Assembly (NCBI GenBank): GCA_003222895.1
Contig: QHXI01000055.1
Coordinates: 1-52,726 of the forward strand
Direction of reading: 5' to 3'
Length of the DNA: 52,726 nucleotides
Source of the DNA: Acidobacteriota bacterium
Lineage (GTDB): Bacteria; Acidobacteriota; Blastocatellia; Pyrinomonadales; Pyrinomonadaceae
Of this stretch, positions 1 through 52,726 are shown piece after piece (position 1 is the first letter of the stretch; every line of letters begins with the position of its first letter). The notes beneath the pieces were generated by a model. The model saw only the letters and a program-made list of their open reading frames with translations, searched no databases and was not told the DNA's origin. The position numbers and the translations under genes were made by a program.

Positions 1-2
1 CA

Positions 3-632
3 TGTCCGAACTGGCGGTATGAACAAGATCCCGATACGTGTGAGTGCGTCTATGTATACCCATACAACAATGACTACGGTTCCAGCGGCAGCGACGTCAG
101 TCCTATTCTCATTGACGTAGCAGGAGATGGCTTCAACCTCACAGATGCGGCGTCCGGAGTGAATTTTGATTTGAACAGCAACGGTCTGCTTGAACATCTA
201 GCGTGGACTGCTGCTGGTTCGGATGATGCATGGCTCGTTTTGGATCGCAACTTCAACGGCATCGTCGATAACGGCACCGAGCTATTCGGCAACTTTACGC
301 CGCAGCCTCCTTCCGCGACTCCGAACGGTTTTGCGGCGCTGGCGGAATTCGACAAGCCGGCGAACGGCGGCAACGACGATGGCGTTATCGATAGCAATGA
401 CGCAATCTTCAGCAGTCTGCGCCTGTGGCAAGACACGAATCACAACGGTGTTTCCGAGCCTACGGAATTGCACACGTTGCCTGAGCTTGGAGTTGATTCA
501 ATTTCCCTCGATTACAAAGAGTCGAAGCGAACCGATCAATACGGCAATCAGTTCCGTTATCGCGCGAAGGTTGATGACGCGAAGCATTCGCATATCGGTC
601 GTTGGGCTTGGGATGTCTTCCTCGTGCGTTAA
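3..632 (+). CDS. C-terminal part of a calcium-binding repeat surface protein (partial)
   Basis: The frame is open from the window edge, so the N-terminus is missing and the visible part is about 209 residues. It contains several Asp/Asn-rich loops resembling EF-hand or dockerin-type calcium sites: [19 protein letters not shown], a GNDDGVID loop and [12 protein letters not shown]. The segment around [13 protein letters not shown] resembles the C-terminal modules of large secreted proteins of Acidobacteriota that carry VCBS/RTX-like regions. It is probably an extracellular or cell-surface protein; no catalytic motif is visible. Family assignment rests on the repeat pattern only and the function is unknown. 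Confidence 0.6.
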
Positions 633-653
633 CACTCGTGTTAGGCTGCGCAT

Positions 654-1193
654 GTGAACGCGGCCCTTCATGCAACCAAAATTTCCCGCGACGAAACGTC
701 CTCACGGGCGCGTGCCGTCTGGCTTTCCGCCACTGTTGCTGCGCTGACGATACTTCTGGCGATCATAACCGCACCGTTGGCGAGCGCCTTCGGTTACACG
801 AGCTTCGCCTCTTCGATATACAAAACATTCAGCTTCGTCTGTCATCAAATTCCCGAACGCTCGTTTCATCTCACGGGAAACAAATTCGCAGTTTGTTCGC
901 GCTGCACCGGATTGTATTCAGGATTCGCGATTGCGGTGCTTGCTTATCCGCTCGCGCGTTCGTTAAAGAAGACCGCGACGCCTTCGATCGTTTGGTTGAT
1001 TCTTGCGGCGCTACCTCTCGCGATCGATTTCTCGCTCGGCTATTTCAACGTTTGGTCCAACACGCACGCCTCGCGTTTCAGTACGGGCGCATTGTTCAGC
1101 GCGGCGACTGTTTTTTATGTTCTGCCGGGATTGATCGAGATTGCCGGCAAGCTAGCTAAAAGAGAGACGGCAAAGGTCGCCAGCGTCAGGTGA
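654..1193 (+). CDS. DUF2085 family membrane protein
   Basis: A 179-residue protein with a GTG start 21 bases after the preceding stop. It has about four hydrophobic segments (roughly residues 23-50, 88-105, 112-130, 145-165). Between the first two lies the conserved cysteine/histidine signature of DUF2085: CHQIPERSF, then GN, then VCSRCTGLY. The paired cysteines and histidine suggest metal or redox chemistry at the membrane face, but no biochemical role is established. It runs convergently towards ilvE and a shared hairpin terminator follows its stop. Confidence 0.75.
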   Translation: MNAALHATKISRDETSSRARAVWLSATVAALTILLAIITAPLASAFGYTSFASSIYKTFSFVCHQIPERSFHLTGNKFAVCSRCTGLYSGFAIAVLAYPLARSLKKTATPSIVWLILAALPLAIDFSLGYFNVWSNTHASRFSTGALFSAATVFYVLPGLIEIAGKLAKRETAKVASVR

Positions 1194-1200
1194 AAATAAG

Positions 1201-1222
1201 AGAGGCCGCAATCGCGGCCTCT
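1201..1222. terminator. Hairpin terminator between convergent genes
   Basis: Perfect 9-bp stem AGAGGCCGC / GCGGCCTCT with a 4-base AATC loop, between the convergent ends of the DUF2085 gene and ilvE. On the minus strand it is followed by a T-rich stretch (CTTATTTTC), on the plus strand by TCTCAT, so it may work in both directions but better for ilvE. Confidence 0.65.
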
Positions 1223-1249
1223 TCTCATCAAGATCAAATCGAAAGTTAC

Positions 1250-2353
1250 TTAGTCAGCCATCGCAACGCGCGCGCGCGCGACCAGTTCTTTTTCGACCGG
1301 CGCCTGCGATTCAGACTTGGAAGCATCAGAGCGTCCGTTGCTTGACGCGCGCACCTGAGAGCCGCTCGCCGAACTCGCAACTTGATCTCGCACGTAGGTC
1401 AGCCATGGTCCCGGCGCTTCGCGTTCACCGGAAGTGATTTCAAAGAAAACTTTCTGAATCTTCGCGGTGATCTCGCCGCGCGCTCCGTTGCCGATATTGA
1501 TGCGATCGACGGAACGAATTGGAGTGATCTCTGCCGCCGTGCCGCTGAAGAAAAGCTCGTCGGAGACATACAGCGCCGCGCGTTGAATGCTGCGTTCCTT
1601 GATCGTGATTCCCAACTCGCCGCAAATCTGAATCACGCTGTCGCGGGTAATTCCCGGCAGGACCGAAGACGAAAGTGGCGGCGTGTTAACGACGCCGTTG
1701 CTGACGACGAAAATGTTTTCGCCCGAACCTTCCGAGACATAACCGCGATCGTCGAGCGCGATGCCTTCGGCGAAGCCGTTCAGCAGCGCTTCCATTTTGA
1801 TCAACTGCGAATTCATGTAATTCGCGCCGCTCTTCGCCATGGCGGGCAGCGAGTTCGGCGTCAAACGGTTCCAGCTCGATACGCAAACGTCGACGCCTTT
1901 CTCGATCGCTTCGTCGCCGAGATATTTGCCCCAATCCCATGCGCCGATGTAGCACGCCAGCGGATTCGGAAATGGATTCACGCCGAACGCGGGATGCTCT
2001 TCATCGAGACTACGGAAAAGAATCGGCCGGATATAGCATTGTTCCAGGCCGCTGCGGCGAACTAGCTCGACCGAAGCATCGCAAAAATCGTCGATGGTCC
2101 ACTCATGGTCCATGCGGTAAACTTTCGCCGAGTTCAGAAACCGCTGCATATGTTCGCGCAGGCGGAAGATCGCCGGGCCGCGTTTAGTCGCGTAACAACG
2201 AATGCCCTCGAACACGCTTGAGCCGTAATGCAGCACGTGCGACATCACGTGTACGCGCGCGTCGTTCCATTTGATGAACTCGCCGTCGTGCCAGACTTCG
2301 TCGCAAATGCGCGGAGTGCTGACATCTTTGGATTTGCCGCTTGCAGAATACAT
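1250..2353 (-). CDS. ilvE: Branched-chain amino acid aminotransferase
   Basis: PLP-dependent class IV aminotransferase of 367 residues for the last step of valine, leucine and isoleucine synthesis. Visible motifs are the N-terminal GSSVFEGIRCY block, the PLP lysine context AMAKSGANYMNSQ, and SEGSGENIFVV followed by SSVLPGITRDS. The start is well supported by the ribosome-binding site AAAGGAG about 7 bases upstream of the ATG. Compared with typical IlvE of about 305-310 residues there is a Ser/Ala/Glu-rich C-terminal tail of roughly 45 residues (from about residue 325) that looks disordered. It is a single gene, not clustered with other ilv genes. Confidence 0.92.
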   Translation of the reverse strand: MYSASGKSKDVSTPRICDEVWHDGEFIKWNDARVHVMSHVLHYGSSVFEGIRCYATKRGPAIFRLREHMQRFLNSAKVYRMDHEWTIDDFCDASVELVRRSGLEQCYIRPILFRSLDEEHPAFGVNPFPNPLACYIGAWDWGKYLGDEAIEKGVDVCVSSWNRLTPNSLPAMAKSGANYMNSQLIKMEALLNGFAEGIALDDRGYVSEGSGENIFVVSNGVVNTPPLSSSVLPGITRDSVIQICGELGITIKERSIQRAALYVSDELFFSGTAAEITPIRSVDRINIGNGARGEITAKIQKVFFEITSGEREAPGPWLTYVRDQVASSASGSQVRASSNGRSDASKSESQAPVEKELVARARVAMAD

Positions 2354-2545
2354 ATTGATTCTCCTTTGTGGAGCGAATCGTCAGAACAGCGAGATTGTTT
2401 CGAGCTGATTTGACACAGCACGATACTCTAACTTCGCTCGCCTTTGCAAGATGAGTTCCGACGAAAACACTACGTCCAAAGTTCCCGGTTTTGTCGAGCA
2501 TTTTCGCATTCACAATTCGGATGGTGCTCCGCTTTTTTGAACTCG

Positions 2546-3892
2546 ATGCTTGCATTCAAGCGACATGCCTCCGTACGATTCTCGGCGAACTTGTATTCAA
2601 ACAAGAAGTCCAAATTGCCGAAGTTTCCTCGACGTCATCGCGCACTTATTCGCGGCGCGCTGCTGGCGACTTGTATCGTGGGGAGTTTGGTCTTCAGCAA
2701 TTGCCGAACTTCAAACCAGAAAGATAGTCCGAAATCAAAGATGAATAATTCTTCCGAAACTACAGTGTCGAACGACCCGCCGTCGGTTCATCGCCGCGCA
2801 ATCGTCGTCGACATGCACGCCGACACGGCGCAACGGCTGGTTGATGAAAATGTCGACCTCGAACAGCGATTGGTCGATGGGCACTTCGACGCGGTGCGCG
2901 CGAAGGAAGGCGGATTGGATGCGCAGTTCTTTTCAATCTGGGTTGAGCCCGAATTATTCGGCGGCGGCGGCGCCAGCGCGATGAAACGGGCGGACGTTCA
3001 GATCGAGGCGGTGCGCAATCTGGCGTCGAAGCATCCTGAAACCTGGGAGTTGGCGACGACCGCGGCTGATATTCGGCGCATCGCGGACAGCGGAAAGATC
3101 GCAGCGCTGATGGGCATGGAAGGCGGGTACGCCATCGATGAAAAAATCGAGAACGTTGAGCGCTACTACAAAATGGGCGTGCGCTACATGTCACCGGCGT
3201 GGAGCGTAAGCACGAGTTGGGCCGGATCGTCTGGCGACGAAATTGGGAAGATGCGCGGCCTAACCGATTTTGGCAACCAGGTGATTCGCGAGATGAATCG
3301 GCTGGGAATGATGGTCGATGTTTCGCACGTTTCAGATAGAACCTTTCTCGACATCGTCAACACTTCGACAAAGCCGGTGATTGCAACTCACTCTGGCTGT
3401 CGCGCGATTACAAACGTGCCGCGCAATCTCACTGACGAAATGATCGTCGCGCTGGCGAAAACCGGCGGTGTCGTGAACGTTATTTTTTATCCCGAACATA
3501 TCGAACCGGGCTACAGCGAAAAGAAGAAAAAGGTCGACGCGGAAATTGCGAGCCTGGTCCAACGCGCATCTGACGAAGAAAAAGGCGACGTGGCGCACAA
3601 GAAGCTGGCGCGCGATCGCGTCCGCGCGCAGGAATATTTGAAGCGACTGCCGGCGGTTTCAGTCTCGCGCATCGTCGATCACATCAATCACATCGTGAAG
3701 TTGGCCGGAATCGATCACGTAGGAATTGGATCAGACTTCGACGGCATTCAGGCCGTGCCTGCTGATCTCAAATCGGTTGCTGATCTTCCAAACCTGACGA
3801 AAGAACTTTTGCGTCGCGGTTATTCGGAAAGCGACATCGACAAGATCCTCGGCGGAAACATGCTGAGAGTAATGGAAGAAGTGATTCATTGA
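2546..3892 (+). CDS. Membrane dipeptidase, renal-dipeptidase type (M19)
   Basis: Zinc peptidase of the M19 family, about 448 residues from this ATG, expected to cleave dipeptides. Metal-binding elements are visible in order: VDMHADT, MGMEGG, DVSHVSD, ATHSGCRA and HVGIGSDFDG. The N-terminus has a basic stretch followed by a hydrophobic segment ending in LVFSNC, so it is probably an exported lipoprotein, although Asn before the Cys is an unusual lipobox. The start is uncertain: a TTG at 2444 extends the frame and later TTG codons are possible. The stop codon lies inside a CATTGATTCATTG repeat shared with the next intergenic region. Confidence 0.88.
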   Translation: MLAFKRHASVRFSANLYSNKKSKLPKFPRRHRALIRGALLATCIVGSLVFSNCRTSNQKDSPKSKMNNSSETTVSNDPPSVHRRAIVVDMHADTAQRLVDENVDLEQRLVDGHFDAVRAKEGGLDAQFFSIWVEPELFGGGGASAMKRADVQIEAVRNLASKHPETWELATTAADIRRIADSGKIAALMGMEGGYAIDEKIENVERYYKMGVRYMSPAWSVSTSWAGSSGDEIGKMRGLTDFGNQVIREMNRLGMMVDVSHVSDRTFLDIVNTSTKPVIATHSGCRAITNVPRNLTDEMIVALAKTGGVVNVIFYPEHIEPGYSEKKKKVDAEIASLVQRASDEEKGDVAHKKLARDRVRAQEYLKRLPAVSVSRIVDHINHIVKLAGIDHVGIGSDFDGIQAVPADLKSVADLPNLTKELLRRGYSESDIDKILGGNMLRVMEEVIH

Positions 3893-3928
3893 TTCATTGG
3901 CTCATCGGTTCATTGACAAATTCATTGC
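3882..3928. repeat. Iterated (GATTCATTG)n repeat, left copy
   Basis: Variants of GATTCATTG occur about four times (GATTCATT, GATTCATTGG, CTCATCGGTTCATTG, ATTCATTG). The reverse complement recurs at 4343-4380, so the two arrays bracket the four-helix-bundle gene as inverted repeats. The dipeptidase stop codon (TGA) is part of this array. A related array lies at 16458-16517. Confidence 0.7.
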
Positions 3929-3986
3929 CTTGACTCTGTTGGTACGCTTCCCTCTGGAAAATTCCCCGCATGAAGGCAATCGAAGA

Positions 3987-4355
3987 ATGTATCCAGCAGA
4001 AGAACTAAAAAATAGAAGCAAGCAATTTGCTATCCGAATAGTCAAGGTATTTCGTTCTCTACCCCGCACCGAAGATGCGCGAATCATAGGGAAGCAAGTC
4101 TTGCGTTCGGGCACATCAGTGGCGGCAAATTATCGCGCTGTTTGTAGGGCACGCTCAAAGGCTGAATTCATCGCTAAGATCGGGATCGTGGTCGAGGAAG
4201 CTGATGAGACCTTATTCTGGCTGGAGTTACTGGTTGAAACTCGAATCGTTACCGAGGCAAGGATGCGAAGTTTGATGAGGGAAGCGAACGAGCTGCTGGC
4301 GATTTTCGCAGCTTCTCAATACACAGCCAGACGTAGACGCCCGATGAACCAATGA
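3987..4355 (+). CDS. Four-helix bundle protein (S23 / 23S rRNA IVS-like)
   Basis: 122 residues from an ATG (MYPAEELKNRSKQFAIRI). The pattern KQVLRSGTSVAANYRAVCRARSKAEFIAKIGIV followed by EEADETLFWLELL (quoted here in two parts of the sequence) is the core of the S23-like four-helix bundle family first found inside 23S rRNA intervening sequences and now seen as free-standing genes of unknown function. No catalytic residues are evident. The gene is enclosed by inverted arrays of CATTGAATC words, suggesting it moves or is maintained as a small cassette. AT content is higher than in neighbouring genes. Confidence 0.85.
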   Translation: MYPAEELKNRSKQFAIRIVKVFRSLPRTEDARIIGKQVLRSGTSVAANYRAVCRARSKAEFIAKIGIVVEEADETLFWLELLVETRIVTEARMRSLMREANELLAIFAASQYTARRRRPMNQ

Positions 4356-4380
4356 TTCAATGAATTAATGAATCAATGAG
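4343..4380. repeat. Iterated CAATGAATC repeat, right copy
   Basis: Words GATGAACCAATG, ATTCAATG, AATTAATG and AATCAATG follow each other; this is the inverted counterpart of the array at 3882-3928. The ATG of the nfo gene (4376) is the last CAATGA word, so the repeat supplies its start codon. Confidence 0.7.
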
Positions 4381-5233
4381 AAAATTTCCCAGAATCGGTT
4401 TTCACGCTCCTATCAAGGACGGGTTGCATCAGTCTCTGATTATCGCGAAGGAGACCGGCTGTGACACGGTGCAAATCTTCTCGCGCAATCCGCGCGGCTG
4501 GAAAGCGAAGCCGCTGACGAAGGAAGCAATCGATCTGTTTCGCAAGACTCGTAAGCAAACGAAGCTCTCGCCGGTTCTGATTCACGCGAACTATCTGATC
4601 AATCTATCGGCGGCCGATGAAGTCATCCTGCTGAAATCTATCGAATCGTTTCGCGAGGAGGTTGAACGCGCGATCGCGCTGGGAGTCGATTATCTGGTGG
4701 TGCATCCGGGAAGCGCGCGCGGTTGCCCCGAAAAGGATGCGCTGGAGATTTGCGCGCTCAGTCTTCAAGTCGCGTGCAAGGGTTTGCAGTTTGGCAAGGT
4801 GAAGATTCTGCTCGAGAACACGGCCGGTCAGGGCGAATGCATCGGTCATCGGTTCGAGCATCTGCGCGCAATTATGAAGGCGTGTCCAAAACTTCCGCTG
4901 GGCGTTTGCGTCGACACGGCGCATTCGTTCACCGCCGGTTACGACATTCGCGAGGCGGACGGACTCGAAGCGACGATCTCAATAATCAAAAAAACTGTCG
5001 GATTGAAAAATGTTCGCGCGGTTCACTTCAACGATTCGAAAGCGCCTTACAACTCGCGCGTCGATCGACACTGGCACATCGGCGAGGGACACATTGGCAC
5101 TGATGCCTTGCGCCGCTTCGCGCAACATCCAAAGCTCGCTCACGCCGCGTTCATTCTGGAAACTCCTTACGATGATCCGCGCGCAGATCTGAAGAATCTT
5201 CACATGCTGAGATCGTTCATCGGAGCGTCATGA
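4376..5233 (+). CDS. nfo: Endonuclease IV (AP endonuclease)
   Basis: 285 residues matching the full length of the Nfo family, which cuts DNA 5' of abasic sites in base excision repair using three zinc ions. Zinc-ligand motifs visible: LVVHPGSARG, LLENTAGQG, CVDTAHSFTAGYD, VRAVHFNDSKAPYNSRVDRH (His and Asp ligands) and FILETPYDD. The start is the ATG inside the CAATGAATC repeat; no clear Shine-Dalgarno sequence precedes it, so translation may be leaderless or use an alternative context. Confidence 0.94.
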   Translation: MRKFPRIGFHAPIKDGLHQSLIIAKETGCDTVQIFSRNPRGWKAKPLTKEAIDLFRKTRKQTKLSPVLIHANYLINLSAADEVILLKSIESFREEVERAIALGVDYLVVHPGSARGCPEKDALEICALSLQVACKGLQFGKVKILLENTAGQGECIGHRFEHLRAIMKACPKLPLGVCVDTAHSFTAGYDIREADGLEATISIIKKTVGLKNVRAVHFNDSKAPYNSRVDRHWHIGEGHIGTDALRRFAQHPKLAHAAFILETPYDDPRADLKNLHMLRSFIGAS

Positions 5234-5407
5234 AGGCCGAGCAACGCTTCATTTGCTGTGGACGTGGCCCGGATAATTGGTTAGTATTGAACTCACAATG
5301 ATTCGCGTTCGCTCACTTACCAAACTCGTCCTTACGCTGCCGCTGGCGGATCGCGCTTGATGCGGGTCGTTTAGCGGCGAATCTCAATCACAACAAAATC
5401 TAACTTT

Positions 5408-5429
5408 TTGCACAGCCGATTTTGTGCAA
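5408..5429. promoter_or_regulatory. Inverted repeat upstream of leuS
   Basis: TTGCACA and TGTGCAA form a 7-bp dyad with an 8-base spacer, about 38 bases before the leuS ATG. It could be an operator or a leader hairpin; no T-box or other known leader is recognisable. The rest of the 233-base gap 5234-5466 shows no gene. Confidence 0.3.
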
Positions 5430-5466
5430 TCCGCTGTTTGCTTGTAACTTAAGAGGTTCAAAGGCG

Positions 5467-8031
5467 ATGGACGAGAAATATTTTCCGGAAAAAATAGAAG
5501 AGCACTGGCAGAAGCGCTGGGCTGACGAACACGCGTTCGAAGCTCAGGAAGACGATCCGCGGCCAAAGTTTTACACGCTCGAGATGTTGCCGTATCCGTC
5601 TGGATTCCTGCACATGGGGCATGTGCGCAACTACTCGATCGGCGATGCCTTGGCCTGGTACAAACGTCTGCGCGGCTTCAACGTGCTGCATCCGATCGGC
5701 TGGGACAGCTTTGGGCAACCGGCTGAGCAGGCTGCAATCAAGCGCGGCATTCAGCCTCGCGATTGGACTGAGAAAAACATCGCGCACATGAAGGGCCAGA
5801 TGCAGCGCCTCGGCATCAGTTATGACTGGTCGCGCGAGATCGCGGCGCATCGTCCCGAATACTATAAATGGGACCAGTGGTTCTTTCTGAAGATGCTGGA
5901 GATGGATCTCGCCTACAAGCGAACCTCGGCCGTCAATTGGTGTCCAAATGAAGAGACAGTTTTGTCGAACGAGCAATCGTCGGGCGGCATCTGTTGGCGC
6001 TGCGGCGCGGCGGTAACCAAGAAAGAGATCGAGCAGTGGTACCTGCGAACTACGAAGTACGCTGAAGAACTGGTCGCGGACATCAAAGAAATTGAAGCAG
6101 GTTGGCCGGAAAAGGTTTTGAAACGCCAGCGCGATTGGGTCGGCCGCCGTGAAGGCGCCTACATTGATTTCAAAGTTAAGGGCACATCGGAAAAGATTCG
6201 GGTGTTTACGACGCGCATCGATACGATCTTTGGCGCCACCGCGATTGTTGTCGCGGCGGAGCATCCCGTGTTAGCCAATTTACTTGAAGACTCGATATTG
6301 AAAGATCAAATAATGGCTTTCGCCGATCAAGTGAAAGCCGCGCGGGCGATCAAGACTGAAGACTTGGCAGAAGAGGAAGAGAAGCTCGGCATCAACACAG
6401 GTCAGGTGGCAATCAATCCGTTTAATAGCGAACTGCTGCCAATCTGGGTGGCGAACTACGTGCTGATGGATTACGGCGCGGGCGCGGTGATGAGCGTGCC
6501 GGCGCACGATGAACGCGATTACGAGTTTGCGCAGAAATACACTCTGGCGATTCGGCAAGTGATCGCGCCGGTGGTCCACGGCCAGCAGAGCGAGCCGGTG
6601 GATCAAGCGCCGGGTGGCGATCAGTCGATGGAGATGAAGAACGCGTTTACCGCATACGGCGTGCTGGTTAATAGCGGCGAGTGGAGCGGCCTGATCTCGC
6701 AGGACGCGATGCGCGAGATGGCAAATCGTGCCGCCGAGAAAGGCTTCGGCGGACCAGCGGTCACGTATCGTCTGCGTGATTGGGGCATCTCGCGGCAGCG
6801 ATTTTGGGGCGCTCCGATTCCGGTTGTCTATTGTCCCGCCTGCGGAATGGTTCCCGTTCCGGAGAAAGATTTGCCGGTCCTGCTGCCTGATAACGCACAG
6901 TTCACGGGAACCGGCGAATCGCCTTTGAAAGGCGTGCCGGAATTTTTGAACACGACTTGTCCGAATTGTGGAAAGCCCGCCACGCGCGAAACCGACACGA
7001 TGGACACGTTTGTCGATTCTTCCTGGTATTTCTTTCGCTATACCGACCCGCGGAACGACTCGATGCCGTTCGATCGGGGCGTAGCGGCGAAGTGGACGCC
7101 GGTCGATCAGTATATCGGCGGCGATTCTCATGCGGTAATGCACCTGATCTACACGCGCTTTTGGAACAAGGTCATGCGCGATTTGGGTTTGGTGGATTTC
7201 AACGAGCCGGTGAAACGTCTGTTGACGCAAGGCATGGTGACGAATCGCGTCGAAGGCACGAACGAATACAAAGCGATGTCCAAGTCGCTCGGCAACGGCG
7301 TCGATCCGGACGAGATGATCGAAGCGTTTGGTGCAGACGCTGCGCGCCTGTTCGTGCTGTTTGCTGCGCCGGTTGAAAACGAATTGCGTTGGTCTGAGTC
7401 GGGAATCGAAGGGGCGGTGCGATTTCTGCGGCGTGTCTGGACGATGGTTTACCGGTGGCGTCCAGGGTACGCAGGCCTCCGGCCTGCCGAGCGCGCCGGA
7501 GGCGTGCGTACCGATTTCAGCGAGGCTGCCCGGGTGCTGCGTCGGAAGACTCATCAGACGATCGCTCGCGTGACGGATGATTTTGAGAAGCTCGATCTAA
7601 ACACGAATGTCGCGGCGCTGATGGAACTGCTGAATGCGATCGGCGACTTCAATGCTGAAGCAGCGAATGCTTCAGCTTCCGATGCGTTCGCCGTCCGTGA
7701 AGCCATCGAAGCCTTAGTCGTCATGCTTGCACCTTTCTCTCCGCACGCCGCGGAAGAGATGTGGGAAGGGTTGGGCCACCAAACCAGCTTATTGAAATCC
7801 GCGACCTGGCCCATCGCCGATCCTGAGCTGGCCAAGAAAGATGAGCTTGAGATTCCGGTCCAGGTGAACGGCAAACTGCGCTCGCGCGTCGTAGTCGCGC
7901 CTGATATTTCCGAAACCGACCTGCGCACAATTGCCTTGGCCGATGCGAAGGTGCAGAGCTTCATCGACGGCCACAAGATCGTGAAGGTAATCGTAGTGCC
8001 GCAGCGGCTGGTGAATGTGGTGGTGAAATGA
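5467..8031 (+). CDS. leuS: Leucyl-tRNA synthetase
   Basis: Class I aminoacyl-tRNA synthetase of about 854 residues. The HIGH-type motif is HMGH in FLHMGHVRNYSIGD, the KMSKS-type motif is AMSKSLGNGVDPDE, and zinc-type Cys pairs are present (CPNE...CWRC, CPAC, CPNC). The editing domain (TTRIDTIFGATAIV, MSVPAHDERDYEFA) and the anticodon-binding and C-terminal domains are complete. Start chosen at MDEKYFPEKIEE, the usual N-terminus, rather than an upstream in-frame ATG at 5422. A palindromic element of 47 bases is inserted in frame near residues 667-682, after the KMSKS domain. Transcribed alone. Confidence 0.96.
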   Translation: MDEKYFPEKIEEHWQKRWADEHAFEAQEDDPRPKFYTLEMLPYPSGFLHMGHVRNYSIGDALAWYKRLRGFNVLHPIGWDSFGQPAEQAAIKRGIQPRDWTEKNIAHMKGQMQRLGISYDWSREIAAHRPEYYKWDQWFFLKMLEMDLAYKRTSAVNWCPNEETVLSNEQSSGGICWRCGAAVTKKEIEQWYLRTTKYAEELVADIKEIEAGWPEKVLKRQRDWVGRREGAYIDFKVKGTSEKIRVFTTRIDTIFGATAIVVAAEHPVLANLLEDSILKDQIMAFADQVKAARAIKTEDLAEEEEKLGINTGQVAINPFNSELLPIWVANYVLMDYGAGAVMSVPAHDERDYEFAQKYTLAIRQVIAPVVHGQQSEPVDQAPGGDQSMEMKNAFTAYGVLVNSGEWSGLISQDAMREMANRAAEKGFGGPAVTYRLRDWGISRQRFWGAPIPVVYCPACGMVPVPEKDLPVLLPDNAQFTGTGESPLKGVPEFLNTTCPNCGKPATRETDTMDTFVDSSWYFFRYTDPRNDSMPFDRGVAAKWTPVDQYIGGDSHAVMHLIYTRFWNKVMRDLGLVDFNEPVKRLLTQGMVTNRVEGTNEYKAMSKSLGNGVDPDEMIEAFGADAARLFVLFAAPVENELRWSESGIEGAVRFLRRVWTMVYRWRPGYAGLRPAERAGGVRTDFSEAARVLRRKTHQTIARVTDDFEKLDLNTNVAALMELLNAIGDFNAEAANASASDAFAVREAIEALVVMLAPFSPHAAEEMWEGLGHQTSLLKSATWPIADPELAKKDELEIPVQVNGKLRSRVVVAPDISETDLRTIALADAKVQSFIDGHKIVKVIVVPQRLVNVVVK
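7466..7512. repeat. In-frame palindromic element inside leuS
   Basis: The ends GGTACGCAGGCCTCCGG and CCGGAGGCGTGCGTACC are near-perfect inverted repeats with a short GC-rich loop. It is read as part of LeuRS, adding a peptide like GYAGLRPAERAGGVRT that is not expected in the family at this position, just after the RRVWTMVYRW helix. The element keeps the frame open. Confidence 0.75.
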
Positions 8032-8064
8032 TGAACGCAATATAGCTAGAGGGAGAGAAACGCC

Positions 8065-8556
8065 ATGAAGTCTAAGCAAGAGCACATTGATTTCGAGTCC
8101 TATCTGTCCCGACACATTGTCCCGAAAGCAAGTAAGGCCGCCGGCGTCCCGGTCCTGTTACTTCAGTGCATGGATTCTCGCTATCCACACCGGACCATAC
8201 AGACGATGGACTCCCTGGGTCTACGCGGGAAATACGATCAACTGATTTTGGCCGGCGCCAGCTTAGGGGTCATTCATAAGCAGGCGTGGCAGACCACCTT
8301 CTTTGATCACCTTAGCTTTGCGATCACCGAGCACAAGGTCTCGCAGGTGCTCATACTCGATCACCGCGACTGCGGCGCCTATAAGAAATTCCTCGATCCG
8401 CCCGTTACTCCGGATGATCCGAAAAAGGAGAAAGAGGCCCACATCGAGATCTGTGAACGGGCCATCGCAGCTATCCACAAAAAATTCTCGCGGCTACCGG
8501 TTCGTTGTTTGCTTCTACCCATCGAATCTGTTGAAGAATTAGTTACGTCGCCGTAG
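8065..8556 (+). CDS. Beta-carbonic-anhydrase-like protein
   Basis: 163 residues with ribosome-binding site GAGGGAGAG ahead of the ATG. The zinc-site pattern of beta-class carbonic anhydrases is recognisable: QCMDSR (Cys and the Asp-Arg dyad) and, later, LDHRDCGAY (His and Cys ligands). The GASLGVI stretch matches the Gly/Ala-Gly segment between them. It is shorter than typical beta enzymes (about 200 residues) and belongs to the group of short carbonic-anhydrase-like proteins whose activity is often unproven. Stop is TAG at 8554. Codon use seems less GC-rich than in leuS. Stands alone in the same direction as leuS. Confidence 0.7.
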   Translation: MKSKQEHIDFESYLSRHIVPKASKAAGVPVLLLQCMDSRYPHRTIQTMDSLGLRGKYDQLILAGASLGVIHKQAWQTTFFDHLSFAITEHKVSQVLILDHRDCGAYKKFLDPPVTPDDPKKEKEAHIEICERAIAAIHKKFSRLPVRCLLLPIESVEELVTSP

Positions 8557-8724
8557 GACACAACGCTGGAACCCACACTTCCCCGGGCCTACGCTAGACG
8601 GAAACTCTGCGGATTAACTTCGTCAGATCTAGTCTTGTGTTGCCTTGCTCGCACAACAGCCGCTAAAATCTTCAGGAATGCCCTGACTCGCTCGGAGTCG
8701 ACATGTAGTAAGTAGAACCATCGA

Positions 8725-10236
8725 ATGAAAGAGTGTCCAACCTGTCGCTGTTGTTTCCCTGACGACGTCAACAACTGTCCCGACCATGGAGTCGAGATGG
8801 CGATGTCTATCAGCGGCGAGCCGATCCTCGACGGCCGTTATCAACTCGAGAAACGGCTGGGCCAGGGCGGCATGGGCGTCGTTTACAAAGCGCGTCATAT
8901 TTTTTTGAAAACCGCGCACGCGATCAAGATCATCCTTCCCGATCTCGTCGGTAACGATCCGAATCTCGTCACGCGTTTTCGCCAGGAAGCTCTCGCGGCC
9001 GCGGCAATTCGTCATCAGAACATCATTGCCGTAACTGACTTCGGAGTCGTGCGCGGCACGATGCCTTTTCTCGTCATGGAGTTCGTGCAAGGGAAATCTT
9101 TGCAGGACATCATGGCTGAAGAAGGCGCGATGTCGCCCGTGCGCGCGTTCGAATTGATGCAACCAATTTGCGCGGGCATCGCTGCCGCGCATCGACAGGG
9201 AATCGTGCATCGCGATCTGAAGCCGCTGAACGTGATGATCTGCGACGAGCTGCCGGTAGCGGAAGCAGTGAAGATTCTCGACTTCGGTTTAGCGAAAATT
9301 AAGTCGGGAGAACTGCTCGGATCGTTCATCGCTGCGCAAACGACCGGTTTGATGGGCTCGCCTTTTTACATGGCGCCGGAACAATGGTCTGACGAACCAC
9401 CCGACGCGCGCGCGGACGTTTACAGTCTCGGCGTAATGCTTTTTCAGATGCTTTGCGGCGAAGTGCCGTTCAAAGGCAGTTCGATTCCGTCGATCATGAA
9501 AAAGCACTTGACCTCAGACGTTCCTTCGTTCGCGTCCAAAGGCATTGAAGTTCCGCCGCAGATCGAAGCGGTGGTGCGGCACGCGCTCGAGAAAGAGGCG
9601 CATCATCGCACGCCCTCGGCCGACGAGTTCGCCAAAGAACTGCGCGAAGCGATGTCGCTGGCCAGCGCGAGGCTGAAGCGAACCGCCGACAGCGCCGCCA
9701 TCGATCCTTCGAAAACGATCGTTGGGCCGGCGCCCGCGCACGAAACTGTTCCGCCCACGGGCACAACGACCGCGTTCGATCCGAATGCCGGCACGATCAG
9801 CGCTGCGTCTTTGGACGAAGAAGCGCAAAAGACTTTGTTCGCGCAGCGCGAACTGGCGCGTGAAGCCGCGGCGAAAAAGAAATTGGCCGCAGAGGATGAG
9901 CAGAAGCGCCAGACTGAAGAACAAAAGAAACAGCAAGAGGAAGCTGCGCGTGAGAAAGAGCGCAAGCAACTAGAAGAGATCGTCGCGGCGCAAACAAAAG
10001 TGCGTGATCACCGGCGGCGACAGTTTGACCGGAAGCGCTGCGCAAACTTTCCCGCGAGTCGACGTCGCGCTGACTCGAAAAAAGAAGTCAGCACTCCCAA
10101 TCGTTTTGGTGATCGTGTTGGTTGTGCTGGTCGGAGGTGGTGTTGGCGGTTACTTCATTTTGAAAGGACTCAAGCCTTCGCCGGTTGGCCCAACGAAGCC
10201 GCCCGTCGATTCAAAGGATGCTCCGATCAAGGCTGA
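8725..10236 (+). CDS. Ser/Thr protein kinase, N-terminal part of a frameshifted kinase-FGE protein
   Basis: Starts with a zinc-ribbon-like CPTCRCCFPDDVNNCPDHG, then a PknB-type kinase domain (about residues 33-300) with GQGGMGVVY glycine loop, AIKII lysine, HRDLKPLNV catalytic loop, DFGLAK and GSPFYMAPEQW activation segment, all intact. A linker and a charged Lys/Glu-rich coiled coil (residues about 370-425) follow. After the A4 run at 9996-9999 the reading frame becomes Arg/Trp-rich nonsense, while the expected continuation (membrane segment and sulfatase-modifying-like domain) is in the next frame from about 10001. True kinase sequence therefore ends near residue 425. The cause is one extra base, either a real mutation, a sequencing or assembly error, or a +1 shift. 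Confidence 0.85.
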   Translation: MKECPTCRCCFPDDVNNCPDHGVEMAMSISGEPILDGRYQLEKRLGQGGMGVVYKARHIFLKTAHAIKIILPDLVGNDPNLVTRFRQEALAAAAIRHQNIIAVTDFGVVRGTMPFLVMEFVQGKSLQDIMAEEGAMSPVRAFELMQPICAGIAAAHRQGIVHRDLKPLNVMICDELPVAEAVKILDFGLAKIKSGELLGSFIAAQTTGLMGSPFYMAPEQWSDEPPDARADVYSLGVMLFQMLCGEVPFKGSSIPSIMKKHLTSDVPSFASKGIEVPPQIEAVVRHALEKEAHHRTPSADEFAKELREAMSLASARLKRTADSAAIDPSKTIVGPAPAHETVPPTGTTTAFDPNAGTISAASLDEEAQKTLFAQRELAREAAAKKKLAAEDEQKRQTEEQKKQQEEAAREKERKQLEEIVAAQTKVRDHRRRQFDRKRCANFPASRRRADSKKEVSTPNRFGDRVGCAGRRWCWRLLHFERTQAFAGWPNEAARRFKGCSDQG

Positions 10237-10966
10237 CCTGGTTGCAGTTGCGGGTGGGAAGTTTCAGATGGGTCGAAGTGATGGTCCACCCACCGAAGTG
10301 CCGGCTCACGCGGTTACGGTTGGCAACTTTGAAATGGACAAAACTGAAGTAACGAATGCAGCGTATGCGCAGTTCGTGCTGCAAACGAACCACGCTCCGC
10401 CGGAACAGTGGGGAAGTGTCAGGCCTCCGGTTGGTCAGGAGCTGCAGCCAGTCTCGAATATCTCTTACGACGATGCAGTCGCGTTCGCCGAATGGCGTTC
10501 CAAGCGCGATGGAGTGACCTATCGTCTCCCGACTGAAGAGGAGTGGGAATACGCCGCCCGCAATGGTGAAAAAGATAATGTGTACCCATGGGGCAATACC
10601 TGGGAGTCAGGTCGTGCTGCTATCCAGGAAGCTGGCGTAGGAGCACCTCAGGCCGTCGGTACATATCCTCAGGGAATGAATAGTTGGGGCGTACTCGATC
10701 TTGTTGGCAACGTTTGGGAATGGACCTCTTCAAAGGCGTCGCTCTATGGTGGCGATCCGGACAAGCGTCTGGCCCAACAAAAGGACTGGATCGTAATCCG
10801 TGGTGGTTGCTACGCCAGTTCGATTAAGGGCGCATTTCCTCCCGGCCCAGTAAGCGCGACGATCCGAACCTGGGTCGCGCCAAATTTCAAGAACCCGTTT
10901 TTAGGATTTCGGTTGGTCAAAGCGAGTTCTAATCCCGCCGGTGCTTCGCAGAACCCCGGTCAATAA
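10004..10966 (+). CDS. Membrane anchor plus formylglycine-generating-enzyme-like domain, C-terminal part of the frameshifted kinase
   Basis: Open from a GTG but probably the continuation of the kinase at 8725 rather than an independent gene. It begins with a linker, basic RKKK, one transmembrane helix (ALPIVLVIVLVVLVGGGVGG) and then a complete FGE-sulfatase (SUMF1/EgtB/PvdO) fold: GGKFQMG, FEMDKTEVTNAAYAQFV, YRLPTEEEWEYAARNG, YPWGN, GVLDLVGNVWEWT, VIRGGCY and FLGFRLVK. Such domains are found in formylglycine-generating enzymes but also in non-enzymatic signalling proteins; here the domain would face outside the cell with the kinase inside. The last 38 bases overlap the convergent lpxB gene. 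Confidence 0.8.
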   Translation: MITGGDSLTGSAAQTFPRVDVALTRKKKSALPIVLVIVLVVLVGGGVGGYFILKGLKPSPVGPTKPPVDSKDAPIKADLVAVAGGKFQMGRSDGPPTEVPAHAVTVGNFEMDKTEVTNAAYAQFVLQTNHAPPEQWGSVRPPVGQELQPVSNISYDDAVAFAEWRSKRDGVTYRLPTEEEWEYAARNGEKDNVYPWGNTWESGRAAIQEAGVGAPQAVGTYPQGMNSWGVLDLVGNVWEWTSSKASLYGGDPDKRLAQQKDWIVIRGGCYASSIKGAFPPGPVSATIRTWVAPNFKNPFLGFRLVKASSNPAGASQNPGQ

Positions 10967-12113
10967 ATCTCATTACAGCCTGCGCCGCGCGCATTGATGC
11001 ACCTGGCTCGCCAAGTTTTTTCATCACTTCAGCCAACTCTGATCGCATTTGAAGTTTGCGTTGCGGCTCGAGGAGCGAAAGAAGTTCTTTCGACAGAGTT
11101 TCACCAGTAAACTGATCCTGAATCAATTCAGTCGCCAGCCGACGCTGCGCGATCAAATTCACCAGGCCGAAATGCTCGGTCGTAATCAAACTTCCGAGCG
11201 TGTGCCAGTTCAGAGCTGATTCTTTGTAGACGATCACAAGCGGCGTTCCGAGCAGAGCAGCTTCCAAAGTTGCGGTACCGCTGGCGACCGCGGCGGCGTC
11301 GGCCGCGGCGAGGGCTTCGCGCGTATCGTGATGAATGATTCGCAGCGAATCTTTCAGTTTTCCGAGATGATCGGCCGCAATGGCTTTCGCTTCTTCGATC
11401 TTTCGATTGGGCGCAGTGACAATGACGAATTGAACCTCGGCGCGACGCTCGGCGATTAGCGAAGCCGCATCCAGCAACGGCGGCAGGATGCGAACTAATT
11501 CCTTGTGGCGGCTGCCGGGGAGCAGGGCAATGATCGGCTTTGTCGGATCGAGATCGTGGCGGCGGCAAAACTCCGCGCGGTTATAGCGCTCGCGAACCTC
11601 GCCAGTGAGCGGATGGCCCACGTACTCAACATGAGTCATGCCCCGCGCCGCGTACCAATCTTTCTCAAACGGAAGAATCGACAGCAACAGATCGACGTCG
11701 CGTTCAATGTTGCGCGAGCGATACGAACGCCATGCCCAGAGTTGCGGACTGATGTAGTAGATGACCCTAAAGCCGCGACGATGCAGCCAGCGCGCCAGTC
11801 GCAAATTGAAGTCGGGCCAGTCGACGAGAATTACTGCGTCAGGTTTTCTTTCGTTCGCTGCTGCCTTCAAATCGCCGAGGGCGCGCCAGAATTTCGGCAG
11901 CGCGCGGCCAATTTCCCAGAGGCCGAGAATCGCCAACTCGTCCGCGTTGACGATGGAATCGACACCCGACGTGCGCATCTGTGCTCCGGTTGAGCCGAAA
12001 AAATCAAACTGAATTTGCGGCGCAACTTCGCGCAGCGCACCAACCAACGACGCTGCATGAGCGTCGCCCGAAGGCTCGCCCGAAACTATCATGATGCGTA
12101 GTGATGATGTCAT
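10929..12113 (-). CDS. lpxB: Lipid-A-disaccharide synthase
   Basis: GT19 glycosyltransferase, about 394 residues from MTSSLRIMIVSGEPSGD, joining UDP-2,3-diacylglucosamine to lipid X in lipid A synthesis, so the cell should have an outer membrane with lipid A. Typical blocks are present: SGEPSGDAHAASLVGAL, VDWPDFNLRLA, YYISPQLWAWR, YVGHPL, LLPGSRHKE and ASGTATLEAALLGTPLVIVY. The upstream in-frame ATG at 12155 would add 14 residues not typical of the family. No other lpx gene is adjacent. Confidence 0.95.
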   Translation of the reverse strand: MTSSLRIMIVSGEPSGDAHAASLVGALREVAPQIQFDFFGSTGAQMRTSGVDSIVNADELAILGLWEIGRALPKFWRALGDLKAAANERKPDAVILVDWPDFNLRLARWLHRRGFRVIYYISPQLWAWRSYRSRNIERDVDLLLSILPFEKDWYAARGMTHVEYVGHPLTGEVRERYNRAEFCRRHDLDPTKPIIALLPGSRHKELVRILPPLLDAASLIAERRAEVQFVIVTAPNRKIEEAKAIAADHLGKLKDSLRIIHHDTREALAAADAAAVASGTATLEAALLGTPLVIVYKESALNWHTLGSLITTEHFGLVNLIAQRRLATELIQDQFTGETLSKELLSLLEPQRKLQMRSELAEVMKKLGEPGASMRAAQAVMRFIDRGSAKHRRD

Positions 12114-12209
12114 TTCCTCACCGCCAATTGCGTCCGAGAGAGTACGCTGTGACAACGACTAGTTCAACCGCTTCAAGCTGATAACCCGAACAGTTTGAGC
12201 AATAAGTTC

Positions 12210-12237
12210 TTGACACGTGCGCCGCTGTACATATGAT
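12210..12237 (+). promoter_or_regulatory. Sigma70-type promoter for the CDP-alcohol phosphatidyltransferase gene
   Basis: TTGACA, 16-base spacer, TATGAT, ending about 34 bases before the ATG at 12272. It lies in the gap between divergent lpxB and this gene. Confidence 0.55.
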
Positions 12238-12271
12238 CGTATACTTGGCTTTCGCGCATTCGTTCTAATTA

Positions 12272-12985
12272 ATGTTTGGAGCAAGCATAGGCCGGGCCGG
12301 TCAGCGAATCATCGATGAGATGGTGCGCTGGTTGGCACGCGGGCACATTAACCCGAATATCCTGACGTCTGTCGGGGTCGCGATTAACGTTGGTTCGGGT
12401 CTGCTATTTGGCTTCGGCAGATTTTTCTGGGCCGGCATCGTCCTGATCATCGCGAATCTATTCGATATGCTCGACGGACAGGTCGCGCGGCTGTCTGGCC
12501 GAGTGACGAGCTACGGCGGCTTTCTTGATTCATCACTGGATCGATTGTCCGACATGGTCGTGTTCGTCGGCTTGATGGTTTTTTACGCGCGCGCTACTCC
12601 TGATCATTCGACGCTTAATGTATTTCTGGCCGGCGCAGGATTGATGGGCTCAGTGATGGTGAGTTATGCGAGCGCCCGCGCCGAAAGCATGATTCCGAAA
12701 TGCGACGTCGGGTTTCTGCGACGGCCTGAGCGCGTCGTGCTCTTCATCATTGGCGCCTTGTCGACTGTGCCCGGCTCGAACAACTTTTTTGCCAATCGCA
12801 TGCCGGCCGTGCTTTGGGTTTTGGCGATCGGATCTTATTGGACCTTTGCGCACCGCATGTATCACACGTGGACCGAAGTCAATAAGAGTGAAGCGAAAGA
12901 AAGGTTGGCGAACGCTGATTTGGAAGCGGCGGCTCAGCCGCCAGACGTGCGGCGCGAGCCGACTCTAGCGCACAAAACCGGCTGA
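12272..12985 (+). CDS. CDP-alcohol phosphatidyltransferase family membrane protein
   Basis: 237 residues with multiple hydrophobic helices and the complete CDP-alcohol phosphotransferase signature D-x2-DG-x2-AR-x8-G-x3-D-x3-D, seen as DMLDGQVARLSGRVTSYGG followed by FLDSSLDR. The family transfers a phosphatidyl or similar group from a CDP-lipid to an alcohol such as glycerol phosphate or inositol phosphate; the alcohol cannot be told from sequence. Its hydrophilic C-terminal tail (about 30 residues) is probably cytoplasmic. A good promoter lies just upstream. Confidence 0.85.
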   Translation: MFGASIGRAGQRIIDEMVRWLARGHINPNILTSVGVAINVGSGLLFGFGRFFWAGIVLIIANLFDMLDGQVARLSGRVTSYGGFLDSSLDRLSDMVVFVGLMVFYARATPDHSTLNVFLAGAGLMGSVMVSYASARAESMIPKCDVGFLRRPERVVLFIIGALSTVPGSNNFFANRMPAVLWVLAIGSYWTFAHRMYHTWTEVNKSEAKERLANADLEAAAQPPDVRREPTLAHKTG

Positions 12986-13030
12986 ATCTTATGGCGCACG
13001 AAATCGCGAAATTTGGCTGCTGGAAATCCC

Positions 13031-13060
13031 TTGACTAAGTGCCCTGCTGAGTTCTAATTT
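13031..13060 (+). promoter_or_regulatory. Possible sigma70-type promoter
   Basis: TTGACT, 18-base spacer, TAATTT, about 37 bases before the start of the zinc-ribbon membrane protein gene. Confidence 0.4.
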
Positions 13061-13096
13061 AGTTCCGCTTTTCCACTTTTCCTGAGGTAACTTTAT

Positions 13097-13996
13097 TTGA
13101 TTCTCTGCCCTTCATGCGGCTCGAACGTTGAAGGCGATCTGCGCCTCGGCTGCTCGTCGTGTGGCGCGCGGGCCGTTGGCCCGCCACTCGCCAAAGCCGA
13201 GTACGAACTGCCGTCGTTTGGCCGCGCGAGTTTCGCGTTTGCTTCCGGCGTCGCAATGTTGGCCACATTTCTGGGTCTGCTGATTGCGGTGCTGGTCGAA
13301 AACAAATCAATCAGGCCGGGCTTTTGGACAATCGTCAGCGCCGGTGAGGCAGTGGCGTGGCGAGTAAAGTGGGCGGCCATACCCATAGTCGTTGCGGTGC
13401 TTATCGCCAGCGCGAAATTGACGCGCAGCATTAAACAAAATCCTTCCAGTCACATTGGCTTACGAGCGGCACGCGTCGGACTTTCATCGGCGGTGGCGGT
13501 CGCAGTGCTAATCGCTACGCTGATTGGCATCACGATTCCGGTGAGACTAGAGCGAAGGGAATGGGGAATTGAAGCTGCGGCTTATGCTCGTGGCCATACT
13601 ATTCATCGAGCGCTGCTGGAGTATCGCGAACTGCACGGAACCTATCCAACTGATCCGGACAAGTACATCGAGGCGTTGAGCGCGCTTCCCGATTCGGACG
13701 GTTCGATCGCAGAGGCGTTGCGCTATGTGGATCCGGCCGGTTATCAAGCCACTGCGCAATTGGCGGCCGCGTCAACCAAGAAAAAGCCTATGGTTCCGCG
13801 TGGCACAGCCTTTCGCGACTCAACTGATACCGCCCTGACTGAACCTACGGGCGTGTCGTTCACGAATTACGAACTGCGCCTGCCGAGCGAGCATCGCCTG
13901 TTCGCATCTGACGAAGATTTCATTTTGCGCGATGGCGTCGTCATGAAAGCCTCTGACGCGAACGCAAATCCATCGGCTTTGTCGCGCAAGCCTTAA
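13097..13996 (+). CDS. Zinc-ribbon membrane protein of unknown function
   Basis: 299 residues from a TTG start preceded by GAGGTAA. The N-terminus is a zinc ribbon (CPSCGSNVEG ... CSSCGARA). Three hydrophobic helices follow (about residues 47-67, 95-112, 130-150), then a soluble C-terminal region of about 150 residues beginning with RREWGIEAAAYARGHTIHRA and containing YRELHGTYPTDPDKY. The helix followed by an H-x-ALLEYRELHGTYP segment resembles the post-helix region of pseudopilins and type II secretion-like proteins, but there is no prepilin cleavage site. No family assignment is made. Confidence 0.6.
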   Translation: MILCPSCGSNVEGDLRLGCSSCGARAVGPPLAKAEYELPSFGRASFAFASGVAMLATFLGLLIAVLVENKSIRPGFWTIVSAGEAVAWRVKWAAIPIVVAVLIASAKLTRSIKQNPSSHIGLRAARVGLSSAVAVAVLIATLIGITIPVRLERREWGIEAAAYARGHTIHRALLEYRELHGTYPTDPDKYIEALSALPDSDGSIAEALRYVDPAGYQATAQLAAASTKKKPMVPRGTAFRDSTDTALTEPTGVSFTNYELRLPSEHRLFASDEDFILRDGVVMKASDANANPSALSRKP

Positions 13997-14002
13997 CACA
14001 TC

Positions 14003-14290
14003 ATGTCCTTCCTGGGCTGGTTTCGACGGAACAAAGTCGATCCGGAGATCGCGCGCCGCGCTATGCTCCTTCAAAGGGGTCGAATCGGCGAAGCAACGAT
14101 CCTGGATACTGACGTGGATCCTGAAGGTCACGAGATACTTTCGTACTGCTACACGGTTGGCGGAGTTGATTACGAAACGGTGCAACGCCTGAATGAGGAG
14201 CAGCTAAGTCGCAAGGATAATTATCTCCCTGGTTCGAGAGTCGATCTTCGATACGATCCGCACCGGCCGGCTAATTCAATTGTAGTTTGA
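14003..14290 (+). CDS. Small conserved-type protein, DUF3592-like fold possible
   Basis: 95 residues, ATG 7 bases after the preceding stop, so probably cotranscribed with the zinc-ribbon protein. It is soluble, with a basic start (FLGWFRRNKVDPE) and a beta-rich pattern RIGEATILDTDVDPEGHEI, YCYTVGGVDYET, LPGSRVDLRYDPHRP. The pattern of a converted textual value plus VDLRYDPxxP recalls DUF3592-like small beta proteins, at low certainty. Function unknown. Confidence 0.55.
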   Translation: MSFLGWFRRNKVDPEIARRAMLLQRGRIGEATILDTDVDPEGHEILSYCYTVGGVDYETVQRLNEEQLSRKDNYLPGSRVDLRYDPHRPANSIVV

Positions 14291-14402
14291 TTGTCAGTTG
14301 TCATTGGTCAGTTGTCAGTCGCTTGTGGTACACATTTGGGTTGGCGCTAAGAACTAACGACTAACGACCGACAACTGACCACCGACAACTGACCACCGAC
14401 GT
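14289..14402. repeat. Iterated TTGTCAGT / ACTGACAA inverted-repeat intergenic element
   Basis: The left part reads TTGTCAGTTGTCATTGGTCA and continues with GTTGTCAGT; the right part has CGACAACTGACCAC twice plus ACTAACGAC words. The two halves are complementary and could form a long imperfect hairpin. It reaches to within one base of the carboxylase ATG, and the first half overlaps the stop of the preceding gene. Confidence 0.7.
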
Positions 14403-14403
14403 A

Positions 14404-15954
14404 ATGTTTCGCAGAATCCTAATCGCCAATCGTGGTGAGATCGCTGTGCGCATTATGCGCACATGCCGCGAAATGAACGTCTCGCCCGTCGCAGTTTTCT
14501 CGGAAGCCGACGCGCGCGCGCTGCACGTGCGCATGGCCGACGAGGCCTATTGCATCGGTCCTGCCGCTTCGACGCAGAGCTATCTCAACGTCGAAAAAAT
14601 TATCGAAGTTGCGAAGCGATCAAAGGCTGATGCGATTCATCCCGGGTACGGATTCCTGGCCGAGAACGCCGATTTTGCTCGCGCAGTGGTGTCTGCCGAT
14701 TTGGTCTTTATTGGCCCAACGCCCGCAGCGATGGAGGTGATGGGATCGAAAACCAGCGCACGTCGAGCAGCGATCGCGGCCGGCGCGCCGGTCGTTCCCG
14801 GCACGACTGAAGCTTTGAAACACTTCGACGAAGCTCGCGAGCTCGCTGCGCAGTTCGGCTATCCGATTATGTTGAAGGCCGCGGCGGGTGGCGGCGGGAA
14901 GGGTATGCGGCAAGTCAACGATGAAAGCGATCTACGTTCATCATTCGACGCCGCGCAATCGGAAGCGGCATCTGCCTTCGGCGATTCGGAAATCTATCTC
15001 GAGAAAGTTGTTGAAAAGCCGCGTCACATCGAGATTCAGGTCTTCGGCGACAACCACGGAAATTACGTTCATCTCGGTGAGCGGGAATGTTCGATTCAGC
15101 GCCGCCATCAGAAAGTAATCGAGGAATGTCCTTCGCCAATCAATGATCCGAATCTGCGCGAACGGATGGGGGCAGCCGCGATCACGATCGCGCGCACGGT
15201 TGATTATGTTGGCGCCGGCACCGTCGAGTTTCTTTTCTCAGACGTGACGCGCGAGTTTTATTTTCTCGAAATGAACACGCGTCTGCAGGTCGAGCATCCG
15301 GTGACGGAACTGGTAACTGGATTCGATCTGGTACGTGAGCAGATTAATGTGGCTGCCGGCGCGCCGCTTTCGTTTACGCAAGGCGACATTCATTGGGGCG
15401 GCCACGCGATCGAATGTCGCGTGTACGCTGAAGATCCAGAAAACAATTTCTTTCCGTCGCCGGGCACAATTAGTTTTTTACGCGTGCCGAATGGCCCCGG
15501 CATTCGCGATGACAATGGCGTGACGCAGGGTGATGAAGTTTCGATTCATTACGATCCGCTGATTTCGAAACTCGCGGCGTGGGGTCGAACGCGTGAAGAA
15601 GCAATCGATCGCCTGCGCCGAGCGCTGGACGAATACGCCGTCGGGGGAATCAAAACTACGCTGCCATTCTTTCGCGAGATCGTTTGCGACGAAGAGTTTA
15701 TCGCGGCGCATCTCGATACCGGTTTCATCCCTCGTTTCAACGAACGTCGCGTGGAGCGCCGGCATCTTGCGGGCGGTGCGCAGACTTCCAGCCGGCGACG
15801 CGACATCGCGATCATCGCCGCAGCGCTCGCTTACAACGATGCGCAAAGGTCGGCCCGAACCAGCAATCACCAGCAACCGCCGGGCAAATGGAAAATCGCT
15901 GCTCGTGCGGATGCGGTCAATCAAAGCCGATTACCATCGCCGTCTTTCGAATGA
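14404..15954 (+). CDS. accC: Biotin carboxylase subunit of an acyl-CoA carboxylase
   Basis: 516 residues of the biotin carboxylase / carbamoyl-phosphate-synthase-like ATP-grasp family. Visible: RILIANRGEIAVRIMRTCRE, HPGYGFLAENADFA, the ATP loop AAAGGGGKGMR, GERECSIQRRHQKVIEECPS, EFLFSDVTREFYFLEMNTR and LQVEHPVTELVTG. It carboxylates biotin using ATP and bicarbonate. The C-terminal extension beyond residue 450 plus the adjacent separate biotin-carrier gene resemble propionyl/methylcrotonyl-CoA carboxylase alpha subunits split in two, so the acyl substrate is uncertain. The stop overlaps the next start (ATGA). No carboxyltransferase gene is in the window. Confidence 0.92.
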   Translation: MFRRILIANRGEIAVRIMRTCREMNVSPVAVFSEADARALHVRMADEAYCIGPAASTQSYLNVEKIIEVAKRSKADAIHPGYGFLAENADFARAVVSADLVFIGPTPAAMEVMGSKTSARRAAIAAGAPVVPGTTEALKHFDEARELAAQFGYPIMLKAAAGGGGKGMRQVNDESDLRSSFDAAQSEAASAFGDSEIYLEKVVEKPRHIEIQVFGDNHGNYVHLGERECSIQRRHQKVIEECPSPINDPNLRERMGAAAITIARTVDYVGAGTVEFLFSDVTREFYFLEMNTRLQVEHPVTELVTGFDLVREQINVAAGAPLSFTQGDIHWGGHAIECRVYAEDPENNFFPSPGTISFLRVPNGPGIRDDNGVTQGDEVSIHYDPLISKLAAWGRTREEAIDRLRRALDEYAVGGIKTTLPFFREIVCDEEFIAAHLDTGFIPRFNERRVERRHLAGGAQTSSRRRDIAIIAAALAYNDAQRSARTSNHQQPPGKWKIAARADAVNQSRLPSPSFE

Positions 15955-16457
15955 AACTCCACTCCACGATTGCTGAATTCACAGCCGACGTCGAAATTCG
16001 ACGCGAGAATGGCCATGCCTTCGCGACAGTTGGCGGCGTCGAATATGAAGTGGACATCCACGAATCGGGCGATGGATCTTACTTGCTGATCTCTGACGGC
16101 AAAGTCTTCGATTGTCGAATCGAAGGCCGGGCGGAATCAGGTGAGCCAGTCGATGTCCTGGTCGGCACGAATCATTTTTCCGTTACGCTTATCGATCCAA
16201 AACGTTTGCGTGGCTCTGCCGCTGATGCGGCCCACTCAGGCGACGTTGCGCGAATTATCGCGCCGATGCCAGGCAAAGTTGTGCGAGTGCTGGTCGCGCC
16301 GGGTGATCACATCGAAGCGGGAGCGGGGATTGTAGTCATCGAAGCGATGAAGATGCAGAACGAAATGAAAGCGCCAAGAGCCGGCGTCGTAAGCGCCGTG
16401 AACGTTCGAGTCGGCGCGACCGTCAATGGCGGCGAGGTGTTGGCGGTCGTCGAGTAA
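15951..16457 (+). CDS. Biotin carboxyl carrier protein
   Basis: 168 residues, overlapping the carboxylase stop by ATGA, so translationally coupled. The C-terminal 75 residues are a biotinyl domain with the biotin-accepting lysine in VIEAMKMQNEMKAP, preceded by IIAPMPGKVVRVLV. The N-terminal part (VGGVEYEVDIHE, FSVTLIDPKR) resembles the BT/linker region of acyl-CoA carboxylase alpha subunits. It carries biotin between the carboxylase and a carboxyltransferase encoded elsewhere. Confidence 0.92.
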   Translation: MKLHSTIAEFTADVEIRRENGHAFATVGGVEYEVDIHESGDGSYLLISDGKVFDCRIEGRAESGEPVDVLVGTNHFSVTLIDPKRLRGSAADAAHSGDVARIIAPMPGKVVRVLVAPGDHIEAGAGIVVIEAMKMQNEMKAPRAGVVSAVNVRVGATVNGGEVLAVVE

Positions 16458-16517
16458 ATTGATTCATTGATCGATTGACTCATTGAATCAATGAATAAAT
16501 GAATAAATGAATCATTC
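16458..16517. repeat. Iterated GATTCATTG / CAATGAATAAATG intergenic repeat
   Basis: TTGATTCATTGATCGATTG, ACTCATTGAATCAATG, AATAAATG twice and AATCATTC: same word family as the arrays at 3882-3928 and 4343-4380. It is self-complementary and contains the ATG start of the HAD gene. Confidence 0.7.
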
Positions 16518-17223
16518 TTTAAGAATTCTTCTTTGGGATCTCGACGGCACCCTCGTGCGGGGCAAGCGCTTTGGAACTTTCAAGGATTACACCGTGCCGA
16601 TGTTGGAATCGGTGTTTGGAACCGCGGGCTCGCTGCGCGAAATGATCGTCTCCGGGATGACCGATCTGCAGATTGTCGAAGAGGCGCTTCGTTGTGACGG
16701 CATCACGCGCGAACATATCAGCGCGCGCAAAGATCAGTTGCGAGAATCGTATATCCGCGAAATGAAACATGCCGTCGGCAATGGGGCTCATGTTATCGAG
16801 GCAATCCCCGGCGCCCACCAGACTCTCGAACGTTTGCAGGAACATTCGCGATATCGATCCGCTCTGCTCACGGGTAATATCGAGCCGGCCGCACACTTCA
16901 AGGTTGAGGTGGCAGGTCTAACAAAATATTTCACTTTGCCCGGAGCGTTCGGCGACGAATCATTCGATCGTCGCGACTTGCCGGCTATCGCGGCGAAACG
17001 AATCAACGATCAGCTCGGCGCCAAACTTTCTCCGGAGCAATTTATCGTCATCGGCGACACGCCTAACGACATCGCCTGCGCGCGACACTTCGGTGCGCGG
17101 GTTGTGGCGGTCGCGACCGGGCGCGTTCATTCCGCCGATCAGTTGCGCGAATGTGAACCTGACGCCCTGCTGCCTGATTTGCTGAATGTGGAGTTGGTGA
17201 TCGAGACGCTGGATGCGTTGTAG
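16507..17223 (+). CDS. HAD-superfamily hydrolase (phosphatase)
   Basis: 238 residues. HAD motifs are all visible: motif I LLWDLDGTLVRG, motif II ALLTGNIE, the motif III lysine near IAAKRIND, and motif IV FIVIGDTPNDIACARHFGA. The overall arrangement with a helical cap between motifs I and II is that of phosphoglycolate-phosphatase/beta-phosphoglucomutase-like subfamily I proteins; the substrate cannot be assigned. Its ATG lies in the repeat array. Confidence 0.85.
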   Translation: MNHSLRILLWDLDGTLVRGKRFGTFKDYTVPMLESVFGTAGSLREMIVSGMTDLQIVEEALRCDGITREHISARKDQLRESYIREMKHAVGNGAHVIEAIPGAHQTLERLQEHSRYRSALLTGNIEPAAHFKVEVAGLTKYFTLPGAFGDESFDRRDLPAIAAKRINDQLGAKLSPEQFIVIGDTPNDIACARHFGARVVAVATGRVHSADQLRECEPDALLPDLLNVELVIETLDAL

Positions 17224-17235
17224 GGTCGGTCGGGT

Positions 17236-17265
17236 TTGAAGTTCCGCCACGCTGCAGCATAATAA
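17236..17265 (+). promoter_or_regulatory. Possible promoter for the thioredoxin-like selenoprotein gene
   Basis: TTGAAG, 18-base spacer, TAATAA, 43 bases before the ATG at 17309. Confidence 0.4.
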
Positions 17266-17308
17266 AAACAACCCTCGTAACACTGTAGACTCTTGAAAGG
17301 AGTTGACT

Positions 17309-17875
17309 ATGCTCGTCAACTGGTTACGTGATGCCGACGAGGCGCTCGCGCAAGCGAAAGCCGAAAACAAACCTCTGCTGATCGATTTCTCCGCTGCCCC
17401 GGCCTGAGGCGCATGTGCTCAGCTGGAAGCTGAGTCTTACTCTGACCGGGAAATCGCGGATTTCATTCACCAGAATTTCGTCCCGCTCGAAGCCCACATC
17501 AAAGAACATCCGGCGTACTTCAAACGATTCGAAGCCGTTTGGACGCCTACGATTCTGGTGCTGGATTCATCGGGGACGGAACGCTATCGCATCGAAGGTT
17601 ACCTGCCGAAGAATTGGTTTCGCGCGCGTCTTGAGATGGGACTGGCCCGCGTCGCGTTGATGCACAAGAAATTTACTGAAGCTGAAGCGGCTTATGCTGC
17701 TGTGATCGCGCGGCGCGGCGATACGGGCGTTGGGCCCGAAGCGATCTATTGGCGCGGCGTGTGTCATTACAAGGCGACGAACGATCACACTGTGCTGGGC
17801 GAAGTCGCGAAAGAGCTGGCTGAGAAATTTCCGGGCGATGAGTGGACGTTGAAGAGCGTGCCGTGGGCTCATTGA
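17309..17875 (+). CDS. Thioredoxin-fold protein with in-frame TGA, probable selenoprotein (UxxC)
   Basis: One reading frame runs from an ATG with a strong AAAGGAG ribosome-binding site to a TGA at 17873, interrupted only by TGA at 17405-17407 (codon 33). The context is LLIDFSAAPA-TGA-GACAQLE, so TGA stands where the first Cys of a thioredoxin CxxC would be, giving UGAC. The frame then continues with a normal thioredoxin fold: FVPLEAHIKEHPAYFKRF, VWTPTILVLDSSG (cis-Pro) and ERYRIEGYLP, followed by a helical TPR-like C-terminal part (AEAAYAAVIARRGDT...GPEAIYWRGVCHYKAT). Total 188 residues. A stem-loop of SECIS type follows the TGA. Alternative: pseudogene by a Cys-to-stop mutation or a sequence error; the conserved downstream frame and the hairpin argue against it. 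Confidence 0.75.
17405..17435 (+). promoter_or_regulatory. Candidate bacterial SECIS element
   Basis: After the TGA at 17405-17407 come 10 bases and then a stem CTCAGC / GCTGAG (17418-17423 and 17429-17434, extendable by a G-T pair) closing a 5-base loop TGGAA with G at loop position 2. The loop starts 17 bases after the TGA. This fits the published model for bacterial SECIS: an apical loop about 16-37 bases downstream with a G in the first two loop positions. Confidence 0.6.
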
Positions 17876-17894
17876 TCTGTAAGTGAGTTAAAAA

Positions 17895-17980
17895 ATAGCC
17901 ACAGCTTCACACCGATCGACACAGATAGGAAAAGAACTGCGCGGATTCTTATCTGTGAAGATCTGTGTTCATCTGTGGCT
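17895..17980. repeat. CACAGAT-type intergenic inverted repeat
   Basis: Left arm AGCCACAGCTTCACACCGAT then GACACAGATAGG; right arm CTTATCTGTGAAGATCTGTG then TTCATCTGTGGCTGC. The arms are complementary and form an imperfect hairpin. A second copy of this family is at 25382-25477. Confidence 0.75.
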
Positions 17981-17985
17981 GCTTT

Positions 17986-19998
17986 CTAAATTCGATGGAA
18001 ACCCTTCAAGATATCCTGTGTCGCGAGACGCAGGATCACGGGGCGCCCATGCGGACAAGTCGTTGGTGAAGAAGTCAGCAGCAGTCGATCGATCAGCCAA
18101 CGCATTTTCTCAGGCGCGAGCGGCATGTTGACTTTGATTGCCGCGTGACACGCGAGGGACGCGGCAATTTCATCACGCAAAGTGGCCCGCGCCGCGCCTC
18201 GTTTTTCATTGTCGACCGTGTCCAAAACTTCCGACAAAACATTCCGCGCTTCGCTCGCCGGTAGATCCGCGGGAGTTGACTTAATCGCGACGGTTCGGCC
18301 TGACAATCGCATCAATTCAAAACCATAAGCTTCGAGTTCTTCAGCGACTGCGTCGAAGGCCGCGGCTTGCGCGGGCGTGAGATCGAAAGTTTCCGGAATC
18401 AACATCTGTTGAGATTCAGATTTTCGCGACGCTTCCAATGCGCGATACTTATCAAACAAAACGCGTTCGTGCGCCACGTGCTGATCGATTAGCAGCAGGC
18501 CTTCGTCATCGGTCGCGATGATGAAACTTTCGTCGAGCTGGCCCAGCGGACGAATGTTTGCCGACAACGATTCGACTGCAACTTCACGCACGAATTTGAG
18601 TGCTGAGTCGAGCGGTGGCAAATCGGGAAACGCCTTTACGTCGCTTTCGGTTCTCGATAACTCGATCGCGCTGAAGATTTCTTCTGACTGAATTTGCGAG
18701 GGCGCGGAGGCGACGGACACGGCTTCGGGCGAAACGGTTTGCGGTAGCGAATCGATTGATGGACGATCCGGCGCCATTGGCCCTTCGGCCCGGGCAGTCG
18801 CAAACGCAATCCGTTCCTGCTGCGGCGCCGGCCGCAATTCGAATCCTGTCGGCCGCGTTTCGATCGGGCTTTCAGGAGGTTGTACCAGTGCTACTTTAGG
18901 GTCTGCTGCCGCCGCATCTGCGCCCACCTCGTCGGCCACTGCACGCCTGTCGCGAATGTCAGCCGCGGGCGCATAACCCGCACTCGCCAATCCCGCGCGC
19001 ACCGCTTCGCGGACAGCATCGGCAACCGCGGCCGCGCGTCGAAATCGCACTTCAGTTTTCGCCGGGTGAACATTGACGTCGACTTCTTCGAGAGGCACAT
19101 CGATGAAGAGCAGCGCGATCGGATAGACGCCGTGCGGCAGGATCGAGCGATAGCCTTCCGACAACGCGCGACCAATCAAGCGATCGCGAACAAAGCGTCC
19201 ATTGACGAAAAGATATTGCGCATCGCGCGAAGTGCGACGCTCACGCGGAGCGGAAACAAAGCCCCGGACCTTTGCGATCTGCGGCAAAGAAAAACTCGTT
19301 TCCGTCGGCTCGCTGATCGCGTTGTTGACTTCCAATAGACTATCGAGAAACTGCGCCCCGAAAATTTGATAAGCGCGCTCGCGTAAGTCTTTCGCCGGCG
19401 CCACGCGAAGGGTTTCGCGTCCATTGTTCGTGAGCGTGAAAGCGATTTCGGGATGAGCCAACGCATAATGCGTAACGAGATTAGTCAGGTGATAACTCTC
19501 AGTAGCTTCGGATCGCAGGAACTTTCGTCGCGCCGGCGTGTTGAAGAAAAGATCGCGCACGGCGATGGTCGTGCCGCGCGGATGCGGGGCGTCTTTCACA
19601 TCGCGCATGCGACCGCCTTCGATGACGACGCGTGTTGCGGCTGAGGCATCGTCTGTGCGGGTGACGAGTTCGACTCGCGCGACTGAGGCAATTGAAGCCA
19701 GCGCCTCACCGCGAAAACCGAGCGTGCCAATCGCATTCAAGTCTTCCGCCTTACTTATCTTCGAAGTTGCGTGACGTTCAAAAGCCAAGACTCCGTCGTC
19801 ACGACTCATGCCTTCGCCGTCATCCGTGATCTTCAGTAGACGCCGCCCACCCGACTCAACATCGATGACGATTCGCGTAGCGCCGGCATCGACTGCGTTT
19901 TCCACCAGCTCCTTCGCGACAGACGCTGGGCGCTCAACTACTTCGCCGGCGGCAATCAAGTTTGAAATGTGATCGGGGAGAACTCTTATCTTGGACAT
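17986..19998 (-). CDS. mutL: DNA mismatch repair protein MutL
   Basis: 670 residues. The N-terminal GHKL ATPase shows ENAVDAGATRIVIDVE, DDGEGM and GFRGEALASIASVARVE; an acidic/proline linker (residues about 345-460) separates it from the C-terminal dimerisation domain. The C-terminal domain has DQHVAHERVLFDKY, ACHAAIK and CPHGRPV, the metal-binding set of endonuclease-type MutL, with small departures (Val for Ala and Asp for Glu in the DQHA(x)2E(x)4E motif). Strand incision by MutL itself would fit an organism without MutH. The stop lies beside a CACAGAT repeat. Confidence 0.95.
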   Translation of the reverse strand: MSKIRVLPDHISNLIAAGEVVERPASVAKELVENAVDAGATRIVIDVESGGRRLLKITDDGEGMSRDDGVLAFERHATSKISKAEDLNAIGTLGFRGEALASIASVARVELVTRTDDASAATRVVIEGGRMRDVKDAPHPRGTTIAVRDLFFNTPARRKFLRSEATESYHLTNLVTHYALAHPEIAFTLTNNGRETLRVAPAKDLRERAYQIFGAQFLDSLLEVNNAISEPTETSFSLPQIAKVRGFVSAPRERRTSRDAQYLFVNGRFVRDRLIGRALSEGYRSILPHGVYPIALLFIDVPLEEVDVNVHPAKTEVRFRRAAAVADAVREAVRAGLASAGYAPAADIRDRRAVADEVGADAAAADPKVALVQPPESPIETRPTGFELRPAPQQERIAFATARAEGPMAPDRPSIDSLPQTVSPEAVSVASAPSQIQSEEIFSAIELSRTESDVKAFPDLPPLDSALKFVREVAVESLSANIRPLGQLDESFIIATDDEGLLLIDQHVAHERVLFDKYRALEASRKSESQQMLIPETFDLTPAQAAAFDAVAEELEAYGFELMRLSGRTVAIKSTPADLPASEARNVLSEVLDTVDNEKRGAARATLRDEIAASLACHAAIKVNMPLAPEKMRWLIDRLLLTSSPTTCPHGRPVILRLATQDILKGFHRI

Positions 19999-20038
19999 AA
20001 CGGCAGATGTCAGATGCTAGATGTTAGAACCCAACCTT

Positions 20039-21751
20039 CTAAAGAAAGACAATGTGATGTTCCCTCGACTCAAGCTCAATCGCGTCGAATATCCAATCGA
20101 CAAAATACAATCCATGACGCGCGATGAAGGACGTGATGTTGAGGTGGCGCTCCTGCAAAGCCTTCTGAGGATAGAGAAGATCGAAGGCGTGCTCGATCTG
20201 TCGCCGCACGGCTTCGTCACGCGCAATTTGCGATCGGTTGAACCGGGTTCGCAATCCGTCGATTTGATAATTTATTTTTCGCCGGCCTTTTTCCAGCGCG
20301 TCCGCCAGGGTCGGGTCCGCGCGCCGCAGTTGATCCTGCAAAGCGTCGAGCTCTCGATCAAAAGTCTGGGTGGTATGTTCGAATGTCGCCGCAGTTTCCT
20401 TGCTCAAATACTTTTCGACGACCCGCGCGATGACGTGATCCACACCTGCAAAGAAGTCCTGCAGGCGAACGCCGTAACGCTCAAGCGAACGCCAGGTGTG
20501 CTTCTCGACAAAAGTCAGACTCGCGCGTGGGAGAATTGGCGTCGCTGGGCGATCGAGAAGGCGATAGACCTCGGACGTTTGCGCGAAATAAGCAATTTCC
20601 GCCGAGCCGCCGTAATAGGCAATCGTCGGCAGCAGGTAATCCTGGACCACGGCGCGCAAAGTTACGTTCGGACTAAAGCGATCGGGCTCGCGCAAAGCCC
20701 AGTCGGCAAGTTCATCAGCTGAATAGCCTCCGCCGTTATTCTTCGTTTGATATTTTCCATCCACGGTTCGGGTGAGCGCATGACGCGCGTCGCTCTCATC
20801 GTGCAGGAACAACGGAAAAGAATTTTCAGATGGCGTGACCTGCGCGTGATATCCGGCGTCCACCAGTTCGCGACTGCGATTCATTATGGCTTGAGCGATT
20901 TCCGGCGCGCGGCGCGCAGCCTCGGCGTAGAGCGGCGCTGCCAATCGCTTCAATTCCGAATCAAGCGGGTCGAGCAGAATCAATCCACGCTCGCGGGTCA
21001 ACCTCGTCATCATCGACGCGAAGGCATCGCCAAACTTTTCTTTCGGCCCGTAAGTTTCGCGCAAGAGCTTCGCCACATCTTCGCTGAACTCGTTCTGCGG
21101 CAGCGCTTGAAGCAGTTGGTTGACGGTGTCTGTGATCGATCGATCGAGAACGGCGCGGCCCACCGGCAAACCTTCCGCGTGAATACTATTTGAAGTCGTG
21201 ACACCTGTCAGAGCGCAATCGCGATTGATGATTTCGGCCGTCGCGACTTCGGCAAAGTCATGATCCTCGGTTGCGATCCAAAAGACTGGAACAGTTTTGA
21301 TTCCTCTTTGGGCGAGACACTCCGCCAGTTTGATCGCCGACAATGCTTTGTAGATTGTGTAAAGCGGTCCGCCGAACAAACCGGCCTGCTGACCTGAAAC
21401 AACTGCGATGCAGTCCGGTTCGCACAGCGTCTGAATGTTTTTGAGCGTGGCTTCGCTCGCTCTCCAACCTCGATTCATTCGCGTCAGCGCATCGCAGAGT
21501 GCGCTGCGATCGATTTTGTAATTCGCGAGCACGCGTTCGCGGCGCTCAGTCAGATCGAAGTGATGCTTGACAGCTTCCGGATAGAAACGCCGCAGCGCGG
21601 ACGGGTCGCGCAGATAATCAAGAAACAGACGCGACTGCTGTGGAATTTGATCGAACGAAAGTTTTTCAACGCGCAGCCCTGCTTGTTCAGGCGTAGCGTG
21701 GCAGGCAGTTTCGACGGTGCTCAATTTTCGGGTTTGCTCCTGTCGGAGCAT
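20039..21751 (-). CDS. bshC: Bacillithiol biosynthesis cysteine-adding enzyme BshC
   Basis: About 570 residues, family YllA/BshC, the proposed last step of bacillithiol synthesis (adding Cys to glucosaminyl-malate). Recognisable blocks: LSFDQIPQQSRLFLDYL near the N-terminus, VSGQQAGLFGGPLYTIYKA (nucleotide-binding-like), VFWIATEDHDFAEV, and ILPRASLTFVE; the C-terminus contains a coiled coil and INYQIDGLRTRFNRSQ. The start at 21751 is preferred; an in-frame ATG at 21835 would read through repeat sequence. Acidobacteriota are known to include bacillithiol gene carriers. bshA and bshB are not in the window. Confidence 0.9.
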   Translation of the reverse strand: MLRQEQTRKLSTVETACHATPEQAGLRVEKLSFDQIPQQSRLFLDYLRDPSALRRFYPEAVKHHFDLTERRERVLANYKIDRSALCDALTRMNRGWRASEATLKNIQTLCEPDCIAVVSGQQAGLFGGPLYTIYKALSAIKLAECLAQRGIKTVPVFWIATEDHDFAEVATAEIINRDCALTGVTTSNSIHAEGLPVGRAVLDRSITDTVNQLLQALPQNEFSEDVAKLLRETYGPKEKFGDAFASMMTRLTRERGLILLDPLDSELKRLAAPLYAEAARRAPEIAQAIMNRSRELVDAGYHAQVTPSENSFPLFLHDESDARHALTRTVDGKYQTKNNGGGYSADELADWALREPDRFSPNVTLRAVVQDYLLPTIAYYGGSAEIAYFAQTSEVYRLLDRPATPILPRASLTFVEKHTWRSLERYGVRLQDFFAGVDHVIARVVEKYLSKETAATFEHTTQTFDRELDALQDQLRRADPTLADALEKGRRKINYQIDGLRTRFNRSQIARDEAVRRQIEHAFDLLYPQKALQERHLNITSFIARHGLYFVDWIFDAIELESREHHIVFL

Positions 21752-21796
21752 TTTACGCGGTGAGTCGCTGAAAACAAATCTACCTTTAAAAGTTCG

Positions 21797-21960
21797 CGGC
21801 TTCGCTGCCGCCCAGTGCGGTGAGGCTTGCCTCACCGGCGGATGGCTGTTGAGTGATTCCGGGAGGCTCCGCCTCCGCCCATTCGAGCGTAGCCTCGACT
21901 ATTAATCAACCGTCGCACGGAAAGGCAGAGCCTTTCCGCACTGTGCGGCGGCAAAGCCGC
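21797..21960. repeat. Cluster of REP-like hairpins
   Basis: Several different small palindromes in tandem: GGTGAGGCTTGCCTCACC (21819-21836), GGGAGGCTCCGCCTCCGCCC, TCGAGCGTAGCCTCGA, CGGAAAGGCagaGCCTTTCCG (21918-21938) and GCGGCGGCAAAGCCGC. They fill the gap between divergent-to-tandem bshC and the aldolase gene. Similar GC-rich hairpins flank the RAYT gene at 33.7-34.4 kb, whose product may mobilise such units. Confidence 0.7.
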
Positions 21961-21962
21961 TA

Positions 21963-22862
21963 CTAATTACTCGAATAATGAGTCGCCGAGCGCAACAGTT
22001 CCTTGATCTCAGTGCATGCCTCTTCGCTCGGTCGTCGCAAAGGCGCGCGCACCGCGCCTCCCGCATAGCCGGCCATCTCCAGCGCAGCCTTCAATCCACC
22101 GATGCCGTAAGACTTGGTTACTGCCCGCGCTAACGGCGTCAGTTTTTCCTGCAATGTGGCCGCTCGATCGAAATCGCTCGTCTGAACGGCGCGATAAATT
22201 TCCAAACAAAGCTCAGGCACGACGCAGCCAACCGCCAGAATTCCGCCTCGCGCTCCGGCTTGCAGCGCTTCGTGGAAGACAGTTCCGTTGCCAATCATCA
22301 TCGCAAAGTGTTTGCCGACCATCGCCACCGTTTCAACAAACTTCGCTACGTCATTTGAACTGTCTTTCATGCCGATGATGTTCTGGTGCTCGCTCAGACG
22401 CGCGGCGGTTTCGGGATCAATCTTGATGCCCGTCAGATCCGGCATGCTGTAAAGAATGATCGGAATGCGCGCGCCGTCGGCGAGTGCGGTGTAATGCTCA
22501 AGCAAAGCTTGTTGCGTGATCGCAGAACGATAGTAATGCGGCGTAATCACGAGCACGGCTTCGGTGCCCGCCTGCGCCGCGCGTTCAATTTCTAAAATCG
22601 TTGCGCGCGTGCTCTGCTGTCCCGCGCCAACTATGAACGTCATGGTCTCCGGCACTGCTTGCCGCGCCGCTTCGATCACTTGATTGTATTCGCGCTCATC
22701 GAGATTGACGCGCTCGCCGGTCGATCCAAGCAGGACGTATCCGGTCACGCCGGCTCGATTCCAGTTGTTGAGGTTAGACCTGAGTCCGTAAAAATCGACG
22801 TCTTCGTTCGCAGTGAACGGAGTCGTGGTTGGCAGCAGCAGCCCGCTTAAGTTTATCGGCAT
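21963..22862 (-). CDS. DapA-family class I aldolase (HOGA/DHDPS-like)
   Basis: 299 residues, TIM-barrel aldolase or lyase. The Schiff-base lysine is in GMKDSS, the GSTGE loop is present (VLLGSTGERVNL), and the catalytic Tyr is in LYSMPDLTG. The YSMP rather than YNVP and the C-terminal SYGIGGLKAALEMAGYAGG followed by VRAPL resemble 4-hydroxy-2-oxoglutarate aldolase (HOGA) more than dihydrodipicolinate synthase. Substrate remains open; lysine synthesis is the alternative. It stands alone, transcribed towards the REP cluster and divergent from panB. Confidence 0.82.
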   Translation of the reverse strand: MPINLSGLLLPTTTPFTANEDVDFYGLRSNLNNWNRAGVTGYVLLGSTGERVNLDEREYNQVIEAARQAVPETMTFIVGAGQQSTRATILEIERAAQAGTEAVLVITPHYYRSAITQQALLEHYTALADGARIPIILYSMPDLTGIKIDPETAARLSEHQNIIGMKDSSNDVAKFVETVAMVGKHFAMMIGNGTVFHEALQAGARGGILAVGCVVPELCLEIYRAVQTSDFDRAATLQEKLTPLARAVTKSYGIGGLKAALEMAGYAGGAVRAPLRRPSEEACTEIKELLRSATHYSSN

Positions 22863-22913
22863 AGTCGATGACGGATTATAACGATGCGGTTTGTTGGCAT
22901 CAAAGACTTGCGG

Positions 22914-22942
22914 TTGCGGGGTTGATATCGCTCACCTATAAT
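22914..22942 (+). promoter_or_regulatory. Sigma70-type promoter for panB-panC
   Basis: TTGCGG, 17-base spacer, TATAAT, ending 37 bases before the panB ATG. Confidence 0.55.
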
Positions 22943-22979
22943 TCAGACGTTCCAGCCACAACTTTGCGAGAGCAAACAC

Positions 22980-23858
22980 ATGCCATATCTCAAACCTGAA
23001 CGTCCGGAAAAGGTTAGCGCGCCGTCGCTGCGCGCCAGCAAAGAACGCGGCGAGCGTTTGGTTTGCCTAACCGCGTACGACTATCCAACTGCGCGCATCG
23101 TTGATGAAGCCGGCATCGACATCATTCTGGTTGGCGATAGCCTGGGCAATGTCGTGCTGGGTTATGGCAACACGGTGCCGGTGACACTCGATGAAATCCT
23201 GATTCACGTGAAGGCGGTCAGGCGCGGGGTCGAACGAGCTTTGCTGGTGGCCGACATGCCCTACGGGACTTTTCACACCGGCGCCGACGACACCGTGCGC
23301 GCCGCGCTCCGCTTGGTGAAAGAAGGCGAAGCCGAAGCGGTGAAGTTAGAAGGCGGGCAGAAGCGGGTAAAGCTTGTGCGTCGTCTGGTCAACGAAGAAA
23401 TCTCCGTGATGGGCCACATCGGTTTGACGCCGCAGTCGATCAATCAGCTGGGCGCGTATCGCGTGCAAGGGAAGACCGCGGATGCGGCGCGCCGTCTGCT
23501 CGACGATGCTTATGCGCTGGAAGATGCCGGCGTGTTTTCGATCGTGCTTGAGTTGGTGCCGCGAGAGATCGCGCAGATGATCACTGAGCGCATTAAGGTT
23601 CCGACGATCGGGATCGGCGCAGGAGTTCATTGCGATATCCAGGTCCTGGTCTTCCACGATCTGCTGGGCATGGCATTCGGAAAGTTGCCGCGCTTCGTGC
23701 GCGAGTACGCGAACCTGCGCGACACGATTACAGATGCTGTAACGCGTTGGGCCGAAGACGTTCGCGGCGGAACTTATCCTTCAGACGCGGAATCGTATGG
23801 CTTGCCGGCGGAAGCGGCGGCGGAAATGAAGATCGAGACGAAGAAGGTGAAGGCATAG
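22980..23858 (+). CDS. panB: 3-methyl-2-oxobutanoate hydroxymethyltransferase
   Basis: 292 residues; makes ketopantoate from 2-oxoisovalerate and methylene-tetrahydrofolate in pantothenate synthesis. Family blocks are clear: RLVCLTAYDYPTARIVDEAG, VGDSLGNVVLGYGNT, VADMPYGTF, VKLEGGQ, MGHIGLTPQSINQLG and IGIGAGVHCDIQVLVFHDLLG. Length is slightly above the E. coli enzyme. Followed after 116 bases (a hairpin repeat) by panC in the same direction. Confidence 0.96.
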   Translation: MPYLKPERPEKVSAPSLRASKERGERLVCLTAYDYPTARIVDEAGIDIILVGDSLGNVVLGYGNTVPVTLDEILIHVKAVRRGVERALLVADMPYGTFHTGADDTVRAALRLVKEGEAEAVKLEGGQKRVKLVRRLVNEEISVMGHIGLTPQSINQLGAYRVQGKTADAARRLLDDAYALEDAGVFSIVLELVPREIAQMITERIKVPTIGIGAGVHCDIQVLVFHDLLGMAFGKLPRFVREYANLRDTITDAVTRWAEDVRGGTYPSDAESYGLPAEAAAEMKIETKKVKA

Positions 23859-23964
23859 CCACGAAAATGCACAAAGGGCGCAAGAGCCGAAGACTATCGG
23901 CTGGTTTGTGAGAGAGTGGTTTTTCAGTTTCCTCTTTGTGCAATTTTGCGCCTTTTCGTGGCTG
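23857..23964. repeat. AGCCACGAAAATGCACAAAG inverted-repeat element between panB and panC
   Basis: Left arm AGCCACGAAAATGCACAAAG followed by GGCGCAA; right arm CTTTGTGCAATTTTGCGCC followed by TTTTCGTGGCT. The outer arms pair closely, leaving a variable middle. The panB stop codon TAG is the first base triplet of the left arm. Confidence 0.7.
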
Positions 23965-23974
23965 ATCCTTTCGC

Positions 23975-24853
23975 ATGGAAATCATCAACAGACGCAAGCG
24001 CATGATGTCGGTCGCGCGCCGGTTGCGCCGCGAAGAGAACCGAACCATCGGATTTGTGCCGACGATGGGCGCGCTGCACGAAGGCCACCTCAGCCTGATT
24101 CATGAAGCTCGCGCCTTGTGCGACGTGGTGGTGGTTTCAGTATTCGTCAATCCAGCGCAATTTGGTCCATCGGAAGATTTCAATGCTTATCCACGCGACC
24201 TGACACGCGACTCGGCTTTGCTCGCCGAATACAACGTCGATTACGTTTTCGCTCCCACAGTCGACGAGATTTATCCGCCGGGCTTTTCAACTTACGTCAC
24301 CGTCGAAGGATTGACTGACAAGTTGGAAGGATCGTCGCGGCCCGGTCATTTTCGCGGCGTCGCGACCGTTGTAGCGATCCTTTTGAATATTGTGCGCCCG
24401 AACTTTGCATTCTTTGGACAGAAGGATGCGCAGCAGTCGATCGTGATCAAACGCATGGTCGCGGATCTCGGTTTTGACACCGAGGTAGTGGCGCTGCCGA
24501 TCGTACGCGAAAAATCCGGATTGGCGCTGTCATCGCGGAACGCGTATCTTGATGAGCGCGAGCGACAGGCGGCAACTGTTTTGAATCGAGCGCTAATGAA
24601 AGCGCGTGCGGCCTACAACGAAGGCGAGCACAACGCGTTGCGTCTGTTGGAAATTGTTCGTTCCGCAATTGCGAAAGAGCCGCTGGCCCGCATCGATTAC
24701 GTAAGTATCAACGATGCGGAAACGCTCGGCGAAATCGACAGGGTTGATGATCGCGCAGCGCTACTTTCGTTGGCAGTGTTCATCGGCAAAACACGCCTGA
24801 TCGACAACGCCGTGTTGGGAAGAGCTGAGAAGCAGGTTGGCGCCAACGCATAG
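23975..24853 (+). CDS. panC: Pantothenate synthetase
   Basis: 292 residues; condenses pantoate with beta-alanine using ATP. HxGH is seen in GFVPTMGALHEGHLSLIHEA; other blocks are VVSVFVNPAQFGPSEDF, YPRDLTRD, FFGQKDAQQSIVIKRMV, LPIVREKSGLALSSRN. Together with panB it gives two adjacent pantothenate steps; panD is not seen. The stop is 4 bases ahead of the next ATG, so panC is probably cotranscribed with the molybdenum hydroxylase small subunit gene. Confidence 0.96.
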   Translation: MEIINRRKRMMSVARRLRREENRTIGFVPTMGALHEGHLSLIHEARALCDVVVVSVFVNPAQFGPSEDFNAYPRDLTRDSALLAEYNVDYVFAPTVDEIYPPGFSTYVTVEGLTDKLEGSSRPGHFRGVATVVAILLNIVRPNFAFFGQKDAQQSIVIKRMVADLGFDTEVVALPIVREKSGLALSSRNAYLDERERQAATVLNRALMKARAAYNEGEHNALRLLEIVRSAIAKEPLARIDYVSINDAETLGEIDRVDDRAALLSLAVFIGKTRLIDNAVLGRAEKQVGANA

Positions 24854-24857
24854 TTAC

Positions 24858-25376
24858 ATGAATCAAAAGGCTCATATCGGTTTTGTCTTGAACGGAGAGG
24901 CCGCAGAGGTCGCGTTCGCTCCGCATAAGACTCTGCTCGAAGTTCTGCGCGAGGACTTGGCACTCACCGGAACCAAACATGGCTGCGAACTTGGCGAGTG
25001 CGGAACGTGCACGGTGCTAGTCGATGGCCGCTCGATTCTTTCATGTTTGAGGTTGGGGCTGGATGTTGAAGGGCGCGAAGTCACGACAGTTGAGGGAATG
25101 GCTGAGGATGGAAAGCTGCATCCGTTGCAGGACACTTTTTCCGATCTTGGCGCGGCGCAATGTGGTTATTGCTCGCCGGGATTCTTGCTTGCGGCGAAAG
25201 AGTTGATCGAGAAGTCGCCAAAGCCTTCGCGCGACGAAATCAAAGAAGCTCTCTCAGGAAATCTGTGTCGCTGCACCGGCTACATAAAAATTTACGAGGC
25301 AGTTGAGTTGGCGGCGGCGCGCCTGCGTGGCGAGACGATGGAATTGCCGCGCGAGAGTTTGTACGGATTCGAATAA
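24858..25376 (+). CDS. [2Fe-2S] small subunit of a xanthine-dehydrogenase-family molybdenum hydroxylase
   Basis: 172 residues from MNQKAHIGFVLNGE. Two iron-sulfur motifs are present: the plant-ferredoxin type CELGECGTCTVLVDG with a later C (LSCLRLG), and the C-terminal helical cluster CGYCSPGFLLAAKEL ... GNLCRCTGY. This is the electron-transfer subunit of the family (CoxS/HcrC/CutS type). Together with the large subunit that follows and the FAD subunit at 41.9 kb it would build a three-subunit enzyme. Confidence 0.9.
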   Translation: MNQKAHIGFVLNGEAAEVAFAPHKTLLEVLREDLALTGTKHGCELGECGTCTVLVDGRSILSCLRLGLDVEGREVTTVEGMAEDGKLHPLQDTFSDLGAAQCGYCSPGFLLAAKELIEKSPKPSRDEIKEALSGNLCRCTGYIKIYEAVELAAARLRGETMELPRESLYGFE

Positions 25377-25381
25377 AAGCA

Positions 25382-25477
25382 GCCACAGATGAACACAGAT
25401 GACACAGATAGAAATCATCCGGTAGCGCGTCAGTTATTTATTTTCTGATCTGCGTAATCCGTGTTTATCTGTGGCTG
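25382..25477. repeat. CACAGAT-type intergenic inverted repeat
   Basis: Left arm CCACAGATGAACACAGATGA and on to CACAGATAG; right arm CCGTGTTTATCTGTGGCTG. Same family as 17895-17980. It lies between the small and large subunit genes, so a transcript would have a hairpin in the middle of the operon. Confidence 0.75.
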
Positions 25478-25487
25478 ATTTCTAACG

Positions 25488-28055
25488 ATGGCAAAAAACG
25501 GCAATAACGGAAAGCCACTCAAAGTCGTTGGCAAACCTTTTCGAAAGGTCGATGCGCGCGCCAAGTGCACCGGCCAGACGAAATTTGCTGACGACATTGT
25601 GCTGCCCCGAATGATCGCCTGCAAAATTCTGCGCACTCATGAACCGCACGCGCTGATTAAGACCATTGATTTGTCGAAAGCGCTCGCGCTCCCAGGCGTG
25701 TTTGCGATTATCACAGGCCGTGATCTTCCGATTCCTTACGGCATTCTTCCGGTCAGTCAGGACGAGCACGCGCTATGCATTGACAAGGTGCGCTTCATTG
25801 GTGATCCGGTTGCTGCGGTCGCGGCAGTTGATGAAGACGTCGCGTTCGACGCGATGAACTTGATTGAAGTTGAATACGAACGCCTGCAAACGATTACTTC
25901 GATTGAAGAGGGCTTAATGATCGACGAGCCGCGCATCCACGAATACGGCGACAGCGGTAACGTGCATAAGAAAGTCTCGCTCGAGTTCGGCGATGTGGAT
26001 GAGGGATTCGCGGAAGCTGATTTGATTCGCGAAGATACTTTCTTTTATGAAGGCAACACCCATCTGCCGATGGAGCAGCACGCGGCCGTAGCTTACTTCG
26101 ATCCTGATCAGAAGTTGACGCTGTGGAGTTCGACGCAGACACCGCATTATGTTCATCGAGCGCTCACGAAAGTGCTCGAGATTCCGGCGAGTCATATTCG
26201 CGTGATCGCGACTCCGAACGGGGGCGGCTTTGGCGGCAAGAGCGATCCTTTCAATCATGAAGTCATCGTCAGCAAGCTCTCGATGATTACCGGCCGGCCG
26301 GTGAAGTGCACGCTGACACGCGAAGAAGTTTTCTATTGTCATCGCGGCCGCCATCCGGTGCTCATGCACGTCAAGACCGGTGTGAAGAAAGACGGCGCGA
26401 TCACCGCGATGCACTTCAAATCGTTTCTCGATGGCGGCGCCTATGGAAGTTATGGAGTCGCAAGCACGTTCTACACCGGCGCCCTGCAAACCGTCACTTA
26501 TGAAGTGCCGCGTTACAAATTTCAAGGCGCACGTGTGTTTACGAACAAGCCGCCCTGCGGTCCAAAACGCGGACACGGAACGCCGCAACCGCGTTACGCG
26601 CTTGAGGTTCACCTCGACAAGATCGCAGAGCAATTGAATCTCGATCCGGCCGAGATGCGGCGTCAGCATTTGGTTCAGCCGAATTCAGTCACCGCGAATT
26701 ACTTGCGCATCGGCAGCATGGGATTGGGCCTGTGCATCGACAAAGTTGTCGCAGGATCGAATTGGAAGAAAAGGTTTTCGTGGCCAGTATCAGAACCGCG
26801 AGCGGACCGGGGTCCCCGCGCGGGCAGCCCGCGTGGGGTGGTGGATGCGACCGGATCAAACGGAATCATCGGATCACATGATCCCGTCGCTACCGCTCCG
26901 GGTACTGACACGCGCAAACTTCCTTATGGCAAAGGCATCGGCATCGCATGCTCGTCATACATTTGCGGCGCCGGTCTGCCGATTTACTGGAACAACATGC
27001 CGCAATCGGGGGTGCAGCTTCGGCTGGATCGGCAAGGCGGCGTTTGTGTCATGTGCGGATCGACGGACATTGGTCAGGGCTCGGATTCGATTCTTGCTTA
27101 CATCGTCGCCGAGATTCTGGGGATTGATCCATTCGACATTCGCGTGGTAACGGCTGATACCGATCTGACTCCGGTCGATCTCGGCAGTTACTCGAGCCGC
27201 GTCACGTTAATGACTGGGAACGCTGCGATTCAAGCAGCCGAGCGGGCGAGGGAACTGCTCACGATTGCCGTTGCCGAGAAACTCAACGTTCCGATCGAAA
27301 ACATTTCGTTCGCCGAGCGCCGCGCGTTTGATGTAGAGAATCCGGAAGTTGGCGTTTCATTCGCCGAAGCGGTCGTCCTCGCCGAATCAAAGTTCGGCAC
27401 GATCGGAACTGTCGGTTCATATTCACCGCCGCGTTCACCTGGCAAGTACAAAGGAGCTGGTGTTGGACCATCGCCGGCTTACAGTTATTCAGCGGCTGTT
27501 GCCGAGGTCGATGTCGATCCTTTGACCGGTATCGTCATGGTCGAACGCGTCTGGATTGCGCATGACGTCGGCAAATCGATCAATCCCGTTCTTGTAATGG
27601 GCCAGGTGGAAGGCAGCGTCTACATGGGCCTCGGCGAAATTCTGATGGAAGAAATGACTTACCGCGCGAACCGAAACGTGGTGCACAAGTTTCCCTCGAT
27701 GCTTGAGTACAAGAGTCCGACCACGATGGAAATGTGCGACGTCAAGACTTACTTGATCGAAGATCCAGATCCAAATGGCCCGTTCGGCGCAAAGGAAGTT
27801 GGACAAGGGCCGCTACTTCCAGTTCCACCGGCCGTTGCCAATGCGGTTTATAATGCGATCGGAGTCCGCATCGATGAAGTGCCGATCACTCCGGAAAAAG
27901 TTTTGAAAGCGCTGCGCGAGAAAGAACGCGGCCGCGATCCGCGGTACGGACCGGATTCGATTCCTACGACCGATTGGCCTGAGCCTCTGCGAGTGTTGAC
28001 TCCGGCTGAGGGCGGCGATGGAAAAGAGATGCCGCGCGTCGCAGTACATTCTTAA
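25488..28055 (+). CDS. Molybdopterin-binding large subunit of a xanthine-dehydrogenase-family hydroxylase (HcrA/CoxL-like)
   Basis: 855 residues. Family landmarks are present: VRFIGDPVAAVAAVDE, GGGFGGKSDP molybdopterin loop, DGGAYGSYG, GSTDIGQGSDS, and near the C-terminus GPFGAKEVGQGP containing the conserved catalytic Glu. The active-site loop of CO dehydrogenases (CSFR) is absent, which favours a purine or acyl-CoA aromatic hydroxylase type. A palindromic element of about 125 bases is inserted in frame at residues about 433-474, just after SNWKKRF, where the family continues directly to a KLPYGKGIG segment. The hydroxybenzoyl-CoA-reductase-like FAD subunit at 41.9 kb is the likely partner, so HcrA is a candidate identity. 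Confidence 0.9.
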   Translation: MAKNGNNGKPLKVVGKPFRKVDARAKCTGQTKFADDIVLPRMIACKILRTHEPHALIKTIDLSKALALPGVFAIITGRDLPIPYGILPVSQDEHALCIDKVRFIGDPVAAVAAVDEDVAFDAMNLIEVEYERLQTITSIEEGLMIDEPRIHEYGDSGNVHKKVSLEFGDVDEGFAEADLIREDTFFYEGNTHLPMEQHAAVAYFDPDQKLTLWSSTQTPHYVHRALTKVLEIPASHIRVIATPNGGGFGGKSDPFNHEVIVSKLSMITGRPVKCTLTREEVFYCHRGRHPVLMHVKTGVKKDGAITAMHFKSFLDGGAYGSYGVASTFYTGALQTVTYEVPRYKFQGARVFTNKPPCGPKRGHGTPQPRYALEVHLDKIAEQLNLDPAEMRRQHLVQPNSVTANYLRIGSMGLGLCIDKVVAGSNWKKRFSWPVSEPRADRGPRAGSPRGVVDATGSNGIIGSHDPVATAPGTDTRKLPYGKGIGIACSSYICGAGLPIYWNNMPQSGVQLRLDRQGGVCVMCGSTDIGQGSDSILAYIVAEILGIDPFDIRVVTADTDLTPVDLGSYSSRVTLMTGNAAIQAAERARELLTIAVAEKLNVPIENISFAERRAFDVENPEVGVSFAEAVVLAESKFGTIGTVGSYSPPRSPGKYKGAGVGPSPAYSYSAAVAEVDVDPLTGIVMVERVWIAHDVGKSINPVLVMGQVEGSVYMGLGEILMEEMTYRANRNVVHKFPSMLEYKSPTTMEMCDVKTYLIEDPDPNGPFGAKEVGQGPLLPVPPAVANAVYNAIGVRIDEVPITPEKVLKALREKERGRDPRYGPDSIPTTDWPEPLRVLTPAEGGDGKEMPRVAVHS
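26786..26910. repeat. In-frame palindromic element A (GTCAGTACC family)
   Basis: Degenerate left end AGTATCAGAACCGCGAGCGG, right end CCGCTCCGGGTACTGACAC. The first half (GAGCGGACCGGGGTCCCCGC, then GCGGGCAGCCCGCGTG) is almost identical to element B in smc. Read in frame it gives a VSEPRADRGPRAGSPR stretch and ends in VATAPGTDT. Confidence 0.8.
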
Positions 28056-28766
28056 ATGCTTATGAAAAAGTTTCTACCATTCGCAATCATCATCGTTGTG
28101 TTAGCCGCTGCTGTCGGTTTGTCTTTGGTGGTTCTGAAAGGCAAGGGAGGCGCAGTAAATTCAAGCTCCACTTTCGCAACCACGGGACCTACCCCGGCTG
28201 GACCCGCTGCTAATCAACCAACGCAAAGTTCGGCGGGGCTAACTAAACCAAACGTCAAAGTCAGTTCGCCGGTCGTGATTGAAGAGTACGGCGACTATCA
28301 ATGTCCGCCGTGCGGTCAGCTTTATCCAGAACTGAAGCAGATCGAGCACGAGTATGGCTCGCAGATTCAGATCGTTTTTCATCATTTCCCGCTGTCGAAG
28401 ATTCATAAGAACGCAATGATCGCTGCTCATGCGGCTGAGGCAGCGCGCAACCAAAACAAGTTTTGGGAGATGCACGACAAGCTCTATCGCAATCAAGGCC
28501 AATGGGCGGAAGCCGGTGACCCGCTTCCTATTTTCACCGCGTATGCTAAGGAGCTTGGCCTCAAGATCGATCAGTTCACCAACGACCTCCAAAGCAATCA
28601 AATCGATCAGCGAATCAGCGCTGATATCCAACGCGGAACATCGCTTGGGGTGACCGGAACACCTACGGTCTTTTTGGATTCGCACCTGGTCCGGTACGAG
28701 GCCACCAACGCCGAGGGTCTTCGCCGGGGCATCAATCTGTTGCTGGAGCAGAAGGCTGGATCGTAA
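28056..28766 (+). CDS. DsbA-family thiol-disulfide protein, membrane-anchored
   Basis: 236 residues; ATG immediately after the large-subunit stop, so cotranscribed. N-terminal hydrophobic anchor (FLPFAIIIVVLAAAVGLSLV) then an Ala/Pro/Thr/Ser-rich linker to about residue 65. The thioredoxin fold with helical insert has the CPPC active site in EYGDYQCPPCGQLYPELK and the cis-Pro loop GVTGTPTVFLDS. Expected outside the cytoplasmic membrane with a redox role (DsbA/Thioredoxin_4 type, like BdbD). Its link to the molybdenum enzyme is only positional. Confidence 0.88.
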   Translation: MLMKKFLPFAIIIVVLAAAVGLSLVVLKGKGGAVNSSSTFATTGPTPAGPAANQPTQSSAGLTKPNVKVSSPVVIEEYGDYQCPPCGQLYPELKQIEHEYGSQIQIVFHHFPLSKIHKNAMIAAHAAEAARNQNKFWEMHDKLYRNQGQWAEAGDPLPIFTAYAKELGLKIDQFTNDLQSNQIDQRISADIQRGTSLGVTGTPTVFLDSHLVRYEATNAEGLRRGINLLLEQKAGS

Positions 28767-28848
28767 TGTCGTGTTCCGGTCGGTCTGCTTAACCAGCCGA
28801 ATAAGTTTTGTCCTTCCGTCACTTAAAGTTCTTAAGCTCAAGTTTTTG

Positions 28849-28877
28849 TTGACATGTCGTTCGCCGCTCGCTATAGT
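28849..28877 (+). promoter_or_regulatory. Strong sigma70-type promoter for smc
   Basis: TTGACA, 17-base spacer, TATAGT, about 63 bases before the smc ATG; the best promoter match seen in the window along with the rplM one. Confidence 0.65.
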
Positions 28878-28940
28878 GCACTCCCGTTAGGTCGCCTTTG
28901 ATGCTAAGCTTCGGCGTCACCCCCCGCATCAAATCGACGG

Positions 28941-32861
<3,921 letters not shown>

Positions 32862-32953
32862 TCTCGCGCGCGTCAGGCATCCTTTTCGCACCGGATCTCG
32901 TCCTTGCATTCTCTCCCTACCTTTCAAGACAATATCCGCGTCTTTCTTTTGAT

Positions 32954-33673
32954 ATGATTTTCAGGTCAACAATCCTACTGTTTTTGATTCTAACGTTCGC
33001 GCCGATTGCGAACGCGCAGGACGCTAGCAAGCGCAATGACCGGCCGCAGGCAACGTCTTCGCCGGCGCCGCAATACGCACAAGAAAACAAGAAGCCTGCG
33101 GATCTAACTCGTTATTCGTATGAATTCACGCAGCCGGAGTTCGTCATTCGTCACATCGTGATTGAGCACGATTCTTCCGGCCGCGGCAGGGTTACGTTCG
33201 AACGTCACGGCGAAGAGACTCCGATCATTGAGCCAGTCGAGCTATCGGCGAGCGCGTGGAGAAGAATCTCGGGGATTTGGAGCGAGCTAAAGTTTCTCGA
33301 TTCGAATGAGAATTATCAGTCGCCGAAAAGTTTCGCGCACCTCGGAACCTATCGCATCGGCATGGATGACGGAAAGCGTCAGCGCACCGCCGAGTTCAAT
33401 TGGAGCAATAACAAGTCGGCGTGGGCGCTGGCTAATGAATATCGGCGCGTGGCAGATCAAGCGATCCTGATTTTCAACTTGAATCTAGCGCGCGAAATGC
33501 AGCCGCTGAACGCGCCGCAGCTCTTAAACGAGATGGAAACATTGCTCACGCGCAACGGCCTGTCTGATCCGCAACAACTCGTCGCGCTGTTAACGGAACT
33601 GCGCACCGACGAACACATCCCGCTGATTGCTCGCAATCACGCCGATCGAATTTTGAAGAAGATCAAGAAGTAG
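32954..33673 (+). CDS. Secreted protein of unknown function
   Basis: 239 residues with a cleavable signal peptide (STILLFLILTFAPIANAQ, cut after NAQ or AQD). The mature part is polar: RYSYEFTQPEFVIRHIVIEH, ELSASAWRRISGIWSELKFL, YRIGMDDGKRQRTAEFNWS and a C-terminal helical segment. The FTQPEF...SGxGxxxFER arrangement is seen in uncharacterised exported Acidobacteriota proteins. No motif for catalysis. It follows smc by 92 bases. Confidence 0.65.
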   Translation: MIFRSTILLFLILTFAPIANAQDASKRNDRPQATSSPAPQYAQENKKPADLTRYSYEFTQPEFVIRHIVIEHDSSGRGRVTFERHGEETPIIEPVELSASAWRRISGIWSELKFLDSNENYQSPKSFAHLGTYRIGMDDGKRQRTAEFNWSNNKSAWALANEYRRVADQAILIFNLNLAREMQPLNAPQLLNEMETLLTRNGLSDPQQLVALLTELRTDEHIPLIARNHADRILKKIKK

Positions 33674-33710
33674 CGAGTCGCCCGCCCGAATGATATTTGG
33701 ATGGAATCCA

Positions 33711-34357
33711 GTCGGCGAAGCCGACGCCATATCGACAGCCCACAGCGCGAGCTGTGGGTTTATGGCGCGCAAAGAAACCTACTAGCCCGCGAATGCGGGC
33801 GGCATAAATCAATTCCAGATGTAACGCTCGTCGTATTCGATTTCGTGCTTCACCAGGAAGTCAATCAACTCCTCCTTGAACCTGATCTTTCGGTGATGCG
33901 CTTCCTGATTTCGAATGTACTTCAGAACGCCGGGGACATTTGACTTGCTCACGCTAAACGCGGCATAACCGAGTTGCCATGCAAACGCTCTCCGCTTTGG
34001 CCACTTGTCATGCACCCATCCTGATGAGTTCGACTTGATGAACCGAAGCGCTTCTGAGATCGAAACTACCGGCGGCAAGCTAACTAACATGTGAACGTGA
34101 TCGGATGTACCGTTTATGCCGTATGACTTACCCTTGAGTTCGCGCGCGAGTCCTCCAAGGTAAGCATACAACTCAGGTTTTAGTTCGGGCACAATGAAAG
34201 GTTCACGATCTTTTGTGCTGAAGACAAGATGCGTCAGGAGATTTGTGAAGGTTCTGCTCATTTTATGTCGCCCCTCCCCGGGGCTCAGATAATTTGTGGG
34301 GTTGCATGCCCACAGCTTGCGCTGTGGGCTACTTACATCGCCGCCCGCTGCGCGGGC
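33711..34357. mobile_element. RAYT locus with flanking REP hairpins
   Basis: Left side: GTCGGCGAAGCCGAC (33711-33725), CCCACAGCGCGAGCTGTGGG (33739-33758), GCCCGC...GCGGGC (33785-33800). Right side: CCCCTCCCCGGGG (34271-34283), GCCCACAGCTTGCGCTGTGG with final GC (34308-34329), GCCCGC...GCGGGC (34343-34357). The CCCACAGC/GCTGTGGG and GCCCGC/GCGGGC hairpins occur on both sides of the transposase gene. Confidence 0.75.
33809..34261 (-). CDS. REP-associated tyrosine transposase (RAYT), IS200/Y1 type
   Basis: 150 residues from MSRTFTNLLTHLVFSTKDRE. The HUH pair is HVHMLVSLPP and the catalytic tyrosine lies in VLKYIRNQEAHH, the RAYT/TnpA-REP pattern Y-x2-NQ-x2-HH. Such single-copy enzymes act on short hairpins at REP sequences. 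It is flanked by matching hairpins on both sides, so an intact BIME/RAYT locus. The in-frame ATG at 34408 would read through repeat DNA and is rejected as start. Confidence 0.88.
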   Translation of the reverse strand: MSRTFTNLLTHLVFSTKDREPFIVPELKPELYAYLGGLARELKGKSYGINGTSDHVHMLVSLPPVVSISEALRFIKSNSSGWVHDKWPKRRAFAWQLGYAAFSVSKSNVPGVLKYIRNQEAHHRKIRFKEELIDFLVKHEIEYDERYIWN

Positions 34358-34514
34358 TGATTGAGCTTTGATTCTAAAACGTTTGGCACGAAGTTCAAGC
34401 GCTTGCACAGAATTCTCAGAGACGGCTTATGGCCAAATGAAAATGTTTATCGGGGCGCTCGCACAGAAGGTGTTGCTGAAAAGGAAAAGGAAAGAGTGGG
34501 CGACTTAATCAGCA

Positions 34515-35594
34515 TTATGGAAATCTTTGGGCCCCTGACCATTTCATGTTATTCCCAACAAGTATCGAACCAAAATCCGTCAAGCGATTCTCAGCCCAGA
34601 ATCGATCTTCATCGTGCGAGTCTGCCGATAAGAACGCCACATGGCCGCCGCGCTCAGGCGCCAGCAACAACACATTCGGGTTCGCGGCGATTGAAGAATC
34701 GCGCAGCGGTTCAAACGGAACGAAGGGATCGTCCTGAGCATGAATGATTAGCGTAGGCACGCGAATTCGTGGGATGTAAGGCAGCGAACTCGCTTGTTTG
34801 TAATAATCGTCGGCGTCGGCGAAACCAAAGGCCGGCGCGATGTAGGTGTCGTCAAATTGCCGGAGAGATTTGATGTGGCGCAAACCGCTCGAGTCGTAAC
34901 GGCCGGGAAATAGCTTTGCTTTATTCCTGATCCGGCGCTTAAGGTTATGGAGAAACTCTTTGTGATAGATGAAGTTCCGGCGCGTCATGATCAGTTCACA
35001 GCTTGCGCGCAGATTTACTGAAGGGGAGATCGTTGCGACACCGGCAAGTTGTGAAGGTGGATCGTCGCCATACTCACCCGCCAGCTTCAAGACCATATTT
35101 CCGCCGAGCGAGAAACCAACGAGGAAAATTCGCGGCAAACGATCCTGATCGATTAATTCTTCGATCATCGCGCGTACGTCGTGCGTCAGCCCACCATGAT
35201 AAAGCGTCGGGGTTAGATGCTCAGTCCCACCGCAATTGCGAATGTTCATGCGCACAACATTCATGCCCGCGCGATATGCTTTCTCGGCTGTAGCCAACAT
35301 GTAAGCCGACGAGGACGAACCTTCGATGCCATGCCACATCACGATAGTTCCACGCTCAGTCCGATTCGGCTGCCAACGGCAACGCGCCAGCACTTGCGTG
35401 TCTTTTTCCACTTGGAACATACGTACTTCATCGCCGGTCAAATCGCGCGGACGAAACCGGCCCGGCCAAAAATAAGCTGCGAGCGTTTGCAGATCGCCGT
35501 GCGTGACCACGCGTGGGGGAATGAAGGGTTTTGATTTGAACTCGTCGCCGAGCTGCGCGAGCACGGCCGGTGAAGAAGTCTCAGTAAGTAACAT
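34515..35594 (-). CDS. Alpha/beta hydrolase, YheT/ABHD1-3 family
   Basis: 359 residues. Nucleophile elbow GFSLGGNMVLKLAGEYG, oxyanion-side MWHGIEGSSSSAYM, Asp in LIIHAQDDPFVPFE and His in RGGHVAFLSAD complete the triad. MNIRNCGGTEHLTPTLYHGG is the YheT/embryogenesis-associated EMB8 signature. Likely a carboxylesterase or lipase of unknown substrate. Stop at 34515; the 253-base gap between this stop and the RAYT start holds only REP hairpins. Confidence 0.88.
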   Translation of the reverse strand: MLLTETSSPAVLAQLGDEFKSKPFIPPRVVTHGDLQTLAAYFWPGRFRPRDLTGDEVRMFQVEKDTQVLARCRWQPNRTERGTIVMWHGIEGSSSSAYMLATAEKAYRAGMNVVRMNIRNCGGTEHLTPTLYHGGLTHDVRAMIEELIDQDRLPRIFLVGFSLGGNMVLKLAGEYGDDPPSQLAGVATISPSVNLRASCELIMTRRNFIYHKEFLHNLKRRIRNKAKLFPGRYDSSGLRHIKSLRQFDDTYIAPAFGFADADDYYKQASSLPYIPRIRVPTLIIHAQDDPFVPFEPLRDSSIAANPNVLLLAPERGGHVAFLSADSHDEDRFWAENRLTDFGSILVGNNMKWSGAQRFP

Positions 35595-35631
35595 CTGGTA
35601 GCGTGATCATTGGAGTTTAATAATCGGCGCT

Positions 35632-36957
35632 TCACTTAATATTGATTACAATATCGACGGTTTGCTTTTGAGCGTCAGGCCTCGTCTCGAATTCTACGCC
35701 GAACCTTGTTCCGCTGCGCGATCGCTGCGCATATGCGGTCATGAATTCCCTCAGCGACGTTCGGTGAAATTCCTCGACATAGCTTTCATCGAACACCGAG
35801 TTCGTTCCCAGGGTCCACTTCGATTTCAACTGCTCAGCATCGGCGGCCGGCAAACCGCTGACTATTAGATTACCCATGAAGTAGCGCGGACCTTCGTTGA
35901 TGCTAAATCGATACGTCACCAGTGAAGCAGCATCGTCATATTCAATCGATTCTTTGACCGAAGCCGTCAAGTGCCCGCGGTGGCCGTAAGCTTTCGCGAT
36001 GTTCTTGAGACCGTTATCGATTTTGATTCCATCCGCGAGGTCGCCGGGATTCATGCCGAGGGCCGTCGCCAACTCTTCGATCGGTAGTTTTTCATTTCCA
36101 TCCCAGATCGATTTCGCCCAACGGTAGGTCGAACCCTCCTCGACCGGAATCGTGACCGCAACTCCACCGGCACACTGCGCCGAACTTTGCAACACAACCG
36201 TCGGCGTCTGAAACTCTGCGCGCAGATGGCCAAGGTGTCGATAGAGCGGAAGCAATTTGATTGGCGCAAACGTGGCGACATCCTTCCGGGAGTATTCAGA
36301 GTTCAGCAGTTCGCGTGAAGCCTTGACCAAATCGGCTTCGCTAATCGCCGTTGCGCCCGGGAAGTGCAGCGAACAGACGGGCACGTGCGCGCCTTTCACG
36401 GTGAAGACGAGTTCCTGTTTCTCTTTGCTGACGTAAGGGAGATATTCGACGCGGCCGTTGATGTTGCGCGACGCAATCAAACGCTGCAGGGAAGCCGCGA
36501 TCTTGTCAGTCGTATCGCCATTGGCCGGCGCGCTGCCGTTGAAGTACGGGACGTCCCTCCGGATCGCCTCGGCGAGTTCATCATCCGAAAACCAAACGAA
36601 ATTTTCGAAGACTACGGGAAGGCTAACGGCGGATTCTTCGACTTCGAAGGTGACCGTGCCCGCGCCGTTGGCGCTGCGAACGCGATAGCCCAGGCGCCGA
36701 AATAAACCCGATTGCAGAAGCTTCGCAGAGGCGGCATCAAGCGCCGCGGTGTCGACGGTCTGGCCCGTTTGCAATCCGCTTAAGGCAATTACCTGATCGC
36801 TTGTCAGTCGTTTCAAGCCGACGATCTGAATTCGTTCCAGCCGCATGCTCTGCTGAGCCGACACCGCTGGCGCGAATGAAATCAGACAAACTAATCCGAC
36901 CGCGACGCCAAGTGCGCGCCGAAAAAAAGTTCTGGGTGTGTTTGACTGTGAACGCAT
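35632..36957 (-). CDS. Exported POTRA-domain protein (BamA/FhaC-like without barrel)
   Basis: About 441 residues with a signal peptide (FFRRALGVAVGLVCLISFAP then AVSAQQ). First POTRA domain begins at MRLERIQIVGLKRLTSDQVI and further repeats occur, e.g. VPVCSLHFPGATAISEADLV, VAVTIPVEEGSTYRWAKSIW and YRFSINEGPRYFMGNLIVSG. The pattern (POTRAs with GxxGxxxA-like VPVEEGxxY) is that of BamA N-termini, but the 16-strand barrel is missing, so it is a soluble periplasmic, possibly assembly-related protein. An earlier ATG at 36978 is possible. Confidence 0.75.
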   Translation of the reverse strand: MRSQSNTPRTFFRRALGVAVGLVCLISFAPAVSAQQSMRLERIQIVGLKRLTSDQVIALSGLQTGQTVDTAALDAASAKLLQSGLFRRLGYRVRSANGAGTVTFEVEESAVSLPVVFENFVWFSDDELAEAIRRDVPYFNGSAPANGDTTDKIAASLQRLIASRNINGRVEYLPYVSKEKQELVFTVKGAHVPVCSLHFPGATAISEADLVKASRELLNSEYSRKDVATFAPIKLLPLYRHLGHLRAEFQTPTVVLQSSAQCAGGVAVTIPVEEGSTYRWAKSIWDGNEKLPIEELATALGMNPGDLADGIKIDNGLKNIAKAYGHRGHLTASVKESIEYDDAASLVTYRFSINEGPRYFMGNLIVSGLPAADAEQLKSKWTLGTNSVFDESYVEEFHRTSLREFMTAYAQRSRSGTRFGVEFETRPDAQKQTVDIVINIK

Positions 36958-37039
36958 CGTTAACGCATCGTTGTGCAACGATAGAATCTTATAGTGGATT
37001 CGCCGTCAAAGGCCAACGTTGCTTCACGAGATGGGAAAA

Positions 37040-37597
37040 ATGAGCGTGCGCGAGTTCATCGTGATGAGCTGGGAGCGCCTGCATACTCGGCAAGTCGGAC
37101 GGAAGGAATTGCGCGCGATCCAAAATGCGTTAGCCAAAGAATTCGGCGTGGCGCAAAGTCCGGCATCGATCGCGCGCCTGCTCTCGGACGCAGGCGCTGA
37201 ACTCAAACATCCGGAAATCATTGAATTCGATGCGAAGTGGCGCGAGGCCCAGATTGAAAAGGACGAGGCTCGATTCAAGAGTGTCAACGCGCTACTTTCA
37301 GACCCGTTATCGATCGAGCGAAGCGAAGCGCTCATCCGCGAGATGGAATTGCTACGCTTGCGCTTTGCAGAAGATGATGATCGAGAAGGTTTGCAGCGTC
37401 TAAAAACTATCGCGATCGAAACGCGGCGCCTCGCGCTGTCTGCCGGCAAAGATCAGAAAATCGACAAGATGCTGCGACGGGAGCAGAAAGAGATTGCGGA
37501 GTGGTTGACCGTGTGGCTGCAAACGCCCAAGTTGTTCGAGCAATGGCTGGAATTGAGGAAGCGTTCGCCCGAGTTCGGGAAAATATTCGAGCGATAG
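37040..37597 (+). CDS. Unknown soluble helical protein
   Basis: 185 residues. Predicted almost entirely helical, with VREFIVMSWERLHTRQVGRKEL at the start (quoted part is 20 or fewer in each half), a winged-helix-like beginning (FGVAQSPASIARLLSDAGAEL) and long charged helices after it. This resembles a DNA-binding or adaptor helical bundle but no family is recognised. Start is uncertain; ATGs at 37031 and a TTG at 37019 are alternatives. Divergent from the POTRA gene and convergent with gatA. Confidence 0.5.
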   Translation: MSVREFIVMSWERLHTRQVGRKELRAIQNALAKEFGVAQSPASIARLLSDAGAELKHPEIIEFDAKWREAQIEKDEARFKSVNALLSDPLSIERSEALIREMELLRLRFAEDDDREGLQRLKTIAIETRRLALSAGKDQKIDKMLRREQKEIAEWLTVWLQTPKLFEQWLELRKRSPEFGKIFER

Positions 37598-37598
37598 C

Positions 37599-39071
37599 TC
37601 AGCCCGCGAAAATTTCTGGCCGCGCGGTAAAGGAATGCGCCGTTTGATAAGCGCTGGTTAAGCGAAGCAGAGTCGCTTCGCTCCAGTACGGACCGAGCAA
37701 TTGCATTCCGATCGGCAGTCCTTGCGAAGAAAGTGCGCAGGGAACACTGATGCCCGGCACGCCGGCGAGGTTCGCAGTGACCGTGTAGATGTCGTTCAAG
37801 TACATGGCGAGAGGATCGTCCATTTTCTCGCCAAACTTAAACGCGGGCGTCGGCGAAGTCGGCGTCAGCACCGCGTCGCACTTTGCAAAGGCATTCGCGA
37901 AATCCTGACGCAGCAGCATTCTTACCTTTTGCGCTTTCAAGTAATAAGCATCGTAGTAACCCGCCGACAGTACGTATGTGCCCAGCATAATTCGGCGCTT
38001 CACCTCAGCCCCGAACCCCTGGTCGCGCGTCTTGCGATACATGTCGCGCAGCGCGGGCGCTTCTTCCGCGCGAAATCCGTAACGCACCCCATCGTAACGC
38101 GCCAGGTTCGAAGAAGCTTCGGCGGTCGCGATGATGTAGTAAACCGCGATGGCGTATTTTGCGTGCGGCAGATCGACGTCGACAATTTCGGCGCCAAGAT
38201 CTTTGTAGGCATCAATCGCTTTCTCGATCGCGACGCGGACTTCTTCGTCCAAGCCTTCGCCAAGCAGCGCGTGCGAAACGCCGATGCGCATTCCTTGAAT
38301 GTCGTTCTTCAATTCGTGTGTATAGTCCGGCACGGCCACGTCGGCAGTCGTGGCATCGTGCGGATCGCGGCCGGAGATCGTTTGTAAGATTAGGGCTGCA
38401 TCGGTAGCGTTTCGCGCGAATACGCCGATCTGATCGAGAGAAGATCCAAAGGCCACCAAACCGTAGCGCGAGACGCGACCATAGGTTGGCTTCAGCCCAA
38501 TCACTCCGCAGAGCGATGCAGGTTGGCGTACCGAGCCGCCCGTGTCAGACCCGAGCGCGACCGGAACGATCCCGGCTGCGACCGCGGCTGCGGAGCCTCC
38601 CGACGATCCGCCCGGCACACGTGATGTGTCCCAGGGATTCTTCACGGGTCCGAATGCGGAATTCTCGTTTGACGATCCCATCGCGAATTCGTCGCAGTTG
38701 GTTTTGCCTATGACGACCGCGCCCGCGTTCAGTAGCCGATCAATTGCCGTCGCGTTGTATGGCGGATGATAAGGCCCAAGTATTCGCGAACCGCACGATG
38801 TCTGCATCCCGCGAACGCAGATGTTGTCTTTGATGGCGATCGGAATTCCGGTGAGGGAGGGAAGCGAGGGGGTCTCGCCGGCGTTCGTTACGGAAGAGAG
38901 TTGGGCGCCAATCTTGTCCGCCCGATTCAGAGCGCCTTCTCGATCGATCTCGAGAAAAGCATTCAGCGTCTCATTCAATTTCTCCGCCGCATCGACCGCA
39001 GCCTCAACCGTCGCGCGGACGGACGTCTCACCGCGCACGATTCTATCTCTCAAATTTAATATCAATTCCAT
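37599..39071 (-). CDS. gatA: Glutamyl-tRNA(Gln)/aspartyl-tRNA(Asn) amidotransferase subunit A
   Basis: 490 residues of the amidase-signature family. Catalytic Lys in [14 protein letters not shown], cis-Ser and Ser nucleophile in [14 protein letters not shown] and [16 protein letters not shown]. It releases ammonia from glutamine for tRNA-dependent Gln or Asn formation with GatB and GatC. gatC is 12 bases upstream; gatB is not present in the window. Confidence 0.96.
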
Positions 39072-39083
39072 TGTTAAGAAGGA

Positions 39084-39383
39084 TTAGCCGAGAACTTTGG
39101 GAACGCGAAAATGTCCCGAAGCCGGATCAGGCGCTTGATCGAGCGCGAGCTTCTGGCCGAGTGACGGTTCTACTACATCTGGACGAGATGATTCCGTCCG
39201 CTCGCCTTCCCGCGTTAAGCCGCCGAGCGCAGGCTCGACGGGACTTGTGTCGATCGCCTCAAGTTGTTCGACGTACGTCACGATCTCAGAAATCTGCGGC
39301 GCGAACATCTTCCGTTCGCCGTCGGTGATATCCAGATGCGCAAGCTGCGCAATCTTTTCGATGTCGGCTTCAGTTATGTTCAT
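39084..39383 (-). CDS. gatC: Glutamyl-tRNA amidotransferase subunit C
   Basis: 99 residues from MNITEADIEKIAQLAHLDIT, the typical GatC N-terminus, followed by FAPQISEIVTYVEQLEAIDT and the acidic/proline-rich C-terminus ending FRVPKVLG. Start chosen over an ATG six codons upstream because the family begins here. Upstream is an AATCTG-word repeat. Confidence 0.93.
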   Translation of the reverse strand: MNITEADIEKIAQLAHLDITDGERKMFAPQISEIVTYVEQLEAIDTSPVEPALGGLTREGERTESSRPDVVEPSLGQKLALDQAPDPASGHFRVPKVLG

Positions 39384-39386
39384 GGA

Positions 39387-39446
39387 ATTTGCGATTTGCA
39401 ATCAGCAATCTAAAATCTAAGATCCGAAATCTGGAATCTGGAATCA
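39387..39446. repeat. Iterated AATC-word intergenic repeat
   Basis: Words AATCAGCAATC, AAAATCTAAGATC, CGAAATCTGGAATCTGGAATC run between dciA end and gatC start, partly self-complementary (GATT/AATC). Confidence 0.5.
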
Positions 39447-39908
39447 AGACCTCTCGGGTTCAATGCGCGCATCTCGCCGCGCCATGCAATTTTCAGCCGC
39501 GCGAATAAACCGCGCGCGCAGATCTTCGTCGGCGATTGCACCCGCGGCGAATAGCAACTCTGAGGGAGCCGGCGCGCGGCGCTGTTCTTCCGTCTTCCGT
39601 GCGGGCATCGATCCTCGTGCCTGCGAAACCTTTGCGGGATCGATGCGAAAATTCACCGACTCAACAATCGCTTGTCCAAGCAAATTATTGATTCGAAAAA
39701 TCAGCTCAGAGCTCATATGCTGTAGCTGCTTTTGCCAAATCGCATCGGCAACCGAAACGATCAATGTTCGCCCGTCAAGTCGAAACGGAATCGCGTGCGT
39801 CCGCAATCCAGCTCCGGCCGCGCGCGACCACGCCATCTTAACGGCCAACTCCGGGTTACCGCCGTTGGCCCGCAGCAGTTTCGGTAACAGCTTGGTTAGA
39901 TCGATCAT
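39444..39908 (-). CDS. DciA-like DUF721 protein (replicative helicase loader family)
   Basis: 154 residues. The first part (MIDLTKLLPKLLRANGGNPE) and the central KH-like core, RLDGRTLIVSVADAIWQKQL then HMSSELIFRINNLLGQAIVE, are the DUF721/DciA fold, a helicase loader in bacteria lacking DnaC. The C-terminal basic tail (SQARGSMPARKTEEQRR) is loosely conserved. Family call is secure, role by family. Confidence 0.8.
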   Translation of the reverse strand: MIDLTKLLPKLLRANGGNPELAVKMAWSRAAGAGLRTHAIPFRLDGRTLIVSVADAIWQKQLQHMSSELIFRINNLLGQAIVESVNFRIDPAKVSQARGSMPARKTEEQRRAPAPSELLFAAGAIADEDLRARFIRAAENCMARRDARIEPERS

Positions 39909-40041
39909 TCCACTGCTAAATCACGTTTGCGCACAATAACTTTCGCATTCAGAATCGAGTTGATGAGTTTAATGGAAGACGCCATTGATAACCAAACCAT
40001 TGAACTACGCTCTTGATTTATCAGTTGATATTAATTAACGA

Positions 40042-40620
40042 ATGCTGGAACTTCCGAAAATAATTCTTGCGTCCGCCAGTCCCCGCCGCGCTGAGATTCT
40101 GCGCACCGTCGGCTGGCCGTTCGAGACATTGCCCGTCAATATCGACGAATCACGACGCGATAACGAAGACGCTGCCGGCTACGTTCAGCGACTTGCACGT
40201 GAGAAAGCTGAAGCGGCGGCACCGAAGGCGCGCAACCAACTGATCGTTGCGGCCGATACTACGGTCGTGATCGACGATCACATTCTCGAAAAGCCTTTGG
40301 ATGAGAATGACGCGCGACGCATGTTGCGCCTGCTCAATAATCGTTGGCATCAAGTGCTGACCGGCATCGCGATCATCGATGCACAGTCGCGGACGATGAT
40401 TGCTTACGAACAGACAGAAGTGAAGTTCGCCGCAATGAGCGATGAACAGATCGACTGGTACGTTGCTTCAGACGAGCCGATGGGCAAGGCCGGCGCGTAT
40501 GCGATTCAAGGTCTGGGCGCGCGCTTCATCGAGGGAATTCGAGGAGATTATTTCAACGTCGTTGGGTTGCCGGTGCGACTGCTTTACGAGTTAGTTCTCC
40601 AGGCCACCGCATCTTCTTAG
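40042..40620 (+). CDS. maf: Maf-like nucleoside triphosphate pyrophosphatase
   Basis: 192 residues. Signatures: ILASASPRRAEILRTVG, AADTTVVIDDHILEKP, IGxF-like LNNRWHQVLTGIAII, and QGLGARFIEGIRGDYFNVVG. Maf proteins hydrolyse modified or canonical NTPs (dTTP/UTP/m5CTP) for housecleaning and division-related control. Overlaps the convergent TlpA-like gene by 4 bases (TTAG). Confidence 0.93.
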   Translation: MLELPKIILASASPRRAEILRTVGWPFETLPVNIDESRRDNEDAAGYVQRLAREKAEAAAPKARNQLIVAADTTVVIDDHILEKPLDENDARRMLRLLNNRWHQVLTGIAIIDAQSRTMIAYEQTEVKFAAMSDEQIDWYVASDEPMGKAGAYAIQGLGARFIEGIRGDYFNVVGLPVRLLYELVLQATASS

Positions 40621-41138
40621 AGAATCTTGTCCAACCGCTCTGCCAACTGCTTGGCCACATCAGCATTCGGATCCAATCCGCCTATGGTTGCCGCGACTTG
40701 TCCTCGCTTGTTGATGATGATTGTCGAGGGCAACTGCTCGACCCCGAGCTTTCGCGAGATCGTTCCATCAGAATCACGCAGCACGGTCAACTTGTATTTG
40801 CGCCCAAGCTCGCGCAGCTCTTCATCGCTCGCATAATTCTTTGATTTCTGATTATCGGATTCGCTGCTGACCCAATACACAGCGACGCCCTTGCCGGCGT
40901 ATTGATCGGCCAGCTTTTTTAAGCCTTCCATCTGATTCCGAGTGAGTGGCAGCCACGACGCGCCGAACGCCAACACGACCACTTCGCCGCGAACGCTTTC
41001 GGACGTCACCGTTTGGCCGTCGACTGAGCGAAACGAAAACTCGGGAGCTTGCGCGCGAATTGATATCGTGGCCGACAGGATTAGCACGGCCGTGACGGCC
41101 ACGAGCGCGAAAGCGTTTCTGCGAATGTTTTTTAGCAT
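40617..41138 (-). CDS. TlpA/AhpC-type thioredoxin-fold protein without active-site cysteines
   Basis: 173 residues, with a strong AAGGAG site and a signal peptide or anchor (ALVAVTAVLILSATISIRAQ). The peroxiredoxin-like fold is clear: FSFRSVDGQTVTSESVRGEV, VVLAFGASWLPLTRNQM, YWVSSESDNQ, LPSTIIINKRGQVAATIGG. The CxxC of TlpA/ResA (WCPPCR) is replaced by WLPLTR, so it cannot do ordinary thiol redox chemistry. Likely a periplasmic binding or chaperone-like derivative. Confidence 0.82.
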   Translation of the reverse strand: MLKNIRRNAFALVAVTAVLILSATISIRAQAPEFSFRSVDGQTVTSESVRGEVVVLAFGASWLPLTRNQMEGLKKLADQYAGKGVAVYWVSSESDNQKSKNYASDEELRELGRKYKLTVLRDSDGTISRKLGVEQLPSTIIINKRGQVAATIGGLDPNADVAKQLAERLDKIL

Positions 41139-41247
41139 TGAAGCTCCTTGGTCATCGCTGACGGTTCAGTCGCGAAGACAATGCTTAGATGCTGAATTAA
41201 GGACCTGCGCATCAGCCGCGAAAATGCACGAAAAACCGAGCAAATGC

Positions 41248-41859
41248 CTAAATTGGTTTGGGGGGCCGACCGAACACCTCCAGGTGTAGCCGCTGGTAAT
41301 CTTCCCACGTGTCCATATCGCGCGCAACGTAGGGCGAATCGACCGGCAGAAGGCGAACGTCGTTGCGGTGCGCGCCAAAGAATGCGCGCAGCCCTCTTTG
41401 CGGATCGAGATAGAGCAATTCGTCTCGGTGTTTGAGATCGATTAGCACCGGATGGCCGCCGCGACCTTTAAATTCAGGTTGGATCAACTGTGCGCCATTC
41501 TTCCATTCCTCGATGACTTGTTTGATCGTTTCGCTTTGGACGGCTGGATGATCGACGAGTGCGATCAGCAACGCTTTCGCATCGTCGCTGACTTCCTCGA
41601 TGCCACGCGCGATTGAAACACCCATCGCGCTTTCCGGATCAGAGTTCACAGCGAAGCGGACATTCGCTTCTTTCAAATGCTCGCGCACTTCATCAGCGCG
41701 ATGGCCGACGACGACAACGATCTCATCAACCTCTGATGCGCGAAGATTGGCAATGCAGGATTCGATTACCGTTTGATCGCCGAAGGGAAGGAGAGGCTTA
41801 AAGGCTCCCATGCGGCGCGACTGACCGGCTGCAAGCAGAATTGCCGAGATTTCATGCAC
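41248..41859 (-). CDS. mocA: Molybdenum cofactor cytidylyltransferase MocA-like
   Basis: About 203 residues from a GTG (VHEISAILLAAGQSRRMGAF). NTP-transferase fold with the L-A-A-G-x-S-x-R-M-G loop, LLPFGDQTVIE, VGHRADEV, ALVDHPAV (the DxP motif after two aspartates), and FKGRGGHPVLI. MocA adds CMP to Mo-molybdopterin for xanthine-dehydrogenase-family enzymes, which fits its place next to the FAD subunit gene. The upstream in-frame ATG would extend into the CCACAAAGA repeat. MobA-type GTP specificity is the alternative. Confidence 0.8.
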   Translation of the reverse strand: MHEISAILLAAGQSRRMGAFKPLLPFGDQTVIESCIANLRASEVDEIVVVVGHRADEVREHLKEANVRFAVNSDPESAMGVSIARGIEEVSDDAKALLIALVDHPAVQSETIKQVIEEWKNGAQLIQPEFKGRGGHPVLIDLKHRDELLYLDPQRGLRAFFGAHRNDVRLLPVDSPYVARDMDTWEDYQRLHLEVFGRPPKPI

Positions 41860-41870
41860 GGGGAAAGTTA

Positions 41871-41941
41871 AACCACAAAGACGCAAAGAAACAAAGAAAG
41901 CTTGAATCTAAAACTTTGTGGGCTTAGTGACTTTGTGGTTA
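41871..41941. repeat. CCACAAAG inverted-repeat element
   Basis: Left AAACCACAAAGACGCAAAGA, right TAGTGACTTTGTGGTTAAT; arms are complementary. The stop codon of the FAD subunit gene (TTA on plus) is in the right arm. Confidence 0.7.
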
Positions 41942-42991
41942 ATCGATGCGCAATGCTTCCAATGCGCGAATTGTGTACTGCCGCGCCATTTGCTTGCGCC
42001 ATTGAGAAACGAAGTCGGTGTTGTCGAGGGGGCGGGCTTTGATGTAAGCGGCTTCGGCGGCAGCGTGAATTTGATCGTCATTGAGTGATTTGCCCATGAG
42101 TAGCTGAGCAGCTTCGGTTACCTGAATTGGTGAGGGCGCGATCCCGCCGAGGACGATCCTGGCGTCCACGACCGTGTCAGTACCCGGAGCGGTAGCGATG
42201 GGATCATTTGGACGCGTGGTGTTTATGATCCGATCGCTACCGCTTCCGGTACTGACACGAATGTACGCAGCAACTCCCAAAACCGGAAAATCAAACGCAC
42301 CACGCCGCCGAAGTTTTTGATAAGACGCGCGCCAGCCATTCGTCGGCGGTAGGTGAATGTCGACTAACAGTTCATCCGGTCGCTTTTTCAGATAATCAAT
42401 TCCATCGTCGTTGTAGAATCCGGCGGCGTCGATCATGCGTTCGCCGAGCGTCGAAACAAGGCGAAGCTTTGCGCCGATTGCCACCATTACCGGAACCAAA
42501 TCGCTTGATTGCACGGCCCAGCATTTCGAACTTCCCGGCGCAACCCAACATACGTCGCCGTCTTTCTTCAGACAGAAGTTGATTGCCTTGCGCCATTCAT
42601 AATTCTGATCGTAGTAATTGCAACGGGTATCTAACAGCAAGTTTCCGCCAATCGTTCCCATGTTGCGCAGAATCGGCGTCGATATTGTCCGCGCCGCCGA
42701 TGCGATGACAGGATAATCGCGTTTGATGATTTCGTTCTCGCAAATATCCGTGAGCGTCACGGAAGCTCCTATTGCCAATCCCCGGCTTCCGTCTCCTGTC
42801 ACTTGATTTAATTCCGGCAGTCGCATAACCGAGATGACTGTCTTCGGCATCTGCTGTCGCCGCTTCATGTTCGGATAGAGATCAGTCCCGCCGGCAACGA
42901 ACTGAGCGTCCGGCCCAGCGTCCGCGACAATCTTCACCGCCTCCGCGATCGTTCGCGGCGTGCGATAAGAAAATTTGGGAAGACGCATCAT
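41939..42991 (-). CDS. FAD/[4Fe-4S] subunit of a molybdenum hydroxylase, 4-hydroxybenzoyl-CoA-reductase beta-like
   Basis: 350 residues. N-terminal FAD-binding CO-dehydrogenase-medium-subunit fold: VAGGTDLYPNMK and ILRNMGTIGGNLLLDTRC. Four cysteines in the spacing C-x15-C-x7-C-x8-C (DTRC, INFC, GDVC, SSKC) match the extra [4Fe-4S] cluster that marks HcrB. This is why a hydroxybenzoyl-CoA-reductase-type enzyme is proposed; such enzymes dehydroxylate aromatic acyl-CoA. A palindromic element is inserted in frame at about residues 245-272. Its large and small partners are 14 kb away at 24.9-28.1 kb. Confidence 0.88.
   Translation of the reverse strand: MMRLPKFSYRTPRTIAEAVKIVADAGPDAQFVAGGTDLYPNMKRRQQMPKTVISVMRLPELNQVTGDGSRGLAIGASVTLTDICENEIIKRDYPVIASAARTISTPILRNMGTIGGNLLLDTRCNYYDQNYEWRKAINFCLKKDGDVCWVAPGSSKCWAVQSSDLVPVMVAIGAKLRLVSTLGERMIDAAGFYNDDGIDYLKKRPDELLVDIHLPPTNGWRASYQKLRRRGAFDFPVLGVAAYIRVSTGSGSDRIINTTRPNDPIATAPGTDTVVDARIVLGGIAPSPIQVTEAAQLLMGKSLNDDQIHAAAEAAYIKARPLDNTDFVSQWRKQMARQYTIRALEALRID
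42174..42258. repeat. In-frame palindromic element C (GTCAGTACC family)
   Basis: 85 bases with long near-perfect arms: GTGTCAGTACCCGGAGCGGT ending AGCGATGGGATCAT, and TATGATCCGATCGCTACCGC ending TTCCGGTACTGACAC. In the host protein it gives VSTGSGSDR ... NDPIATAPGTDT. The right end is read in the same frame as in elements A and B, the left end in another. Confidence 0.85.
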
Positions 42992-43000
42992 ATAGGTGAT

Positions 43001-43195
43001 TCAAGCTCGCTTCTTCTCTTTGATCTTCAACTCCGGATGTCGCGCCAGAAATCCGCCGCGTTTGAATTTGTAACGACCCGGCTTGAGCATGTCGTCGTTG
43101 GTCCAACCGCGCTTCAAGCCGGCTTCATAATCCTCCGGCGTGACGATTAGTTCGACCTCATCAGGCGGTGAATTAGATTTCTGACTCTTGTTCAT
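43001..43195 (-). CDS. Small protein of unknown function between BrnTA and the FAD subunit
   Basis: 64 residues: LIVTPEDYEAGLKRGWTNDD, LKPGRYKFKRGG, FLARHPELKIKEKKRA; soluble, basic C-terminus. It starts 7 bases after the fused BrnT-BrnA stop and ends 9 bases before the FAD subunit start, so the three are cotranscribed. Could be an additional antitoxin-type or regulatory small protein; no family recognised. Confidence 0.6.
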   Translation of the reverse strand: MNKSQKSNSPPDEVELIVTPEDYEAGLKRGWTNDDMLKPGRYKFKRGGFLARHPELKIKEKKRA

Positions 43196-43202
43196 TTAAC
43201 TC

Positions 43203-43730
43203 TCAGGCGACTCGTCGCGACCGTGTCGCTGTTTTGCCACGCTGAGGCCTTTTCGCGCGCGAAGCTCGCGGTTTTGTTTTGGCGAGTGCACGCAAGGCTT
43301 CATTAACTGACGCGTCGTCCGGAAAAGCTTTCCTAACGTCGGGATCCAACAACACTAGGTTTGTCCCCGATCGATAAGGTTTGGCGTAGATACCTCGACC
43401 GACGAACTTCAGTTTGCTCAAGTCGTATTCGGGTCGCATCTCGTCCAGATCTTCATCGAGTTTCTTCTTCATACTGTTGTCTTTCATTTTTGTAAGCTTT
43501 CGAGCTTGGACTATTCTAATTCGCCCAGCACGATCTGCGAAGGCGATATGAATCAATCGTTCTTTGGCCGATGTTCCAATCGTTAGATAACGCCGCTCGG
43601 TAATCGTATGATCGGGGTCTTGGTAGAATGTGGCTAACGGATCATCGAACACGGTCGCCGCTTCCTCGAACGTGACGCCATGTTTGCGAAGATTGATCTT
43701 TGCTTTGCGAGAATCCCATTCGAAATCCAC
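43203..43730 (-). CDS. Fused BrnT toxin - BrnA-like antitoxin
   Basis: 175 residues in one frame. Residues 1-80 are BrnT-like (FEWDSRKAKINLRKHGVTFE, EAATVFDDPLATFYQDPDH, ERRYLTIG, GRIRIVQARKLT), an RNase toxin family. It then runs into a BrnA-type antitoxin sequence without a stop: KMKDNSMKKKLDEDLDEM, YDLSKLKFVGRGIYAKPYRS, LLDPDVRKAFPDDASVNEAL. In usual pairs these are two genes with the antitoxin start overlapping or close to the toxin stop. Internal ATGs (MKDNS, MKKK) could also give a separate antitoxin. The antitoxin C-terminus has a basic tail. Confidence 0.78.
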   Translation of the reverse strand: MDFEWDSRKAKINLRKHGVTFEEAATVFDDPLATFYQDPDHTITERRYLTIGTSAKERLIHIAFADRAGRIRIVQARKLTKMKDNSMKKKLDEDLDEMRPEYDLSKLKFVGRGIYAKPYRSGTNLVLLDPDVRKAFPDDASVNEALRALAKTKPRASRAKRPQRGKTATRSRRVA

Positions 43731-43772
43731 ATCATCCTCCGCACTTTCAGATGGTCACACCGTCAAACAGGT

Positions 43773-45449
43773 CTATCTCTTCACATCTCTTCTTACATAC
43801 AACAACAAATCAACTCCGGGGCGCAGCGGATACGAGCCTTCGTCGATCCCGGAGTTCACCAGATCGTACCGATCACCGTATGTCGTCTTCAACTGATCTT
43901 CCTGCGCAGTCTCTCCAATGATGATTGGTTCGTTCGTTGGCACAATCTGCTGGTAATAGCCGATCTTCGTGTAATTGCGAAAATACCAGGGCAGCGGCCA
44001 ATAATCCGGCGAGACAATCGCGACGCCGGTGTCCGTGCCTGTGCCGTTCTTCTTCGCGATGCGTTCGATCTGATCGATCATCGTCAGCATCTCGCGCTTC
44101 GTATGTGCGTAAACATACACATACGAGTCGTCGTCGTAATGGATGAAATTGAGCCGGTACATCTGATAGCCGCAAAACGCGATGAGTAAAACCGCGATAG
44201 CGATGAACGCGCGCGGCTGCTGAAACTCGCGCAGCTTCTGAAACGCTACGTCGAGCGTGTAGCCCGAAGTCAGCGCCAGCGGCACGATGAAGTTCAAGCC
44301 AATCCAAGGCGTCTTGTAACCCACGAGCGAATATGCGGCGAGCAAACCAAAGGACCACAGCGAAAGAAAAACCGCGAGCCGATTGTTCGCGCGCCACACG
44401 GCGATCAGAGCGCCGAGTCCCGCGAGAATCATCAGCGCGCCTTCTTCCTGCAGCAGCCAATAAATGTATTGATACCAGGGATGCTCGTGCTCGTGCGTAC
44501 GCTGTCGCCAAAGATTCAAAGTCTTCAGCGCATCACTTACGCCCTTTGGATAGTTCGTAAAGAACGATGAATAGAAGAGCACATTGACGAGAATGAAAGC
44601 CGAAAACGCCACCAGCGCGATCGTGGTTAATTGAATAGGGCCGCCGAGACGATCGACCGCCATTCGCACTCTATCGGCGACCGGAAGATATTCAGATACA
44701 CGATTTGGATTGAGATTGTCACGCAGCCGGAAATAGACAAGTGTGGCAATCAGTGCGATCAGAAGAACCGGTGCGTTAATGATCCACGTTTCTTTCGTCG
44801 CCACCATCAAGGCCGCAGAAATCGATCCGAGGATTAAGTAGAGGGAGCGGCCCGTGTCGAAGTACTTCAGCGCCGCGATCACAATCCCAAAAGTAAAAAA
44901 GACGTATAGCGACTCATGAATGAAATAACGCGAAAGGTAAACCGCCCCCGGTGAGATTGCGATCAGTGCCGCCGCGGACAACGCGCCGATTGCTCCCAGG
45001 CGCTTCCGCAGCATCAGGGCAAGCAAGATCGTTGCGATACCAAACAGCGCTGTTACCAGACGAATATTGAATGTCGTGAGGCCGTAATTATCGCCGGCAG
45101 CTTTGCCGCCAAAAAAACGGAATATCCAGGGAATAACCGCAGAGAAATAGTAAAGCGTCGGGCCGTGATAATTTTGCGGGTCGTAAAAATATTTTCCTTC
45201 GCGAACCAGCGTCACCAGAAAGTTTCCGTTGACCCCTTCGTCGTGGTGCAGCGGGACGAGCGAGAGATTGAACAGCCGCAGGAATGCGCCGAGAATCAGA
45301 ATTGCTGCCGCAGAGATACGCCAAACACCTTCGGAAATGTCCGGGCTCAGATCGACATCAAGTACAGCGCTCGCCTGCTTGCGGGCCGCACCGTCGGTCT
45401 TACTCGTAATTGTTTTCTTATGGCGCGACTTTGTAGAGATGGTATTCAC
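43773..45449 (-). CDS. GT-C type membrane glycosyltransferase-like protein (TIGR03663-type)
   Basis: 558 residues with about 11 transmembrane helices. The first extracytoplasmic loop has HHDEGVNGNFLVTLVREGKY and the downstream YHGPTLYYFSAV: the DE pair and the position fit GT-C/ArnT-PMT-like glycosyltransferases. C-terminal soluble part contains AIVSPDYWPLPWYFRNY. TIGR03663 is a family of uncharacterised proteins of this sort, often in Acidobacteriota. Substrate unknown. Overlaps the upstream membrane gene by 32 bases. Confidence 0.8.
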   Translation of the reverse strand: MNTISTKSRHKKTITSKTDGAARKQASAVLDVDLSPDISEGVWRISAAAILILGAFLRLFNLSLVPLHHDEGVNGNFLVTLVREGKYFYDPQNYHGPTLYYFSAVIPWIFRFFGGKAAGDNYGLTTFNIRLVTALFGIATILLALMLRKRLGAIGALSAAALIAISPGAVYLSRYFIHESLYVFFTFGIVIAALKYFDTGRSLYLILGSISAALMVATKETWIINAPVLLIALIATLVYFRLRDNLNPNRVSEYLPVADRVRMAVDRLGGPIQLTTIALVAFSAFILVNVLFYSSFFTNYPKGVSDALKTLNLWRQRTHEHEHPWYQYIYWLLQEEGALMILAGLGALIAVWRANNRLAVFLSLWSFGLLAAYSLVGYKTPWIGLNFIVPLALTSGYTLDVAFQKLREFQQPRAFIAIAVLLIAFCGYQMYRLNFIHYDDDSYVYVYAHTKREMLTMIDQIERIAKKNGTGTDTGVAIVSPDYWPLPWYFRNYTKIGYYQQIVPTNEPIIIGETAQEDQLKTTYGDRYDLVNSGIDEGSYPLRPGVDLLLYVRRDVKR

Positions 45450-47460
45450 CTACCGTAACGACTTCTTTGTAGCGACCGAAGAACTCGTCGTTCACACGCA
45501 TCACCGAACGTTCCTGCGGATCGACTACAACATAATCGACTCCGTATTTTGCGAGCAAGCCCGGAGCATCGGCAGCGCCTTCGTAGATTTTCTTGATGTC
45601 GGCCTCGCGCGAGCCTGAGTCGATGCCATGCGTCCAGATGTGACCGGGATAACCCATCAGCGATCGCCGTCCCGTCAAAAAGATAGGTGTGTTGTGAATC
45701 GGCGCGTGCAAAATCGTCGCCTTTGGCGGCGTCTGTTGCTTGATCATATCCGCGAACACGACACCGTCGCGATCGAATTCTTCGAACTCGCCTTGCTTTG
45801 TTACCAACGCGTAAACATCGAGCGCCCCGGCCAGAGTCAACACCACAAACAGGCAGCCAGCAATTACGCGATGCCAGAGATCTCCATTCCACAATCGCGC
45901 GAGCAACAGCGCGACGATCGGCGCCGAAGCAATCCACCAGTAAAAGAGAATTTTGACGTTGTCCCAAATCCACGGCGCGAACTTGATCATATTCGGCACG
46001 ATGAAGCAGAGCGTGAACGGCAGGTAAAAATAGAGCAGCTTGCGCGAGACCAGGTACTTGTCCGTCTTCCAAAGCAACGCCAGGATTAGCAGCGGGATGA
46101 AGACGCCGGTGTTCTTGATCCAGAACCAAACGACATTTTCGTCGCCATGACCCCAACCGAATTCCCAGCCGATGAATGCGCGCGTGCTGACAGCGCTACC
46201 ATGCGTCGACCAGAGCAATTGCGGTCCGGCGATGACTGAAGCGACAACAAAGAAGCCAAGCCAGTCGCGCCATCGTCTGACATTGATTAACGCGAGCAGT
46301 GCGCCAACTCCCATCACGGCGATGAAGCTGTGCGCGTGAATCAGCGGAAGCAAACCAGCGACGAAACCGGCGGCGAGCATGCGGCGAGAGATGAGGTCAG
46401 TACCACCTGCGTTAGCGGGCGGGTTAGGGCGCTTCTTCGACCCACCCGCTAACGCGGGCGGTACTGACTTCATTTTCATTGCCGCCCACCACTGCGTAAA
46501 CACAATGACGGCGAGCGGGATGCCGAGCAGGAATCCTCGCTGCGGCACGAACAGACTCGTGACCGCGTTCCCCCAACGCCAACCCTGTGTCACGTCCGGC
46601 AGAATGGTGTACGAATGCTGAATGTGCCTGAGAATCTGAAAGACTCCCGCGTCGGTTTTGTTCACATCACTGAACAGCATCCACCAACCAAACCCGCCGT
46701 TCAGGATCACCAGCACGGGCGTCAGAATCGCCGCGGTGCGATTGCGCAGCAGTTGCAGGCCGAAGCGATGCAGCACGCCGACCAGCGCGACTCCGACGAT
46801 CCAATTCTCGATGAACATCGAATTGCGCAGGCTCGCTCCTGCGCGCACGAACATGGCCGAAACAAAATCAGTCAGAAACGGATAAGTGAAGCGCGCGCCG
46901 GCGAACGTCGGATCTTCGGGTGGAAAATTTTGGCCGTAGGCGAATCGCGTGATGACGCTGATGTGGAACGGCAGGTCGCCGTAATTGTTCAGCACGCCGG
47001 TGTAGAGGCCTTGCGGCTTTTCCAATAGCGCGCGGTCGAACACTAGCCACATCACGATCGCCGCGCCGGCGTAGAAAAGAAAATAGATGAAGGCCCAGCG
47101 ATCCGGTTTGGAACTCGCGCGACTGATCGCCTTTAAAGCTTGATCGATGTCGGCGTTGATTTGATCTCGCTTTAGCGAATTTGTTAGTAGCAGAAGCGGC
47201 GACGCAAGCAGCGCGGCTGAAATTCCTAATGTTGCTGCATTCAAACCAAAAGCGAGGGCGAGAACAAAGCCGACAAGCGCCATGCAGGCGAAGCCGATGC
47301 ACGCCCCGTTGCACAGACGCGAAGCGGCCAGCGCGTCCTCGTCATAGGTGTAAGTGAGAAGCGTGCCGCTCGCGATGGCCAGTAGAGATAAGGCGAGAGA
47401 GATGATCATTCGCGGTTTAGTGCTGAATTCCTCTGCGAGCGGGAGAGGGGGAGCACTCAC
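45418..47460 (-). CDS. Multi-pass membrane protein, GT-C-like
   Basis: 680 residues from a GTG overlapping the frr stop (GTGA). About 12 transmembrane segments. A GT-C-like first loop is visible ([20 protein letters not shown], then [13 protein letters not shown]) and the C-terminal soluble tail has the usual [19 protein letters not shown]. Probably a sugar or polyprenyl-phosphate-sugar transferase. A 73-base palindrome (element D) is inserted in frame at residues about 331-355 between two membrane helices. It is the last but one gene of the frr-containing run. Confidence 0.75.
46396..46468. repeat. In-frame palindromic element D (GTCAGTACC family)
   Basis: Arms GTCAGTACCACCTGCGTTAG then CGGGCGGGT, and CCCACCCGCTAACGCGGGCG then GTACTGAC; loop TAGGGCGCTTCTTCGA. 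Read in frame: [24 protein letters not shown]. The SVP and GTD ends are the same codon phase as in elements A and B. Confidence 0.85.
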
Positions 47461-48017
47461 ACGCTCATGATTTCGTGTTCTTTGGATTTGGAAAGCTCGT
47501 CGATCTTTCCGATATACGTGTCGGTGAGTTTCTGAACTTGCTCGAGCGCGTCCCGTTCCGAATCTTCAGAAATCGTCTTGTCCTTGAGCATCTTCTTGAG
47601 CTTGTCGTTCTCGTCGCGACGAATGTTGCGAATCGCCGTGCGGTGCTCTTCCGCGATCTCATGAATCTGCTTCGCGAGCTGCTTCCGCCGTTCTTCGGTC
47701 AACGGAGGAATCGGAATGCGCACCAGCTTGCCATCGTTCGAAGGATTCAAACCGAGATCGGCGGCGCGAATTGCTTTCTCGGCGTTGCCAAGCTGCGTCG
47801 GATCCCATGGTTGCACCGTCAGCATCTGCGGCTCGGGCGCGTGCACCGACGCCATTTGGTTTAGCGGCGTCGGGGTGCCGTAGTAATCAACCATCACTGT
47901 GTCGAGCAAGCTCACCGACGCACGGCCGGTGCGCACCGTCGCCAGCTTGCGACGAAAATCGTCAATCGCGCTCTCCATGCGCGGCTTGGTTTCTCTGATG
48001 ACGTCTTGTTCAGTCAT
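47457..48017 (-). CDS. frr: Ribosome recycling factor
   Basis: 186 residues; splits the post-termination ribosome with EF-G. Blocks: [74 protein letters not shown]. Stands in the conserved rpsB-tsf-pyrH-frr order. Confidence 0.96.
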
Positions 48018-48024
48018 GGCGCGT

Positions 48025-48150
48025 GAATAGTAAATCGTTAGGAGGCCGTGAATCGTAAATCGTAAATCGTTAATAGTAAAGAACGAACACTGCGCATTTT
48101 CTCGACTGAACCGGAAAAGTGAAACGAATCTATTTACGATTTACTCCGCC
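48025..48150. repeat. Iterated GTAAATCG / CGATTTAC intergenic repeat
   Basis: Words AGTAAATCGTTAGG, GAATCGTAAATCGTAAATCG, TTAATAGTAAAG left; CTATTTACGATTTACTCC right. The stop codon of pyrH (TAA) falls in the right arm. Separates pyrH and frr by 123 bases. Confidence 0.65.
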
Positions 48151-48899
48151 CGATTTATGAGTCTGTTCAGCGAGACGCGCGTTCCGATTCCGGATCCGGT
48201 TGTTACGACGCGCGCAATATTTCCCGGCTCGCGCATGTTGAAAACAACGATCGGCAAATTGTTGTCCATACAGAGCGAGATTGCCGACGCGTCCATCACC
48301 TTCAAACGCTTCTCGAGAACTTCCTGATAAGTGATCGAATCGAATCGCGTTGCCGCCTTGTCCATCAGCGGATCGGCGGTATAAATACCGTCAACCTTCG
48401 TCGCTTTGAGGATTACGTCAGCCTTAATTTCCAAGGCGCGCAACGCGGCTGCGGAATCGGTCGAGAAGAAAGGATTGCCGGTGCCGGCGGCGAAAATAAC
48501 GATGCGGCCTTTTTCGAGATGGCGGATCGCACGACGGCGAATGAAAGGTTCGGCGAGTTGAGGAATGTCGATCGCGGACAGGACGCGAGTGTTAACATCG
48601 AGGTGCTCAAGCGCGTCCTGCAACACGACCGCGTTCATTACGGTCGCGAGCATCCCGATGTAATCGGCGGATGAGCGATCCATGTCTCCGGCGCTCTTTG
48701 ATAGACCGCGGAAGATATTTCCACCGCCAACCACGACCGCTACTTGAATTCCCAGCCCGTGAACTTGCTTGATTTCTTTCGCGACCGATCGCGAAACATT
48801 CACATCGATTCCAAACGGCTGTTCGCCAATCAGCGCTTCGCCGGAGATTTTCAGCAGCACGCGTTTGAACGCCGGGGAAGTGTTAGTCTGGGTGGTCAT
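48141..48899 (-). CDS. pyrH: UMP kinase
   Basis: 252 residues from [23 protein letters not shown] kinase blocks: [80 protein letters not shown]. Phosphorylates UMP to UDP. An in-frame ATG at 48941 would add 14 residues rich in repeat-derived sequence. Confidence 0.95.
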
Positions 48900-48967
48900 T
48901 GAGTTCGGGGTTCGGGAGTTCAGAAAGCGAAGTTGATCCATTCAACTCCGCACTCAGAACAAGTTGT
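48900..48967. repeat. Short AGTTC / GAACT-word intergenic repeat
   Basis: Between tsf and pyrH: GAGTTCGGGGTTCGGGAGTT on one side and CAACTCCGCACTCAGAAC on the other, complementary. tsf stop lies just after it. Confidence 0.45.
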
Positions 48968-49633
48968 CTAGTTTCCGGCGAGCTTCGCTACTTCATCCTG
49001 GAAATCGTCTTCGCGTTTGCTCAGCCCTTCGCCCATTTTGTAACGAGCGAAACGGCGAATTGTGACCTTCTCGCCAGTCTTCGCGATCTTCTCGGTGACT
49101 AATTCGCCGACAGTCTGCGCCGGATCTTTGATAAACGGCTGATCGAGCAGGACAAACTCTTCATAGAACTTGTTCAAACGCCCTTCGACAATTTTATCGA
49201 TCACCTGATCTGGTTTGCTCGCGTTCTTCGGATCGTTCTTGGCCTGGGCGCGCGCGATTTCGTGCTCTTTGTCCAGGACGTCGGTCGTGACTTCGTCACG
49301 CGACACATAGCGCGGCTCGGCCGCGGCGATGTGCATCGCGATGTCTTTGACGAGTTGCTGAAACTCTTCGCCGCGCGCGACGAAATCAGTTTCGCAGTTT
49401 ACCTCGACGAGCACGCCGACTTTGCCACCCATGTGGATGTACGAACCGACGACGCCTTCTGCGGCGACGCGGCCTTCTTTCTTTTTCGCGGACGCCAATC
49501 CGCGCTCGCGCAAAATTTCGATTGCGCGCTCTTCACTTCCATTTGCTTCGGTCAGCGCCTTTTTGCATTCCATCATTCCGGCGCCTGTTTTTTCGCGCAG
49601 CGCTTTAATGTTCGCTGCGTTGATCTCTGCCAT
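48968..49633 (-). CDS. tsf: Elongation factor Ts
   Basis: 221 residues, the short form of EF-Ts. N-terminal [20 protein letters not shown] and the core [18 protein letters not shown] are intact; C-terminal module is shortened relative to the E. coli protein of 283 residues. Nucleotide exchange factor for EF-Tu (partly encoded at the end of the window). Confidence 0.95.
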
Positions 49634-49652
49634 GATTGCTTGTGTCTCCTAA

Positions 49653-49725
49653 CTAGCGGCACAGACTTCAGTCTGTGTTCCTTTGCTGTAACTAGCACGG
49701 GCCGGAATCTGTGCTACTCATGAAA
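49653..49725. repeat. REP-like hairpins between rpsB and tsf
   Basis: ACAGACTTCAGTCTGT (49661-49676) and TAGCAC...GTGCTA (49693-49716). Confidence 0.5.
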
Positions 49726-49792
49726 ACGCGCAGCCCGGCGGAGTTCCCGCTGTTGAGGCTGCGCTCGCCGATTGATCCAATATTGCTTCGAA

Positions 49793-50716
49793 TTAAGTAG
49801 CGGCGACCTCCGCGCTTTCGTCTTCCTTCTCGGCCTCGAACAACCGTTCGCCAGGAAGGGCCGGTGCGTCACCGAGCACCTTCGTGTTCGCCTGCGTGAT
49901 CGAATCGGTGATCTCCGGGTTAACACGCGTTTCAGGGTTCGTGTCGCTCGCAGTCTCGTCGGCCGGCGCTGACGTTTCAGTCGCCGCTGCTGCTTCTGGC
50001 TCTTCGGCTGTCGCGCCGCCTTCAGTCAACATTTGCTGGCCTTCAAGGACGGCGTCTGCAATACGCGAAGCAAAAAGTCGGACCGCGCGCAGCGCATCGT
50101 CGTTGCCCGGGATAACGTAATCGACTCCTTCGGGCGAGCAATTCGTATCGACCACCGCGATCACCGGAATGCCAAGCTTGTTTGCCTCAGCAACCGCAAT
50201 CTCTTCTTTGCGCACGTCGATGACAAAGACTGCATCGGGGAGGCGAGTCATCGACTTGATGCCAGACAGCACTTTTTCCAGACCCAACCGTTCGCGATCG
50301 AGCTTGATGCGTTCTTTCTTCGTCAGCTTTTCATAACGGCCGTCGGTCTGCATTGCTTCGAGATCTTTCAGGCGCTTGATCGATTTCTGAACGGTTTGAA
50401 AGTTCGTGAGCAAGCCGCCCAGCCAGCGTTGATTCACATAATACTGACCAGCGCGTTCTGCTTCTTCGCGCACGGCATCCTGTGCCTGGCGCTTGGTGCC
50501 GACAAACAAAACGGTCTTACCGCGATCTTCAGCGACCATATTGGATACAGCCTGAAGCGCTTCGCGAAACATCTTCTGCGTTTTCTGCAGATCGATAATG
50601 TAGATGCCGTTGCGCTCACCGAAAATGTATTCTTTCATTTTCGGGTTCCAACGGCGCACCTGGTGGCCGAAGTGAACACCGGCCTCCAGCAACTCTTTCA
50701 TCGTAACTGTTACCAA
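49793..50716 (-). CDS. rpsB: Ribosomal protein S2
   Basis: 307 residues. Core blocks: [92 protein letters not shown]. After about residue 230 a low-complexity acidic Ala/Glu/Thr-rich tail of roughly 70 residues is added. Confidence 0.96.
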
Positions 50717-50818
50717 ACTGCTTCTCCTCGTTAATTGGTTTATGTACTCGCCGCGACCGTAGCCTTCACGTTAAAGGCAGCCAATTGAAATCGCGGCAAT
50801 GGACTTAAAACATTTTTG

Positions 50819-50898
50819 ATTTCTGATTGCCAATTGCCGATTGAAAAAGCGTTCTCGCGATAGGGCCAATTGGAAATCGGCAATCGACAATCGGCAAT
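50819..50898. repeat. Iterated AATTGCCGATTG / CAATCGGCAATT intergenic element
   Basis: GATTGCCAATTGCCGATTGA on the left and GGAAATCGGCAATCGACAAT then CGGCAATGAC on the right: complementary words around a short spacer. The right arm lies just before the rpsI stop codon, between rpsI and rpsB. Confidence 0.65.
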
Positions 50899-50901
50899 GA
50901 C

Positions 50902-51294
50902 TTATCGCTTCGAGAACTGGAAGCGCTTGCGCGCACCCTTCTGTCCGTACTTCTTACGTTCTTTGATTCGCGGATCGCGGGTAATCAATCCCGCCTGCTT
51001 CAACGTCGGCCGCAAATCAGCGTTGTATTCGATGAGAGCGCGCGTGATGCCATGACGAATGGCGCCCGCTTGTCCAGAGGGGCCGCCGCCAGCGACGTTT
51101 ACAAGGATGTCGAACTTGTTCGCCGTCTCAGTCAGATTCAACGGCTGCCGAATAATCATGCGCAGCGTTTCATTCGGAAAGTACGTATCGAATCCTTTAC
51201 GGTTGACGACGACGTTACCGCCGCCCGGCCGCAAATAAACGCGGGCGGTTGCAGTCTTGCGTCGCCCAGTTCCGTAATATTGAATATCTGCCAC
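50902..51294 (-). CDS. rpsI: Ribosomal protein S9
   Basis: 130 residues from a GTG start preceded by AAAGGAT. Typical: [39 protein letters not shown], and the basic tail [14 protein letters not shown] that reaches into the ribosomal P site. rplM is directly upstream (19-base gap). Confidence 0.97.
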
Positions 51295-51313
51295 GTCTTA
51301 AATCCTTTTTAGT

Positions 51314-51766
51314 TTATTTCTGATTGCGGGAAGGGAAGTCGAGGTTTTGTGGCTGCTGCGCCGCGTGAGGATGCTCGGCGTCAGCATAGACTTTTAATTT
51401 CTTAGCCATCGCGCGGCCCAATTTATTTTTGGGCAGCATTCCTTTCACCGCAAATTCGATCACCCGTTCCGGATGTTTTGCAAACATCTCGGTGACTGAC
51501 GTTTCCCGCAAGCCGCCGGGATAAAGCGTATGCCGGCGATAAATCTTATCGGTTGACTTTGCGCCGGTGAACGTCGCCTTGCGTGCGTTCACGACGATCA
51601 CATGATCGCCCATATCCATAAACGGAGTCCATTGTGGGTTCCGTTTCCCGGAAATAATTGCTGCGACTTCGGAGGCCAGGTGGCCCACTGTCTGGCCGCT
51701 GGCATCGACGACGTGCCATTTCCGATCCTGTGCCAGACCGCGACCGCTGGGAAAGTAAGTTGACAT
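51314..51766 (-). CDS. rplM: Ribosomal protein L13
   Basis: 150 residues with [55 protein letters not shown] and [20 protein letters not shown]. First gene of the rplM-rpsI-rpsB-tsf-pyrH-frr series; a strong promoter precedes it. Confidence 0.97.
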
Positions 51767-51808
51767 AGAGAAATCCCTCTGAATTAAGCGCCTAAAACGC
51801 GAACGGTT

Positions 51809-51837
51809 AGAATACGAACCGATCTGACCATTGTCAA
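51809..51837 (-). promoter_or_regulatory. Sigma70-type promoter for rplM-rpsI
   Basis: On the minus strand TTGACA, 17-base spacer, TATTCT, about 43 bases before the rplM ATG. The tRNA cluster runs in the opposite direction starting 54 bases from the -35 box. Confidence 0.65.
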
Positions 51838-51891
51838 GCGCAGTTCGGTTCGATTTTTGATGCGATTTGATAAGGCAGCGACTTCACGTTA

Positions 51892-51967
<76 letters not shown>

Positions 51968-52150
51968 GCTTCTAGTTCACCGATCGGCTTCGAGTTTCTC
52001 GTCCGCATTGCAACGCGTAGTTTCATCGCCGCGCTTGCAAACTCGAATCGCCTCAGTTAAAGTTACGAGTTTGCGACATGGGCCGGAGTGCGCGCTGATG
52101 AGGGTCTCTTATCTTTCTCACCGGTTCGTTTCGCACTTACTTGAACACAG

Positions 52151-52240
52151 GCAGGGGTGGTCGAGTGGTTAAAGGCACCGGGCTGTAAACCCGGCGGGCT
52201 TCACTGCCCTACGTAGGTTCGAATCCTACCCCCTGCACCA
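52151..52240 (+). tRNA. tRNA-Tyr (GTA)
   Basis: 90 bases, class II with a long variable arm. Acceptor GCAGGGG / CCCCTGC, anticodon loop CTGTAAA with anticodon GTA, T-loop GTTCGAATC, CCA encoded. Confidence 0.95.
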
Positions 52241-52260
52241 TTGAGATTTCAGATCTCAAT
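52240..52260 (+). repeat. Hairpin after tRNA-Tyr
   Basis: ATTGAGAT / ATCTCAAT arms with loop TTCAG, directly after the CCA of tRNA-Tyr; a processing signal or weak attenuator is possible. No U-tract follows. Confidence 0.4.
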
Positions 52261-52278
52261 TTGAAATTTCAAAGTTGG

Positions 52279-52354
52279 GCGGGTGTAGCTCAGTTGGTAG
52301 AGCATCAGCCTTCCAAGCTGAGGGTCGCGAGTTCGAGTCTCGTCGCCCGCTCCA
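52279..52354 (+). tRNA. tRNA-Gly (TCC)
   Basis: 76 bases with CCA. Acceptor GCGGGTG / CGCCCGC (one G-T pair), anticodon loop CTTCCAA with TCC, T-loop GTTCGAGTC. Confidence 0.95.
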
Positions 52355-52360
52355 AACGTT

Positions 52361-52420
52361 GGACAAGTTGTTAACTTGTCCATAGAGACTTGAACGGACG
52401 AACAAGTTGATAACTTGTTC
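52361..52420. repeat. Two palindromes between tRNA-Gly and tRNA-Thr
   Basis: GGACAAGTTGTTAACTTGTC plus C (52361-52381) and GAACAAGTTGATAACTTGTT plus C (52400-52420), related near-perfect palindromes of 21 bases separated by 18 bases. Confidence 0.75.
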
Positions 52421-52427
52421 TACATGA

Positions 52428-52502
52428 GCCCGCGTAGCTCAGGGGTAGAGCGCCTCCTTGGTAAGGAGGAGGTCATGAGTTCAAATCTCATCGCGGGCTC
52501 CA
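52428..52502 (+). tRNA. tRNA-Thr (GGT)
   Basis: 75 bases with CCA. Acceptor GCCCGCG / CGCGGGC, anticodon loop TTGGTAA with GGT, T-loop GTTCAAATC. Ends 63 bases before tuf, the same order (Thr-Tyr-Gly-Thr-tuf) as the classic bacterial tufB transcription unit. Confidence 0.95.
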
Positions 52503-52565
52503 GAAAAGATTTCGTTTAGACCCCAGCACTTGTGCTGCGAAATAAGACGAGGCAGAGAAGAGAAC

Positions 52566-52726
52566 ATGAGCAAAGAGAAATTTGATCGGAGTAAGCCGCA
52601 CGTAAACATCGGGACGATTGGACACGTGGACCACGGCAAGACGACTTTGACGGCGGCCATCACGAAGGTTTTGGCGAAGAACAATCCGAAAGTGCAGTTC
52701 GTGGCTTTCGATCAGATTGATAAAGC
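52566..52726 (+). CDS. tuf: Elongation factor Tu (5' end, partial)
   Basis: First 53 codons, running off the window. [20 protein letters not shown] (P-loop approaching) then [19 protein letters not shown]: the G1 motif GHVDHGKT is intact. Preceded by AGAGAAGAGAAC, a purine-rich ribosome-binding region. It is the last gene of the tRNA cluster. Confidence 0.97.

Follow-up and report, generated by a model that had tools for sequence, protein, structure and literature searches.

Does the in-frame TGA in the reading frame at 17309-17875 end translation, or is it decoded? The window (the whole 52,726-nt stretch analysed here) contains at this locus one gene of 188 codons, whose sole in-frame TGA before the terminal stop is codon 33. 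Translation would start at an ATG at 17309, with a GGAG that ends 6 nt upstream of it; codons for Gly-Ala-Cys directly follow the TGA, and the terminal stop is itself a TGA (17873-17875). An earlier note, made from the letters alone, had described such a frame, with a ribosome-binding site and a break only at codon 33, and each of these elements was present on direct reading. The same note had predicted that gene callers would truncate the product, and the plain list of open reading frames indeed reports 105 residues from 17558 and no more for this region. The features discussed below are collected in Table 1.

Table 1. Predicted features of the locus, with the basis of each assignment
Feature	Coordinates	Strand	Basis or remark
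Predicted selenoprotein gene (188 residues and a stop; Sec33)	17309..17875	+	Frame read directly; 53 further TGA homologues
In-frame TGA, putatively read as selenocysteine (U of U-G-A-C)	17405..17407	+	Cys at this position in L017 and L113
Cys36 of the UxxC site, presumed to be the resolving Cys	17414..17416	+	Invariant in 45/45 aligned rows
SECIS-like hairpin, 6-bp stem CTCAGC/GCTGAG, loop TGGAA	17418..17434	+	17417-17435 with loop U-A and outer G-U paired
Thioredoxin-like domain (Pfam Thioredoxin_2, residues 16-108)	17354..17632	+	Includes Pro80 (17546-17548), the presumed cis-Pro
Helical C-terminal half (about residues 111-187) of TPR-like helix pairs	17639..17869	+	AlphaFold2 model; TPR matches in relatives

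A TGA stands at the same place in 54 distinct genes, that is, in 53 besides the window gene. This total comprises a first set of 43, L112 (the same gene as L129, which lay outside the set of 43 and was added afterwards) and ten from a later search; it includes two pairs of near copies, L101/L102 and L134/L135. A filter on the later search skipped five of 11 loci (L125, L130, L131, L134 and L135), which were recovered and tested afterwards. Among the family matches listed for 97 close genomes, nine have a single TGA, the window's own counted, and one genome (G008) has the Cys form. When 162 genomes of the class were searched with a profile, 20 matches were obtained at E ≤ 1e-18: 18 with TGA, one with Cys (L017) and one C-terminal fragment. 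An even draw of 396 genomes from the phylum, in which up to eight candidates per genome were scored, gave 49 matches at the same threshold. Of these, 26 are nearly full-length with respect to the profile; L113 among them has Cys and the other 25 have TGA. The remaining matches are partial and mostly cover the thioredoxin half, with CxxC sites in those that were read (L115-L118). In a further class, 12 of 148 genomes contributed 14 matches at E ≤ 1e-25, 13 of them with TGA, and ten of these 13 were new. A C-terminal fragment, L093, was left out of the counts.

Weak matches with a TGA were also seen, one in G093 and four in the phylum draw (G457, G433, G294 and G509). L020, which has one TGA and appeared in the first listing, was dropped because its TGA lies well 3' of a complete WCAPC site. 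When contigs were scanned with two short family peptide patterns, all named records obtained (14/14) belonged to Acidobacteriota; tblastn against plasmids gave no family match at 1e-15. Damage through frameshifts, decay or assembly faults is apparent in three of the 54 members: L016 ends early, L078 (5998-6612) departs from the family at about residue 117, and L125 has a TAG 33 codons 3' of the TGA. Family members in the genomes searched are predicted to be mostly of the Sec form, with a patchy distribution through Acidobacteriota.

Identity to the window protein falls to 27% among the TGA relatives. Six positions are invariant in the 45-row alignment: W5, P31, U/C33, C36, P80 and G97. P80 belongs to the VWTPT motif, which the earlier note had pointed out as a thioredoxin feature and which is present. 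The site reads TCVGC in L017 and HCKGC in L113, against U in the 54 genes, which places the TGA at the position of the first redox Cys of a thioredoxin-like site. Unrelated residues at this position in homologues had been named as an argument against Sec; what was found instead is TGA in the 53 other genes and Cys in both full-length relatives without TGA. In a tree of the family, 35 Sec rows form one group with support of 99/98. Deeper joins are not resolved by the tree, and both full-length Cys rows sit there on long branches. Purifying selection persists 3' of the TGA. For six same-genus pairs, dN is 0.15-0.20 and dS 1.0-2.0, with dN/dS after the TGA of about 0.09-0.17, and coding conservation 3' of the UGA is also visible in the family alignments.

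Selenocysteine insertion depends on dedicated genes, and the earlier note had suggested looking for them in the rest of the genome. The source genome is a draft of 4.77 Mb in 167 contigs, 96% complete, and selA, selB, selC and selD were all found in it. The tRNA-Sec (selC) has anticodon TCA and scores 67 bits against an Rfam cut-off of 47, while the scores for selB, selA and selD are 365.6 bits (cut-off 242), 540.7 bits (cut-off 268) and 357.5 bits (cut-off 125), respectively. Because the Rfam model for tRNA-Sec also matches tRNA-Ser, we left unused the observation that 94 of 97 genomes exceed its cut-off. The selD of the source genome (L120 1498-1600, G000:C34) has an in-frame TGA of its own, in MVSCSGUAAK, which makes it a Sec-type SelD, and a SECIS-type hairpin lies 3' of that TGA. 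It thus represents a second clear Sec gene in this genome.

We compared the form of the gene with the machinery in 40 family-bearing genomes (10 + 30). SelB exceeds its cut-off in 37 of them and tRNA-Sec is matched at E ≤ 1e-9 in 35. For the set of 30, the corresponding fractions are 27/30 and 25/30; the other ten, which come from the close-genome and class searches, all have both. One tRNA-Sec match counted among the 35, that of G342, is doubtful (84 nt, 55 bits) and may be a tRNA-Ser. Three genomes (G148, G324 and G185) have selB and no tRNA-Sec match, and G154 has tRNA-Sec and no selB match at 1e-40. Four tRNA-Sec matches are seen in G154 (contigs C6, C11 and C15), of which two share a contig at a distance of about 2 kb. 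The earlier expectation that relatives in genomes without Sec machinery would have Cys holds in part. G448 (99% complete), with neither a selB nor a tRNA-Sec match, carries the Cys form L113, but G379 (90% complete, 950 contigs), where neither exceeds its cut-off, has the TGA form. G379 gives no tRNA-Sec match at E ≤ 1e-9, and its only selB-type match (209.4 bits, below cut-off, with one TAA) is like EF-Tu matches in size and score. The other Cys form, L017, sits in a genome with both selB and tRNA-Sec. One caveat here is that several of the exceptional assemblies are fragmented or incomplete, which is no proof that gaps explain the missing genes.

A bacterial SECIS element, in the available part of PMC13188914, is limited to a stem of 4-16 bp, a loop of 3-9 nt with a G in its first two positions, a distance of 16-37 nt from the UGA, and an MFE of −7.5 or lower. 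Just 3' of the TGA in the window, CTCAGC (17418-17423) and GCTGAG (17429-17434) flank TGGAA (17424-17428), so the 6-bp stem and loop described in the earlier note are present, and the loop begins 16 nt after the TGA, at the exact lower bound of the distance range given in that part of PMC13188914. The hairpin folds at −10.3 kcal/mol, either with eight pairs and the loop GGA at 17 nt or, with the inner U-A open, with the loop UGGAA at 16 nt. A bulge-free scan places it within the limits given above, and it surpasses both a codon-preserving null and mock sites.

The same comparisons were made for the relatives. An energy of −7.5 kcal/mol or lower is reached at 34 of the 43 TGA sites, compared to 317 of 4873 mock sites (6.5%) in the same genes, the mock sites overlapping each other; the other nine hairpins lie between −5.2 and −7.2 kcal/mol. 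Tested against 1000 synonymous recodings per region, 31/43 give p ≤ 0.05 (window p = 0.011) and 12/43 fail, L101 and L102 wholly so (p about 0.5). Among the ten later genes, 9/10 reach −7.5 and 8/10 beat the synonymous null, and the L112/L129 hairpin has an energy of −8.0 with p = 0.121. For all 54 genes, 44 reach −7.5 kcal/mol and 39 beat the synonymous null at p ≤ 0.05. Dinucleotide shuffling gave a different picture for the window: the 48-nt fold is ordinary (z 0.49; equalled or bettered by 128/200 shuffles), and that of 71 nt is weakly unusual (z −1.95; 6/200 shuffles). Because the shuffle left the 48-nt hairpin region within chance, the synonymous-codon null and mock positions were used instead, and the window hairpin is distinct only against the codon-preserving null, against mock positions and between relatives. 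The Cys relatives L017 and L113 have no such hairpin (−3.6 in one, none in the other).

The hairpin occurs in three registers, which differ by subgroup. Register A, with a CUCGGC or CUCAGC stem and the loop UGGAA 16 nt after the UGA, is found in 31 rows (30 distinct). Two rows have AU in place of GC at one of its pairs, and one row has UA in place of CG at another; one pair is broken in 4/30 distinct rows and one in a single row. CGG has become CAG (Arg to Gln) in both the window and G001, alongside a silent switch of GCC to GCT that preserves the base pair. Register B has a GGAUGC-type stem with the loop CGUGAC or GGUYUC 23 nt after the UGA, and is found in 14 distant rows (8 at first); double changes from AU to GC occur in four rows, and one pair appears as GU, AU or GC. 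In register C, seen in 4/6 genes of one genus (g8), the stem is shifted and the loop lies 18 nt after the UGA. As these register C rows are nested in the main tree group, the hairpin has moved at least once within that group. Registers were assigned by eye from the hairpin itself, so the 97-100% of paired cells arise partly by construction, which does not apply to the double changes. Two genomes have two family copies each, L127 and L135 in G571 and L128 and L134 in G569; in both, one copy has the hairpin in register A and the other in register B, and all four copies have the TGA. The putative element behaves as a SECIS.

How else might the TGA be explained? If it were a true stop, the locus would be a pseudogene, or would encode a 32-residue peptide and an internally started 105-residue protein. 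The plain list of open reading frames yields exactly such a split, and L016, L078 and L125 look broken elsewhere in the gene. Nonetheless, we consider a true stop very improbable, as the TGA is kept at this codon in 54 distinct genes, selection is purifying on either side of it, the thioredoxin domain begins 5' of it and ends 3' of it, and both full-length relatives without TGA have Cys. Insertion of another amino acid, such as Trp or Cys, through a reassigned code or leaky readthrough would likewise keep the frame open. This too seems highly unlikely, given that TGA serves as the terminal stop of the window gene and of two of the three genus mates, that tRNA-Sec, selA, selB and selD are in the genome, that the replacement residue is Cys, and that homologues conserve a hairpin at the spacing of a SECIS, with none found in the two Cys forms. 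The draft state of the source genome, with its 167 contigs, might suggest a sequencing or assembly error for TGC or TGT, but the chance of this is negligible with TGA in 53 other genes at identities down to 27%. Taken together, the sel genes, the TGA in the other genes, the Cys replacement and the SECIS-like hairpin support the proposal of the earlier note that the codon specifies Sec, and 17309-17875 is almost certainly a bacterial selenoprotein gene, encoding a thioredoxin-like protein with Sec at residue 33.

What kind of protein would this be? The window protein matches Pfam Thioredoxin_2 with 51 bits (cut-off 27), as well as Thioredoxin_7 and the start of Thioredox_DsbH, and its score of 22.4 bits for the classical thioredoxin model (PF00085) falls short of the cut-off of 23.5. 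TPR_6 and TPR_16 each match 5/10 members, and the TPR_16 score of the window protein is 21.8, below the cut-off of 32.7. The window protein itself stays below the cut-off of every NCBIfam model; the best scores are with known selenoprotein families (41.2 of 805 bits for TsoB, 40.5 of 275 bits for VPGUxxT), and the Trx7/PDZ (seleno)protein model NF041199 gives 23.1 bits against a cut-off of 300. An AlphaFold2 model (14 sequences; mean pLDDT 92.1) has a thioredoxin fold to about residue 110 and helices at 101-118, 122-136, 142-157 and 161-173, with a short end. The nearest solved folds, with Z of 15-16, are a putative disulphide isomerase (2kuc, 16.2), DsbH (2ju5, 15.4) and the gamma domain of DsbD (1vrs/2fwh, about 15). 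The gene product is thus predicted to be a thioredoxin-fold oxidoreductase with a UxxC site and a presumed cis-Pro. By eye, no signal peptide or membrane helix was seen in the window protein.

From these features, and from what is known of thioredoxin chemistry, we infer how the protein may be made, where it resides and how it may work. SelB with Sec-tRNA(Sec) would bind the hairpin just 3' of the UGA, and the ribosome would put selenocysteine at residue 33. The product would be small, with the predicted thioredoxin fold, and probably cytosolic. The Sec33 selenolate of U-G-A-C would attack a disulphide or oxidised thiol, Cys36 would resolve the intermediate, and a cellular reductant would then reduce the selenenylsulphide. 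Docking of a substrate or partner is the probable role of the C-terminal helix pairs.

Gene neighbourhood offers no help on function, since neighbours are shared only within the genus. When 13 loci were compared, several neighbours of the window gene were shared by just two, both of the window's genus, where a presumed HAD hydrolase lies upstream and a presumed mutL downstream (both named by eye). The other 11 loci, some of them on short contigs, share nothing with the window but the gene itself. An Rfam scan of 17200-18000 gave no matches at E ≤ 1, a terminator scan gave none, a promoter scan gave one site with 0.4 expected, and PHROGs gave one weak match of unknown function. A strong imperfect inverted repeat (17888-17989) separates the selenoprotein gene from the convergent one taken for mutL, with 44-nt arms that are 77% complementary and a fold z of −5.4. 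Its core, ATCTGTGTTCATCTGTGGC, is found twice more near 25.4 kb (25382-25475) with up to three mismatches, compared to none expected by shuffling, and the recurrence of this core makes the repeat look like a REP-type element.

On balance, we lean towards a broader reading, in which the window gene belongs to a phylum-wide group of mostly Sec-using, cytosolic thioredoxin/helical-repeat reductases that lies outside the curated models tested, and in which the position of the SECIS hairpin along the coding sequence has changed. The hairpin series would then run from CUCRGC[UGGAA]GCYGAG at 16 nt in most of the main clade, through a shifted stem at 18 nt in some members of one genus, to GGRURC[CGUGAC]GYAYCC at 23 nt in distant members. 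If this is true, the SECIS can change its position without any shift of the protein site, and the gene would be a widespread user of selenium among soil bacteria. Gene callers would cut its product short, as the plain list does here. One protein site with hairpins in three registers provides a natural series on what SelB needs from a SECIS. The gene also adds a candidate selenoprotein family for Acidobacteriota, a phylum with few entries in the available parts of the catalogues. The 2006 census lists three families and four genes for Acidobacteriota (available part of PMC1794560), and an Acidobacteriota test genome of 2025 had three known and no new selenoprotein genes (available part of PMC12013277).

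CnoX/YbbN is a thioredoxin-TPR chaperedoxin, a folding helper. Could the protein, with Sec inserted, be a helper of this kind rather than a general thiol reductase? The order of a thioredoxin domain followed by TPR-like helices is common to both, and E. coli YbbN (3qou) and the Salmonella structure 3qdn are among the Foldseek matches. These matches are weak, and the superpositions poor (rmsd 11.4 and 10.4, TM 0.43 and 0.44 on the query, respectively); moreover, the helical part of the window protein is shorter, its UxxC site contains Sec, and the loci compared have no gene neighbourhood in common outside the genus. We therefore regard a chaperedoxin role as rather unlikely and retain the reading as a thiol reductase.

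Other known systems resemble the window protein in part. The PF13098 UxxC thiol:disulfide interchange protein in the available part of PMC13188914 (Table 1 of that source) combines a Thioredoxin_2 domain with UxxC, as does the window protein; the two are set side by side by domain and motif only, not by sequence. In the 2006 census, this selenoprotein is given for two Geobacter species and one further organism (available part of PMC1794560). Residues 3-61 of the window protein align to the N-terminal thioredoxin part of the VPGUxxT family (NF041383/NF041382), and some distant members read APGU, SPGU or VPGU, like VPGUxxT. However, the match to NF041383 covers 59/287 model positions, and the window family keeps Cys as UxxC. 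The DsbD gamma domain occupies Foldseek ranks 1-2 (Z about 15), and the end of the TsoB profile (NF045694) aligns to residues 3-108; unlike DsbD and TsoB, the window protein is without membrane or N-terminal domains, and its C-terminus is helical. Thioredox_DsbH/DUF255 (PF03190) matches with 41.5 bits (cut-off 27) over 66/163 profile positions, and a relative in the same genome has 39% identity to residues 3-69. That relative, a 696-codon frame, is far longer than the window gene and has no stop within the match.

More than 110 prokaryotic selenoprotein families have been catalogued, with 119 families and subfamilies covered, according to the available part of PMC13188914, and a thioredoxin domain joined to a helical half has no match among the families described in the available part of its section 7. 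The family was not found in the publications searched; entries of PMC13188914 known by description, such as 'Redoxin family protein' and PF13098, may hide a relative. Set against these systems, the sequence argues for a family that is new but of a known kind, predicted to be a cytosolic, Sec-containing thioredoxin-like reductase with a C-terminal helical-repeat half.
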